A DNA stretch of 64,000 nucleotides from Cafeteria roenbergensis. Lineage: Eukaryota; Sar; Bigyra; Bicosoecida; Cafeteriaceae. The notes under the pieces are model-generated. The model was not told the origin of the DNA. It did no database searches and saw only the letters and a program-made list of their open reading frames with translations. Numbering within the stretch: the stretch's first letter is position 1; each line of letters starts with the position of its first letter. The stretch is taken from the NCBI GenBank assembly GCA_008330645.1, contig VLTN01000010.1, forward strand, positions 310,001-374,000. The letters run 5' to 3'. Positions 1-64,000 of the stretch are shown piece after piece. Made by a program: the position numbers and the translations under genes.

Positions 1-678
1 TGGCCGCACTTGCACACGCGCATCCACGGCTCGTCCGCGCCGCATCGGGGCGGAAACAGCGAAGCCTCTCCGGGCCGAGCAGCGGACCGCGACGCGTCCC
101 AGTCCACCTCCACCGCGCCTGTGTCTGGGTCCCTGAACGCGACAAAGCGCGAGTACAGCTGGCGATCGGCTTTTTGGTTCGCGCGGGAGATGCCGAGGAA
201 GCGGCCCCACCTGGAGTTCTCGTCGATCAGCACGTGCTGGGTCCCGCTGTCCAGGGCGTCGGGGGAGGGCTGCGGCGGCACAACAGGCCGGAGAAGAGGA
301 GCGTGGGGGGTCGGGGTTCAGCCGCGCTGCGCCGACGAGCGGCGCAACAAGGGCCCGACGAGCTGGGCTCACGATGCTGAGGACCTCGACTGGGTTTCGC
401 ATCGCGCTGAGGGGGACGCATGCATTGGCCCAGGAGGCCACCAAGAGCTCCGAGCCGCCGAGGGCCTGCAGATCAAGGGAAGCAGGCAAGTCCTGCTTGC
501 TGAGCAGCCAGGAGATGTTGACGGTCCCGGCGGATCTGTCCACGCTCCGCACCAGGGCCACCTGCGCGAAGGGCGGGGCAGGCACGCTTCCGACACAGGG
601 CGCTCGGAAAGCGCTGCTGACAAGCGCGACCGGCCGGCCGCGGGGAAGCGGCACGCTTGGGGAAGCGCAGCGCCTTGG
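1..678 (-). CDS. BAH-domain protein, C-terminal part runs off the left edge (partial)
   Basis: Reading leftward, one exon is open from about 678 to 373 and a second from 269 to the window edge. A 103-nt intron (270-372, GTGAGC...CCGCAG) joins them in phase 0. The first exon has the BAH pattern: a hydrophobic opening (GRPVALV), a variable loop, VNISWLL, then ELLVASWANACVPLSAM and VEVLSI, where BAH proteins have the 'ELFLS..xxxxPVxxI..K..V' strands. The second exon continues DENSRWGRFLG...LYSRF and ends in a Cys-rich stretch (PPRCG..., RVCKCG) cut by the edge, which could be the start of a PHD-like zinc finger. BAH domains bind nucleosomes or histone tails, so a chromatin reader is inferred. 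The 5' end is unresolved: a stop lies at 679-681, so an upstream exon is needed. The BAH call rests on pattern only. Confidence 0.5.
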
Positions 679-1272
679 TCAGCATGGTGCAAGTGTGGGT
701 TCAATGTGACGCTGTCTGACCGATTGTGTCAGCTGCAGCGTCGCCGACCCGCCCTCAGGATCGGCTCGACGGCAGCAAGCCACAAGCGCGCGGGACCCTG
801 CAAGGCGCCTAGGCGCGCAGCGCAAGTCTGGCAAAGGGGCCAAGGCAGCGAGGGGCGCCCGAGCAAGATGCTCGGCCCGGCGGGCTCGCGGCGCGAACGG
901 AATCGGCTGCGCGACGAGGCGTCACGCCTCCCCCAACCGAGTCTCACCCGCAAGCGCTTGGGGCCATTCGCCGAGTTCAGCACCAAGTATGTGTTCCCGG
1001 GGCTGGGATAGCTGACGGCTGAAGCCATTGCAAGGGCTCGAGCTGCCGGGCTCGGGGGTGCGGTGAGCGGCAGAGTGCAAGTTTGTGGCGGGATTGGCTG
1101 AAAATCGGTATCTGCACATTTGAACTCGGCCATCGCGTGACTGGCACGTGACAGCGGGTCGGTCCCACTTCACAGTCACGCAGACCATCGAACAAGACCG
1201 GGGCAGACCGGGGAAACCCGCGGCAGGAGGGGAGGGAGGGCGGGGGGGAAGATGCAGACACGCACGGGCGGG
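679..1272. other. intergenic or 5' exon region of the BAH gene
   Basis: This stretch of about 590 bases lies upstream of the BAH exon and downstream of the STPGR gene. A minus-strand ATG near 1026 opens a short frame (MASAVSYPSPG...) ending at a good GTGAGA donor near 945. It could be a first exon of the BAH gene, but its phase 0 does not match the acceptors I can see for the next exon. I see no other gene, repeat or RNA here. Confidence 0.3.
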
Positions 1273-4200
1273 TCAGCGCTGTGTCTGCAGCTTCAGCGCT
1301 GGCTCCGGGTTTTCGTTCCGGTTGCGCTGCTCAACCATGGCGCGCTTCGCAAGATCCAGCATGCTCTCCCACGGCTCCAGCACGTAGAAGCGCGGGGCGT
1401 TGGGCCGCCTGGCCTTGAGGTACTCGCCGATGGCGATGCGTTCGGCCTTTGTGATGCGCCGGTTGCGAATGCTTGCCACTCGCGCCTCGGCCTTGCGCGC
1501 CTCGGCGTCGAACCCAAGCTGCCAGTCGCGAAGTCGCTCGCGGTACCACGCCATTGCCTTGGAGTGGTCATTGCGCCGGCGCCGAAGCACCGTGGTCAGC
1601 ATCGCTCCCAGCTCGGTGTCGGGGATGGGAGGCCACTCCTCCAGGGTTCGCACGCGCATCACCGCCATTTCGATTGAGAGGCGGCGCTCCCGAGCCAGAT
1701 CGTCTGGAGGAGAATCGCCGGCAGACGCCTTGGTGGACGTGGGCAGGTCGGCGACCACGCGTTGCATTCTGCGGTCCGCGGATGCCGCCGCGCTCGCCAT
1801 CGCCTCGGCGCGCGCGGCAGCCGCGGCTTCCCGCGCAGACTTTCCGCCCGTCGCCCCTCTGCCAGGCGTCGCAGCCTTGGACCCCTCCCTGCTCAGCTCG
1901 GCGCGCGCCTCGGCCTCCACGCCCTCCGGAACTTGCTGCGTGAGCAGCTTGGCGAGAATCGTTTCCCACTGCGTATCTTCGTCGCCGCTGGCGCGGAAGA
2001 GCGCCCTCCGGCGGCGCTCCTCCGCCTCCTCGTCCACCTGCGAGGCTGGCACATCGGGCTTGTCAAGGGCGGAAGCAGGCCCGAACATGCCCGCCGTTCG
2101 GGGAGCCTTGGCGGCCTCCTGCTCCTCGAGGTCCTCTGGCCCGGAGCCGGGCAACACGCCCGCAGCCAAGGCCTCTCCGCCAGGGCCCAAAGCCATGACG
2201 GCGTCTGGGGAGAAGACGGTCGAGCCGCGCCTGGCCCTCCGAATCACGCCCAGCGAGCGCACGGCCTCCTCCGTCGACTCGAGGAACCGCTCGGTCTGGT
2301 CGATCGAGTCCACCACGCTGCCCCGCCTCCGAGGCACCGCGGACCCGGGGCCGTGCGCGAAGGAGACGCCCCGGGGCGTGGCCGGCCCTGGCCGCGACGG
2401 ACGGCGCCCTCCTGGCCGAGCCACGTCGGAGCGCGAGATTCCGCGGCCTACCAATCGCCGGCCGCTGCCGCGAGGCGACGCCGATGCGCCGCCGCTGTGC
2501 CGCGAGCCCAGAGCGCCAGGGCCACGGGGGCTTCCAGCGCCGAGAGAAGTCGCGGCTGAGCCCGCAGCGGCCGCGGCCGCCGCCGCCACAGTGGCGGCGT
2601 TTTGCTCCCATGCCTGCTGCTTTTCCAGGAAGTTTCGCGCCCGCTCCTCCTCCTGGGCCTGCCGCCTCGCCAGCACAATCATTTTCCGGTCGACGTCCGA
2701 TTTGCGCCGCTCGTGCCGGAGCCGGCGCTTCAGCCCTTGCACCCGCACCGCCAGGCAGGCCTGGTCAAACTGCCGCCGCAGCAGCGCCTTCTGCGCTCGC
2801 GTGGTCTCCAGGCAGGCACGCCAAAACGCTTGCATGCGCAGGATCCGGGCGTGGAAAATCCTCGCCGCGCGCACAGCGTTGTTGGTCCTCTGCACCGAGT
2901 CGAGGAAGGACGCGATGATGGCTGCCTTGCGCATGCGGCTGGCCACGCGGAACCGCCGGACGATGGGGCGCAGCCGAGCCTTGAAGACGGTGGTGGCCCA
3001 GAGCAGGCGCTTGTGCTTCACCCACGCGGCCCACGCTCGGAACACGCGGCGCTTGTGCAGGCCCAGTGCCCTGAGGATCTGCGACGACACGCGATCGGTG
3101 CGCCGCGCCCGGACCGCCATGGAGGTCCGCTGTGTGCGGCTTGCGAGCGCCACGATGGCCAGCCACATCCGCTGCTGCTTCCGCACTAGCTTGCCCTCGT
3201 AGTCGTCCCGGAGCTGGCTGTGCCAGCGCTGCTGATCTTCCAGCAGCGCCGCCCTCCGGGCGCGAAACCGCGCCTGCCGCTCCTCCACCGACTCGCCCCG
3301 CCGCCGAGCGGGCGCGCTGCCGCCCCCGGCACCCTTGGCCATTGGGGCCGCCGACAGCGCCGCGGTTCGAGCGCGGTTTCGCGCCACAAAGTCCTGCGAG
3401 TGCCTGGCGTACGTGTCGGCCATCCCCAAGATGTCCTCGTCCTCCCAGGTGGCCTCTCTGACGCTCTTGGCCTCGGACCCGGCGCCGTGCCTGCCGGCCT
3501 TGCCCTCTGCGCCGGCGTCCCCGCCGCTGCTCGCCACGCTGGCGCCGCCGTCGAGGCCGGCGCTGCCGGCTGCAGCACCGCCCCGGCCCCGCGCCAGGTC
3601 CTCCGCGACATCCCCGCCCTCTGAGAGCCCCGCTGCGCCGGCAGCGCCGCCCCGCGACGGGCGCGCCATCCCGCCGTCGCGAGGGCGCCGAGGCCCGGCT
3701 GCTGCCGCGCTGCTGCCGAGCGCCGGCCGGTGGGTGACCGACCCCTTTGCCCCGGACAGCGCGTGCGTCGCCCGTCGCTGCTTCGGCAGCCGGGCAGAGC
3801 CGCCGACCAGCAGGCTCGGGTCAGCGGCAGCGGCGCCGCCGTCGCTCGAAGCAGCCACCACCGCGGAGAGGTCCAGGGCGGGCACGGCGGCGGCGGCGCC
3901 ATCTGCACTGCCGCTGCGTCGCTCCTGCCGCCCGCTAGCGGGCGCGCGGCCTCCCGCCGAGGGGGCAGGTCGCGCGATCGCCCTTGCCCTGTGAATGCGC
4001 GCGCGGTGGCCGTGGGCCGTCGACGTCATCGGGCGGCCCTTCACGAAGTGCTCAGTCCGGGCCTCGCGCGACTGCACGAACGCGCCGGTCGGCCCCAGCC
4101 CGCGCCCGTTGAACCGCGACGCCCTCGAGAAGCTGGCGGTGCCGCCGGAGCCCGCCTCCTTCAGCCGGCGGAAGCCGCCCCCGCCGAACCCGCCGCCCCC

Positions 4201-5088
4201 CCGGCGAGTGAGTCGCTCCCCGCGGCTGACGTCGTAGGAGCCGGGGCCGGCCGTGGAGGCCGGGAGCTCCCGCTTGTGCAGCGACCCCGTGACCCAGCCG
4301 GCGCGGTAGCCGAGCAGGCCGGGGCCCTCGGAGTAGTTCATGCCCTCCGTGCCGATGGCGACGGAGTGAGGGCGGGGCATGGACGGGTCTCGCGGCGAGC
4401 CCATGCTGAGCGCAGACACCGTCGGCCTGGCCCCGCCGCGCAGAGCGTCCGCCTCGGCCGCCCTGCTCTCCCGCATGCGGGCCTGCGCGGCCTGGGAGCC
4501 GAACCTCCCGATCCTGTCGATGTCAGCCGACCGCGACGATGGGTAGCCGCCGCCCGGCCGGCCCAGCTGCGCCTTCCACTTGCGCCCGCCAATGCCGTCG
4601 TCGACGTCGTAGCTGCCCACGCCGGGAGTGGTGTCCTTGGGGGGCTGCACCAGCCGCATCGACAGCTGCGCCACCGGCAGGCGGGGCGGCATGCGCAGCA
4701 CGGGGCTTCTGGCGTGCGAGGACGTGGCGGCCATTCCGTCGACCACGCCCGCGTACTGTCCTGGCCCCGGCGAAGTCAGGCGGTCCCTGCTGGGCACCAG
4801 GCCGGACCAGAACTGCTCGAACGCGTTGGCGTGGTCCGACGCCGCGCGGCGCGGCAGGATGGTGGCGCCCGTCACTCGCTGCGGAGTGCGCAGCGTCCGC
4901 GCCGCCAGCGACGGGAAGGTAGTGCGCAGCTCGCGGCTGGTCGCCCGCCCAATGCCCGCAACGGTCGTGTCCATGGTCTCTCCGTCCGGCCCGGTCCGCA
5001 TCGTGAAGGCGCCGCCCCCGCGCGAGGTCGACATGAGCTGCGCCGCCGCGCCGCTGGCCCGCGGCGTCTTCGCCCGCGCCCCGTCCAT
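1273..5088 (-). CDS. STPGR (SHIPPO)-repeat and IQ-like helical protein, probable flagellar/axonemal protein
   Basis: A single uninterrupted 1,271 aa frame. The N-terminal third has sperm-tail PG-rich repeats: SPGPGQY near residue 106, TPGVGSYDV near 154 and TAGPGSYDV near 280. This is the signature of SHIPPO/ODF3 family proteins, which line flagellar microtubules. Residues about 610-830 are long basic helices rich in Trp/Arg with IQ-like spacing (for example RMQAFWRACLETTRAQ), possibly calmodulin-binding. Between them and after them lie Gly/Ala/Ser-rich linkers. The C-terminal 150 residues are again helical and basic. No introns are needed. It shares a 470-bp divergent upstream region with the USP gene. 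Role in the flagellum is inferred from the repeat family and implies the organism is flagellated. A 600 aa plus-strand frame across it is an antisense shadow. Confidence 0.85.
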   Translation of the reverse strand: MDGARAKTPRASGAAAQLMSTSRGGGAFTMRTGPDGETMDTTVAGIGRATSRELRTTFPSLAARTLRTPQRVTGATILPRRAASDHANAFEQFWSGLVPSRDRLTSPGPGQYAGVVDGMAATSSHARSPVLRMPPRLPVAQLSMRLVQPPKDTTPGVGSYDVDDGIGGRKWKAQLGRPGGGYPSSRSADIDRIGRFGSQAAQARMRESRAAEADALRGGARPTVSALSMGSPRDPSMPRPHSVAIGTEGMNYSEGPGLLGYRAGWVTGSLHKRELPASTAGPGSYDVSRGERLTRRGGGGFGGGGFRRLKEAGSGGTASFSRASRFNGRGLGPTGAFVQSREARTEHFVKGRPMTSTAHGHRARIHRARAIARPAPSAGGRAPASGRQERRSGSADGAAAAVPALDLSAVVAASSDGGAAAADPSLLVGGSARLPKQRRATHALSGAKGSVTHRPALGSSAAAAGPRRPRDGGMARPSRGGAAGAAGLSEGGDVAEDLARGRGGAAAGSAGLDGGASVASSGGDAGAEGKAGRHGAGSEAKSVREATWEDEDILGMADTYARHSQDFVARNRARTAALSAAPMAKGAGGGSAPARRRGESVEERQARFRARRAALLEDQQRWHSQLRDDYEGKLVRKQQRMWLAIVALASRTQRTSMAVRARRTDRVSSQILRALGLHKRRVFRAWAAWVKHKRLLWATTVFKARLRPIVRRFRVASRMRKAAIIASFLDSVQRTNNAVRAARIFHARILRMQAFWRACLETTRAQKALLRRQFDQACLAVRVQGLKRRLRHERRKSDVDRKMIVLARRQAQEEERARNFLEKQQAWEQNAATVAAAAAAAAGSAATSLGAGSPRGPGALGSRHSGGASASPRGSGRRLVGRGISRSDVARPGGRRPSRPGPATPRGVSFAHGPGSAVPRRRGSVVDSIDQTERFLESTEEAVRSLGVIRRARRGSTVFSPDAVMALGPGGEALAAGVLPGSGPEDLEEQEAAKAPRTAGMFGPASALDKPDVPASQVDEEAEERRRRALFRASGDEDTQWETILAKLLTQQVPEGVEAEARAELSREGSKAATPGRGATGGKSAREAAAAARAEAMASAAASADRRMQRVVADLPTSTKASAGDSPPDDLARERRLSIEMAVMRVRTLEEWPPIPDTELGAMLTTVLRRRRNDHSKAMAWYRERLRDWQLGFDAEARKAEARVASIRNRRITKAERIAIGEYLKARRPNAPRFYVLEPWESMLDLAKRAMVEQRNRNENPEPALKLQTQR

Positions 5089-5559
5089 CGTGCCCGAGCG
5101 GCTCGGACCGCCTCAAGGAAGATCAGGCCAGGGAGTGCCCGAGGCTCGGCCTGGGTGCCTCTCGAACGGCACCCAGGGGCCTCGCTCCAGGTCTCGCGGC
5201 GCCGAGCAACAGAGCGTGGCAGGTGTCCGGTCGCTCCGGAAACCACGCCGCTCGCCTGCCAGCCGCCCCAAGCGCTTCCGACCAGCCGCGCGCCGCGGCC
5301 TGCAGCGCCTGCGAACTCGCTAACACACCCGGGCCGGGGCCCTGAGCGCGGTGTGGACCGCCTGCGCCCGCCCGAGCGCGCTGTTGCGCTCAGCCGGCGC
5401 CATGGCGCGGAATCGGGCGGCAGAGCCGGATGCTTGCGCGCCGGCAAACATGGCGGCGAGAGAAAGCCGGGAGCAGGGGTGTCGAGCACGGCAAACGCTC
5501 TTCCTCCGCCCGCGAGCCGGAGCCTGTCGAGCCAGCCGCGCGGCGCGGCGGCAGCCGCC
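5089..5559. promoter_or_regulatory. divergent intergenic region between STPGR gene and USP gene
   Basis: These 471 bases separate two divergently transcribed genes and should hold both promoters. I see no clear TATA box, repeat or RNA gene; composition is GC-rich throughout. Confidence 0.35.
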
Positions 5560-8500
5560 ATGAGCTCGCCCCTCCTGCGGGTGGATTGCAGCTCGTGGAG
5601 CATTCGGGTCACGGAGAGCGGCCGGACGGACTGTCACATTCGAGCGAGCGCCGCCGCGCGGAGGAGAGCGGCCCTGGTTGTCAGGCCGTACACGTGCAGC
5701 TCGTACCAGCTCGAGCTCAAGGTGGAATCTGCAGACCTCCAGTCTCGGGTGACGATTCGCTCCGTGAGCTGGGCAGGCACATGGGCGCCAATACGCCGCC
5801 GCTGCCCCAAGCGCATCGCCCCGCGCTCACCACTACCGCTGCTCGCCGCCCCCGCGCTCCGCTGCCTTTCAAGGTTGTTTGTACGCCCCCGGTGCCCTGG
5901 ATGTCCTGGCGCAGGTCGCCCGTCCGACCTTGACGTCGGCGGCTGCTGGCAAGCCAGGCACAATCCGGCTTGCGATGACCTCGGCGAGCGTGTCCGTCTC
6001 AAAGGACGAGAACGCGCTCCCTGGCTGGGTTGAGGGCGACTGGGAGGCCCTCTCGATCATGTCGGCTGCGTCTGCGGCGTGCGAAGTGACCCTGGACCTG
6101 CTGGACCCGTCCCACTCCACCACCGACCAGCAGCTGTTTCTGCTGCGGCGCGCCTTGGGCCACACCGCCCCCGCCGCCGCCGCGACCAGGCTCTCCCGGA
6201 AGCTTCCCATGTACTCTCCGTCGGGCATCGCCGCGGGTCCCCAGCGGGGAGGCAGTACCCTCCACCGCAGCCGGGGCAGCTCGGCCCTGGCGGCCAGCCG
6301 CGCGCGGCCCGGCCTCTCCGCCGGCACGCCAGTCCGGTCTCCCTTCCAGGCCGGCGCGCGCGCCCGCCAGCCGGCTGCATCCTCCCTCCTGTCCCAGCTG
6401 GACTCCGCCCGCCCTCCCTCGCGCTTCACTGCATCGACCCGGCCGTCGCCCCAGCCCGCGCTCTCGCCGACGCCCTCACCGCCCGCCGGCACTGGGCTCG
6501 TCACGGACTGGCTTGGCCGCGGCTCGGGGCTCGGGCCACGCGCCGACTCGGGACCCACCCCCCGCGTGGGCGGCCTGCAGAACCTCGGGAACACCTGCTA
6601 CTTCAACGCCGTGGTGACTGCGCTGCTGCACTGCCCGCCGCTCGCGAGGGCTCTGGTGTGCCCTGTGGTGGAGCTAGAGGCCGCGGCAGCGGTCGGTCGC
6701 GCTGCCGCTGGACCCTCGCTGCCGAGCGAGCCGGCCAAACCGAGTGGCGATGCTGCCGACGCCGGCAGTGACAGCAGCAGCGGCAGCGGCAGCGGCAGCG
6801 GCAGCGGCAGCGGTGCCGGGGCTGAGCACGCAAGGAGGCAAGGGCTCCCGCCTCGGCACCGCGCCTACCTGCGCAGCGAGGACAGCCTCCCAGCAGCACC
6901 GGGTGGGCTCGGCGGCGCGTCCGGGCTGGCACCTGTTCTGCGTGCAATGCGGGCTATGGTGCTGCGCCGGGCGGCAGAGGCCGCTGCAGTCGCCGACTCC
7001 GCCGCCGCGCTCCGGCGCTGGCGCAGCGCCAGACACACCGCCGAGTTGGCAGGGGCGCCCCCGCCTCCGCGGCCGCCCGTCGTCTCCCTGTCCGGCGTTC
7101 GCCCCCACCGGCTGCGCCGTGCCGTCACTGCAGCGGCCAAGATGTTCGCCAACCACGAGCAACACGACGCCCACGAGCTGCTGGTGGCTGTGGCGCACCG
7201 GCTGGACGTGGAGTCATCGTGGCTGGCGCCGGGGGCGGCGCTTGTCGGAGCCGCGGCCACGGGCGGGCTGCTACCGTGCCTTGAGCCGGCGGCCGCCGCT
7301 GGCGCTGGTGCTGCCGATGGGAGCGCGGGCGATGCCCAGGAGTCGCCCACCAGAGGAGAGGGGCCACCGGTTGGCAGCCCGACGGCGGGACGGGCCGCTC
7401 CGGGCGAGGACGCCGCGGGCGCCGCTGCGACACCCCGGTGCCGCCGGTGGAGCCAGGGCGCGGCAGCGAAGGCCAGGGCAGCGGCGGGGCTCGTCCCTCC
7501 CGAGGCAGCCGGGACTGGGCGCCGCCAGCCAGACGGCGCTGACCGGGCGCTGGCACCGACTGGCGCGGCCTCAAGCCGAGCGGAGAGGGCGAAGCAGAGG
7601 CGGCAGCGGCGGCAGGAGACCGCTCCCGGGGGCGCAGACGGGGCCGAGGGCGGAGCAGGAAGGGCTCCGCCTAGCGCTTCGGCGTGGTGGCGCGAGAGGG
7701 CCGGAGCGGCGTCGCTGCTGCGCCGGACGATGCAGGCCGACGTGGCCACGACGCTGACGTGCATGGAGTGCGGCCACTCGCGCACCAGCGACCAGGCCAT
7801 GCCGGTCCTGTCTGTGGACGTCATCACGGAGGCCGAGGCGCTGGCGATGGAGCCGTGGCTCGACCCCCAGTACGCGGACACGGAGAGCGACGGGCCGGGC
7901 GCCAGCGGCTCGGACGTGAGCGGCTCGGGTGACAGTGTGTCAGCCCGCGGCGGCGAGGCGGCACGCGGTGGCCGCCCTGGTGAGAGCAGCGGCAGCACCA
8001 GTGAGGACGGCAGGGCGCCGGCGGCAAGCCGGCGCGGCGAGCTGAGGTTCGGCGTGGTGGAGCCGGGAGAGGCGGACGAAACTGGGCTGGTGACCTTCTC
8101 GAGGCGGAAGCGACCAAGGCGCGGCGCCGGCGCTGCGTCAGCTGCAGCAGGCACTGCTGGTGCTGCAGATACGGGCGAAGGGTCCAAGGCGCGGGGGCGC
8201 GTTCGGAAGAATGTGGTGCTGGACGACGAGGACGACGAGGCTGACGGCGAGGCGGACAACGAGGCTGACGGCGAGGCCGACGGCGAGGCCGACGGCGATG
8301 CGGACTGCATCGCATCTCGCGCCAGCAGCAGGGAAGGCAGCCCCGCGGATAGCTTGCTCGCTTACGGGCATGCGAGAAAGCGTGGCCCGGACGCTTTCGG
8401 ACGAGAGCGCGATCAGCCTGCTGGTAGCTGGGCAGCTCCCCGTCGCAGCCTCGGGCTTTTGCGGGGACAGAACAGCGGGGCAGAGGCCTCAGGCTCGGAG

Positions 8501-10300
8501 GACTCGGACCAGGAGCCGATTCGGGGCATGCCCCCCCTGGCTGGCGCAGGCGGTGCCCCTGGCTGTGGCAGTGCGCCGGAGGGTGGTGCAGTCGCGGGCG
8601 GGGCAGCGCGACGCCAAGCCAAGCGGCTTCGGTCCGGCGTTCCCAAGCGCCCGGCCGCAGCGCCTGCGCCTGTGACGCCCGCCGGCCTGGAGTCGCTGCT
8701 CGCCCGACGCTTCTCGGACTCGCGCCTGGAGTACCGGTGCGGCCAGCCCGGCTGCGCTGGCACTGCCGTAGCTTGCCGGGAGCGCCTGCTAGCGCCGCCA
8801 CGAGTCCTCTCCATCCAGCTCAAGCGCTTCGCATACATCTCGCCCGACCCTGACAAGGGCCCCGCCGCCGCGGCCGCTGGCCCCTCCGTCGTGAAGCTCG
8901 ATCGGCCCGTGCAGTTCCCCTCACGGCTTCGCCTCGACCCGGGCATCATCGAGGCTCGGCAAGCCAGCGCGCCGCTGGACCTCGCCCCCTCGGCGATGGT
9001 GGACCGTGCTGTGGAGCAGCAGGTGACCGAGTGCCGGCGTCGCCTGGACCTCGCCGACGTCATGTGCCGGCCGCTGAAGCGAAGCCCCGGCGGGGCCTCG
9101 GTTCGCCTTAACACGCAGGTCGGCAAGCCGGCGGCCCGTCCCAGCACCGCGGCTGACCTGGCAAAGCGGCTGTCCTTGGGTTCGCCAGCCAGCGTCTCGT
9201 CAGCCGGGTCGGCCGCCACAGGAGCCGACATGGTCAAGGAGGCGAGGCTCCTTGCGGAGTCGCTGTCCCAGCTGGACAAGCAGGACATCCTCATGGCCCT
9301 GACGACGATGCCATCGCTGGAGCCAGTGCGCGCCCGGGAGGGCGAGACGCTGAGCAGCCGGCGCCTGCGCGCGTCCACGCGGCTCAGCGCGGCGCTGACC
9401 GCCACCCAAGTGCACCAGCTTGGCAAGAGCAGGCTCCAGCGGCTCGCCGAGTCGGTTCTGGCTCGGGTTTGTCCCCCCTTCGAGGAGCTTGTTCGGCTGA
9501 AGGAGGTGGCACACATGCGCGTCTGCGAGCTGCTGCCCCGTGGCTCCGACCCACTCACGGAGCTCTCGCACTCCCAGCGGCGAATCGACGAAGCAGCCTC
9601 CCCGGACATGGCGCGCGACTTGCTGGAGCCCGCGGCCGGGCGCACCCCGCCTTCGCCGGCTGGCGGGCCCGCAGATGGCGGGGAGGACGAGGGCGGCGAC
9701 GTCAAGACGGACTGGGCCGAAGAGCTGCTGGATCCGGCAGCGGGGGCTCCCGCAGCAGCGGCGCTGGTGAAAGCAGCTGCAGAGGCGTTGCTTGGGGCCC
9801 CACCGCCCCGAGCGCCCGTGCTGGTGCCAGAGGAGGACCAGTACTGGCAAGGGAGCCCGCCGGCAAACAGCTCTGAGGCTGACAGCGAGCCCGAGCGTGA
9901 GGCCTGTGATGATGCTGATGAAAAGGGCAGCGAGGATGCAGCCACAGTTCCGGAGCAGGCGGGAAGCCCAGCGGGCTGCTCTTCACCATCTGGGCCGGAG
10001 TACGAGCTCCGGTGTGTTGTCCGGCACGTGGGCACCAACGCCTGGCTGGGCCACTATAACACGCATGCGCTCGGCGCCGTGCACCTGGGCGTGGGGGCAG
10101 CGCAGCATGACACGACGTGGCGGTGCTTTGATGACGAGTCTGTTCGTGAGCTGACGGAGGACTCGGTTCTCAACGAGGACAGCCAGAAGAAGGCGTACAT
10201 TCTGCTGTACGTGCTGAAGGAGCCCGCCCAGGGCGACGGGCCGTCCCTGGGCGCGCCGCACGTGGACTCGGAGAGCGACGAGGTGATTTTGCTTGAATGA
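5560..10300 (+). CDS. ubiquitin carboxyl-terminal hydrolase, USP family
   Basis: Two exons, 5560-5763 and 5915-10300, joined in phase 0 across a 151-nt intron (GTGAGC...GCGCAG), give 1,529 aa. The first exon starts at ATG 5560 and adds a beta-rich N-terminus. The USP catalytic core is clear. The Cys box is LQNLGNTCYFNAV with nucleophile C296. A QHDAHELL block follows, then two CxxC pairs for zinc (CMECG, and CGQPGC) and the strand VLSIQLKRF. The His box is GHYNTHA with H1448, followed by a final ILLYVLK strand. The two halves of the fold are separated by long low-complexity inserts, including a Gly-Ser run and an Asp-Gly-Glu-Ala repeat. It should remove ubiquitin from substrates. The subfamily is not clear. 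Catalytic residues look intact. Confidence 0.93.
6774..6815 (+). repeat. hexanucleotide AGCGGC tract encoding (Ser-Gly)n in the USP
   Basis: A near-perfect GGCAGC run inside the first catalytic insert of the USP gene. It encodes alternating Ser and Gly and is probably a variable linker. Confidence 0.85.
8228..8302 (+). repeat. imperfect GACGGCGAGGC repeat encoding acidic D-G-E-A units in the USP
   Basis: Tandem 12-nt units with scattered changes encode repeated Asp/Gly/Glu/Ala within a disordered acidic insert of the USP. Confidence 0.8.
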
Positions 10301-10352
10301 CGCAGCCGGGCGGCGATGGCAAACGTGCTCCGTTGCGCGCCGCTTGTCGCCA

Positions 10353-11329
10353 TCACTCATCCGCGCTGCTTTGGCGGCAGAAGAGCACTCGCACCGGCCG
10401 TGCCGCGCGCGAGAAGTCCTCGCTGACCGCTTCCAACGTGCTGTGGGCAAGCAGGCAGCGCTCGTTGACGGCGACGACGACGTCTCCCACTTGAATGCGT
10501 CCGCATGCCTTGGCCGCCAGCGGAGTCCCGTCGGCAGCGTCGCGAAGCTCCCCAACGAGCACCCGGCCGCCAGCAATGGACACAATCATGCCGATGGGCA
10601 CAGGGCCGAATGTCACTGCATAGTACTCGACCCCGCCAACTGTGATCGCCGCCGATTCGCCCAGCGCCGCGACGATCGCGCCGAGCTGCGAGGAGGGAGA
10701 TGAGGGGGGGTCTCAGTGGGTGCAAGACTCCTCACAGGTGCGCGGGGCCCATTCTGGGCCTTCTTCCACACCAATCGCGGCCGGCGCCATCGGAGCTCGT
10801 GGCAGACAAACGACCGGCTTACCGTGTCTGTCATGCGGCAGAGCGCATCCGCTCGGCGCTGCGCGTCCGGGCTTTCGACCGGGGGCGAGGGAGGCGGCAG
10901 GGACTTGGTGTCGGGCGTCCGACCCGCCAGGGGCGCGGAATGGGGCGGCGCTTTTTGGGTGGCCGAGCTGGGCGGCGTGGCTCCGTGGCCCGCAGGCGAG
11001 TGCGAGGCGGCGCTGAAGTCCGCGGGCCCCTCGAAAGCGTGCCCTTCGGGCAGGTTTCGGCCAGGGCTCGGTCCCGCTCTGGAGTAGCCCTCGCGAGCGG
11101 CCGGTGAGGCCTTGTTGCGGCTGTACCCCAGGCTGGCCGCTGCGGCACGGCGAGGGGATGGCCCCGCTGCTTCCACCCCGGACCCAATCGGAGAACGGTG
11201 GCGTCGGCCCGCGGCTGCGTAGCCGCCTGCCCGCGATGGCGGGACTGCAGCGGCAGCTCGGCGAGCTGAGCCCGTGCCGGCCGCGCGTCTGGCGCTGCCA
11301 CGCGACGGCGTGCTCATGAACCCGCGCAA
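10353..11329 (-). CDS. PDZ-domain protein (279 aa)
   Basis: Exons 11329-10823 and 10685-10353 join in phase 0 over a 137-nt intron (GTAAGC...CTCGCAG after a good pyrimidine tract). The first exon encodes a disordered Ser/Pro/Arg/Ala-rich region that ends in a short helix (RRADALCRMTDT). The second exon is almost entirely one PDZ-like domain: a strand YAVTFGP, then GMIVSIAGGRV, the GRIQVGDVVVAVNE core typical of PDZ, a helix with STLEAVSEDF, and the closing strand VRVLFCR. PDZ domains bind C-terminal peptides, so a scaffold role is likely. A second in-frame ATG lies four codons downstream (MSTPSRGS) and could be the true start. It is the only gene here with a GTAAG donor. It precedes the ECD gene on the opposite side of a 310-bp gap. 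Confidence 0.75.
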
Positions 11330-11639
11330 GCGGTCGCGTCGGAAGGCTTATCCCCGCCCCCTCCCCGCAGCACTCTGTCCCCGAGTCAGCGCAGGTGGCT
11401 GATACGCTTGGCCAGGTCCGAGTTTCTGGCAGGTCGCGGGTCGAGTGCCAAGCTTGGCCGCGAACCTGCCGCCCTCGCTCGCGCCGGAGTCGCAGTGGGA
11501 CTGCGTGTGGCTCTGCAAGTTTCGACTCTGCGGCGGCTCGAGCGCAGGTTTTAGCTGGCCAACACGCGATTCGGGGCGCGGCTCAGCCAAGCCAACGCAC
11601 GCAAGCAGCAAGGCTCGCTGCCCTCGCTGAGCGCAGCAC
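11330..11639. other. intergenic, PDZ gene to ECD gene
   Basis: This 310-base spacer separates two minus-strand genes and must hold the PDZ gene promoter. Nothing further was recognised. Confidence 0.4.
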
Positions 11640-13886
11640 TTAGTCGGCCATGCCGGCAAGCCACTCCTCTGGCTGGGGCACTCCCAGCTGGCCGAGCAGC
11701 GACGACGCAGGGCCGCTCTGGCCAGCCTGCGCGCCCACAGAGCGAGCCATAGACCCCACCAGCGTGGCCTCAGCGCTCCGGGCGCGCTGGCCGTCGCCCA
11801 GGTCGACCTCGTCCAGCGACTCCTTCATCGTGGTGCGGTCAAGCTCGGCTTGCATGGCTTCGGCCAGGTCGTCGTCGTCCTCCTGCTCCTCCTCGCCAAA
11901 TGCCGCCTGGGACTCCCAGTCAGGCCCGTCACCGGACTTTGCCAGCGACACCGGTGGCGCCAGCTCCATCAGTGCCCACAGCGCCTCGTCGGAAGCGCGC
12001 ACGCCCGCCGTCAGGGGGTGCGGCCACACCATCTCCTCTGCTGCGAGCGCTCCTCCCGCCGACCTGGTCTTCGGCGGAGGCCCGCCGCCCTCAATCCAGC
12101 TGGCCCACGCGTCAACGTCGCTGTCCCCCCCCGCAGCATCCTCAGCCGCGCCGGCTTCGTCGTCAGTCTCATCGTCACCACCGTCGCCTTGGTCGTCGCC
12201 GGGCAGGTCGACCCCCTCAAGCCTACCCAGCGTGTCCACAAACTCGGGGACGCGCTCGAGCACGCCCCTCACCGCGTCACTCGCGCCCCCGGCGGCTGCC
12301 CGCGCCTCCCCAGAGGCGCCGCTGCGTCCCTGCTGCACCTCCGCCATGCGCTTGAAGGCGGCTGCTGCGTCGCCCAGGAAGCCGTCCCTGCCGGCCCCAG
12401 GAGCCGCCTCGGCCTCCTCCAGGCCCGCTACCCTGCCCTCCTCCTGCTCAGCAAGGGCCGCGCTGCCGGCCTCTGCAGCTGCCATCGCCTGCGCGGCAAG
12501 AGCGGCCCCGTGCGCCGCACCGGAGGCGCTGCCGCCGCCGCCATCCAAGCCGCTCGCGCCGGCGCCGCCCATCGCCGCCGCAGCCTCCCAGGGAGCACCA
12601 GCGACGGCTGGCGACGCAGCTGTGGACCGCACCGCGCCGCTCCCTCCGCCCATCAGCAGCAACCCCAGGCCCGCCGACAGCCGAAGCCCCGCCTCCAGCG
12701 CTTGGCTCAGCCGCGACGCTGCCTCAGCCGCGCCCGCTGCCGTGCGCCGAGCCGCCTCCTCGGCAGCGGCGCGCCGCCACGCCGCCCACGACCGCGGAGC
12801 AGTCCAGCGGTGAGAGGCCACGGCCGCGAACAGCGACCTCGGCAGAGCCACGCGCACGGCGCACACGTCACCGGTGCTGCCCTCGCCCAGCGACCTGCTC
12901 CCGCCCGCCGCGCCACCCGCGGATGCGCCGGCTGGTGCCGCGGCTCGCGCGCCCCGCCAAGGAGCCCCGTCAGCTGATCGCGTCACGCGCCTCAGCTCCG
13001 CCGTGTCAGCGTCGAGAAATGCGTGCGCTGCTGCGGCCGCCACCTGCGGCGGGCCGGCCGTCAGCGCAGCCGCGACTCGCCGGGGCAGCACAAGCAGCGC
13101 CCTGTGCTGGCCCTCGAGGGCGGCGGCGGAGCGGGCGGCCAGTCGCTCTGCCAGGAGCCGGGACAGGGCCACGGAGTGGTGGGCGGACGGCCTGCACGTG
13201 GAGCTGCCAGCGGCCTCGCCGGAAGACAGGACGGCCGCTGCCGCCTGCTCCAGCGACAGCGGCGCAGCCGATGGAAGCGAGGGCTTGCCACCAGGCGACG
13301 GCACCAGCCAGACTGCCCCGTCGCCGCGCACTGCCAGCCTGACGTCGTCGCTGGCGTGGCCGCCAGTCAGCCAGCTGGGGAGGTCTTCGGCCAGCTCTGC
13401 TGCCACCACGTTGCCGTCCTCCGAATGCTGCGCAAACACGGCGCACGCCTGCCCTGGGCCAGAGGGCGGCCCCAGCGCGCCCAGCACCGCCCCCAGCGCA
13501 GCCCACTCGTCGTCAGTGGTGCCGGCAGGGTGGCTGCCGCCGAGCACGGGCAGGGCCACCAGCAAGTAGGCGCCGTCCGAGGCGTGCGCCTCGAGGGGCC
13601 ACGGCACGCTGACGGCGCGTCGGGCCGGTCCGCGCTGGGGCACCGCTGTGACGGACGGCGCGCCGGCGTTCCAGCAGTAGCCGGCCATTTCGCCCTCTGC
13701 CAGCGCGGCACGCACCCGCGCCTCCGCCCCCTTGACGCGCTCCCAGGCCACCGCCTGCTCAAACGCGACTGTCATCGTCACCGTGGCGGGCCGCGCGTAC
13801 GCGTCCTGCGCCCACTGCGCGGCACGGGCCATGAGCTCCTCGACGTTTGCAGCTGCCGAGCGCATCCACTCATCCGAGTCTGCCAT
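11640..13886 (-). CDS. ECD: ecdysoneless / SGT1 homologue (ECD family)
   Basis: Starting at ATG 13886 the frame encodes 748 aa without introns (human ECD is 644 aa). The open frame runs further upstream, but that part overlaps the divergent TMEM135 gene and lacks family character. Conserved ECD/SGT1 features are visible: an ABC-like early region, then NVVAAELAEDLPSWL followed by VRLAVRGDGAVWLVPSP, matching the 'DGEFLLIEAADYLPxWL ... ENRVFIHNGELHIIP' block. PLSLEQAAAAVLSS follows, and then a helix with HRALLVLPRRVAAALTAGPPQVAAA like the family's 'HRAxxxxPxxxAxLLxxxPxLIxxAV'. The C-terminus has VPEFVDTLGRLEGVDLP and acidic tracts. ECD proteins act in pre-mRNA splicing, cell-cycle control and transcription. 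The middle contains Ala/Gly-rich expansions. Confidence 0.82.
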   Translation of the reverse strand: MADSDEWMRSAAANVEELMARAAQWAQDAYARPATVTMTVAFEQAVAWERVKGAEARVRAALAEGEMAGYCWNAGAPSVTAVPQRGPARRAVSVPWPLEAHASDGAYLLVALPVLGGSHPAGTTDDEWAALGAVLGALGPPSGPGQACAVFAQHSEDGNVVAAELAEDLPSWLTGGHASDDVRLAVRGDGAVWLVPSPGGKPSLPSAAPLSLEQAAAAVLSSGEAAGSSTCRPSAHHSVALSRLLAERLAARSAAALEGQHRALLVLPRRVAAALTAGPPQVAAAAAHAFLDADTAELRRVTRSADGAPWRGARAAAPAGASAGGAAGGSRSLGEGSTGDVCAVRVALPRSLFAAVASHRWTAPRSWAAWRRAAAEEAARRTAAGAAEAASRLSQALEAGLRLSAGLGLLLMGGGSGAVRSTAASPAVAGAPWEAAAAMGGAGASGLDGGGGSASGAAHGAALAAQAMAAAEAGSAALAEQEEGRVAGLEEAEAAPGAGRDGFLGDAAAAFKRMAEVQQGRSGASGEARAAAGGASDAVRGVLERVPEFVDTLGRLEGVDLPGDDQGDGGDDETDDEAGAAEDAAGGDSDVDAWASWIEGGGPPPKTRSAGGALAAEEMVWPHPLTAGVRASDEALWALMELAPPVSLAKSGDGPDWESQAAFGEEEQEDDDDLAEAMQAELDRTTMKESLDEVDLGDGQRARSAEATLVGSMARSVGAQAGQSGPASSLLGQLGVPQPEEWLAGMAD

Positions 13887-14161
13887 CGCCCTGTCCGGCC
13901 CGCAGGGTCCCAGGGCCCGCAAGAGAAGCCGGCGGCGACGCAGGCGTGCGCCTTTGCTGACGTGGCCACGACCAAGTGCGCAAGAGAGTCGCCCACACAA
14001 AGGACGAAAAACGCGGAGCAGAGCCGGTCTCAGGAGCGCAGCACTCGGCCACCGACGCACCACCCGAGCCCGCTTGGGGAGAGGGGGCGGTCGCGGGCCA
14101 GGACTGGGGAGGACACCTTCGAACCTCGTTAGCCGAGCCCCTGGGTCGTGCGGAGGGCCGA

Positions 14162-15721
14162 ATGGATCCATCGGGGGCGACGCTCTCGGGCGACCGGCGT
14201 GACCCGCCGCCCGCGGATGAGTCTGGGCCCGTTTTGCCCGAATGGCTGGTGCGCTTGGCCAGGGCGTCGGCTGTGCGGTTCTGCGTTGGCTTTGGGGCGG
14301 CCATGGCTCTGGAGCACGGCGGCGAGCTCGCGCTGTCGGCGCTTCGCGGCCGCAGACCGCGGCGGCGCGCGCACGGTCCCAGTCTGACCGCGCAGCCCGG
14401 GTCCGGGCATGCCCACGCTGCTGCCGGCCGGCGTGCGTTCCGAGTGGGAGCCTGGGCGGCGGCGACGGGCGCCTCCTACGCAGTCGTGCGTCGCCTGAGC
14501 GGGAGCCCGGCCCTCGCAGGGGCGGTTGCGGGGTCGATGGTGGCGGTGCTCGGCCCTCTGCGGGGCACCTTTGTGGACCCCGTGGAGCTGTCTTTGCACG
14601 CCGCAGTGCGCGCAGCGGAGCACGTGCTGGCTTCGGCGACGAGGAAAGGACAACTGCCCGCGGCGTTTCGCGAGCACGGCGCAACACTGGTCTTCGTGGC
14701 GGCCTGCACCCAAATCATGTTCAGCTGGTTCTACCAGCCGGAGGCTCTCCCGCGGTCCTACGCCGTGTGGATCGACCGCATGGCGCAGATGGACACGCGC
14801 CTGCTCACGGCGCTGAGGCAGCTGCGGTCCGGCCGCGTGCGCTACGGGAGGGCCTCGCCCATCCTCAGAGACTACTGCCTCGACCACCACCTGGACCCGC
14901 GGCAGGCCGACCTGGTGCACGGGCACATCCCCTGCTCGATCGTGCACCCCCGCTGCGGCGAGAGCTGCGTGGCGAACCTGGGCGACCGCGCGTGGAGGGG
15001 AGCGCTGGCGGCGCTGCTGGTGTACGTGCCGGTTCACGCGCTCGCTGGGGTCGTTGCTCTCGTGCCCAAGCTGCTGGCGCTCCAGCGAGACGGCAGCGGC
15101 GCGTCGCTCCCTGCCGGCACGAGCCGCCTCGCCGCTGCCGGGGCTGCAGTCCTCACTGCCGCTGCCCGCGTGGCCAGCAACTCCGCTCGCTCGAGCGCTT
15201 TCTTGGGCCTGTTCATTGGCCTGGCTTGGTACGGCGTCTGCCTCACGCGCAACGCGTTCAAGTCCGACCTGTCGCTGGGACCCTTCATGGGCTCGTTCCT
15301 GGCGGGGTGGGCCATCCTGCTTGAGCCCCGCCGCCGCCGCGCGGAGCTGGCCATGTTCACCGTGCCCCGTGCGCTGCATGCCGCGTGGTTTGGGCTCAAG
15401 TCCGCGGGGCTCGGGCTCCGGGACGTGCCCTTCGTTCACGTCGCTGTGGCCGCCGCCGCCGGTGCGGTCCTGGTCCCTGACTGGGAGCGTCACGTGGCGC
15501 AGGAGGCAGCCGCGACGCGGCCTCGGGCGCCCAGCAAGGCGCACGCCGAGCCTGCAGCCGATGACGCGACCCACGCGCTCGACGCGGACCACGGCGCGGC
15601 CCCCAAGCTGCGCCACGCCAAGCTCAAGCCTTTGGTCAGAGCGGTCCTGTGGCTGCTCCTGGGAACACCGGAGGCACCGCACGGGCCAGAAGGCGCAGCG
15701 GGAGCGCCGCTGACGGGATAA
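14162..15721 (+). CDS. TMEM135-like multi-pass membrane protein
   Basis: ATG 14162 gives 519 aa with no introns; an upstream extension of the frame overlaps the divergent promoter and is not needed. Hydrophobic segments alternate with loops. The conserved Cys/His loop reads HIPCSIVHPRCGESC, as in TMEM135 (also called PMP52). A late segment SSAFLGLFIGLAWYGVCL is followed by GSFLAGWAILLE and RRAELAMFTVPRALHAAW, which matches the family's 'RRxELAxYxxPRALExxW'. TMEM135 proteins are distant Tim17-superfamily relatives found at peroxisomes and mitochondria and linked to lipid transport and mitochondrial dynamics. Location here is inferred. The last 60 residues are charged and end in a short hydrophobic helix. 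It is divergent from the ECD gene with 275 bp between start codons. Confidence 0.8.
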   Translation: MDPSGATLSGDRRDPPPADESGPVLPEWLVRLARASAVRFCVGFGAAMALEHGGELALSALRGRRPRRRAHGPSLTAQPGSGHAHAAAGRRAFRVGAWAAATGASYAVVRRLSGSPALAGAVAGSMVAVLGPLRGTFVDPVELSLHAAVRAAEHVLASATRKGQLPAAFREHGATLVFVAACTQIMFSWFYQPEALPRSYAVWIDRMAQMDTRLLTALRQLRSGRVRYGRASPILRDYCLDHHLDPRQADLVHGHIPCSIVHPRCGESCVANLGDRAWRGALAALLVYVPVHALAGVVALVPKLLALQRDGSGASLPAGTSRLAAAGAAVLTAAARVASNSARSSAFLGLFIGLAWYGVCLTRNAFKSDLSLGPFMGSFLAGWAILLEPRRRRAELAMFTVPRALHAAWFGLKSAGLGLRDVPFVHVAVAAAAGAVLVPDWERHVAQEAAATRPRAPSKAHAEPAADDATHALDADHGAAPKLRHAKLKPLVRAVLWLLLGTPEAPHGPEGAAGAPLTG

Positions 15722-16244
15722 CATCGACCCCTCGCTGCTCGCACGGCCTGGGCGTGCGACCGCTGCACGCAGCCCGGGAAGCAAGCGGCTGGGCTGAGTG
15801 CGTGCCAGCGGCCGCACGCAGCAGGGCTTCCTGCTGGCGAACTTGTGGCGGCAGCTGTCCGAGCGAAAAAGACGGCATACAAAAAAAACAAAAAAACAAA
15901 AACAAAAAAATCAAGCGAGCTCTCTGACAAGCTCAGCTGCCCCATACGCTTCTGTCCAACCTGAGAGAGGACGAGGATGCCAAGCGCAGAGTCGAGGCGT
16001 ACGGAGAGCGAGTGCTGCGCGACGAGCCATCCGCGACCCAGTAGGTGTCAAGTGAAGGTTGTCGCGCGCGGGCTCGAACCGTGCGAGTGCAGACCACATA
16101 CCGAAAACGTTGCCATATCTCTACCGTGGGGGGCAGTGATTTGGGGCGAAATTTGGCCCCTCGTAGCTGACCGGTCCGGGCACCACTCGCGCGAACGCGC
16201 CTCGCTCCTGCACTCCCGCGGGCTCCCGTGCTCGGCCCTAGAGG
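15722..16244. other. intergenic, TMEM135 to mitochondrial-type gene, with an A-rich tract
   Basis: These 523 bases contain an isolated A-rich run (15880-15911) that stands out against the GC-rich background, and a moderately AT-richer patch near 16100-16160. No gene was seen. Confidence 0.5.
15880..15911 (+). repeat. A-rich simple tract
   Basis: About 30 bases of A interrupted only by single C residues, 160 bp after the TMEM135 stop codon. It may be a downstream poly(A) or termination element, or a simple-sequence expansion. No flanking duplication typical of a retroposed tail was recognised. Confidence 0.75.
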
Positions 16245-17294
16245 ATGCGGGCTTCGCTGGCCCGTGCTCGCCCGGTGCTGGGCGGCCTGCGCCGCACGCT
16301 GGTGACGGAGGGTGCTGCGAAGGCGGGGCTGAGCTTTTGGGAGTCGCCGTTCCTGGGGCCAATTCGCATGGGGGACGCCATCGTTGTGACTACAACGACG
16401 CTCATCGGTATCGGCGCGTACTACATGGCGCAGACTGCGCCGGAACGCGACGTGGGGGAGCTGCAGGACCTGCTGGGCGACCGTGCGAGCCAACACGAGT
16501 TCCCGGCGCCTCGCGCCCTTGCCGTGCTCGCCCGCGGCCGCACGCCGGCTCCGACCGCGTTCGAGACTCTGTGCATCCTGGCAGAGCAGCTTGCGGCGCG
16601 GGGGGAGAGCGAGGGCGCGGCCAGGCTGCTCGGCAGGGCGCAGGAGGCGCTCGCGGAGGCGCCCGAGCCAGGCGAGGGGCTGTGCGAGGAGGAGCGCGAG
16701 TTTGAGGGCCTGCGCCGCACAATCACAGCCCAGAGCATTGCCCTTCAGATGCAGCAGGCCTTGATCACGGGCTCGAGGTCGCAGGACGCCGACGCTGCAG
16801 GCGTGGTGCGCCGCGGTTCTGCCAAGGTCGCGTCAGCTGCGTGGGCATGCGCCAAGGAGCTGGAGGCCCTGCTTCCCAAGATCGAAGCCACCGGGTCCAA
16901 CGACATGCGTGTGGCCGCGGCAGCGCTGCGGCGCCTTGCCCTGGTTGTGAGCGCAAGCGCGGCTGCCACGCAGCACGCGGCCGAGGCCGTCGCCGGGACC
17001 AGCGAGCCCCTGCCGCCGTCGGCCAACACTCCGCCCTCGCGGGCTGACGCGTCCAGGCTCCTGAGGCTGGCCCGGGAGTCCGACGCGGCGCGGGGCGTCC
17101 CCAGCATCGCGCCCGGCCCCGTCGGGCTCCAGTTCACGCTGGGCCTCACCTCGGCGCTTGGGCGCACCGCCCCCTTCGCAGTCCTCATCCCTGCCATTCC
17201 CGTCGTCGAGGGGGAGGGGGAGACGCGCACCACCAAGTTCGTGCGCCTTGGCGTGTGGGACGGCCGCCCCACGGAGGAGGCCGTGCGGGGCTAG
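16245..17294 (+). CDS. putative mitochondrial membrane-anchored helical protein, function unknown
   Basis: A 349 aa frame from ATG 16245. The first 25 residues (MRASLARARPVLGGLRRTL) are Arg/Ala/Leu-rich without acids, typical of a mitochondrial presequence. One membrane segment follows (residues about 43-62, GDAIVVTTTTLIGIGAYYMA). The rest is a run of amphipathic helices with Ala-rich repeats reminiscent of TPR-like folds, ending in a beta-like tail (VGLQFTLGL, FAVLIPAIPVV, KFVRLGVWDG). I do not recognise the family. A single-pass inner-membrane or intermembrane-space protein is a reasonable inference. A 17-base C run directly follows the stop codon. Confidence 0.65.
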   Translation: MRASLARARPVLGGLRRTLVTEGAAKAGLSFWESPFLGPIRMGDAIVVTTTTLIGIGAYYMAQTAPERDVGELQDLLGDRASQHEFPAPRALAVLARGRTPAPTAFETLCILAEQLAARGESEGAARLLGRAQEALAEAPEPGEGLCEEEREFEGLRRTITAQSIALQMQQALITGSRSQDADAAGVVRRGSAKVASAAWACAKELEALLPKIEATGSNDMRVAAAALRRLALVVSASAAATQHAAEAVAGTSEPLPPSANTPPSRADASRLLRLARESDAARGVPSIAPGPVGLQFTLGLTSALGRTAPFAVLIPAIPVVEGEGETRTTKFVRLGVWDGRPTEEAVRG

Positions 17295-17296
17295 AG

Positions 17297-17313
17297 CCCC
17301 CCCCCCCCCCCCC
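17297..17313 (+). repeat. C17 homopolymer
   Basis: An uninterrupted run of 17 C immediately downstream of the TAG stop at 17292-17294. Length may be unreliable in the assembly. Confidence 0.85.
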
Positions 17314-17539
17314 GGCTGGCGCGGGCCGCCAGCGAGCGCCGGCACGCAGGCCCCGGAACCGGAGCGCTTGCCGGATCCGCAGGGGCAACGGTAGAAGGGG
17401 AGCGCCCGCGCCTGTGTGCGAGAGTAGGAGACGATGTGTGCCCGCCAGGCCGCCAGAAGCGCCGCACTTGTTAACCGCCCGCCAGCTCCGACGCTCTCGC
17501 TGCGCACGCCCCACGCGCAGGCCCACTCACGCACCTTGC

Positions 17540-19015
17540 TCACGGCAAGCCTGCCTGCTCGGCCGCGGCAACGGCTTGCAAGTAGGGGCGGGCCCCCTCC
17601 CCGTGGCCGGCGGCATCGCGAAGCGGTCTCATCCCGGCCACGATGGCATCTCGGTCCTTCTTGCGGACCCCGAGAGCCTTGAGCTTGCGGCGAAGCACGT
17701 GCGGGTGCACGGCGAGCGCGTCGTCCAAGGAAGCGGATCCCACGGCGGCCACCACCCGCCCCTCGAGCCGGGCGAGCTTGGGCGGGAGCACGCACCGGAA
17801 CAGGTGCTGCAGCGGCTGCAGCAGCGCGAAGCGGCTCACTGACACGGCCGACACCCTCCCGTCCCGCCCCTCTGCGACGGAACGCACAAAGACAGTCGTG
17901 GGCGGGCCGGGGGGCGGGATCGTGCCCAGAGCCACCGGCCTGCCAGCGCCCGCTCCGCTTCTGGCCGTCGCGCCCCTCCCGGCACCCGCGCGCCCCGCCA
18001 CAGCGCCCTCGACCCCGCTTCCCCCATACTCCGCCGCCGCCGCCGCCGCCTCCTCCTCTTCGTCGAATTCTTCGTCGTCGTCTGACACGCTGCTCAGCGG
18101 GTCTGCGTCGTTGACCACGCCCGGGAGGCGCGCCTCCGCCGCCCTGCCTCCCAGCACCAGCGATGCCACGCTCTCGGCGCTGGACTGCAGGACCGGCGGC
18201 ACCGCCCCCGTGGGGTTGGTCCCTTGCGCAAAGCCGGCGACGGCCGGCGCGGCCCTGGCGGCCCCAGCTGCGCGGGGCGGCTCGGCGTCCCGGGCTGTGC
18301 CAGGCGCCGGGCCGGGAGCGCCATCGGCCGGCACCTCCTCGCTAAAGGGCGCGTCGTAGAGGTCAACGACGCGGCCGGACTCCGCCGCGGCCGACCCCGG
18401 CACGGCAACCCTGCCTCGCAGCGGCGAGGCGCCCGACGCCGGAGCCAGGCGCGGCGTGCCAGCGTCGTCCTCTTCGTCCTCCGTTCGGCCCGCACGGTCC
18501 CTCTCCAGCCCCAGGCCCTGCGGAGGGGCTCTGCCCGGCATTCGTCCCCGGCGCCACAAGTCGGCTAGCGTGGTGTCTCCCGGGGAGGCCAGCACAAGCG
18601 GGCGCGAGGGCGTGACTGGGTCCCCCTGCCTGGCGCTGAGTGACGCTACCACGGTCGCTCGGACGGTAACCACTCGGCTCTGCTGGTCGACAACCCGGGC
18701 CAGCTCCTCGGGAGAGACGCCTGCAGCGCGCGCGGCCTCGACAGGGTCGGGGTCGTCGGGGCCGAGCGGCTCGTCGACAATGTACCCAGGCACAGCAAAA
18801 GATATGCGCAGAGGGCCCGGGTACACGCCGGGGGCGAGGGAGGGCCTGGGCGCTGGCAGAGCCTCCAGGCAGCGAGTGGCCCAGCCGGCCAGCCGCCCGT
18901 GAGCCGCCTCCTCGTCGACCGTTGAGCTCTCATGCGCAGCGGGCGCAGCGGGCGCAGCGGAGGCGGACTGATGCGTCGCGGCGCTGCGATTGCCTGCCTC
19001 AGTCTCGCCCGTCTT

Positions 19016-19060
<45 letters not shown>

Positions 19061-19881
19061 GTCACGGTCAGAGTTGCCGTCGCTTCGGCCCTCTTCTGCC
19101 TCGGCCGCAGCAGCGGCGTCGGCGTCCTGTCTTGCGCGCGCAAGCATGCGCAGCACACCCGCGGCACCGAAGGCCCGAGCCAGGTCCTCGGGAAGATGCC
19201 CTTTCTGCGGCGCCCGGCAGCCAAGCGAATTCGTCTCTCGCTCGCTCGCTCGCTCGCTCGCTTTCTATCTGCCACGGGGCTCGGGGCGGCCGCAGCGCCC
19301 GCTCAAAGGCCCCAAACCACCCACATGCCATGCTGCAGCTCCTTGCGACACGCTCCGCCCAGGCCCCGGCCCCTCTTGCCCTTTGCGCTGCCGGCAGGCT
19401 CGAACACAGCTGATACCAAGCGGATCGCCAACACAGCTGCGCGGCTCACGAGGTTGCGGAGCGACGGGTCGGCCCCGAGACGCAGCAAGCACGCGCACGC
19501 GCCGTCTTGCCCGTTTCCAGCAGCGCAGTGGAGCGGCGTCCCGCCCGCGGCATTGGCAGCGGGTGTATCCGGCGAAGCGCCTCGCGCGACCAGCAGCTCG
19601 ATGACCGCGGGCTCCCCATTCGTCGCAGCGTGGTGCAGCGGCGTGAGCCCTGCGAGGTCCGGCGTGCCAGAGTTTGCTCCAGCGTCCAGGATCTCCGCGA
19701 CTGCGGCCGCGTCACCTGCTGCGCTGGCGTGCGAGAGTTTCATCTGCATGATCATCTCGCGGACTGCCGCCTGCTCATCGGCCACACGCTGTTTCGCTGC
19801 TGCGACCTCCGCTGCTGCGCGGCGCTCATCCGCCGTCAGATACCGCTCGCCATTGCTCGCGGCCGCCCCGGCACCGGACAT
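17540..19881 (-). CDS. ankyrin-repeat protein with long disordered C-terminal part (698 aa)
   Basis: Exons 19881-19450 and 19204-17540 join in phase 0 across a 245-nt intron (GTGAGC...CCGCAG). The junction falls inside an ankyrin repeat and reconstructs GADPSLRNLKGHLPEDLARAF, strong support for the splice. The N-terminus is a basic/Ala coiled helix. Three ankyrin repeats follow (AVAEILDAGANSGTPDLAGLTPLHHAA; AVIELLVARGASPDTPAAN; ACLLRLGADPS). After a poly-Gly run comes a region with a beta-rich patch (LRISFAVPGYIVDEP, VVTVRATVVASL), then acidic and Ala/Gly-rich linkers, and a C-terminal domain from about residue 600 (VFVRSVAEGRDGRVSAVSVSRF ... LDDALAVHPHVLRRKLKALGV). The partner-binding role is known for ankyrins; the rest is unrecognised. 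Confidence 0.78.
19016..19058 (-). repeat. GCC/GGC trinucleotide run encoding poly-Gly
   Basis: A pure run of about 14 triplets in the ankyrin gene, encoding 14 Gly on the minus strand just after the ankyrin domain. Confidence 0.9.
19236..19263 (-). repeat. (CGCT)n tetranucleotide microsatellite in an ankyrin-gene intron
   Basis: Seven tandem units lie about 30 nt before the acceptor at 19205. On the transcribed strand it reads GCGA repeats, so the normal pyrimidine tract is replaced by a purine-rich repeat. Confidence 0.85.
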
Positions 19882-20098
19882 GCTCGCAGCCGCAGCCCGC
19901 CGTCCGTACACCGAGCAGGCCTCTTGGCGATGAGCGCGCGTCCGGCTGCTGGCGGGGCAAGCGGTGCCTCCTGCAGCAGCGGTTGCCGCTCGTTGGGCAG
20001 AGCCGCAGCACAGACACGGCGCTGCCGGGGCGAGGCGCTGCAGCCGCCTTCCCTGGAACCCACGCCGCCACTCGTGACCGCAAGCCCGGGGGGACGCG

Positions 20099-20890
20099 AT
20101 GCCCGGCGACGGCAAGGGCCGCGAGAAGCGCAGGCGCTCGGAGTCTTCGGCGCCCCGCGCCGCAGCGGCCGTGCGGCCGAAGGGCGCAAGCGGGGCTCCC
20201 GCAGCCAAGTCACCCAAGCGGGGCAAGAGCCCGGACCCGAAGCGGTCAACAAGTGCAGGAAAGGCGGCCAAGCCGCGTGCCAAGCTTGCGGACGGAAAGG
20301 CTGCGGGCAAGGCGAAGAAGGCTGCAGCCGGAAAGTCCTCGCCGGCTGCCAAAGACAAGAAGCGGAAGGCGGCCGCTGCAGCGGCGATGAGCGCAGTGGA
20401 GGACATGTTCGAGGGGCTGGCTGAGAAGAAGCAGGAGAAGAAGGATGCGGAGGAAAAGGCCAAGGTGAGCAGTGGCCATAGTGGTCTGAGCAGTTGCTGG
20501 CGTGCGCGCCTGCTGGCCACCGCGCCCGAGCGGGGCCTGCGAACGGCATTTCGACAGCCTTTCTTTCGGCTGAATCCGTGCGGCATTGCATTGCCTCTGC
20601 GACGAGGCTTTCCGGCTGTCTTGGCCCGCCTCGCTTGCGGGTTTGCCCAATGCCTTGCCCCGCAGGCCTACGAAGCCGCCGTTGCGCGCCTGGCCGACGC
20701 AAGGGAGAAGAAGCTAGACGAGCTCGAAGCAGCTGCGAGGCGCTCGAACCGCGTTCGCGGCGAAGACAGCCCGGAGCCACTGCGCTACGACGAGGAGCTG
20801 GGCATGCCTATTTACAGCCTTGAGGCGCTGAATATCGGCAAGGGCAAGGACACTGCACAGTGCCCGTTTGACTGCGACTGCTGCTTCTGA
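20099..20890 (+). CDS. DUF1764 family nuclear-type basic protein
   Basis: Exons 20099-20464 and 20666-20890 join in phase 0 over a 201-nt intron (GTGAGC...CCGCAG) to give 196 aa. The intron length is a multiple of three with no in-frame stop, so a naive reading frame runs straight through it; the intron translation has none of the Lys-rich character of the flanks. The first exon is Lys/Ala/Ser-rich. The end carries the hallmark of DUF1764: RYDEELGMPIYS, then LNIGKGKDTAQCPFDCDCCF at the very C-terminus. This conserved Cys-rich tail is found across eukaryotes with no known function. Starts are 218 bp apart from the divergent ankyrin gene. Confidence 0.88.
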   Translation: MPGDGKGREKRRRSESSAPRAAAAVRPKGASGAPAAKSPKRGKSPDPKRSTSAGKAAKPRAKLADGKAAGKAKKAAAGKSSPAAKDKKRKAAAAAAMSAVEDMFEGLAEKKQEKKDAEEKAKVSSGHSGLSSCWRARLLATAPERGLRTAFRQPFFRLNPCGIALPLRRGFPAVLARLACGFAQCLAPQAYEAAVARLADAREKKLDELEAAARRSNRVRGEDSPEPLRYDEELGMPIYSLEALNIGKGKDTAQCPFDCDCCF

Positions 20891-21272
20891 ACCGGCGCAG
20901 TGTAGCCCGTGCGCCTGCCTGGAACGGCATGAAACTGATGGCGTTTTTTTCCGTCTTCTCCGTTTGCATGCTGTGCTGCCAAGCCCACTCGAGCAGCACG
21001 CTGGCCACTGTTCAAAGCTGCGGCCTGAGTGTGGCCACTGCCCTCTCGAATCGCCCAGACCCCGAAACCTTGGCTCTTTCTTCGGCGCTGGGAGAGCCGC
21101 ACGGTTGGCCACTGTCCCAGCGCACCGCACTCCGTTCCCGATCCCGCGTGCTGAGCGACCACCCGTGTGTCGCCATCCCAATCCGCTCGATTGGGCGCTT
21201 GCTGCTTCGCCAGTCTGAGGACAGGAGGGCGCGGGAGGCCCGTAAAGCAAAGCTGACTCTGGCGTCAGCGCG
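20891..21272. other. intergenic, DUF1764 to unknown gene
   Basis: About 380 bases with no recognised gene or repeat. Slightly less GC-rich than the flanks. Confidence 0.35.
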
Positions 21273-23987
21273 ATGGCACGCTGTTGTGCGCCCGTTTGCT
21301 TCGCCTCCAAGCTCCCTGCTGAGCCGCTCGGCCCGTCCAGCGTTGCAACGATGACCGTCCGATCAGCCAGGGAGGTCATGTCGGCCGGAGACGGCTGGTC
21401 GACGCAACCGTCGCTGGCTGGCGTTGAATCGGATGACGACGATGGCACTACCTCTGCTGCCGGTGGCGCAGCCAGCGCCGAGCCCGGCTCCCGCCGCCCC
21501 AGCTCAGCTGCATCGCCAGATCGTCGTTCTAGCTCTGGCGCGCGCTCTGACAGGAGGAAAAGCGCTCAACAGTCCCAAGGCTCGGCAGGGTCAACCTTCG
21601 GCGAGTCACGGAGCGCGACAGTCCGACACAGCCGCACGCAGTCACAGACGAGCGCGGTCGTTGACACGGCTCGCGACAGGACGCTTCGGCATGCCGCTCG
21701 CAGGCGCAACACCCTGAGAGCGAGCCGCGCATCTGCCGCGACGTCCGTTTTCGACGAGCTATGGCCAGACCAGGCAGCGGGTCCAGTGCTGACTGTTTCG
21801 CCCGGCGCTGGCGACCCTGTCGTGCTGCCGGACGCCTCGGACTCGTCCTCCGATGAAGAGGAAGAAGACTCACGGACATGGATTAACGAGGACGAGGCCC
21901 TAGCAGCCATGAGCGCTCCCAGGCTGTTACGCGACGACCGCTACGGCGCGTGGCGCGTGGCAATTGCCGAGTCGGAGGACGACCCGTTTGCGCACCAGGA
22001 GCGCATGCTGAGCATGTCTGGGGCAGATGCGGCTCGCTGCATGGATGCTCTGTGGACGGTCGTGGAACTGTGCGGCCCATGGGCGGTGCGTGTGCGAATC
22101 GCTCAGGCTCGCGACGCGCTGCCTGTTCTCGCGCAGGCCACGACGCACCCAAGGCTTCCCGGCCCGCACTGGCTCGGTGCACGCGTTGCGGGCCGCGCAG
22201 TGCGCGGGTTGCCGCCAACGGCGAGCATGACAGGCTTGCTGCCCGCCCGCCAAGTGTGTCACTTGCTGCTCGCCTACATCCGGCAGTCCGCGGCGCAGCA
22301 TCCTGCCAATGCCTCAGCCCCGCTGAACGCAGTCGGAGTCGACGTGGCAAGCGGGTCGGCTGACTTTGCGGTGTGCGCAGGGGCGGGAGGGCCGGCGATT
22401 CAGCGCACCCTCCTGGAGGCCATGAGGGACGCTCACGACTGCGCGACTGCTGCAGTCGCGTCTTGCGCGGCCACAAGCCTCCGTCCGCCGCATTTGGGCG
22501 ACGAGAGCGTCACAAGCGAGCCGTCGGCAGACTGGAGGAGGCCCTCGGGCAGCATTCCCCCGGACGTGCTTTGGGCGGCGGACGCGATCGTGCCCTGCCT
22601 CCAGGCGCTGTGTCGCAACCGCGTGGCGGCCCGACACGACCAAGGCGCCAGCGACCGCGCAGCAGCAGCAGCTTTGCTCAAGCTGGGGCGCTCGGTCGAC
22701 CCGAGCGCTCTGTGGTGGGCAAACGACCTGGAGCAGGCACTGGCGGGCATCTCCGGACTCGGCCAGCACGCAGGCGCTTCTGACATGGTCCTCGCTGGCA
22801 TCGCCAAGTCCTTGGGCCTGACCAAAGCCCTGACGGCATCAGGAGAAGGGCTGCCAGGCCTTCGCCCGAGGCTCCCGCGGCTTCAGCGGCTGGCCAAAGC
22901 GTTCTGCACTTGGGAGGGCGTCTTCGCAGCCTCAGGAGACCGGGTCGTGTCTGGGGCTGTTGCCGAGGCGGGTGCGGCAAGCGCCTGCATCGTGGAGCTG
23001 CGCACGTGGGACCCTGCCCTCTGGGCAGTGCTCAGCAACGACGACTTGTTCTGGGAGCTCGCTGTCATCGTCTCGGACGATGAGGCCGACCGCGCGCGCC
23101 GCAGGGTGCTGATGGAGCGTCTGAGCGCCCGCGACGAGGCGGCAAGAGCGAGAGCCTGGAAGCCAATCGAGAAGCTTGGCACGCCGTGGGCCGAGACGCG
23201 GGATTTGCCTCGGGCCGCCGCGGACGCCATCTCTGCTGCTGGCGACGCTCGCTCGGCTTCTGCCGCGGAAGCGGGGCCAGCCCATCCGCGGAGTGCCCCG
23301 CTGCCGCCTCCAGCCTCGCTGAACACTCCATCGAGCGCCCCGTCAGAGGCGCCAAGGGCCACGTGGGCCTCGCGGCTCGGGTGGACCACCGCCGCCACCG
23401 CCGCCCGCAGCGATGAGGCGGAGAGCGAGCCGCTTCCCCTGCCTCCCTGCCAGGAGCGGTTCCGCTTCGCCCCGAACCGCTCGCGGCCAAGGCGCGGCTT
23501 GCGGCACTGGCCCTCGGCAATGTTCGCGGCCCGCCACATCCTGGCCAACGCGGCCCTGGTGGCGCTGCACCCGGGCGCGGCTCTCGCAGCCGACACCTGG
23601 GCTGAGGGCTGCAGCGCAGAGGAGACGAGCGGCCTGTGCAGCAAGCTTGTCACATCCTTCGTGGCGCCCAGCACCTGCCACGTCACTCCCAGCTCGCTCG
23701 CAGCCTTCCTTGCCGGGGCAATGCGGCGCGCGGGCATCCTGGGGCTGGACGGCACGCCGTCCGACTGCATTGGGTCCTTCCTCAGGTCCGCCAAGGCGCG
23801 CCTGCGGCAGGCCGACGAGGAGCTGTGCCGGCTCCTGGAGCTGCCGGGGCCTGCGCCCAGCACTGGCGCCGCGAAAGGGCATGCAGCTGCCGAGCGGGTC
23901 CCAGCTGGTGCCTCAGTCCCGCTGCCCGACCATGCGGCGTCGTTCTTCTGCTTGCTCGACGTCATGACCGAGAGGCTGGCAGTGTGA
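21273..23987 (+). CDS. unknown protein, 904 aa (or 878 aa from the second ATG)
   Basis: One long frame without introns. ATG 21273 is the first start; ATG 21351 (MTVRSAREVMS) is an equally good alternative and begins the more typical protein sequence. Residues 30-200 are Ser/Asp-rich and disordered, with an acidic cluster (SDSSSDEEEEDSRTWINEDEA). From about 210 to 900 the sequence is mostly alpha-helical, with regularly spaced Leu/Ala/Trp, resembling an armadillo-like or HEAT-like solenoid, interrupted by a Pro/Ser/Ala-rich linker (about 650-730). No catalytic motif or membrane segment was seen. I do not recognise the family. Its stop codon lies only 16 bp from the convergent FIGNL1 stop. Confidence 0.75.
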   Translation: MARCCAPVCFASKLPAEPLGPSSVATMTVRSAREVMSAGDGWSTQPSLAGVESDDDDGTTSAAGGAASAEPGSRRPSSAASPDRRSSSGARSDRRKSAQQSQGSAGSTFGESRSATVRHSRTQSQTSAVVDTARDRTLRHAARRRNTLRASRASAATSVFDELWPDQAAGPVLTVSPGAGDPVVLPDASDSSSDEEEEDSRTWINEDEALAAMSAPRLLRDDRYGAWRVAIAESEDDPFAHQERMLSMSGADAARCMDALWTVVELCGPWAVRVRIAQARDALPVLAQATTHPRLPGPHWLGARVAGRAVRGLPPTASMTGLLPARQVCHLLLAYIRQSAAQHPANASAPLNAVGVDVASGSADFAVCAGAGGPAIQRTLLEAMRDAHDCATAAVASCAATSLRPPHLGDESVTSEPSADWRRPSGSIPPDVLWAADAIVPCLQALCRNRVAARHDQGASDRAAAAALLKLGRSVDPSALWWANDLEQALAGISGLGQHAGASDMVLAGIAKSLGLTKALTASGEGLPGLRPRLPRLQRLAKAFCTWEGVFAASGDRVVSGAVAEAGAASACIVELRTWDPALWAVLSNDDLFWELAVIVSDDEADRARRRVLMERLSARDEAARARAWKPIEKLGTPWAETRDLPRAAADAISAAGDARSASAAEAGPAHPRSAPLPPPASLNTPSSAPSEAPRATWASRLGWTTAATAARSDEAESEPLPLPPCQERFRFAPNRSRPRRGLRHWPSAMFAARHILANAALVALHPGAALAADTWAEGCSAEETSGLCSKLVTSFVAPSTCHVTPSSLAAFLAGAMRRAGILGLDGTPSDCIGSFLRSAKARLRQADEELCRLLELPGPAPSTGAAKGHAAAERVPAGASVPLPDHAASFFCLLDVMTERLAV

Positions 23988-24003
23988 GCGGGCGCCACAG
24001 GGA

Positions 24004-26321
24004 TCAGGACGCCGCCGCATCGCCGGCATCCTCCCCTGCTCCGCCTTCCTCCGCCGAGCCGTCCCCTGCCTTGGTGCTGGGCGCCCCAAAGATCTCCGTC
24101 TCCGAGTACGACCCGAACTCGCTGTTCCACGCCTTGTACTCGGCCAGCTCCGACTGCGCCACGCTTGTTTTCACCTGTCGCATGGCCGAAGCAAAGTGGG
24201 TCGTGTCAATGGGAGGCATGCTTGCCTCGGTAACCGTGTCAATGGCGTCCAGGGGAAGCCCCTTGAGGCCCTGCCGCACCGGACCCAGCGCCGCCTCCTT
24301 GCACAAGTTCGTGACGTCCGCGCCGCTGTAGCCCTTTGTCGCAGTGGTCACGGCTTCGATGTCGTCTTCGGTCAGCACGTGCCTGTTCTTCGCCAGCAGC
24401 CGCTTGATCAGGTGCCGCCTGGCGTCCGCATCGGGCAGAGGGATGTACAGGCGCTTGACAAATCGCCGCCGTGCCGCCTCATCCAGCTCCTGCGGCCGGT
24501 TTGTTGCGCCGATCACCACCACGACGTCGTCGCCCTTTGTGGCCGCGCCGTCGAGCTGCACGAGGAACTCGGTCTTGATGCGGCGGCTCGACTCGTTGTC
24601 AGACTCGGACCTGGACTGAAGCAGCGAGTCGATTTCGTCGATGAAGACGATGGACGGCTGCATGACGGATGCGACAGCGAAGAGCGTGCGAACCATCTTC
24701 TCGCCTTCACCAATCCACTTGGACGTGAGCGACGACGCAGAAATGGAAAAGAATGTCGCCTTGCACGAGTGCGCGACTGCCTTGCCAACGAGAGTCTTGC
24801 CGGTGCCCGGTGGCCCAAAGAGCAAGATGCCTGCACACCAAAGGGCGGCGCACAGCGGGGCCAGCGCGCAGCAGTGGCGGGCGATGGGGGGCGCGCGAGC
24901 GCGCGCTCGCAGCCCGGCGGGTGCCCCCGCATACCATCCCTCACCTTTGGGGAGCGAGCGCAGGCCCGTGAAGATGTCCGGGCGCTGCATGGGCCAGATG
25001 ACGGACTCCACCACCGCTCGCTTGGCGTGCTTGAGTCCGGCTGCGAGCAGGGCGCGCGCAGGGGTGGCGGCTTGAGCAGGCACCACATCGGGCTGGGACC
25101 GAGCGGCTGAGCGGGCAGCCCCATCCACGCCACGCGCGTGCTCGTGCGCGTTCGCGCAGCGTCGCTGGCCGCAATCTCACCGATGTCTTCGAACTTGACA
25201 GTCGTGGAGCCGCTGTCCATAATCTCGTTCTCAATCATCTCGATCATCCGGGGCTCCAGGTTCCGCAGCTGCTCCGGCATTTCCTCGGGCGGCAGGGCGG
25301 CAAGGGAGTCCTCCCGAACGGGGCCCGCGCGGCCGGCGGAGGCGTCCTTGTCACCGTGCCGGCGCTGTCGCTGGGAGGCCGGCTCCTCCCCAGCCCGCGC
25401 TGGGGGAACGAAGCCCCGGCCGCGCGCTCCGCCGCCACGCGGAGCTGGAGGCGGTTCGGTCACGCCCTTGACCTTGCCGTCGCGGATGTCCCTCGCATAC
25501 TGCGCCGTGGCTGACACGAAGCTGCTCGCCGCCGCGGCGGCCGGCCCGGCGCCTCCGGAGTCGTCGCCGCTGTCGTCAGTGTCCACCCCCCGCCGAGCGC
25601 CGCGCAGGTTCTTCCGCCGCACCACGCCGCTCGAGGGCCCTGTGCCCCTGTTCCCGGCCATGTGGGCGAGCACGCGGTCGATCGCGAGGCCGGACCTGCC
25701 GCTGCTGCCGGCTCCGCCGTGCTCGGCACCGCCAGCCCGCGAAGCTGCAGCCACGGGAGGCGCGGCAGAGGGCTGCACTGTTGCGGCCCTGCGAGCAAGC
25801 ACCGCTCGCTCCAGCGCCAGGCGGTATCGGGGCACGCGCTCCTCGTTGAGAAACGCGAAATCGGGAACCTCGGCGGCAAAGGCGTCCAGCGCGGTCGCTT
25901 CGAGAAGAGCTGCAGCCTCCTCGTCCTCGCCAGCCGGCACAGCCTGTCTAGCGGGGAGAGGCCGAGCCTTGGCGTCGTCTTCTGTCGCCCACACTGCGAG
26001 CGCCAGTTGCAATGTGCAGGTTCAAACGCGGCGTTGAAATCAGCGACCGAACTGCTCCGCAGCATGCCCGTCCCCCCACCACCACGCCCCCCCTGTTCCC
26101 GACCGCGCGCCGTTGATGCCGCGCGGCACGCTTCGAAACGCACCCGACTGCAACCACCACCAGTCGTGCAGCAAGCCTGCGCAAGGCGAGCCCGATTGCT
26201 GGCTTGCGGCAAGCAGTCGGAGCGCCTCGACCCGGCAGCGCACGGCGTGGTCAGCCACGCCAGCCTGCATGCTGCCAGCTGCCAGCGACGTCAACAGGTC
26301 CTCCTCGGCCGAGCGGCTCAT
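24004..26321 (-). CDS. FIGNL1: fidgetin-like AAA ATPase (FIGNL1 type)
   Basis: Four exons: 26321-26144, 25993-25181, 25040-24945, 24830-24004. All three introns (150, 140, 114 nt) are phase 1 and the joined product is 637 aa. The joins rebuild conserved blocks: KFEDIG with AGLKHAK gives the 'WDDIAGLxxAK' motif, and LRSLPK with GILLFGPPGTGKT gives the Walker A (K374). Walker B is IVFIDEID (D427, E428), followed by SRRIKTEFLVQLDG, GATNRPQELDEAARRRF with Arg fingers, and a C-terminal helix SELAEYKAWNSEFG, all as in FIGNL1. FIGNL1 ATPases form hexamers and act in homologous recombination and microtubule severing. The 300-residue N-terminal half is poorly conserved. The first intron uses GTGCG, unlike most introns here. 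Confidence 0.92.
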
Positions 26322-26524
26322 CGCTCCTGCGCCCGCCAGCGCACAAGTGGAGCAAGGTGCCGGCGCGAATGTTGCCCGCGCCGCAAAGACTGCCAGGAAC
26401 GCTCCCCGACTGCTGCAGTGCGCCGGCCGCCCCGCCCCACCCCGCCCCACCCTGCCCCGAAGCTGCCCCAGGCCCGCCTCTGCGCAGCCGTTGGGGAGCG
26501 ATCAGCGGGCACAGGCCTGCTCCT
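26322..26524. promoter_or_regulatory. bidirectional promoter between FIGNL1 and SPPL2-like gene, with GC-box-like repeats
   Basis: Only 203 bp separate the two start codons. Positions 26428-26470 carry three close copies of CCCCGCCCCA/CCCTGCCCC, similar to GC boxes. Factor identity in this organism is unknown. Confidence 0.5.
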
Positions 26525-28953
26525 ATGCGTCGGCTTCCCGGGGCAGCTGCGGCAGTGGCGCTCCTTGCAGTTCTGCTGGCGGCCCCCACGCTTGGGTACG
26601 AGCTCCCGGACAACTCGGCCGTGATTCTCCCCGATGGCACGGAGCTGCATCTGATGCACGCCTCGTTCGGGCCTGCCGTGAGTCCCGGGGCCTGGCGCGG
26701 CTGTCGGCTGACGCGAGGTCGCATTCGCAGGCTCGAACGCTTGCGCCCTGGCACGCCTTCTCGGCGCCTCGCCCTGCCCACCCCGTTGCCCCCGCCCCAA
26801 CTTCGGCCGCGCTCCGAGTGTCGCAGGGGCCCATGCTGGATCAGGACCCGCTGGCTGCGCGCGCCCACGGCTCTCCCAGCGTGACGCAAATTTTCGCTCC
26901 GCCGGCCGACTCGCCGGACTTGTGCGTGCCCACCGCCTCGCCGGTGGCGCCCGCTGCTGGGTCGGCCCGCTCCGTCCTGGCCCTGCGCGGAAACTGCACG
27001 TTTGACTCCAAGGCGCTGGAGGCGAGCCGTCGCGGCTTTTCGTCCGTCATCGTGGTGAACACCATCGAAGCCATCACGCGCGCGGCAGTGCCGTCCCTCA
27101 ACGCGAGCACGCCTGTCGACGCCCTGGCGGTGCCGACGTGCGACGCAGACTGCGCGGCGGGCAGCGCGTGGGTGCAGGCCTCCGCCCTGTCCACGGCTGA
27201 CGCTCTCCAGGGCCGGGCTTGCCAGGCCGTGCCGGAGGGCTCCCGGCCCTCGTGCGCGGCGGGCGCCGACGCGTGCGTGGTCACCGGCGAGCGGCGCTCC
27301 GCCGAGGGCGCCGGGGCGGAGGTGCGCGTGTGCTGTCTGAGCGACCACAGCACCGTGATGCAGGCAGGGCCGGGCGCGCAGTCGCCGTCCATCCCAGCCT
27401 ACTTTGCGACGGTGGAGGTGGGGAGGGCGCTTCTGGCTGCCGCCGCCGCCGCACCGGGCGGCCGCATCGCGGGCGCCGCCGTCGGCCTTCGGTGGGTCCC
27501 TTCCCTGGACGGCGCGGCCATCGTCACCTGGGTGATCGGGTTCGCGGCGCTGCTGGGCGCGTCGTGGTACGGGGCGGAGGAGGAGCGCTTGCGGCTCTCC
27601 GCGTCCCGCACGGGCCGCCCTGCAGGCGTGCCCTTCACGCCCGCCGTGCTGGACGCCATCCCGCTGACGATGCGGGACGCCGCGCTGATGCTGCTGGGCG
27701 CGGCGGTGATGCTCTCCGTGCTCTTCCTGCTCATCCAGATGCAGGTTCAGGTGGTCTTCATCATCCTCTTCGTCTTCTGCCTGTCCGGGGCAAGCGCCAT
27801 CGCCGTCCTCCTCGTCTACCCCTGCACCCACAGGGTCACGCGCCTCGCCCAGTGGGAGCGCAGCCTCCCCTGCTTCGGCCCGACCAACGGCGCCGCCGTC
27901 GTCGCCGGCGTCGTTGGCGCCGCCGTCATGCTCACCTGGTTCCTGCTCCGCCACGAGGCGTGGTCCTGGGCCCCGCAGGACGTCGTCGGCGCCCTCCTCT
28001 GTGCCCTCTTCTGCCGGCAGATCCGGGTCATGTCGCTGCGCATCGCCGTTGCCATGTGCGTCGCCTTCCTTGTGTACGACGTCGTCATGGTCTTCGTCAC
28101 CCCCGCCATCGTCGGGTCCAGCGTGATGATCGACGTCGCCACCGCCGGCGCGCCCGCTGCCGTGGTGGACCAGGCATGCTACTGCCGCGAGAACCCCAAC
28201 GACTGGGCCGTGTGCGGGCCAGGCGAGCGAATGCCCATCCTCTTCGCTGTCCCGCGCTTCGCCGACTATCGCGGCGGTTTCGCGATGCTGGGGCTGGGGG
28301 ACGTCGTCATCCCGGGCACCATCGTGACGCTCGCGCTCAGGCTGGACCTCGCGCTTGGAAGGGCGTACACGACCGGCTACTGGTTCAGCGCCGTGGGGGC
28401 GTACGGCGTGGGGCTGGGGCTTGCGCAGCTCGCGGTGCAGCTGTCCGGGGTCGGCCAGCCGGCGCTGCTGTACATCATGCCGGCTGTGGCGATTGCGCTG
28501 GTGGCTGTGGCGTGGAAGCGCGGGGAGCTCTCGCGAGTGTGGCTCTTCGGGGCCGACTCGGACACTGCCGTTGCGGCGAGGCAGCGGCGGCGGGAGCGCA
28601 GGCAGCAGCGCCAGAGCGGCGAGGGGGACGACGGGGATGCCTCAGAGGACGACCGGCCGGCAGCGGCGGGGGCGGTGGCCGGGCCCCGTCCGGCAGGGGG
28701 CGCCTTCGAGCCCCTGACTGCCGGCTCCGGCGTGCTGGGCGGCGGCGGCGGCGGCTCTGGTGACGACCAGTCAGAGAGCGGCAGCGAGGGCCGGGGCACG
28801 CTGCTCGCGCAGGAGGAGGACGACGACGGCCTCGGCGGCGACATCGGGTCCGGGCGCGGGGACGACTGGGGGGTGGAGCTGGCGAGCATGAGCCGAGCCG
28901 ACGACCAGACCGAGACGGCGGGAAAAGGAGGCGCGCGCGGTGGGGCCGTGTAG
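26525..28953 (+). CDS. signal peptide peptidase-like intramembrane aspartyl protease with PA domain (SPPL2 type)
   Basis: Exons 26525-26677 and 26827-28953 join in phase 0 (149-nt intron, GTGAGT...TCGCAG) for 759 aa. Residues 1-24 are a signal peptide (PGAAAAVALLAVLLAAPTLGY). A protease-associated domain follows (SVLALRGNCTFDSKALEASRRGFSSVIVVN). Then come the multiple membrane helices with the presenilin-family active site: VYD (D469), GLGD (D543) and PAL (596-598). The protein cleaves type II membrane segments within the bilayer, in endosomal or lysosomal membranes for SPPL2 proteins. A 150-residue acidic Ser/Gly-rich cytosolic tail is longer than usual. All catalytic elements look intact. 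Confidence 0.94.
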
Positions 28954-29509
28954 CGTCGTCGTCGAGACCGTGACTGCGCAGCAGTCGTCTCGGCCCCGAC
29001 GCTCGGGCCACGCGCCACGGACAGCCGCGGAGGCCTGACCGCAAGCAGCTCGCGCGGAAGCTGCAACGCGGAACCGCCACCGCTCGCAGCGGGCAGGGGG
29101 CTGTTGCGCAAGGTGGCATCAGCCCCCTGGCGTCTGCACACGGCCGCTGCAGGGTTTCGCGAGCACGCAGGCGCCTGCGGGGCGGCAGTCCTGGCAATGC
29201 GGTCCACCGCGCGCGATGCAATTCGGAACGAAACCAGGATGACAAAATGGCCGGCACCAGCCGATCATCACCACTCGTGGCGCCGCCCTCACCAGCCACA
29301 CAGCCATTGCGCGGTGTGCCCAATGCGCATGCCGGGCGGCGGTCTCGCCCCGAGAGGCGCTCGGATGCTAGGTTTCTGGCAACCGCATGCCGCGGCAGCG
29401 CGCTGCCGGCAGAGGAGGCAGCGCTGGCCCGTCGGCGGCAGGCTGGGCGCCTCCCACAGCCGGAGGGAGACGCGCCGGGGGGGGAAGGAGCGCCCGAGCA
29501 AGCCAGACA
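28954..29509. other. intergenic, SPPL2-like to thioesterase
   Basis: These 556 bases hold the end of one plus-strand gene and the promoter of the next. Nothing further recognised. Confidence 0.35.
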
Positions 29510-31115
29510 ATGCCCCCTCGGAGTAAGGGCAAACAGCCCCGCAAGGCCGGGGGCGGGAGGACCGGTGGGCAGCAGCTCCCCGCGCATCTCCGAGACAAGT
29601 GCGCGGGCGGCCTGGAGCCCGTGACGGGACTCGGCATTCTGTTCGACCTCGTGCACGGCATTGCCGCGGCTGCGGCTGCATGGGTGAGGCTGCCCTGCGC
29701 GTGGCCTGGACTGGGGGCCGGGGCGCCCGCGGAGGGCGCGGCCTGCCACGTTTGGCGCGGGCCGGCGCCCGCGCGCTGCGCTCGCGCGATCCTCAGAGAG
29801 CCCGAGTCCCGCGCGAGCAGGCCCGACAGCGTAGACTGGCGAGCGACCGCCCCCCCGTGCCGACTGCACCTCGAGGCAGCGGTCAGCCTGCGGACGCGGG
29901 GCGGCGGATTGAGCCAAATTGCAGTTTTTAGTGTCGTCCTCAATCTTTCTCCCCGTGTTTTGATGCCCGCAGGGTTTGGCCGACCTGCCACAACTGCTGC
30001 ACCGCGCGGGCGTGTCTAGCCCGGAGGCATCGCCCGCCGAGGCCCCGTTAGCGGCAGCGCTGCGGGTCGGGTGCGGGGCGCTGTTGCTCGCCGTCATCGT
30101 CACGCGCGCGGTGTCTGCTGGCCGCAGCTCCGAGAGCCTCGGGCTGCAAGCCATCGTTGCCGTGTGTGTGGCTGGACTGCTAGCAGCCTATGGTGCCCCC
30201 GGGGGCGGCGTTGAGGCCGCTCTCGCGGCGAGCGCGTGCCCCATCTTGCTCCACGCTCCGATTGTGTGGCTGCCCGAGGCCAGCAACGCCGCCAGCGCGG
30301 CGATCGGAACCATTCTGCAGTGCCAGTTCCTGGGCAAGCGGTCACGGGCCCCAGCAGCGGCTGCAGGGGCGACGGGGGGGAGGGGAGCGGCCGCAGAGGA
30401 GCCGCGCGGCGGGGAGATGGCCGGGAGCCCTCTTGCTGGGCCCGACGCAGCGCCAGAGCTGCTCGGTCCTGCCGCCGACCTGGACCTGGGAGAGAGCCCC
30501 TCGGTGGGCGAGGGCCGTGCTCTGTCCCTCGAGCGCCTGCAGGCGGCGCTGCAGCGTGGGGCAGCCTCAATGATCACGGGGGTGCTTCGCTCTGCCGTGG
30601 CGTGGCGGACGTTCGACCACTCCGTTGCCAGCGCGCTGCGCATCACTCGCGTGTCGCTCTCCAGGCAGGCGGCCCGGGAGGCCGCCGTGGTGGCGGCGGG
30701 GGCGGCGGGCAGCGACGCGGCGGCAGCCCGGCGCGTCGTGGCCAGCGTGGACGCGGCCGACGACGCGGCAGTCGGGAGCGGCGCACCGGACCCGCGGGAG
30801 CGATTCGTGGAGGTGGAGGCCGAGATGGAGGTGGAGGGCGAGCACTGCAACGTGTTCGGGGCCATGCACGGCGGCTGCGTGCTCACGCTCGTGGACGACG
30901 TGACAACGCTCGCGCAGCTGGCCCTAGACTGCCGCAAGCCCGGCGTCACGGTGGACATCTCGGCGGCGATCAGCCGGCCTATCATGCGCGGGGAGCGCAT
31001 TCGCATCGTGGCTCGCGTCCTCAGCATGGGCCGCCGCATCTGCTTCACCGAGGCGGAGGTAATCAAGGCTGACGGACGAACGGCAGCGTTCGGAAGGCAC
31101 ACCAAGGCGCTCTAG
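29510..31115 (+). CDS. ACOT13/THEM2-like hotdog thioesterase with N-terminal membrane region
   Basis: Exons 29510-29683 and 29973-31115 join in phase 0 over a 289-nt intron (GTGAGG...CCGCAG) to give 438 aa. The last 90 residues are a hotdog-fold acyl-CoA thioesterase: CNVFGAMHGGCVLTLVDDVT, then PGVTVDISAAISRPIMRGE and the closing FGRHTKAL, aligning with human ACOT13 including the active-site Asn (N351) and Asp (D366). Unlike the roughly 140 aa family members, it carries a 340-residue N-terminal extension with a basic start, two hydrophobic segments (AALRVGCGALLLAVIVTRAV and LQAIVAVCVAGLLAAYG) and an Ala/Gly-rich linker. A membrane-anchored thioesterase acting on fatty acyl-CoA is inferred. 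Confidence 0.85.
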
Positions 31116-31601
31116 GCAAGCGCACCAGACGGGCGCGCCTGGCCGCGCCGCCCCGGTGTGCGCGCCACCGTGAGCCGAGTGCGTGCCGCGCGGCTGCGAG
31201 TCGCGAGGTCCTCGGCGTGTTCGAGCGGGGTCCGACGCAGCCGAGAGTTGACGGAGGGGCTGTGTGCGTTTTAGTTTGTTTTTGCGAATACCAGCTGCGT
31301 CCTGCGTCCACGCTCGCGCGCCACCAGCAGCACGCAGCGTCGTTAGAGCGGCCAGCCCGCTCCCCCCACCCATGGGTCGGGCCGGGTCGGTCTCCCGACC
31401 GGCGCGCAAGAAGGGGTTACTCACACCCGACGCCGGGCTCTGCTGCAACTGGTCTTGGCCGGCGCGCAGGCACACGAGAGCTTTGCTTCCCGGGCAGGCC
31501 GCAGGGGGCCCGCGCTGCATCAGGGTGCCGAGCCGGACTAGGCGGCCGAACGGCTCCCGCTTGGGTTTCCGCGGCCGCTCGGCTCGACAGCGGGGGCTGC
31601 C
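31116..31601. other. intergenic, thioesterase to K+ channel
   Basis: A 486-bp upstream region of the channel gene. No motif recognised beyond a short T-rich patch near 31265-31285. Confidence 0.35.
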
Positions 31602-34149
31602 ATGAGCGACAGCGGAGAGCGGTCGCTCGCCAACCCAATGGTTGCCGCCCGCAAAGCGCCGGAGCGCGCCCCGCCCCGCCCCGGAACTGAGGACACCGGC
31701 CCGCCGCGGCTGAATCCGCTGGTCAGCGCGAGCGCCGGCCGCGACAGCGGCGGGCAAAGCGCGGCAGCGGTCCCGCGGCACTCGCTAGCGACAGTGCCAC
31801 TGCAGCGAGCCCCACCCTCGCTGCCCCGCACCACCACCAACCCGCTCGCCGCGGCTGCGCGCGCCGAGACAGAAGCCCCGGGCGGGTCCGACGCGATCAG
31901 TCGCTCTCGCTCGGAAGGACGTCCGCGGACTCGGCGCGCCAACCCGGGCTTTGGCCGGCTGCAGGTCACAGTGCCCCGGGGCAGCATCGCCTCGGATGCC
32001 GGAGCCGACGGCACCCCCGGGGGCGGAGCCCATGCTGGCAGCCCCGCGCCGCAGTCTGGGCGGCTGAGGCGGCGCAGCACGAAGCAGCGGCGGACGAACA
32101 ACGTCAAGAGCTTCTCCGCGCTGAGCCGCAGCGGCACCACGCAGAACCAGGCCCTCCCCTCGGTGTACGCGCGGAGCCGGCGAGTGCGAGTGAAGCGGAT
32201 GAAGCGGCGCGCGTTCTTCCTGCTCGAGACCGGGAAGGCGTCCACCACCTCAACGAAGCGCATTCGGGGGCTGATCATCCTCACTGTGCTGCTCAGCGTC
32301 ACCGGCGCCATGGTGGAGACGACGGTGGTTGAGGTGGCGGACCCCACGTTCCGGTATGCGCTCTACATGCTGGGGTTCACCTCGGAGATGCTGGCGGCGG
32401 CCATGATGCTGGTTGACCTGGTGATGCGGACTTGGGCCTGCACCGTGGACTCGAGGCTGTCAAAGCACCGGACCTTCGTCCCGGGCGTCTGGAAGTCCAA
32501 CGACAGGCCGGGGTGCTCGGTGTCGTGCGGCCCGCCGCCCGGAGCGCTCGAGGTCGACTCGCTCGGGCACGTGGTGAACCCGGACGAGCCGCACCAGGAC
32601 GAGAGGCCGCGGCGCTGCGGCGTCAAGTGCATCGGCCGCTTGCAGTACACGGTGCGCCCGTGGAACATCTTGGAGCTCAGCACCTTTGTCCCCGTGCTCA
32701 TCTGGGTGGTGTCCGCGGGGAGCTTGCCCGTGTTCGGCCTGTCGCAGTGGGCGCACGGGCTGCGTTTTCTGCGCCTGCTGCGAGTGGTGGTGCTTCGGCG
32801 CATGTTCGCCGGGGTCCGGCTGCTCTTCAAAGTGGTGACGAGCAAGGCGAGGGAGCTCTCCAGCGCTCTGATGATGGCGCTCATCGTGTCCATCATCGTC
32901 GGGTCAGCGGTGTACGAGCTGGAGCGCCCGCGGGCGGCCAAGACGCCGTTCCGCACTCTCTTCGACGGCGCGTACTGGTCGACCATCTCGTGAGCCGCCG
33001 CGCGCCTGTTGCGGCCAGCCCCCGCTGCGCACTGTGCGCCTGCTGTGCCCGTTCGGCGCGAGCCTGGTCCTCCAGCACCAGCAAAACTGCTCTGTGTATC
33101 CCCGCCGCGTTTCTGCCCCCCCCCCTATCTTTTGTCTCCCGCAACGCCTCGGCGCGCCCGGCGCTGTTCTCCCCACCACCACAGTCTCTCGTGAGTTTCG
33201 GTTCGCGCTCGCGCCCGGCAGCGATTTGCACCGGCTTCGGCTGCAGGCGTCGCTCGGGCCAGCCGTTTCTCCGCCGCTCTCCTTGTTCCGGCATCCCGCA
33301 GAACCGTGAGGCGGCGCGAAGCAGGGGTGCTCCCCACCCCGACGCCCCGCTGCTTCGCCAGACGAGTCCAGCTGGGCGGGCTCGTGCAGCGAGCCCACTG
33401 GCGCACAATCAGCAATTGCGATGGCTCTCGAATTTTGTCCGCCGTTGACTGCCTCGCAGGTGGGCTTCGGGGACGTTGCTCCTCAGCGGCTGATGGGTCG
33501 AATCGTAACCACTGCTGCTGTGGCTGTGCTGGTGGGCGTGTTCACTCTGCCCGCCGGAGTGATCTCCTCCGGGTTCGTGGAGCTGACTGACCGTGCGAGG
33601 CACGCCAGGCGGGAGGCTGTTGCGAAAATGGAACGGGTGTACCGGCGCCTGCAAGCGCGCACGCTGATGCGTCGCTGGCACGTGCTCTCGGACGCGGCGC
33701 GGCTCTCGCAAGAGGCCCGGTCGCGCTCCAAGCGCCTGATGAGCTTCAAGTCGTCCACTCGCCGCCTCTCGGTGGCAGGAAACGTGCTCTCGCGGCAGGG
33801 CGATGGGGCGGACAGCGCTGACAGCGTTGTTGCGCCCACGTCCATCTCCAGAGCGTCGTCTGCAGGGTTTGAGGGCGGTTTCGGCGCTGTGCCCGTGCCG
33901 GCAATGACTCCGCGCGCAATGCGAATGACGCTGTCGCGAACCGAGGAGCTGCGAAGCCTGTGCGCTCTGGACGACGAGCTGGAGAGCACGGTGGGCGCAA
34001 TGAACCGCGCGCAGCTGAGGCGGCTCGTGGCGGGGCTCGACGTGCTGCGTCGGTGCGGCGGCAACGACGCCGTTCTGTTCGAGACGCTGGGCAAGCACAT
34101 CAACGCCGAGGAACAGCTCATCGTGGGTGCAGAGGCCGGCGGCCGCTAG
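31602..34149 (+). CDS. voltage-gated potassium channel with selectivity filter split over micro-exons
   Basis: Four exons: 31602-32989, 33185-33190, 33302-33305, 33460-34149 (introns 195, 111, 154 nt; all GTGAG...AG), 695 aa. The first exon has a disordered basic N-terminus, S1 (about 221-243), S2, a Cys-containing S2-S3 insert, S3 (WNILELSTFVPVLIWVV), an Arg-rich S4 (LRFLRLLRVVVLRRMF, about 387-402), S5, and the pore helix FRTLFDGAYWSTI. The last exon begins VGFGD and continues with S6 and a cytosolic helical tail. Exon 1 ends in phase 2 and the last exon starts in phase 0, so they cannot be joined directly. The two micro-exons add 10 nt and give TISLSTVGFGD, the correct K+ filter with canonical spacing. 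Kv-type function is strongly supported; subfamily is not clear. Confidence 0.88.
33185..33190 (+). other. 6-nt micro-exon of the K+ channel
   Basis: TCTCTC lies between an acceptor (CCACCACAG after a long pyrimidine tract) and a strong GTGAGT donor. Its length keeps phase 2. With the flanking exons it encodes Leu-Ser of the pore-helix end. The acceptor is CACAG, not the usual CGCAG. Confidence 0.75.
33302..33305 (+). other. 4-nt micro-exon of the K+ channel encoding the filter threonine
   Basis: AACC lies between CATCCCGCAG and GTGAGG. It shifts phase 2 to phase 0, exactly what the last exon needs, and supplies the Thr of TVGFGD. Confidence 0.78.
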
Positions 34150-34360
34150 ATGGGAGCAGCTGAGGCGCCAAGGGCCCGGGACGGGCGGGGCCCAGGCTGA
34201 GCGTTCAGCGTGTTGTCGCTTGCCCGTGAGCGGTTCGTTTCTAAGAGTGTGTGTGTGGCTTGCTTTGAAGACCAGGCGGGCTGGGACCCGCCAACAGTCC
34301 GCGATTGCAGTCTTCGCCGACGGACGACGCACTGTCCCGGGCACTCGCCACTCTCGCACC

Positions 34361-36863
34361 CTACTTTCGCAGGTACGTCGCTAGCAAGCGTTCCCGCTCG
34401 GCGTCAGCCGCCCGCAGCTCAGCCAGCGACAGCCCGCCCGCCGCCTCCCAGGCGCCGGTCAGCTCCCCTCGCAATGCCGCACTGGCCGCTGCGCGGCGAG
34501 TCAGCCCCCTCAGCAGGCGGGCGAAGCTGGCCGCCGTCAGCAGAGCCCGTGCTGTGGCTTGCCGCTCCGCCCCCTCCAGCTCCCCCCGCATCGCTGCCGT
34601 GCTCGCCTCCAGCACGGCGCTCTCCGCTCGCCGCCACGCCCCGTCGCCAGGCTCCTCGGCGGCGCGCCCGCTCCCGCTGGCGGCCTCCACCGCCGCCACG
34701 GCCAAGCCGTCGCCCAAGCCCAGGGCTTGCACTGTGCTCCGCATGGGCTCCGGCACGGCTGCCATCGCCTCGTCAGCCAGCTCTGCCACGGCTCGCCACT
34801 CCCCCGCCACAGCGTCGAGCACAGCGGCGTCTCTCAGGTGCCCCTCCTCTGCCTCACGAAGCGCCCGTCGCGCGCGGGAGGCCTCTGCAGTGGCCAGGCG
34901 CAGACCCGCCTCCGCTTCCTCGACTGACACGGGCGCGCCGAGCGGCGTGCCGACGCTCAGCAGAGCGGTCGCTGCGCCCGACCGCCCAGCGCTCGCCCCC
35001 AGCGGGGTGCCCTCATCCACCGTCAGCAGCGGGCCCCGCCCGTCGTCCGCAGAGGGCGTGGCTGCCCCGCCCGCCCCTGCCCCTCCGGCGGTTGGCTTGG
35101 ACGGGGACAGCACCGACCCTCTGACAGCGAGGTCGGACGTGTGCCGGCGCAGCAGCAGCCGCGCCCCGCTGTCGATGTCGCGCTCCACCTCGCGAAACGT
35201 GGCGGCGACCAGAGGCCGCGACGTGCCGGTCCCGCCGGGGCCAAAGTCCTCCAGCGAGCTGCCGGCCGCGGACCCGCCGGGGCTGAGAGCGGCGGCGGCC
35301 GCTGACCCGCCCGGCTGCCCCCTGGAGGACCTGCTGGACCGCCTCGGCCGCCTGCCGCCATGGCTGCCCGACCTCTCGGTGACGGACTCCCCGCCAGACA
35401 CCGACGAGCCCCGGCCCGCCGACGCGTCGGCCGCGTTCGCAGCGGCGTCCCGGACCGACACGGCTATCGCCAGCTCCGCCTCCGCCGCCCGCCCCTGTGT
35501 CACCAGGGCTGTCACCCCGGCCGCACGCTCCCGCATGCGGGTCGCGGCAAGCGCCTCCCGTGCCACGCACCGGCACGCCCTCTCTTGGGTCCGGCGCAGC
35601 GCGCCCGCCGCAGCCTGCTCCGCCGCCGCCCACCGCATCGGGCGGACCGCTGCTGCCAGCGCTTCCAGGGCGGCGGAGGAGGCGCCTGGCCCGTCCGCGC
35701 CCCCCGAAACGGCCGCTCGCTGCAGCGCGCTGCCCAGCCGGGCGTGCCTCGTGAGCTCCACGGCCCTGCGGAGTTTCGACTTCCGCTCGGAGAGGCCTGC
35801 AATGCGATGCTCTGCCGACGCGGCCGCCTCGCCGCTCTGCCGAGCGACGGAGCGGAGCATTGCGAGGCGGGGGTCGTCGGCCACGACTGAGGCCGCCTCC
35901 TTGTCGCAGCCGTCGCGCTCCGACTGGATTGCTGCCAGGGTGGCCCGCATCTCCTCGCTGACGTCCTTGTTCTTGCCCAAGGCCTCCTCCGCGCGGCCGG
36001 CCGCGGCCCATTGCGACGCCAGCAGCCGCGCAGCATCGGAGGCGCGGTGGTGCAGCTCCATGAGGAGCGCTGCGGGGGAGGGGAGGCGGCCTCAGGGGGC
36101 GCAGAGTTGTCCTTCAGCGGAAGAGCGAGGCGGGGGGGGGGCGCGCGCTGTGCAGGGCAAACGCCCCCCTCCCCTGGCGGTGGTGTGTGCGAGCGTGGGG
36201 GTGTGGGGGGAAGCAGCGGGGACAACGCGCCCGGGCGCCAGCCTGGGGCAGCCCGACCTCAGAGCTGCGGCCGCCCCTCTTGTCCCTCCGTCCCCAACCC
36301 ACGAGATGGCTGACAGCCAAGCCAGGGCGCCGCATGCGCCGCCAGTGCCCGTGGGCGCTCACAGTCCATGGGAATGTCTGTCCGCGGCGGTCTCCAAACG
36401 AGCAGCTCCACGGTCTCGCCATCTCTGGCACTGCTGAGCCGCCCCGAGAGCAGCGCAGTCGCCGCGCGCGCCGTTGCGTGCAAAAGGGTGGTTTCTGCGG
36501 TGCAAGAGTCGCCCGGAGCCGGCCTCGCAAGCTTGCCTCTCGGCCGAGCGCAGGGGCTTGCGCCGCGGGCAGCCGCGGCAACAACGACCTCGATTCTCAC
36601 CGTCGATGCCGACCACCTGGTCGCCCACCTGAAGGCCCAGCGAGCGGGCGCTGGGGCCGATCGAAGCGATTGCCACGCCCGAGCCTGCGGCGGCGACGCG
36701 AGCGGCGGCTGGCAGCGGCGCAAGACAAGTTTCGGTGCGGCTGGCAGCACGCCCGCCGAGCTGCGCCTCCCCGCACGCCCCGGCCGCCCTCACCGTCTGC
36801 CTGAAGGGACCCGAATTCGAAGCCCGCGGAGCCTGGAGGCAGCTCCACGACCCGGACGGGCAT
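34361..36863 (-). CDS. PDZ-domain plus coiled-coil protein (664 aa)
   Basis: Four exons: 36863-36794, 36684-36601, 36494-36363, 36069-34361; introns of 109, 106 and 293 nt, all phase 1. The first three exons together make one PDZ domain: VRVVELPPGSAGFEFG, then GSGVAIASIGPSARSLGLQVGDQVVGID, a helix HATARAATALLSG, and TVELLVWR. No single exon would reveal it. The last exon holds Ala/Arg/Glu-rich helices with heptad spacing (about residues 95-290 and 420-660) around a Ser/Gly-rich linker. A scaffold protein is inferred. A 710 aa plus-strand frame over the last exon is an antisense shadow. Confidence 0.78.
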
Positions 36864-37100
36864 TTCCGCAGCGCGTGGAGTGGATGCCGCTGGCGGCACA
36901 GCTTGGGACTCTGTGCCTCGCGGATGACGTGTCGGCCAGTCGTGGCCTCGTTGGGCCCAGCCGCGCCGGTGGGACAGGGGCAGCGGGCCAAGTGTGCGCG
37001 GCTGCCGCAAACAGCCACGCACCACTGCATTCATTTCAGCGTCAAGGCGGTCGCGCACGACGGACACACACTGAGACAGCTTCCGCTCGCGCCGGCACGC

Positions 37101-38203
37101 TCATGCGTCAACCAGCCCGTTTTGGATTGCCTTGGCGCGAGCCGTCGTCCCGCTCGAGTCGGGGATGGTCTCGTCCGCCCCCATCCCCACCAGCATCGCG
37201 TACAGGTCCCGGTCCTTGCCCGACGCCACGTAGAACCTGCGATCGGTGGCGGGTGGGCCGGGGCAGGGCAAGTGCCGTTGGGAAGCGCCGGCGACAGCGG
37301 CGCATGCGCGCCCGAGGCCGCGGCCTCTGGGCCCTCCCCAGCACAGAGCGTGGAGGGGGCGCATGGGGGCTGGGCAGCGTGGGCAGGCGCGCGCCGTCTT
37401 GGCTCGCCAACCCCGTCCGGGTTGCGGAGGGTGGCCAGGCGAGAGCGGCGGGTGCGGCTCACAGCACGGTCCTGCCGCCCTGGTCGCGGTCGTTAATCAC
37501 GCTCGCGACGCCTGGCTCCGACAGGAGCATGCCGAGGATGGCGTTGGCCTTGCCGCGGGCGGCCACGTGCAGCGCGTTCATCTTCTGCAGGTACACGGGG
37601 TCCACCCGCGCGCCGCGCGAAAGCAGAAGCGTCACAACCTCCTTCTGCTTGTGCTTCACGGCCTCCACTGCGAGCGAGCGGGACGGCAGCGCCGGGAGCA
37701 GCAAACGCGGCGGGCTGCACGTCGAAAACGGGCCGGGCAGTTGCGAGAGCCGGCGCTCAGCCGGTGGCAGCGCCTGCACCTCGGCCCAAGCAACTGGCCA
37801 AGCGCGCCCAGAGAGCTCACAAAGAGCAGTGGGGGTATTCGGAAGCGTCGCGCCAAAGTTCACGTCCACCCCGCGGTCGAGGAGCGCCTTGACCTGCGGA
37901 CAGAGTGGCATTCCGGACGAGCGAAAGCAAACCATCGCGGCTTTGCAGCAGGTCGCGCCCGCCGCCGACAGCTGAAGGGGCGGCCCTTTGCGCGAAACGC
38001 CATTGCTTTGCCCCGCGTTGCCGTCTCACCCGGGCAGTTTCCCCCGCGGCAGCCGCGGTCAGGAGCTCGCGCTCGGAGGCAGTCCCGGCCGTGCCTTTGG
38101 GGCCAGCGTCGTCGAGCGCCGAGTGCGCGGCCCCGAGTGAGCCTCCCGCAGGGCGCTGGCGGGTGGTTTCGCCGCCATCGAGGCCGGACGCGCACAAGCC
38201 CAT
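37101..38203 (-). CDS. small ankyrin-repeat protein with predicted N-myristoylation (195 aa)
   Basis: Four exons: 38203-38030, 37893-37821, 37667-37463, 37236-37101, with introns in phases 0, 1 and 2. Each junction rebuilds an ankyrin repeat: LLTAAAAGETAR with VKALLDRGVDVN; NTPTAL with LEAVKHKQKEVVTLLLSRGARVD; GGRTVL with FYVASGKDRDLYAMLVGMGAD. The protein begins MGLCASG, a typical N-myristoylation signal with an adjacent Cys that could be palmitoylated, so membrane attachment is likely. About four repeats follow, then it ends shortly after the last one (ARAKAIQNGLVDA). Partner unknown. Confidence 0.83.
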
Positions 38204-39341
38204 TGCTGGTGCTGGGGACGGTGGAGTGCGAGCTGCGGGAGCGGGCGACCGGCTTGCAGAGCCAGTCCCGGCAACACTCCCGCTCGCCGGAGCCGGCCGC
38301 CACTCGCTCAGCGGTGGGCATCGCGCAAAGCGGCAGCGCGCGCGGCGGCAGGCACGCGTGAGTCCGTGGATGGCCCGCTCGCGGAGCCCCTCTGTCTGCG
38401 CGCCCTCGGACTCGAGCGCTGCCGGAGGCGAAGCCGGCAACACGCTGCGTCCTCGCCCCGGGGAAGCAGCGGTTGCGCAGCGGCGCCTCCGCGCAGGGTC
38501 TTGTACTCCCCATCCGAGGCGCGTCGGGCCCCTGGCCGGCTTGTGGCTGCAGGGAGCTCGCTCTCTGGGGCGCAAGCGCGGCAGGGAGACGGGGCGGACA
38601 GCAACAGCGCCCAGCAGACGCGGCCCGCAGCCCGCCCGTGCCCTCAGAGGCGCGGACGAGGGCGGCGGGGCGCCTGCTCCGCTGCAGCGGCCTTGGATTA
38701 GGCGGCGGCCAGAGCTTGGTGGCTCGTCGCTCGTTTCGTGCTGCTGTCAACCTCGTCGTCGCCCGCTGCGCCCCGTGTCGCACCCATTTCTGTGGCCGCA
38801 GGAACCGCCCGTGCCAGAGCGCGCGCACGCGCGCACGTGGCCCGGCTTGGCGGCGCGTCTTGGCCGTGAGCAGGCGCGCCGCCGCGCCAATGCTGCTCCG
38901 CTGCGATCCCGTGGCCGCGCATGCGAAGCGTGGCCTCGGCCCAGGCCGGCGCCGCGATGGCCCCCCTCCTTGCCCGCGGACGCACCGTCCCACAAGTGGC
39001 CCGCGCGCTCCACCGCACACACTTCACAGTTGCCAGCGCACAGCAGCAGCAGGGGCAGTGGCGCAGGCAGTTGCAGCGCCGGCTGCCTGTCACACGCCGA
39101 GGCCCTGAGCGGGCTGGCGGCGCACCAGCGGGCACGCCTCGGTCAGTGCACCAAGGGGCGCGTTCCGCAACGAATCGTGGCCGCGCGGCGCGCGGGTTCG
39201 ATGCCGGGGCGGACAGGCACAGCTCGCCGCCGCGCGGCCGAGCCGCTCTTGAAGATTCCACGGCGCGCCGGCGAACAAAAAAGGCAAGAGGCTCTGCTGC
39301 TGGCGGCGACAGCCCGGATTGCGCGCACCTCCAGTCCGACA
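38204..39341. other. long divergent intergenic region, ankyrin gene to phosphoglycerate mutase
   Basis: At 1.1 kb this is the longest gene-poor gap in the window. Several open frames cross it but none shows a domain, plausible composition or splice partner. I looked for a tRNA around a GGTTCGATGCC near 39197 but its T-stem does not pair. Promoters of both neighbours should lie here. Confidence 0.35.
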
Positions 39342-40338
39342 ATGGCAGCCGCGACCGATGCCGCCGCCCCGGCCTACCGCCTCGTCGTGATCCGCCATGG
39401 CGAGAGCGAGTGGAACAAGGCCAACCGGTGAGCCTGTGCCGCAAGGGCCGCACCTGTCAGCGACTGCGTCATGACATGCGCCGCACCACAAGCCCGCGTG
39501 GCCTGCGCAATGGCCCCGCGCTGCGGCTTGCAACGCGGTCTCGCGCCAGAACGCGCACGGCTCACCGCCTGCGGCCGAGCCGCGCCTGCAATGAGCCCGC
39601 TGAGCGCGATGGCCGCGCGCGCGCCTGCCGCAAACCCGCAGGTTCACGGGCTGGAAGGACGTGGCCCTGACGGCCAAGGGCCACGAGGAGGCCGCCGAGG
39701 CCGGCAAGCTCATCAAGGAGGCTGGCATTGAGTTCGACGCCGTGTACACGTCCGTGCTGAAGCGCGCCATCTCGACCATGTGGCACGTGCTCGAGGAGCT
39801 TGACCTGCAGTGGCTGCCCGTCACTCGCATGTGGCGCCTCAACGAGCGCCACTACGGCGCCCTCCAGGGCCTGAACAAGGCCGAGACGGCGGAGAAGCAC
39901 GGCGCCGACCAGGTGAAGATCTGGCGCCGCTCCTACGCCACGCCGCCTCCGCCGCTCGAGGCCGACGACGAGCGCCACCCGTCGCGCGACCGGCGCTACG
40001 CGGGCGTCCCTGCCGACGCCATCCCGGCCTCGGAGAGCCTCAAGGACACCGTGGCCCGCTTCCTCCCCGCGTGGGAGACTGAGATCGCGCCCGCCATCCG
40101 CACCGGCAAGCGCGTCCTCATCGTCGCCCACGGCAACAGCCTGCGCGCCCTTGTCAAGCACCTGGACTCCGTCAGCGAGGAGGACATCGTGGAGCTCAAC
40201 ATCCCCACCGGCGTGCCCCTCGTCTACGAGCTCGACGCCGAGCTCAAGCCCATCCGCCACTACTACCTGGGCGACGCGGAGGCAGCGGCCGCCAAGGCCG
40301 CCGCCGTCGCCGCGCAGGCAGCCGGCAAGAAGGAGTGA
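39342..40338 (+). CDS. cofactor-dependent phosphoglycerate mutase (dPGM)
   Basis: Exons 39342-39427 and 39642-40338 join in phase 2 over a 214-nt intron (GTGAGC...CCGCAG), giving 260 aa, the usual size. The join rebuilds the hallmark [18 protein letters not shown]. The phospho-acceptor is H19 in VIRHGES. The second active-site His is H192 in [26 protein letters not shown] and [13 protein letters not shown] are also family blocks. It interconverts 3- and 2-phosphoglycerate in glycolysis, in the cytosol. An Ala-rich C-terminal tail ending GKKE is slightly extended. No targeting peptide is evident. Confidence 0.95.
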
Positions 40339-40639
40339 GCCGGCGGCGCTCAGCGCCAGGCGCGGTCCTGGGCGAGTGCGCAGCGGGCTCTCGGCGAGTG
40401 AGCAGGCAGGCCGCGCTGCGAATCTCGGGGAACCCCGGCGCCCTCGCCATCGCAGGCGGGGTGTGGCTTTGCATTGTGCTGCCTTCCCGCCAGCGCACGC
40501 TCACTCGAGCACTCGGTCCACGACCAATCATCCGCGCGCTTGCGCGCAGACACGCACACACACACACACACGCATGCGCACACAGGGACGCGCACACAAG
40601 CACGGCCCGGCGCGCGCAGGGGACCGCTGCGCGGGGCTT
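40339..40639. other. 3' intergenic between convergent PGM and NOM1 genes
   Basis: A 301-bp spacer containing the CA microsatellite at about 40552-40599. No gene seen. Confidence 0.5.
40552..40599 (+). repeat. (CA)n dinucleotide repeat, interrupted
   Basis: ACGCACACAC... run with CG interruptions between two convergent 3' ends. Confidence 0.85.
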
Positions 40640-43600
40640 TCAGGCGCCGCCCTCGAGCACGCGAAGTGCCAGCCGCAGCCGCGCCCTCAGGGCCTTGCGA
40701 CGAGCCTTGTCAGCCGAGTTCGCGCCCCCGCAGAGGGCCGTGATGTGGGCGGGCATGAACCGCTGCATAAAGAGCAGCACCGTGTCCCTCACCAGCGAGG
40801 CGTCGCTCTTGGCGCCCAGGCGCGTGAACACGGCGACGAGCTCCTCGTCGGAGCGCGCCGCCTCGAGCACGCTGCCCAGACACACGCGCAGGTACAGGAT
40901 GGTGCGCTCCGTGGGCTTGGACACGTCAAAGGCCTTGAGCACGGCCAGCGAGAGGCTGAAGCGCAGGAGAAGGTCAGCGGAGAGCCGGGCAAGGTTGTAG
41001 ACGCGGCGGTCGCTTGCCTCCTCGAGGCTCTTGAAGGCGTCCCACAGAGCGAGCTGGAAGGTGAAGCGCGCCTTGGGCTGGACCTCGCAGATGCGGGCTC
41101 CCAGCGCCGCGAAGAAGGGGGAGTAGCGCTTGCTACGGCAGGCGCACTCCACCAGAACGCGCACCACCTCGCGCTCCGCCGGACCCTTGAGGCCCAGCCG
41201 CGAGACGCGCTCCACGGCCTCGTCGATGCCCCCCCCGCCCATGATCGCAGCGAACACGCGCCTGCGGACGTCGGTCACGAAGCCCATGCCTGCAGCGGCT
41301 TCGTACAGCTCCGCGTCGCGCTCCGAAACCGCGGAGGCGGACTTGAGGCCGCCGCCGAGCTCAGCGCCGGCGTCGGCAACGGTGCTCTTGCCGTCCCCGT
41401 GGCCCGCCCAGGAAGCCCCCACGAGCCACCACCTGCCCTTGGAGTCAGCGGCGCAGAGGTCGTCCCAGCCGACGCGGATGCGGCGCTCCACGCCCTCCTT
41501 GTGGTTTCGCTGGGCCAGCGAGGCCAGCCACTTGCGCATCGTCGTGCCCCGGTCCCGCATCTGCTCGTCGCTCTGCCGCCGCCGGTTGTTCTTCACGTCC
41601 GCTAGGAGGCCGAGCATCACCTTGGTGCGCTCCGGCATGCCCTCGCCCGTGCCGGCCTTGGCGGCGGCCGTCGCCACGATGTCCCTGAGGCCGGCGGGGT
41701 CGTCGCCGCGCAGCTGGAAGCCGCAGAGGCGCACGATGGCAAGCAGCATCTCCACGTCGCGGTTGTCCAGGCGGGCGAGCATGCGCTTCAGGGCGTCGAT
41801 CATCAGCCCGTGGTGCGCGACGCTGAACAGGTACAGGTAGCTGAGCAGGGAGGCGAGGTTGGCCAGCTCCGACGCAGCGGCGTCGTCGAGGGGAGCGCTG
41901 GGCATGGGCCCCGCGGCGCCAGATTCGCCGGACGCCTCCTCGGCCGTCGGCAGGGCGGCGAGGTCCTGGATGCGCCGGACCACCCGCTCCAGCACCGCCG
42001 CGCCGGCCGTCTGGCCGACGATGATGTGGAGCCCGGCGGCCATGGCGGCGCTCGACGCGATGAGCGACTTGACCACCCCGGCCGCCGCGCCGGCCGCCTC
42101 CACCATGGTGTCAGCGAGGCAGCGCGCGCTGCGGCCGGTGGAGTTCGCGCGGAACAGCGCAACCATCTGCTTGGTGACGGGCTCGATGTTGGTCTCGCCC
42201 AGCCGGTTGAGAAGGCCGCGGATCTGCCGAGAAAGGGCCGCGTTGCGAGCGGCATCCTCCGCGTCATCGCCCTCGGAGGAAGCTGCAGCGGCCTTGGCCG
42301 CGGCCAGCTTCCGGCGGAGGGCGGGCGGCACATAGGAGCCAGCCGCAGGGGCGGCAGCGGCGCCAGCAGCGGCTGCACTGCCATCAGCTGCCGGGCGGGC
42401 GCGCTTGGGTGCCCGCTCCTCGTCCTCGTCCTCGTCCTCGTCGCTGGACTCATCGCTTGACTCGTCGCTGGACCCGGCCTCCGCGTCATCGTCCTCATCC
42501 TCATCCTCGTCGCTGCCGTCCAGCTCCGCCTTGCCTCTAGCCGCCAGACCGTCACCCTCGATGCTTGCGTCGTCATCATCTTCGTCATCCTCCTCCTCCT
42601 CGTCGTCATCGTCGTCGTCGGAGCTTGCATCGCCTTCGAACCTGCCGACGAGGTCGTCGCTGTCCAAGTCCTCGTCATCGTCACTCGCCACTACGCCCAG
42701 AGCGTCGAGGTCCATGTCAGCTGGGAACCCCCTCCCGGCACCAGCCTCGGTTGCCTCCGTCTTGGCCTGCTCGAGAGCGGCGGATGCCGGCACCTCCTGC
42801 CCGTAGATGTCCCGGACCCGAGCGGCCTTACCAGCCGCACCCTTGCCGCCCGCCTTGCGACCGGGCTCCTCGTCGTCGCTCTCGTCCTCGCTGTCCTCGT
42901 CGCCGCCAGGCAGGTCATAGTCCGCGCTGTCCTCGTCGCTGCCGGTGGCAGCCGCGAGATCGCCGGCCGCCCGCTTGGCAGCCTCACGCCACCCCTCGCC
43001 CCCGTACTCCGAGTCGTACGTATCGACTGAGCTCAAGTCGTCCGCATCGTCGTCCTCCTCGTCGCCAGCTGCAGCTGCGGCGGCCGGCTTGGCCCCGGAA
43101 AACGCCTTTCCCGTGCCCACGAGGTCCAGCTCCTGAATGAACGACGTCATTTCGGCACCGAAACCGTCCTCGGCAAACTCCTTCGCCAGGCGCTTCCACG
43201 CCTTGGCCTCCTGCGACGACACCAGAGGCGCGGGCGGGGAGGCCGCGCACACACGTTTGCGGGTGGAGTTGGGCAGTGTATGCGTGCGTGTCCAAATATG
43301 CGCGATGCAGGCGGCAAGCGCAGCAGCCGCTTGGCAGGCCGACTCACCGCTTTGGCAGCGTCCGCGCTCGAACCGCTGGCTGTGGCGGGCTTGATGCCCA
43401 GCTTGCGCTCCAGGCGGCGGATCTCTTCGTCCTCGGGGTCCGAGTCGCCGTCGTCCCGGGGACCCACACCCATGCTCTTGAAAAAGGCGCTGTTGGCGCC
43501 TGGCACCCGGCGGGACCCCGAAGCAGCCTTGCTCAGTGGCTTGGCCCGGGCGGGGGCGGCCGCAGCGGCTGGCTTCCGCTCGGCGGGCCGCTTGGGAGCA

Positions 43601-43707
43601 CGGCTTGCCTTCTTCGCAACGCGAGCCGCCTTGCGAGCATCTTTGCGGCTCAGCTCCTTCGGCTTGGCCCCACCGCCCCCGGAAGAGGACCTTGGCCTCT
43701 TGGGCAT
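40640..43707 (-). CDS. NOM1: NOM1/Sgd1-like nucleolar protein with MIF4G and MA3 domains
   Basis: Exons 43707-43348 and 43210-40640 join in phase 0 over a 137-nt intron (GTGAGT...GTCGCAG) for 976 aa. The N-terminus is basic with a nuclear/nucleolar character (MPKRPRSSS, KDARKAARVAKKA). A 200-residue acidic Ser/Asp/Glu tract follows. The MIF4G domain starts near residue 480 (RQIRGLLNRLGETNIEPVTKQMVALF) and includes LDNRDVEMLLAIVRLCGFQLRGDDPAGLRDIV and MPERTKVMLGLLADVKNN. The MA3 domain follows (DVRRRVFAAIMGGGGIDEAVERVSRLGLKGPAEREVVRVLVECA ... YNLARLSADLL). NOM1 proteins work in 18S rRNA maturation and recruit helicases to the nucleolus. The order and content match the family well. Confidence 0.92.
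42405..42705 (-). repeat. GAC/GAG/TCG-rich low-complexity tract encoding acidic region of NOM1
   Basis: Degenerate TCCTCGTC-type triplet repeats on the plus strand; on the coding strand they encode Asp/Glu/Ser runs. Many synonymous differences suggest an old tract. Confidence 0.8.
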
Positions 43708-43896
43708 GGCTCTCCAGGCGCGCTCCGCAGCAACGGTGTTGCTGCCAGAGTGCGCGCAAGCCACACAAAAACTTTGCAAGGCCATTGACCGGGAGCGAGC
43801 TCTGCCGCGACAAGTTCGAGTGCCGCATGTGCAACCCGCCCGCGCAGCGGCGTCGACTCGCCCCGCGCGCGCACGACTCACGGACAAGACCAGCGC

Positions 43897-45254
43897 CTAC
43901 GCGCAGTACCACGAGCTCGCCCCGCAGGCTGTGAGCACGGCCTGCAGCCGGTCGTCCCAGCTGGCGGACCCGCCACTCGAGGCCAACAATGCAAGCGCGT
44001 CGTCAAGGTCGGCGGCAGCCAGGGCGGCCGCGCTGGGGCCGCTGTCGGAGTCGCCCTCGACAGGGACGCGTGCCCGGCAGAGATGCCCCTCCGTCGCGGA
44101 CAGTCGCCACAGGAACGCGCCCAGCATGACCACGAGGGCCGCAGCGTGGTTGTGAGGACACGCGGGCCGCCTGCGGTCGGGGCGAAGCCTGAGCTCAACG
44201 CGCCAGCGCTGCTCCTCAGGACCAGGGTGAGTCCACACCGTCTCGCACTGCAGCGCGGTGGTCCCGCCGGGCATGGTGACGAGCGCCCTGGGCGGCTCCT
44301 GCTCGCCCGGCGGGCCGGAGGGGGCGCGCGCCCACCACGGCACCGCCGCGGAGAGCCCTCCGCCCAGCGTCTCGACGCGCTCCGCCCACGGCGAGGGGAC
44401 CATCCCCGCAACGCGAAGTCCGATGCGGGCCACAACAGAGGAGAACAAGGGCGCCGCATCGGCCGGCGGGCCGGCCAGCGCGCCGCCCGATGCCCAGGAG
44501 GCGGCGTCCCAGGCTCGGGCCAGGCCCGGGGCCGCCGCCTGCGCCTGCTTCCAGCCGGCCGCCGACGGGTCCAGTGCGGCGCCCGCAAACCACCACGCAT
44601 CCACCCGCGCCTGCGCGAGCAGCACTCCGTCCGGCGCTGTCCCGGCCGAGCCCGACGCCGCGCACGGGTGCGCCTCCCCGGCCTCCTCGGGAATGAAGAG
44701 CAGCCACACCTCAGCCAGGCACGCCTGGAGGGCGGACCCGGACCATAGGCCCAGCACCTCGGCAGGAACGTCGACCACTACGGAGCCCTCAGCCAGAGCC
44801 GCGTGCTGCGACGTCGCCCCTCCACCGACCACGCACTGCAGCGGCAGGGTCTGGCTGGCGGAGGCCCCGCACTGCCCACACGCCCGCCACACCAGCGCGA
44901 GCATCCAGCCCCGCTCGTCGGACGCGAGGAGGCGCCGAGGCACGCTCACAGCGAGCTCCACGCTCGGTCCGTCCATCTCGCCCGCCACTGGCCGCAGCTC
45001 GCCCTTTGGGGCGGGCAGCCCGAGGGATGCGTTGTCGCCGCTTGCAGCCGCTGCAAGCAGAGTCAGCGCGTCACACGCCGCCTCCAGACTCGCCACTCCC
45101 GCGGCCAGAGCCTCTTCTCTGCGCTCTGCCGCCTCCAAGTCGCTCAGTGCAGCCTGAAGGAGGGAGGCGGCGTCGTCGACGTCCGCGTCCCAGGCGGGCC
45201 CGTTGGCAGAGCCACCAGCCGCGCCGTCATTGTTGCCTTGGCTTCGGGCTTGGC

Positions 45255-45288
<34 letters not shown>

Positions 45289-46332
45289 GCCGCCGACAGC
45301 GAGCTGGTGCAGGGAGTCGCTGTGGAACGATAAGTTCCCGCCGTCGTCCACAGCCACGCCGGAGTCGAGCCAGCCTGCAGCGCCCGCGCACATCACCTGG
45401 AGGGACAACACGGAACCTCCCGCAGCCTCGTCGACGCCCGCCGTGCCACCTCCCGCGGGCGCTATCGGGGCCCAGGCAAGGCCTGCCACAGAAGCTGCGG
45501 CGCCCCACTCACGAAGCCTCTGCAGCGCCGTGGAGGCGCCCCAGCCCACCGATCGGCGCTCCGCTGCCGCCTCGTCCAGAGGCGCGGCCCGCTGCCTGGC
45601 CGCCTCTGGCCCCGCGCAGCCGGGCGGCACGCCGGTCGGCCTGCTGCCGCTGGGCGCGTCATCCCAGTCAGCGCCGCCGCTGCTGGCGCCAACGGCGGGC
45701 GAGTCAGCTGTTCCGGCGGCTGTCGTGCCGGGCACCTGGCCCACGGGAGCGGGAACACGCGCAGCCCACACCCGAACCGCGTGGGCGCCTGCGGCGCCTG
45801 AAGCCGGCGCCGCAAGCGTGCCGCCAACGTCCTCGTGAGGCGGCAGGGTCGCCACTCCGAGGCCGAGCCCAGGAGCGGCCACGGCCAGCGCCAGCGCCCC
45901 GCAGCGGAGCGAGTGCGCTGCGGCGCTGCGAGGGCGGAGGCGCCCTTCAAGGGCGATGCGCGTGTCCAGGCTCTTTGACGGGCCCAGCACTCCAAGCGTG
46001 CCATCCGCAAGCGACAGCGTCAAGCAGCTGGGGGACGCGCCGATCTGCGCAACCGCCGGGCTCCCGTGCGCTGGCCACGGCAGCCCCACCGCACTTGACT
46101 GCACTGGCCGAGACTCGTCGGGACCAGCGGCCGGCTCCGCGGCCAGCAGAAGCCCACTCGCAGTGCCGACGACAATCGCCGCCCCCTGCCTGCCGAGCCG
46201 CTCGACAGCCGCGCACGCCCCACTCTCAACCGCAATCGCACACAGCGGCTCGTCCGAGAACCTAGCAGCGCCGAGCGGGGAGGTCACGAGCCAGCTGCCC
46301 CGAGAGCGAGACCAGTTGGCGCTGTGGGCCAT
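43897..46332 (-). CDS. unknown 811 aa protein, predicted beta-propeller followed by coiled coil
   Basis: A single frame from ATG 46332. Residues 1-380 alternate short beta-strands with Gly turns in a WD-like rhythm (AAIVVGTASGLLLAAEP, LTLSLADGTLGVLG, SLRCGALALAVAAPG), ending with a poly-Ser run. A helical coiled coil follows (DAASLLQAALSDLEAAERREEALAAGVASLEAACDAL cut at its middle by no intron). The last 350 residues are beta-rich (VELAVSVPRRLLA, VAAELWLLF-like strands). This propeller, coiled-coil, beta order recalls FAAP100/FANCB of the Fanconi core complex, but I cannot confirm homology from motifs and give no symbol. The FIGNL1 gene at 24 kb is also a DNA-repair factor, which is suggestive only. 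Confidence 0.6.
45254..45291 (-). repeat. CTG/AGC trinucleotide run encoding poly-Ser
   Basis: A pure GCTGCTG tract; on the coding strand it reads AGC and encodes about ten Ser at the end of the predicted propeller. Confidence 0.9.
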
Positions 46333-46721
46333 TCAAACGCAGCACGCTGCTGGCCTGCAGGGCTCCACTTGCCTGCCCCCGGCCGAGGCCAGGCTCCGCG
46401 ACCCAGACAACTTGACTTGGCGGGCCAACTCCCTCCCTTGCCCTGCCCGCTCCAGAGGCTCCGAAAAACGGTGCCCCCTTGGCTCGCAAGCACATGCCCA
46501 GCTCTGCCAGGCATGTGCCAAGCCGCCCTGCGCTCGGGTCAGCACCAGCCCGAGGGCCCGTGGCGGCTCTGGGGCGGCAGCTGCCTGTGGCAACAGCGTG
46601 AGTCGAGTGGGCAAAGCGGCCGCGGTTCGGGAGAAGCACACGAATTGGGAGTGAATGGGCGAGACACAAGGACGCTCACAGGGCACTCGCCAAGCGCCTT
46701 GGTGGGCATTGCGCGCGCAGC
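46333..46721. other. intergenic, propeller protein to S28 peptidase
   Basis: A 389-bp spacer between two minus-strand genes; promoter of the propeller gene expected. Nothing specific seen. Confidence 0.35.
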
Positions 46722-48571
46722 CTACGCGCTCCGGCGGTGCAAGCGCAGCACGTCGTCAAGGAAGGCCACCTCGAGCTGGCGCTGGTGGCGGATGACCTCG
46801 GGGTCAGAGCTGGACGGCGAGTGGAGGTCCTTGCAGTGGCCGCAGCCGTCGCAGTTGGCCGTGAACTCGCGGAGCGTGCTGCTGAGGGTGTGGTTGATGC
46901 CGGCCGGCTTCCAGGGGTCGTCGCTGCCCTGGGAGTAGAACACCCAGCTGGTGGAGGGCTTGTCGCCCCCATAGGCAGCGTTGATGGCATCCACCGTGGG
47001 CGTGTCCATGCCGAAAATGTCCTGGCACTGCTGCTTGAGGGCCTCGATGGTGAGCGACGCGGAGCGGAGCGAGCCGGTGGCGGGCGCGGTCTGCAGCCAG
47101 GCCATCTCGCTGCACTTCTGGAAGCGCCAGGAGCGCGACGTGGGCTGCCAGTCGTTGGGCCGGTTGATGAGGCAGTCTGTGTCGTAGAAGCAGTTGGATC
47201 CGAAGGACGTCCCGTAGTGGGCGTTGGTGAAGTCAGCGAATTGCTGCCTGCGCGCGCAGAGAGAGGGGCAACCGGAGCCAGGCGGCGGGGGCGGAAGACC
47301 GGGGTCGGGTGGGAGTGAGGCCTCGTCATCGGTGGGGGGGCAGGGCGCAGCAGAGGCCGGGGGGAGGAGGGCGCAGCAGAGGCGGCGGCATTCAGCAGCG
47401 CGCTGCCCAGCCGCCGCAGAGTGTGGGGTGGGGGCGGGGGCACAGACCGTGGCAGCTGGCAGGGGGCGCAGCCGGGAAGGCAGCCGGCGGGCCAGGGCGT
47501 TGGCGGGGGCGGGCGGGTCGTGAGCTCACATGAGCACGTTGGGGTCGTTGGAGGGCTTGAGGGCGGAGCAGAGCTCGTCCTTGGTGCCGTACTGGGCCGC
47601 CATGGCGGCGGAGTCGGCGAGCATGTACGCGAAGTCGGGAACGCTCATAGTCGCAGGGGAGCCGAACAGCGCGCGGGCGGCAGCGGCAGCGGCGCCGCCA
47701 GCAGCGTCCGCCTGGTCAAAGGCGGCGGTGGTCGCCCGGACAACGTCGGCGCACGACGACGGCAGAGCCTGCGCCACTGCCTGGTCGAAGGCCGTGTACT
47801 CGAGGATGGAGTGAACCACGCCGGAGCTGGAGATGCCTGCCACGGTCTTGGAGGGGTAGGCCACGCGGTGCCAGCCGACGAGGGCGCCCGGGTAGGATCC
47901 GCCGATGAGCACCACGGGGATGGACGGGTCTGCGCCGATTTGCTGCACGATGTGGTCGATGCCCTCGTTCAGATCCTGCAGCGCAGCCGCGACGGTGAGG
48001 TACTTGATCTTGTCCATCCCCAGGGCGACGGCGGGCCCGCCTGCTGGGAGGGACTCGCCGTAGAACCGGTGCTCGAGCGTGGCGATGGCGCCCTTGAAGG
48101 TCTTGGCGAGCTCCACGCCCCATCCGCTGGGCGCATGGGCGGGGCCTTCGCCTCCAACTGACAGGAAGAGCGGCTGCGGGCCAGCCGTGGACACGAAGCG
48201 AGCAAAGGGCAGACGCAAACACAAAAGCACCATTGGGGAGCGCGCCCTCGCAGCGGGCGGGCAAGCCGGGACGACGCGGGGCGCGTCGTCGCAGTTCAAC
48301 CTCAACGTGACTGGGTGCTCACGCCGCTTGCCTGGTCCCAGTGGTCCGTGTTCACCCAGTAGCGCTGCTGAAAGTCGCCGGCGTTCACGTCGTTGTAGTC
48401 GAGGGGGGTCGTCTTGGTCTGTGCCGCCGGCCCGCGCAGGAACGTCGTGGTGGCGTTCTCGCACACGAGGGACTGCAACCTGCCGCCGCGCGCGTGGGCC
48501 GGGAGCGGGCAGAAGCTTGCGGACCCGAGGCCCGCGGCCGCGGCGAGGACGGTCGCAACGAAGAGGCGCAT
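46722..48571 (-). CDS. serine carboxypeptidase family S28 (prolyl carboxypeptidase/TSSP-like), secreted
   Basis: Three exons: 48571-48323, 48173-47530, 47247-46722; introns 149 and 282 nt (phases 0 and 2), 472 aa. Residues 1-19 are a signal peptide (MRLFVATVLAAAAGLGSAS). DFQQRYWVN leads into PLFLSVGGEGPA, then LEHRFYGESLP, the family block. The nucleophile is S176 in GGSYPGALVGW. Catalytic Asp is D408 in SDDPW and His is H435 in GHCKDLH. Family S28 enzymes remove residues after proline and act in lysosomes or outside the cell. A six-Cys pattern (for example NCFYDTDCL, CDGCGHC) suggests disulphides and secretion. Divergent from the giant gene with 277 bp between starts. Confidence 0.93.
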
Positions 48572-48848
48572 CCCAGCAGCGTCGGGGACCGTCAGCCTCC
48601 GATGAGGCTGCCGCAGGAGTGCGACCGCGCGGGGCGACCAGCCTCTGGTCCAGGTGAGTTTTTTCCTTTCTCACGCCCGGCTCTGCCGCCGTTTGTGCGC
48701 GTTGCAGCATGGCCACGCCGGCGCGGCTGCTCGGATCGGCCGAGGGGGATCGCGCTCGCCCCCGGCCCTGGAGCGGCTGGTGCGGCGTTCCCCGGGCGCA
48801 TCTGGCCCGCTGTAGTCGTCCCAGGCCGGCAGGGTCCCTCCCGGAGCA
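48572..48848. promoter_or_regulatory. divergent promoter region, S28 peptidase and giant low-complexity gene
   Basis: A 277-bp gap. A short T-rich patch (about 48658-48670) lies midway. Another ATG at 48709 (MATPARLLGS...) opens a different frame and could be part of a first exon of the plus-strand gene, but no clean splice to it was found. Confidence 0.35.
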
Positions 48849-50032
48849 ATGGCTTGGGAGGGCCGTGCAATCGGCGATGCGGTGTCTCCCTGGACCTCCC
48901 GCGCCGAGGGCCGGCGCGCCTCGCTGCTCGGCACGGAGAGCGTGCAGAGTCTGGGGGTGGAGGAGGCGCTGCAGATCCGGGCCCAAGACGGCAAGGCGGC
49001 CGTGGTGCAGGCCGCAGCGCCGCCAAGCAGCGACTCTCAGCCACAATCGCGCCCCGGCAGCGCCAGCGGGGAGCCAGCGGCACAGAGCCGTCAAGGCTCG
49101 CGGAGCAGGCCGCCGAGCGGCAGCGGCCTGCGGTCCGCGGGGCGCGCCGGGGCCTCGAGCTCGAGCGCGCTAGGCGCAGTTGGCGCCCCCAGGCCGCTGC
49201 GCACCACGGTGGGCGCGGCCGAGTCTATGCTTCGATCGGGCGGCTCGGTCCGCACGCTGGACGCGCGCCAAGCCGCCCGCAGCGCCCTCATGGCGGACTC
49301 CGGGCGCAGGGGCCTGGTCAACGTGCAGCTCACAGGGCGGCGAGCCAAGGCCAGCTTCGGCATCGGGCCCTTCGCGCAGGAGGCGTCCGCTCGCCTCGCC
49401 ACTCGCTCCGTCGCGTCCTTGGGCTCCGCGGGCTCCTCTGCGAGCCTGCCGCTCGGAGCGTCGGCGTCGACCCGGTCCGGGCCGGTAGGGTCAAGCGCGG
49501 CGGCCAGAGCGCGCGCGGCGGCGTCGCTCAAGCGTCGCTCAGCCGAGCAACGCGCGCACGCGCTCGCACCGTCCGCACTCACCGTGACCTCGGCCCGCTC
49601 TGGGCAGGACGCCACGCTGCGCGGGGGGACCACCGGCAGCGGCAGCGCTGTCAGGGAGTCCGCCTCCCGCGGCTCCGCGGAGCTCACCCCTGCGCAGGCA
49701 GCCTCGCGCAGGCTGGAGGGCCACTACAAGCTGGTCACCCGGTCCAAGGAGGCCCTTCGCAGCACTGCCGAGTCGCGCCACGCCGGCAGCGGCTTCTCGT
49801 GGATGCTGAGGGAGCTGACGTCGGCGGCAGAGCTGGCAGCAAGCGGCAGTGGCTCCGGCAGAGGCACGGGGAGGAGCGCAGGGGCTGCGGCTGCGGGCGG
49901 TCGTGGCATGGCCGTGTTTCGCGGCAGAGCTCGCGACGGCGGGCAGGCAAGCGACTCGGGCGAATCGCGTCTGGGCTCCGCTGCGGGGACTGGGGCCCCC
50001 TTACAGGGAAACGACCGCCGCAGCGGCAGGGG

Positions 50033-50064
<32 letters not shown>

Positions 50065-53000
50065 TTGGCGGGGGCGGGGGCGGGGGCGGTGCGATCGGCC
50101 CCGGCGAGGGCATTGGGGGCATCGCTCTGGCAGCCGCCGGCGGAAGCCCGCGCCGCACCGCGAGCGCTCAGCGCCGGAAGAGGCAAACCCGCGGCGCCGA
50201 CGGCGGAGCGGACGCAGGAGGGGCTGGCGCCGACGCGGCGGCTCCAGGCGCGCCCCCTCACGACGCGACGGCGGCGGGGGAGGAGTCTGCCTCATCAAGG
50301 CCTCGCGGCGGGGCAGCCGCCTCTGGCGGGGCAGCCGCCTCTGGCGGGGCAGCCGCCTCTGGCGGGGCAGCCGCCTCTGGCGGGGCAGCCGCCTCTGGCG
50401 GGGCAGCCGCCTCTGGCGGGGCAGCCGCCTCTGGCGGCGCCGCCCCGGCAAGCCTGCCGGAGAGTCCGCCGCAGTCGCCCGTGATGGAGCTCTCGCCAAC
50501 GTTTCCCGGCAGAGCGGCCGCCTTCCACGGCTCTGCCGGCTCGCTGACGCGCCACGATGGCGGGGAGACGAAGGGCCCCGACGCCGATGCTGCGCCGAGG
50601 GCGGCGGCCTCGCCCATCGTGCGGCCGCGAACGGCGCCCCGGGGGGGAAGCGGGGCCGGCGTGAGACTCGGGAGCGCTGGCGGCCGCGGGCCCGACGGGG
50701 CCGCGCGGACGGGCGGCGAGGTGGTGTTGCTCCGGCCCAGCACGCCCTCCGGGCTCACGTCCGCGGTGGTGGCCATCTCTGCCGCTTCCAGCAGCCCGCT
50801 GCTGCGGCCGGGCTCGCTCTCCCGGCGGCAGAGCAGTGGCCCGGTTGAGGTGCCTTCCATGCGCCTGTTGGCCAGCGACGGCGCTGACGCCCTCGCGCGC
50901 CGGCGGCTCGACCAGACGAGGCGGCGGCGGCCTGTTTCGGCCGCAGCAGCGCCCCGGCTGCGGCAGGCGGAAGCCGCGGCTCGGCTGCTGCAGGGCAGGC
51001 CGGCACAGGGGGTGGACCGCGGGCCGGCCCCGGAGGAGACCGAGGCCGCCCAGGAGCTGGCGCGTCGCTCGCGATCACTGGCCCATCAGGTGACGATGGA
51101 GCGGAGGGGCGGCGCCCAGGCCGTTCCGCCCAGGCCGGACTCTGCCGTGAGCCGGGGGGGGCGCTCCATGGCCGCGTTGTCGGCCGGTGGCTCTGCTGAG
51201 GCAAGCGGGTTCACCAGCGGGATCGGCAGGCAGCTGCTGGTGAAGACAGGGTCCGACGGCCTGGCGGGGTGGGCGCCCGAAGACTCGCCGGCGAACGCCG
51301 ACACTCCCGCGGGGCCGCCCGTGACGATGCTTGGCCGCAGCGCCGCTGGGCTCGGAGGGTCAGGACCTATCAGCCCCTTCAGCAGGGGGGGCAACTCCGG
51401 CGCGCAAGACAGAGACGTCGTCGCTGCGACCAGCGGCCGGTCGGGGCGCAGGGCGACGGGCGACTGGGGCTCCGGCCTTCCGGGCGTGCCGGAGGGGGCG
51501 GAGTCCTCGTCCGGCATCGGCGCCTCGTCGCTGCCCGGCACGCCGTGGGGAGAGCTGCCGGCGGCGACTGGCGGGGATGGCGCGCGCCTCAGCTCTGCCG
51601 GCGGACGGGGCGCGTCGCGAGGCAGCCTGGTCCGGCGACCGAACACGTCGGGGGGCAGGCCGCGGGCATCCGGCTCCGGCAGCAGGCCCTATCTTCACGT
51701 TCAGGACGACGCGGCGGCGATGGATGCGGACATTACGACGCCCACGCGCCGGCTCGCCGCCCGGTCCTCCGGAGGCTCGCCCGAGCGGCACTCCAGCTCC
51801 GTGGTGGTGCTGTGGCGCCAGCACGCGAGCTCCGCCTCGTCGGCCGACCACGGCGCGGGGGGTGGCGGGTCCGGGGCGACGGACGCCCGCGTCGGGCTCA
51901 GCACTGGCTGGCAGGTGGCCGCCTCTGAGGCCCAGGATGCGCGCGCAGGGGCCTCGGCAGTGGCCCTGCCGCAGTCGCCCACGGGCAGCTCGGCGTCGCC
52001 CTCGCGCCGAGTGGAGCGACGGCAGTCCTCGGCCCCGTCCGTCGCGTCGACGTCGCTGGCAGAACAGGCAAGGGCCGGGAAGTTCGGCAGGGACACTGCG
52101 GCGCTGTCGACTGACAGGCAGGGGGGCACGTTCTGGCGCGAACCCAACGCTGCGGAGAGCCACGGCGGGGGCTCCGCCGCCTCCGGCCCGCTGCTGAGCG
52201 CCACGGCGCGGTCCGTGGAGGCGGGCACCGAGCAAGAGGGCGCGGGCTCAGTGGCCAGCCTCCCGCGACGGGGGCGGAGGGCCAGCGTGGGCTTGCTGCC
52301 CGATGACGTGTCGCATGTGATCGCCCGCAGCGTGATGGATCAGGGGAGCACCGACGCGGACGCCGACGCGGACGCGGACGCCGAGTCTGCCCGGCGCGGA
52401 GACGCGGCCGCGCTTGCAGGGCACCACCGCGCGGTCAGGCGGGGCTCCCTGCAGAGTGAGGGGGCCGCCTCGTCGGGGACTGCCTCGTCGGTGACGCCCT
52501 TCAAGGGGCTGGGCCGGGGCGGCGCAGCTGGCGCCGGCGCGCCCTCGAAGCACTCGGGGCTTGCGGTGGTGCTGGGCAAGGCGAGCGGGGGCGGGGCCCG
52601 CGCTCCTGCCAGCCCCGTTGCGTCGGAGCAGGGCTCCGTCGTCGGAGCGGCGTCCCGCCGGCCGCCACGGCCCTTCGCCGCTGGCGGCGGGGCGGAGCTT
52701 CCGCCGGACCTGGCGAAGCAGGGCCGCCTTGCGAGCGGAGCGAGCCTCGGCAGCGGCAGCGGTGCCCCCGGCGGGAGCGTGGCGTCCTCCGGCGTGCGAG
52801 GGGTTGCCTCTCTGTCCGGCACGGCTGGGAGGCGCATGCATGTCACCGTGGCCGTCGGCGCCGAGGCGCAGGCGGAGGCCTTACGGTCCGCGGGCGCCGT
52901 AGAAGGCCGGCTGGTCGTGGCGCAGTCCCCGTCCGCCGCCGCATCGCGCCGCAGCCAGCTGCTGCAGTCGCGCGCTTCGCCCCATGGCGGCCCCGCGGCG

Positions 53001-56000
53001 GCGCCCACGGCGGGCTTTGCTGCCCCGTGGGACGCGCCAAGGCCTGGCTCTCGCGGCTCTGCCGCGCCCTCACACGGGGCTCGGACCGGCAGGCTTCCGG
53101 CAATGGGAGGCCGATCCCCCTCCGGTGCCGCGGCCGCTGCCGCCGCCGCCGCAGCGGCCATGGCGCCAACGAGGGTGCCGCGCGAGTTTGCGCGGTTTTC
53201 GGACTCGCCGCTGCCCCCGACGGATGCCGGACTGATCGGCTCTGCCACCTACGACGCCACGGCCAGGCGATGGCGGGTGCGCGTGTGGCCGTCGGACGCG
53301 CCCGTCGCCACGCGGGCGGAGCTCGCGACGCTGCTTCGCTGGATGCGGTTCATGCTCGTGGCCATTCGCGCGCAGCACTCGCGCCGAATGCTCAGTCGAG
53401 CGCTTGGCGCTGCGATCCGGGCCCATGAGGAGCCCGACGGCAGGGTTGCCCGCCGCGTGGCGCATGCCGAGGCGGAGACGGATCTCGCCTCTCGCCTCAC
53501 CTCGCCCAGGTCAAAGCTGGGGTCGGAGCCAGGCAGCGCCGCGTCAAGCCGCCGCGGGTCGGTGTCAGGCCGGAGCGGCCGCTCCCGCGACAGGCCGGCA
53601 CGGGGCGGCGGGGCGGAGGACGCAACGGCGCAGGCCAGGGCGCGGCGTGCAAGCGTGACGGACGTCGCATCAGCGGCCATGGGCATTGGCGACGCCAGCG
53701 CCATTGCCGAGCTCACAGCAGCCGCGTCGACGGCGGCCACCTCGCGTCAAGCGGCCCGCACGGCAGCTGAAGCTGCGGACTCTGCGCTGTGGGCGGCCGC
53801 CGCGCGGCTCTACCGCATGGGCCTCCCGTTCTGCCTGCAGCTTCGGAAGCAGCTTGACGGGGTGAGCGTGGGTCCGGGCGAGGGCGGCGGCGGCGGCGGC
53901 GGCCGAGGCCTCCAAGGCGGCGTCGCAGGCCGCATGGCGCTGGCCAACGCTGCTGCGCCGATCACGGCTGGCGCCTCGTCCCTGCGGGCTGCAATCGGAA
54001 GGTCGAGCGCCGGCAGGGCTGCGACGCCGGCGGAGCGGGCGGCAAGGGCGTTTCGGGAGGTCGACGAGAAGGCCACCGGAAAGGATGCCTCGGCCTCTGT
54101 GGATGCTCTGGCCGCCGCGGCTCGCAACGAGGCCGCCATCGGCGGGGCGAGCAGCGATGCAGCGGGCGGCAGCGCCGCTGCCATCCCCGCCCCACTTCGT
54201 CCGCGCCCCCTGTCACAGCCGGCAGTCCCGGAGTGGGCGTCCGCTGACGCGGCGCTTTGCATGGCCCCGCGCGGCGTGCTCGCCCCGGTCATCGCCGCAG
54301 CGGCGCCACGCGTGGTGCGCGACAGCGCGCGTCTCATGTCCATCTGCTGGCACGAAGTGTGTCGCCGCGCGGAGGTGTCCGACCCCGACAGGGGCGCGCT
54401 GCTCCGCCGCGTCTGGAACGACGGCAGAGCCGTGAGAGCCCGCCTGCTTCGCGAGGAGCAGCGCGAGGAGGCCGTCCTCGGCAAGGTGCTGGACCGGGTG
54501 ACGGACGTGCTGGAGCAGGCGTTGGAGGAGGAGAGGGCGGCCGACGCTGTGCTCTCGCGGCTGCAGGGCCACGCGAAGAGGAGCCTGGCAGAGCTCAAGG
54601 CCGTGGAGAGGGTGGTGTTCCCGCTGGGAAGGTCGCCCGAGGCGGAGGCAGCGGCGCGGCGGCGGCTTCGAGCCGAGGCCCGCCGCACCCGCCGGCTGGC
54701 GCAACGGGCGCAGTCCGGCGGGTTTGGCACGGACGACTTTGGCGGGTCCAGCGACGAGGAGGCGAGCGGTGCTGCTCAGAACTCGGTCAATTTCCGCTCC
54801 ACTGCGAAGCTGATGGCTGCACTTGCAGCGGGGGGCGGCGGCGGCATGATGACGATGAAGTCGTCGGCAGCGCTCATCGCTCCGCCGCAAGGCGCCGAGT
54901 CAGACTCAGAGTACGACTCCGAATACGATTCCGAGTACGACTCTGAGTACGACTCCGAGTACGACTCCGAGTCGGATTCGGAGGCTTCGGCAGGTGGGAG
55001 AAGGGCACGCCGTCGGCGCCAGGCTCGGCGCCTGGGCAAGGCTGGCGCCCGAGGGGACAGCAGCGAAGGCGACAGCGACGGCGAGCGCGGAGGCGAGGCG
55101 GGCGCGCGGCGGCGCCGAAGGCGCAAGGGCCATCGCCGGCGCGGGGGGCGCCGCGGCGAGGAGGGGGACGAGAGCGATGACGCCGGAGGCGGCGGGGGGC
55201 GGCGCCGAGGCCGGCGGAGCCGGGGCAGGTCAAGCCGCGGCCGCGGCCGTCGCCGTCGCGGCAGCCGCTCGGCCGGCAGCGGGAGCGAGGTCAGCGACTC
55301 CGAGGACAGCAGCGGGCATGCCTCAGGGCGCCGGAGGGGGAGTCGCCGCCGCCGGGATCGGCGGGGTCGGTCGGACTCTGGTCGCTATGACAGCGAGTCC
55401 GGCTCTGACGGGGCGTCAAGCGGCGGGTCGAGGCGCGGAGGCGGCGGCCGCGGCGGCAGGTCCAGGCGGTCGCGGCGGGAGGAGCGGCGGCGGCGGCGGC
55501 AGAGCGGCGGCAGTGGGCGCGGCGGCGAAGCAGACAGCGGTTCGAGCAGCGACAGCGGCGGGGGGCACAGCTCGAGAGGTCGCGGCGGGCGGGGCCGATC
55601 GCGGCGTCGCGGCTCGCGGCGGCACCGCGGCGACGGCAGCGGGTCGGACTGGGGTTCCGGCGGCGAGGAGGAGGACGAGGAGGTGCAGGTCAGCGAGTCG
55701 GACGGCCAGGGCGGCCGGCGGGTGGTCACGGTGACGAGGCGGCGGAGGCGGGGCCGGGGCCGGGGCCGGGGCCGGAGCCGACGTGGCGATGACAGCGCCA
55801 GCGCCAGCGACGGTGACGACGGCGGCGGTGGAAGGCGGCGGCGTGGCAGGCGGCATCGCCGCGGGTCCGGAGACGACGACGGGAGCGACAGCGGCGGGTC
55901 GCTGCTCTCTGAGAGCGGGGGCCTGCTGGGGGACGCGGGCGAAGAAGGCGGGCGCAGGGGCCGGGGTCGGGGCAAGCGCAGGGGCGGAAAGGGCGGGGGT

Positions 56001-56741
56001 CGCCGGCGGCGAGGAAAGTCGGGGACGGGCGAGGCCGGAGGCGAGTCGGGCCAGGACGAGGACGAAGAGGGCCCCAGCAGAGCCCTGAACCAGCTGCTCG
56101 GCGCGGCGGGGAGCGAGGGCGGCGAGGAGAGCCCAGGCAAGGGCAGGGGGTCCCGCAGTGGCGGCCGCTCCGGCCGTGGCGCAGGCGGCGAGGACGGGGA
56201 CGAGGACGGCGATTGGAGCGGGGACGGGGCTCCAGACGGCGACGCGGGGGCGAAGGGGCAGCGGGGGCATCGCGGGAAGAGGGGGGCGAAGAAGAAGGGC
56301 CACGGCGGCGGGGCTGCGGCCGCCGGAGACGATGACTCTGACGGCGCTGCGGGCGCTCGGCGCCCGGAGACGAAGAGGAGCAAGGCCAAGCGCCCTGGGC
56401 TGTCCAAGGAGGCGAAGCGGCCGGCTGCAATCCTGGCGGGGCGCCGAATGGCGGACCTGAGCCCTGAGGACCTGCGGACGGTGGCGGCGCTCGCGCTGGA
56501 GGAGGTGCCGCACATGAGCGCGGAGGACCTGCTTGGCGAAGCCGCGGCGCTGCGTGCGTCCGTCAGCAAAATGGAGCAGAAGACGGCCGACGCCAAGAGC
56601 GGCAAGCTCAAGGAGCAGCTGCTCCACAGGCGCAGCCTCATCGCCCAGGGCAAGACTCGCGAAGCGGGAGTTGAGCACGCGAGCGCGCAGACGCCAGCGA
56701 GGTGGGCGGAAGCGGACCGGGAGGCAGCCCCGGCTCCCTGA
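48849..56741 (+). CDS. giant 2,630 aa mostly disordered protein with a helical core, possibly axonemal
   Basis: One uninterrupted frame of 7.9 kb, the longest in the window, without introns. Residues 1-1430 are Ser/Gly/Ala/Arg-rich and disordered, with several tandem repeats. An ordered part begins near residue 1440 (FARFSDSPLPPTDAG, RWRVRVWPSD, ATLLRWMRFMLVAIRAQHSRRML) and continues with YRMGLPFCLQLRKQL. Around residue 1820 the segment SICWHEVCRRAEVSDPDRGALLRRVWND resembles the 'QCFDELIRQVxxxCxERGLLLxRVRDE' core of axonemal dynein light chain p28/DNALI1-type domains, followed by a long coiled coil. Then come YDSE repeats and 450 residues of Arg/Gly/Ser/Asp repeats. The C-terminus is helical (DLSPEDLRTVAALALEEV). 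The axonemal link is an inference from one motif. Composition, not sequence, drives the tail. Confidence 0.7.
50033..50064 (+). repeat. AGC trinucleotide run encoding poly-Ser in giant protein
   Basis: About ten AGC codons followed directly by a poly-Gly stretch (GGCGGGGGC repeats). Confidence 0.88.
50310..50435 (+). repeat. 18-bp minisatellite, seven identical copies
   Basis: Unit GGGGCAGCCGCCTCTGGC encodes Gly-Gly-Ala-Ala-Ala-Ser. Seven copies are identical at every base, followed by a degenerate partial copy. Perfect identity indicates recent expansion or homogenisation and likely length variation among individuals. Confidence 0.95.
52350..52385 (+). repeat. GAC-GCG/GCC repeat encoding (Asp-Ala)n
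   Basis: Six-base units with one or two third-base changes encode alternating Asp and Ala in the giant protein. Confidence 0.8.
54899..54980 (+). repeat. 12-bp degenerate repeat encoding Tyr-Asp-Ser-Glu units
   Basis: Five to six units of GAGTACGACTCC. Units differ only at third codon positions (GAA/GAG, GAT/GAC, TCC/TCT), so the protein repeat is conserved while DNA drifts. The spaced Ser/Tyr in acid context look like casein kinase 2 targets. Confidence 0.88.
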
Positions 56742-57140
56742 ATCGTGTCAAAGAGTATTCGAGCGACTGCGTGCTCCGGGTGCATATCATTCCAATAGCT
56801 GCGTGATTCAGACCTGGCCAGGCCGACCCACTCTCACGCGATGCGGGCACCGTTCTACTGCTCTTCTGGCTCGGATCGTGTGCGGCGCTGCCGGTCCTGC
56901 GATCCGGTGCGCGTGTGCGTGTGCGCGCAATTTCTACACCTCCCGGCATGAGCAGGGACCTGCTGGCTCGCCAAACGAGGGGTGTTGGCGGCTCGCGCAG
57001 ATGCCGCGCGGCACACCGACTCACTCGAGCGCACGCAATCGCGGCACACAGCCGATGCAACCACTTGCACCATAATATTTGCAGGCAAGGGTCCAGCCGG
57101 CCCTCGCTCCATTCAGAGGTTCCGAAACATACTTGGGAGC
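56742..57140. other. 399-bp spacer between convergent giant gene and HSF gene
   Basis: Holds both 3' ends. Noticeably less GC-rich (for example 56770-56800 and 57060-57085). A TAATATTT patch near 57072 could serve as a poly(A) signal region, but no canonical AATAAA was seen. Confidence 0.4.
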
Positions 57141-60100
57141 CTATCCCCGGGCTGGCGGGTGTGCCGGGGCCTCCACGACCCCGTTGGAGGTGCTGGCTTG
57201 CCACGTGTCGTGCTCAAACCCCGCGCGGTCGCCCAGCAGGGACGGCAAGGACGGAAGCGACGCGTTGAGCGAGGACACCTCGGCCCGAGTCACGTGCGCC
57301 GGCTCGGCGGTCGCAGTGGCATGGGCGGCTGCTGCTCTGCCAGCACCTCGGCTGTCACCCCGCGGGAGCCGGGGCACGCTGCTGTGGGCCATTGCCGCGC
57401 TGCCGTGCACCGCTGCCGCCAGGGCAGCGCGGGAGGCGGCTGCGGTGCCCAGCGCGGCCACCTGGCGAGCGTGCTTCACCGTGTCATGCGAGACTTGCGT
57501 GGGGGTGGGGGGGCCAGCAGCGCCGCCATGGTCCTGGCCGGCGGCGTCGTCGGTGAGGCGCCTTGCCAGCTCGAGGGCGGTCCGTTTCCAGAACTCCAGC
57601 TCCTGCGCCGCAGCGAGGCCCGCATCGTGGGTAGGGTACGCCGAAGCCGTGTGGGGGGGCATGGCACTGGCGCTCGGCGCGGAGCCAGCGGCCCCTGCAG
57701 CGCTGCGGGGCGGAATGGCCGGAGGGTGCGAGGGCGGGTCGAAGTTGGCCGGACTCGCTGCCCGCCCCGGGGAGTTGGCGCTGGCGAAGCCCGACTGCGA
57801 GGCGTGGCCAAAGCCGACGGGGGTGCCCCCCGACCGGACCGAGGACGCCCTCGGGGGGCGGACGGAGGGCGGGCCCATGCGCAGCGGCAGCGCCGGCGCG
57901 CTCGACACCGCAGTGGTGCTCGCGGGGATGACTGGGGCAGCAGCCTCGTCCCGGTGGGTCGCCGCCCAGCGCACCAGGGCGTCGCCCACCTCCTGGGGGG
58001 TCACGCTGGTCACGGGCGCCATGCTGGCGGGAACGGCCCCGGCAGCCGACATGGCCGTGGTGGCGGGGTTGCGGCGCACGGGCAGGCCCCGCGGGGGGCG
58101 GGACGCCGCCGGCGCGGACCATCCCATCGCAGCGGCCCCGAAGCTGGACGAGACAGCCGACATGCCTGAGCTGCCTGTGACGGTGCTGGGTGGCCTGCCG
58201 GGAACCCAGCGCTGCCGGGAGGCTGCTTCGCCGCTGCTTCCCTTGCCGTGAGAGGAGCCGTCGCCACTGTGAGAGGGTCCGTGGCTGCCGCGGCTGTCCC
58301 TGTGTGACCCCACGCCGGGCACCCCGGCGCTCACTGACGTGCCTTGAACCGAGCCCGTGGCTGCCATGTCGTGCCCCGTGGACCCGCCCCCGTCGGTGGA
58401 GGCGGAGGCCTTGCTCTCAGTGGTCTGCACGAACACCGCCCCGGTCTCGCGCATTGCGTCGGCGGCGGCCGATGCAACTGCGGCCATTGTGGACGAGTCC
58501 TCCGTGTCGGCGAACAGCTTGGTGGTGTGGATCTTCACCGGGATGTCTACGACGGACACGCCGCCCGTGGGGGTCTGCACGGCGATTGGCATCGTCGCGG
58601 ACGACACCGACTCGATCACGCTCGCGCCAATCGCAGCCGCAGCGGCGACGGCCGGCGACGGCCCCGGCATCGCCGCTGCGGCCCCCACAGAGTCTGCCGC
58701 TGCCGCAGCGGCAACGTGGCCGGCAGGCTGCCCCGAGCTGGCAAGGGCGGCAGTGCGGCCGCCCACTTCAGGGGCTCCGGTGTGAACGTCGAGGGCCGGG
58801 TTAACGGGGCCAGATGGCTCTGCCGGACGGAGCGACACGGACGAGTACATTCGCGAGGTCGAGCCGTCCCCGGAGGTGACCGACGGGCGGCTGGCAGCGT
58901 AGCCGGTCGTCGATGCGCCCCCGCCGGCCGGAGGGCTCTGGGCCGGGCCCGCCGCGGCAGCGTCCTTGGCCAGCAGAGCCTCAGAGCCCGGCGTGCCCCT
59001 CGCGGCCGCGGCGGCCACTGCGTGGCCGAGCGCCGCTCGCTTGGCAGACGGAGCAGCCTCCCTCGACCCTGTCGTGCCAGAGCCGGCGGTGGAGCCGTCG
59101 TCTCGCCCGCGCTTCCGCGACGCGTCCGGGGGCGCCGCAAGCAGGCCCGTCATGCCCATGCTGGTGATGGCCGCCGCTGCTGCTGCCGCCGCCGCGCTGG
59201 ATGTCGGGCTGGTGGATCCTGTGCTTGGGGGCAGAGCCGCGTGGCCTGGGTTGGCGACGACGTCCGTTGCGCCGCGAACAGGGTGCGGCTGCGCCTCCTC
59301 CTCCTGCTGCTGTCTCTGCAGCTGGGGCTTCTGGTGCTGTCCGGAAGACGAGGAGGAGGAGGACGTTGACGGGTCGAACTGGGACAATCCTCGCGACGCT
59401 GCGCATGATCCGCTCGTCGTCGGCGGCTCAGGCGTGTCCCAGCTTGCTTGCGCGGGCGCAGGTGCGATGGCGGCAGTGGTGGTCGCCGCAGCGGCCATCA
59501 CGGGAGGAGTCGATGTGATGGCGTTGGCCGCGACCGATGCGGACGCCGTCGTCGTGGAAGCGGTGAAGGGGTGCGAGAACACCATGCCGGCGGACCTGGC
59601 CGCGGTCATGAGGGCGGACGTGATGGAGGAGGCCGGGTTGGCGCCCGCGGAGGTGGCGGCCATGCTGGGCTGGCTGATGGGAACGAGGTTGGCAGTGTTC
59701 GGGTTCTCCGTGTTGAACACGATGGTGGCCTGCGGGACGACCCGAGTGATGGCGATTTGGGAGACGTCTCCGCCCGAGGAGTGGTGGTCGGACGTCGTGG
59801 AGCGTTGGCCGGCGGAGGAGTTGTTGGTGTGCACCGAAATCGCGCTCTGGCCAGGCGGGGCCGTGACTGGGTTGCCGCTAGCGTCAGTGACGGCCACGTT
59901 TGCGGTGATGGCCGGGTTTTGGGCGGGCAAGCCCACGGGAAGCCCCTCGGAGGTGCCAGATACCGAGCCGATCGCGGAGTGCTCTCCGACGGCGCAGGCT
60001 GGCCCAGCCTCGTCGCCGGAGGACACCCTGGTCATGTGGTGGATCGGCCAGCCGCCTGATGCGGGCGCCGCGGACGCGGGCGGTCTCGCCGCCCTTGCTC

Positions 60101-63100
60101 CAGCCATGGACGTGGCCACGCCGGACACTGCCGCCGCCAGCGCATCCAGGCCGGACGCTCCAGGCGCCCCTCCGAGGGCATGCGCCACGTAGGCGTCGGC
60201 CATGAAGGCCGCCCGCGTGGAAGCAGGCTGTGCCACAGAGGTGGGCTGGTGCTGCTGGTGCGGCTGCGGGTGCTGCTGCGGCGGCTGCGGCTGCTGTTGC
60301 TGCTGCTGTTGGTGCGGTGCGAACTGCTCCCGCTGCGCTGCGCTCGTGGGCGCGACAGCCGGCTTCAGGCCAGCGGCGCTCGCCGCCGCAGCTTGCTGCT
60401 GTCGCATCCGAGCCGACTCGTCAGGGACGTCAAACTGCAGGGAGCCGTCGTCGCCGCTGGAGCTGGGAATGACAGGAACGGCGCCAAAGGCGGCGTCTCT
60501 CATTGCGTAGTTGGCCCGGGAGGAGTCGATGGAGACGACTGTGGCAGCGTCGCCGGCCAAGCTCGGGATGACGGGCACGACCGCCGTGGCGGGGCCAAGC
60601 GTGCCCGGTGCGGTCATTGCGCTCATCTGGTGGGACACAGCTGCGTTGGACGTGGCCCGGACGGAGTCAGACTGCGAGCAGGGGGACCCCGTGCCGTCGA
60701 CGAAGGGGGAAGGCGGGGGCCTGCCGCCGTAGGACGCTGAAGGGAAGTTGCTGATCGCCGAGGAGGAGAGGAGCACCGGGATGGACACCGAGGGCGTGAC
60801 GGACATCCCGCCCTGGAAGGCGGACAGCATGGGGCTGGCTGGAGCGGCGTCGTTGGACGTGCTGATGGCGGAGGGGCGAGGGCCCTTGCCCGAGGTCCCG
60901 AAGCGGGAGCCGTACGTCGGCTCGGCGGTCCCAGAGCTGCCCTGGGAGGCGGAGCCAATGCCCCTGCCAGGCCCGCGGGCTGCGGGGAATTGGCCGATTC
61001 CCGGGATGCCCGAGGAAGCGGGGGCGGGCGGGGCCTTCCCAGCCGCGCGCTGCGGCGAAGGGGCCATGCCGCCCGCAACGGGGCCAATCATGGGCATGGT
61101 TGCGGGGTTGCCCGCGCTCTCGCGCTTGACGGAGCTGCGGCCCGCGGACGCAGCGCTGCCCAAGCCGAGGGAGAGGACAGAGTCGCCCCCGCCAACGCTC
61201 ATTGCATCGCCTGAGCTGGGGATGCCGCCCTGAGGCAAGGGGTGGCGGAGCTGCGCCTGCCGCTGCTGGGTGTGCTGGGCGGCATGAGCTGCGCCGGGCC
61301 GGGAGAGCTCCCTCTGGGGGGCATGCATCGAGCCCGAGGAGTAGCCGGCGTCGTCTCCGCGGCGGCCAGCGGCATACGGGCCATGCGCAGACGCCGACAA
61401 GCCGTGCGGCGACGCAACGGGAGGAGGCCGCTCAAGGCCGTCGCGGGGCGCGTGGCCGACCCCGCCGGCCATCGAGGACTGGTAGGAGCCGATGCTGACG
61501 CCCCGGTGCAGCACCGTGAGCACCCCGGCAGCCTGCTCGTCGGATGCGGACCCGGGGCCGGGGCCGCCGCCTGCGCCGCCGCCGCCGCCGTTGGCGCGAG
61601 CGGGCGTCGCCCCGTAGTGGGACCCGGTGGACTTGGGGCCAAGCGCCGATGCGATGGCCATGTGGTGCCCCATGCTGAGGTCGGGGGGGCCGGAGTCGTG
61701 GCCCGCCGCCGGCTCGCCGATGGCGATGTCGACGGCAGCGGAGAGCGCCCCAAGCGAGCCGACCTCCATGGCGGTGCCCGGGGAGCGTGGCGGCTCCCTG
61801 TGGCGGCCGCCGTGGGGCTGGTAGTGGCTGGAGTACCCGTGCCCCGGGTGGGAGCGCTGGGGCTGCGGCCCGACAGCAGCGTAGGGGGAGGGGTTGTACG
61901 GCGCAGCGGGGGGCACCACAGCTCGAGCGGGAGGCATCCCCCCGGGCCGGCCGGGGTAGTGCACCTGCCGGCTCGTGTGCGGAGAGTGGGATGCGTCGGT
62001 GCGGTAGCCTGCCGACCCGGCCATCATGGACGACGGGTGGCCGAGCTGGTTGCCGAAGGCGTCCGCGCGTCCGGCGGGCCCGTCGCGCTGGCCGAAGGGC
62101 GGCACCAGAGACCCGCCGGCGCCGCTGCCTCCCGCGGATGCAAGGTGGTGGGAAGACATGAGCTGGGAGCCGTTCGATCCGGAGCTGGAGTAGGAGGGCG
62201 TCGTGTGCGTGGTGGGAACCGCAATAGCGGGGCGGGAGGGGTATTGCAGCGGGGGTGCCCCTGGCCCAGCCCCAGCGGGACTGGAGGAGGCGTAGCGCGC
62301 CGACTGCCCGTGCGCATAGCTCATATGGGCAGAGTGAGGCGGCATCTGGTGCTGCAGCAAGGCGGAGGGCGGCGCCTGCTGGTGGGCGTGCGGCGGAGGG
62401 TGAGCAGCAGCAGCGTGTCCCCCAACGAACATGCCGCCTCCGTTCGTGCCGCTGATGCTGGGCCCCGCGCCGTGCGCGCTCCACCCCGCGTCCAAGGCCG
62501 CGTCCCGTCCTGCGGCGGCTGCGCGGCGCCCAGAGCGCCTGCTGCCGCCGGTGGCGGGACTGGCGTCGCCGCTGACTGCGCTGGAGCCAGGGGCCGCGCC
62601 AAGCGTTGCGCCTGCTTCATCGGCGGCGACGCCCCTCCACGCCTTGCCAGCGCTTCGGGCCGCCTTGCCGGGAAGCCGCTTCTTTGCCTCCTGCACCTTG
62701 AGCGCGCGCTGGCCCGACTTGTTCGTCCGACGGACCACCTTGCCAAGGTCCTCGAACCCGTTCTTGTGGAAGTACTCGTGCTCGTAGATGACCCAGTCGG
62801 GGCTGTCCGGGTCGGCAACGCGAGAAAACCTGCGGGGAGGAGTGGGAATCAAACAACAAACGCCGCTCGCAGCATCGCAGCGACGGAACGACCGCATCTC
62901 GCAACGAGGCCAGCTGCAAAGGGCTGCCGGCGAATTCGCAATGCCGGCGCAGGTCCGTCCTCTGGGGCCAGCCACACCGCAGTCCAAGGGCAAGGCACGC
63001 CCAGCGGTGCCAAGCCCAGCGCTTCGCTCGGGCGGCCGAGCCCCGCTCCGCTGCTTCGCTCACGCGTAAAAGTTGAGCTGCGACTCGAGCAGGAGCCCAA

Positions 63101-63528
63101 CGTAGCCAAAGCGGGAAGGGAGGGGTCGCAGGGGTCTGGGCGGAGAGCTAGCGGCGGGCTCGGCGGCGCGTTGCGTGGCGGCGGCGCGGACCGCTGAGAG
63201 CACCAGCCTCGGAGACACGGCGCTTGGCCGCGCTCCCCCCGCGGCTGATGGGCACCCCCCTGCACGGGTGCCCCTGCCCGCAGCGCGTCCCTCCATGTTG
63301 CGGAGCCTGTCTCACCTGCCTGCACGTGCTGCTAAACTTGGAGGTCCGGAAGTACTTGCCGAGCACCTCGGCTTCCAGCCTTTTCACGTCCTTGACGACG
63401 AACCTCGTCCCCGTGGCGTCCCAGCCGATGATCTCGCTGTCGCCCTCGTCCACCATCGCGTACAAGGACGTCAAAAACTTGGCGACCGGGCGGTTCGTCA
63501 GCGACTGCGGCCTGCGGCCGTCGGCCAT
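57141..63528 (-). CDS. giant heat shock factor-type transcription factor (1,971 aa)
   Basis: Three exons: 63528-63316, 63077-63064 (14 nt) and 62829-57141; introns 238 and 234 nt, phases 0 and 2. The HSF DNA-binding domain starts near residue 13: PVAKFLTSLYAMVDEGDSEIIGW, then FVVKDVKRLEAEVLGKYFRTSKFSSTCRQ, joined to LNFYA from the micro-exon and then FSRVADPDSPDWVIYEHEYF. This matches the canonical KFSSFxRQLNxYGFxKV block, though Ala replaces the usual Gly after LNFY and Thr-Cys replaces Phe-Val. No clear HR-A/B heptad trimerisation region follows; instead a basic stretch and 1,800 residues of Gly/Ser/Ala/His/Gln-rich low-complexity sequence, with poly-Gln and one late helix (AQELEFWKRTALELARRL). 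It should bind heat-shock elements. Size is far above the usual 300-900 aa. Confidence 0.88.
60235..60325 (-). repeat. CTG/CAG-rich tract encoding Gln/His/Pro-rich segment of HSF
   Basis: Interrupted GCTGCTG runs on the plus strand encode QQQQQQ with His and Pro, typical of activation domains. Confidence 0.85.
63064..63077 (-). other. 14-nt micro-exon in the HSF DNA-binding domain
   Basis: CTCAACTTTTACGC sits between GAGTCGCAG and GTGAGC on the minus strand. It encodes LNFY plus two bases of the next codon and fits the phase-0 end of exon 1 and the phase-2 start of exon 3. Without it the most conserved block of the HSF domain is missing. Confidence 0.88.
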
Positions 63529-64000
63529 GGCGGCCACCTCGCCCAACGGAGGAACCGGTGCCGAGCCAACGCCTCGCCTGCTACCCGCTGCACCCGGGGG
63601 GTCGCCGCGGCGCCGGAGCTGCAAGTCCGCACCCAGGAACGCTGGGCTCCGAGCTCTGTGCATCTGCCGACGCGAGGAGCAGCGCAAGCGAACACTGCAA
63701 TGGAACACTTGCGCGCCTCTGCAGCGCCGCCCGGCAGCGACACTGGCCTGCCAAGGGGCGGCCGCGCGGGTCGATGCGCCGGAAAGCAAGCCTATCTGCA
63801 AGGAGCGACCACTGGGCGGTGCCGCGGCCCATTTTTGTTCGAGAAGGCGGCTGAGGCGAGGCAGGAAGAAGCGGCGCGCGATTGCGATGAGCGCGGCGGG
63901 TCGGCAAACTTTGACCGTCGCCGGCGAGCAAGACTGCGCCCCGTGACTGATCCGCGTTGCTGTCCCTGCCGGCGCGCTATAACTGGCCGCCCGGCGCCCT
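63529..64000. promoter_or_regulatory. upstream region of the HSF gene with one heat-shock-element-like inverted repeat
   Basis: The 472 bp to the window edge contain TTCGAGAA at 63838-63845, an inverted nTTCnnGAAn pair about 310 bp before the HSF start codon. A TATAA lies at about 63978 near the edge. A third HSE unit was not found next to the pair. No gene recognised. Confidence 0.35.

Follow-up and report, generated by a model that had tools for sequence, protein, structure and literature searches.

Exons of a single nucleotide are reported from land plants, in APC11 and VPS55, and rice has one of 4 nt as well as adjacent exons of 5 and 12 nt (PMC8831610); a second paper describes a 1-nt exon in the Fusarium cytochrome P450 gene CYP621A (PMC12940212). 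With 1-nt exons documented in both, the statement in the initial annotation of the present locus that 4 nt is the extreme lower limit was too strong. For protists, the genome paper of Creolimax includes a search for micro-exons of 3-15 nt (PMC4739763).

Here we describe a candidate pair of consecutive micro-exons in a predicted K+ channel gene of Cafeteria roenbergensis, located in a 64,000-nt stretch of DNA referred to below as the window. The pair resembles the plant micro-exons in its canonical sites, in being needed for the reading frame and a conserved protein, in the occurrence of an adjacent pair, and in escaping correct annotation, from which plant micro-exons are often absent (PMC8831610). 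The plant cases come from land plants and were proven by RNA-seq and RT-PCR, whereas the present pair belongs to a heterotrophic stramenopile, falls within a channel filter and is known from DNA. The CYP621A exon was found by the same logic, starting from a mismatch of phase and the spacing of motifs and taking the length from a relative that lacks introns, but unlike the Cafeteria pair it is a single 1-nt exon in a fungal P450 and was confirmed by reads (PMC12940212). In a collection of open-access papers, covered mostly through titles and abstracts, we found no report of a comparable case in stramenopiles, protists, K+ channel filters or Cafeteria.

If the gene is spliced as proposed, two consecutive micro-exons totaling 10 nt would lie where a K+ channel is under the tightest constraint, in a free-living stramenopile, and the end of exon 1 would have been preserved despite large divergence of the protein. 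Such a gene would offer a compact case for how the spliceosome copes with a 4-nt exon, and points to tiny exons as a source of error in the functional core of published protist proteins.

Gene structure and the predicted micro-exons

Exon 1 ends within the pore helix, in phase 2 and 10 nt before the filter, and the last exon opens after CGCAG at position 33460 with GTG GGC TTC GGG GAC, encoding VGFGD. A direct splice between the two, held to be impossible in the initial annotation, is indeed out of frame and runs into a stop about ten codons on. The phase of exon 1 and the placement of TCTCTC and AACC between acceptor and donor signals were likewise described correctly, and the 470-nt interval holds, with at least 40 nt kept at each end, exactly the two AG-N(1-30)-GTRAG occurrences that had been counted. 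All elements assigned to 33181-33196 are present as well, with a start one base too late, since CACAG begins at 33180. The features are as follows.

31602..32989, forward strand: exon 1, encoding the N-terminus, voltage sensor, S5 and pore helix to YWSTI plus TC (phase 2); from the open reading frame, with a PF00520 match at 32637-32987
32990..33184, forward strand: predicted intron 1, 195 nt, GTGAGC...CACAG; from splice scores, with FNF27_03541 fitting the same donor and acceptor
33185..33190, forward strand: candidate micro-exon A, TCTCTC, 6 nt; from the combination scan, and required to reproduce FNF27_03541
33191..33301, forward strand: predicted intron 2, 111 nt, GTGAGT...CGCAG; from splice scores and the reconstruction of FNF27_03541
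33302..33305, forward strand: candidate micro-exon B, AACC, 4 nt; from the scan and splice scores, with FNF27_03541 fitting the acceptor and not the donor
33306..33459, forward strand: predicted intron 3, 154 nt, GTGAGG...CGCAG, at the filter between T and VGxGD; from splice scores and the filter introns of paralogues
33460..34149, forward strand: last exon, encoding the VGFGD filter, S6 and the C-terminus, with stop TAG; the exon-3-type ORFs P0032, P0035, P0036 and P0126 begin at the equivalent residue
33302..33326, forward strand: alternative 25-nt exon B with donor GTGCTC at 33327; reproduces FNF27_03541 and adds 7 residues in the filter

With both micro-exons included, translation of the joined exons gives a frame open to the stop at 34149 and a protein of 695 residues; the joined mRNA reads ATC TCT CTC TCA ACC GTG GGC (I-S-L-S-T-V-G) and the pore YWSTI-SLST-VGFGD. 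The junction expected from inclusion of both exons (6 + 4 nt) is ATCTCTCTCTCAACCGTGGGC, that expected from skipping of the 6-nt exon is ATCTCAACCGTGGGC, and that of the published version with a 25-nt exon B is ATCTCTCTCTCAACCGTGAGGCGGCGCGAAGCAGGGGTGGGC. Taking as micro-exons those spliceosomal, internal and coding exons of at most 15 nt, we find that A and B both lie between AG and GT splice sites like those used elsewhere in this genome and that both are required for the reading frame and the spacing of the protein.

We propose, with a probability of roughly 0.87, that the filter region of this gene is encoded by two constitutive micro-exons of 6 and 4 nt that are spliced by intron definition. 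The 10 nt encoding S-L-S-T, where the pore helix closes and the filter opens, would thus be divided over two exons, and three short canonical GTGAG...CAG introns would be excised. Because the introns are short and a 4-nt exon would hardly fit factors on both of its sides, their removal would most likely proceed by intron definition, one after another.

Uniqueness of the 10-nt solution and strength of the splice signals

A combination scan of the 470-nt interval, allowing introns of at least 40 nt, GTRAG donors and up to three pieces, returned TCTCTC plus AACC as the only combination totaling 10 nt. Among totals of up to 60 nt in at most two pieces, the frame is also kept with GTRAG donors by the 4-nt AACC on its own and by two solutions that include a 43-nt piece (totals of 43 and 49 nt) and would add more than 10 residues. 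Once any GT donor is admitted, 10 nt can be assembled without a stop from up to three pieces in ten ways, and TCTCTC plus AACC is the only one among them that reads [ST]-hydrophobic-[ST]-T; it is still the sole such combination after addition of GC donors. Tried and rejected was a single 10-nt micro-exon, for which the sole GT-AG candidate holds a stop and the two GC-donor candidates encode unsuitable peptides. Acceptors upstream of 33460 for the last exon were also discarded, as the codon before GTGGGC would then be predicted to encode Q, not T.

The frequency of such solutions by chance was assessed, with up to two micro-exons allowed, in dinucleotide shuffles and in 2,664 control windows, which are overlapping 470-nt pieces taken from both strands of the 64-kb window irrespective of where splice sites lie. 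When donors had to be GTRAG, 234 of 20,000 shuffles and 60 of the 2,664 control windows contained a stop-free solution of 10 nt with any peptide, and none of either contained one with the [ST]-hydrophobic-[ST]-T motif (0/20,000 and 0/2,664). With any GT donor, solutions of any peptide were common (3,678/4,000 shuffles; 2,321/2,664 control windows), and solutions carrying the motif were found in 20 of 4,000 shuffles and 12 of 2,664 control windows. As the motif was picked with K+ channels in mind, these figures test the fit to a K+ pore and not to any protein. It is the combination of strong donors with the pore motif that gives the fit its strength. The original argument that the combined fit is improbable by chance holds for GTRAG donors with the motif. 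The pattern AG-N1..10-GTRAG is by itself not rare, with 80 occurrences on both strands of the whole window.

Splice signals were scored with a donor and acceptor matrix built from 12 introns of paralogous genes. These introns measure 116-407 nt and have GTGAG (9/12) or GTAAG (3/12) donors and CAG acceptors throughout (12/12); the matrix is biased towards GTRAG, since the paralogue donors were assigned to GTRAG sites (five by rule, seven by eye). Under this matrix, no donor of the interval scores higher than those of the proposed splicing (33191, 8.5; 33306, 7.9; 32990, 7.2). The acceptor at 33460 scores 7.5 and those at 33302 and 33185 score 4.6 and 3.7, compared with 5.7 for one at 33247 that the model leaves unused. 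Introns 1 and 2 thus have low-scoring acceptors, given a leave-one-out range of 3.3-12.9 for the 12 paralogues, 11 of which reach at least 7.3. Inside the paralogue introns (2,287 nt), AG-N1..30-GTRAG occurs once (7 nt, in L021), versus twice in the 470 nt examined here.

As a background for micro-exons, 26 junctions in kinesin genes were surveyed, of which 6 are clear introns, 3 are best explained as read-through and 17 are unclear. The clear introns (L031, L035, the first of L037, the first of L042, L043 and L045), chosen partly for their GTGAG donors, are all of the GTGAG...CAG type. Micro-exon candidates passing the filter were found at 0 of the 26 junctions, a survey without power on the genome-wide frequency.

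Pore fit and the published protein

In a 223-residue piece without the first helices, the version with two micro-exons scores highest of three (PF00520, 73.1 bits; PF07885, 47.3 bits), followed by the version without the 6-nt exon (66.2 and 36.9 bits) and the version with a 25-nt exon B (59.8 and 34.0 bits). Taking a PF00520 match together with T-x-G-[YF]-G-D as the mark of a voltage-gated K+ channel, we find both in this piece, the filter reading TVGFGD. The end of the voltage sensor, S5, pore and S6 align with KCNQ (Kv7) channels such as KCNQ4 (7byl); from the pore helix through the filter the alignment is gap-free, and 12 paralogues keep the same spacing. Identity to KCNQ5-like proteins is 31-32% over about half of the query. 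The product is expected from these matches to be a voltage-gated, KCNQ/Kv-like, K+-selective channel.

The best match in the protein search is FNF27_03541, a hypothetical protein of C. roenbergensis, which is reproduced by reading the window with TCTCTC and a 25-nt exon at 33302-33326, bar one residue of 503. Compared at the protein level, it agrees with five of the six splice sites of the two-micro-exon model and places VRRREAG between S-L-S-T and VGFGD. The one-residue difference indicates that FNF27_03541 derives from another strain or allele, and the protein implies the same DNA around the micro-exons there.

Should this protein be correct, exon B would be 25 nt long and the channel would carry a seven-residue insertion, a reading that we regard as improbable. 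It accounts for FNF27_03541 almost to the residue, and the annotation pipeline, BRAKER with HISAT splice sites detected in E4-10P transcripts, drew on transcript evidence (PMC6972860). However, its donor GTGCTC scores -3.9, compared with 7.9 for GTGAGG under the GTRAG-leaning matrix, VRRREAG would disrupt a filter spacing common to 12 of 12 paralogues, and it gives the lowest Pfam scores of the three versions. The 25-nt exon B is probably an annotation error that leaves the published protein wrong in its filter. AUGUSTUS is not known to represent exons below about 5-6 nt, a floor on exon size that would account for the choice of 25 nt.

Usual skipping of the 6-nt exon, with exon 1 joined to AACC, would yield a filter region two residues shorter and appears very improbable. 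The frame would stay intact, and AACC alone is the sole shorter GTRAG solution, but the spacing would fall two residues below that of KCNQ4 and 12 of 12 paralogues, both Pfam scores drop, and TCTCTC carries the best-scoring donor of the interval. We also consider it improbable that the locus holds a conserved splice switch on conductance, in which skipping of the 6 nt would remove two pore residues and use of the downstream donor would add seven. If it did, non-conducting or dominant-negative subunits would arise from splicing alone.

A separate observation concerns the N-terminus. FNF27_03541 begins 199 residues into the window ORF, leaving 31602-32198 outside the annotated protein (503 versus 702 residues under the same splicing). 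The full N-terminus is present in the metagenomic relative P0002, and the annotated start is probably too late.

Paralogues, metagenomic relatives and intron history

Sixteen paralogue regions were compared, 14 of them chosen for channel matches that break or start at the pore and two (L023 and L024) as unbroken comparisons, hence not a random sample. A filter intron is present in 12 of the 16, at the place of intron 3 or up to 4 nt downstream. Four of these (L014, L018, L021 and L022) have it in phase 0 before V; seven (L009, L010, L012, L016, L017, L019 and L020) have it in phase 1 within the codon for V, and L013 has it in phase 1 one codon further on, in that for G. The residues that would be supplied here by the micro-exons sit in exon 1 of all 12, and joining their two exons gives a full gap-free pore with no micro-exon (12/12). 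The pore is unbroken in L023 and L024 and apparently split further upstream in L015, and a GxGD filter was not found in the fetched region of L011. Intron 3 thus lies where these paralogues have theirs, and introns 1 and 2 have no counterpart among them; the latter look to have been gained in the lineage of this gene, which takes fewer events than loss elsewhere.

An origin of the introns as Introners or by tandem duplication was rejected, as there is no second copy and the introns resemble one another no more than shuffled sequences do; region 32940-33560 matches itself alone in the genome, in a search that leaves simple repeats and high-frequency words aside.

Among metagenomic relatives, with protein identities ranging from 56 to 97%, exon-1 ORFs are 87% (P0002), 62% (P0033) and 56% (P0034) identical to this protein, and all three end YWSTIS or YWSTIT followed by a stop. 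An S or T codon and then a stop fits a TC|GTRA or AC|GTRA donor at the same phase-2 site, and P0002 starts and ends at the residues corresponding to exon 1. ORFs of the exon-3 type begin at [V/M]G[FY]GD in 4 of 4 cases, with V in P0035, P0036 and P0126 and M in P0032, these starts being choices of the gene caller; in P0032 the M probably reflects this valine codon taken for an initiation codon. P0034 and P0036 probably lie on one contig, as 11,191 bases are listed for both. At the level of these ORFs the short exon 1 is conserved across the three relatives, and the early end that they keep suggests that the missing 10 nt are probably conserved too. Introns 1 and 2 would then have been gained before the split from the relatives with 56-62% protein identity in the compared region. 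Scans of viral contigs (P0033, P0034, P0035, P0126) and of genome contigs (P0033) did not find the DNA of a relative, and three protein searches of a 90%-clustered database whose clusters conceal their individual members, two of them scoring the best 8,000 candidates, found no protein recognisable as transcript-derived for this gene.

That the locus is a pseudogene or an assembly artefact seems to us a very slim prospect. Long open frames are weak evidence in DNA of 72% GC; against this, third-position GC is high in exon 1 (0.89) and the last exon (0.80), relatives of 56-97% protein identity keep the same exon end, and FNF27_03541 points to the same micro-exon surroundings in another strain or allele. 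Apart from the two-micro-exon splicing put forward in the initial annotation, the analysis yielded none that restores frame, length and residues together, and paralogues, relatives and five of the six splice sites fitted by FNF27_03541 back it; judged from these comparisons, the structure is real and most likely used, and the pair is probably mis-annotated and conserved.

Two minor observations concern the wider family and the window. The filter is cut by an intron in L009, L010, L012-L014, L016-L022 and, as predicted, at 33306-33459, at three positions within 4 nt, a pattern suggestive of recurrent gain at a single site or of an intron sliding around it. Elsewhere in the window, long open frames lie on opposite strands at 48849-56741 (forward strand, 2,630 residues) and 57141-62993 (reverse strand, 1,950 residues); at 74% GC they may be empty.
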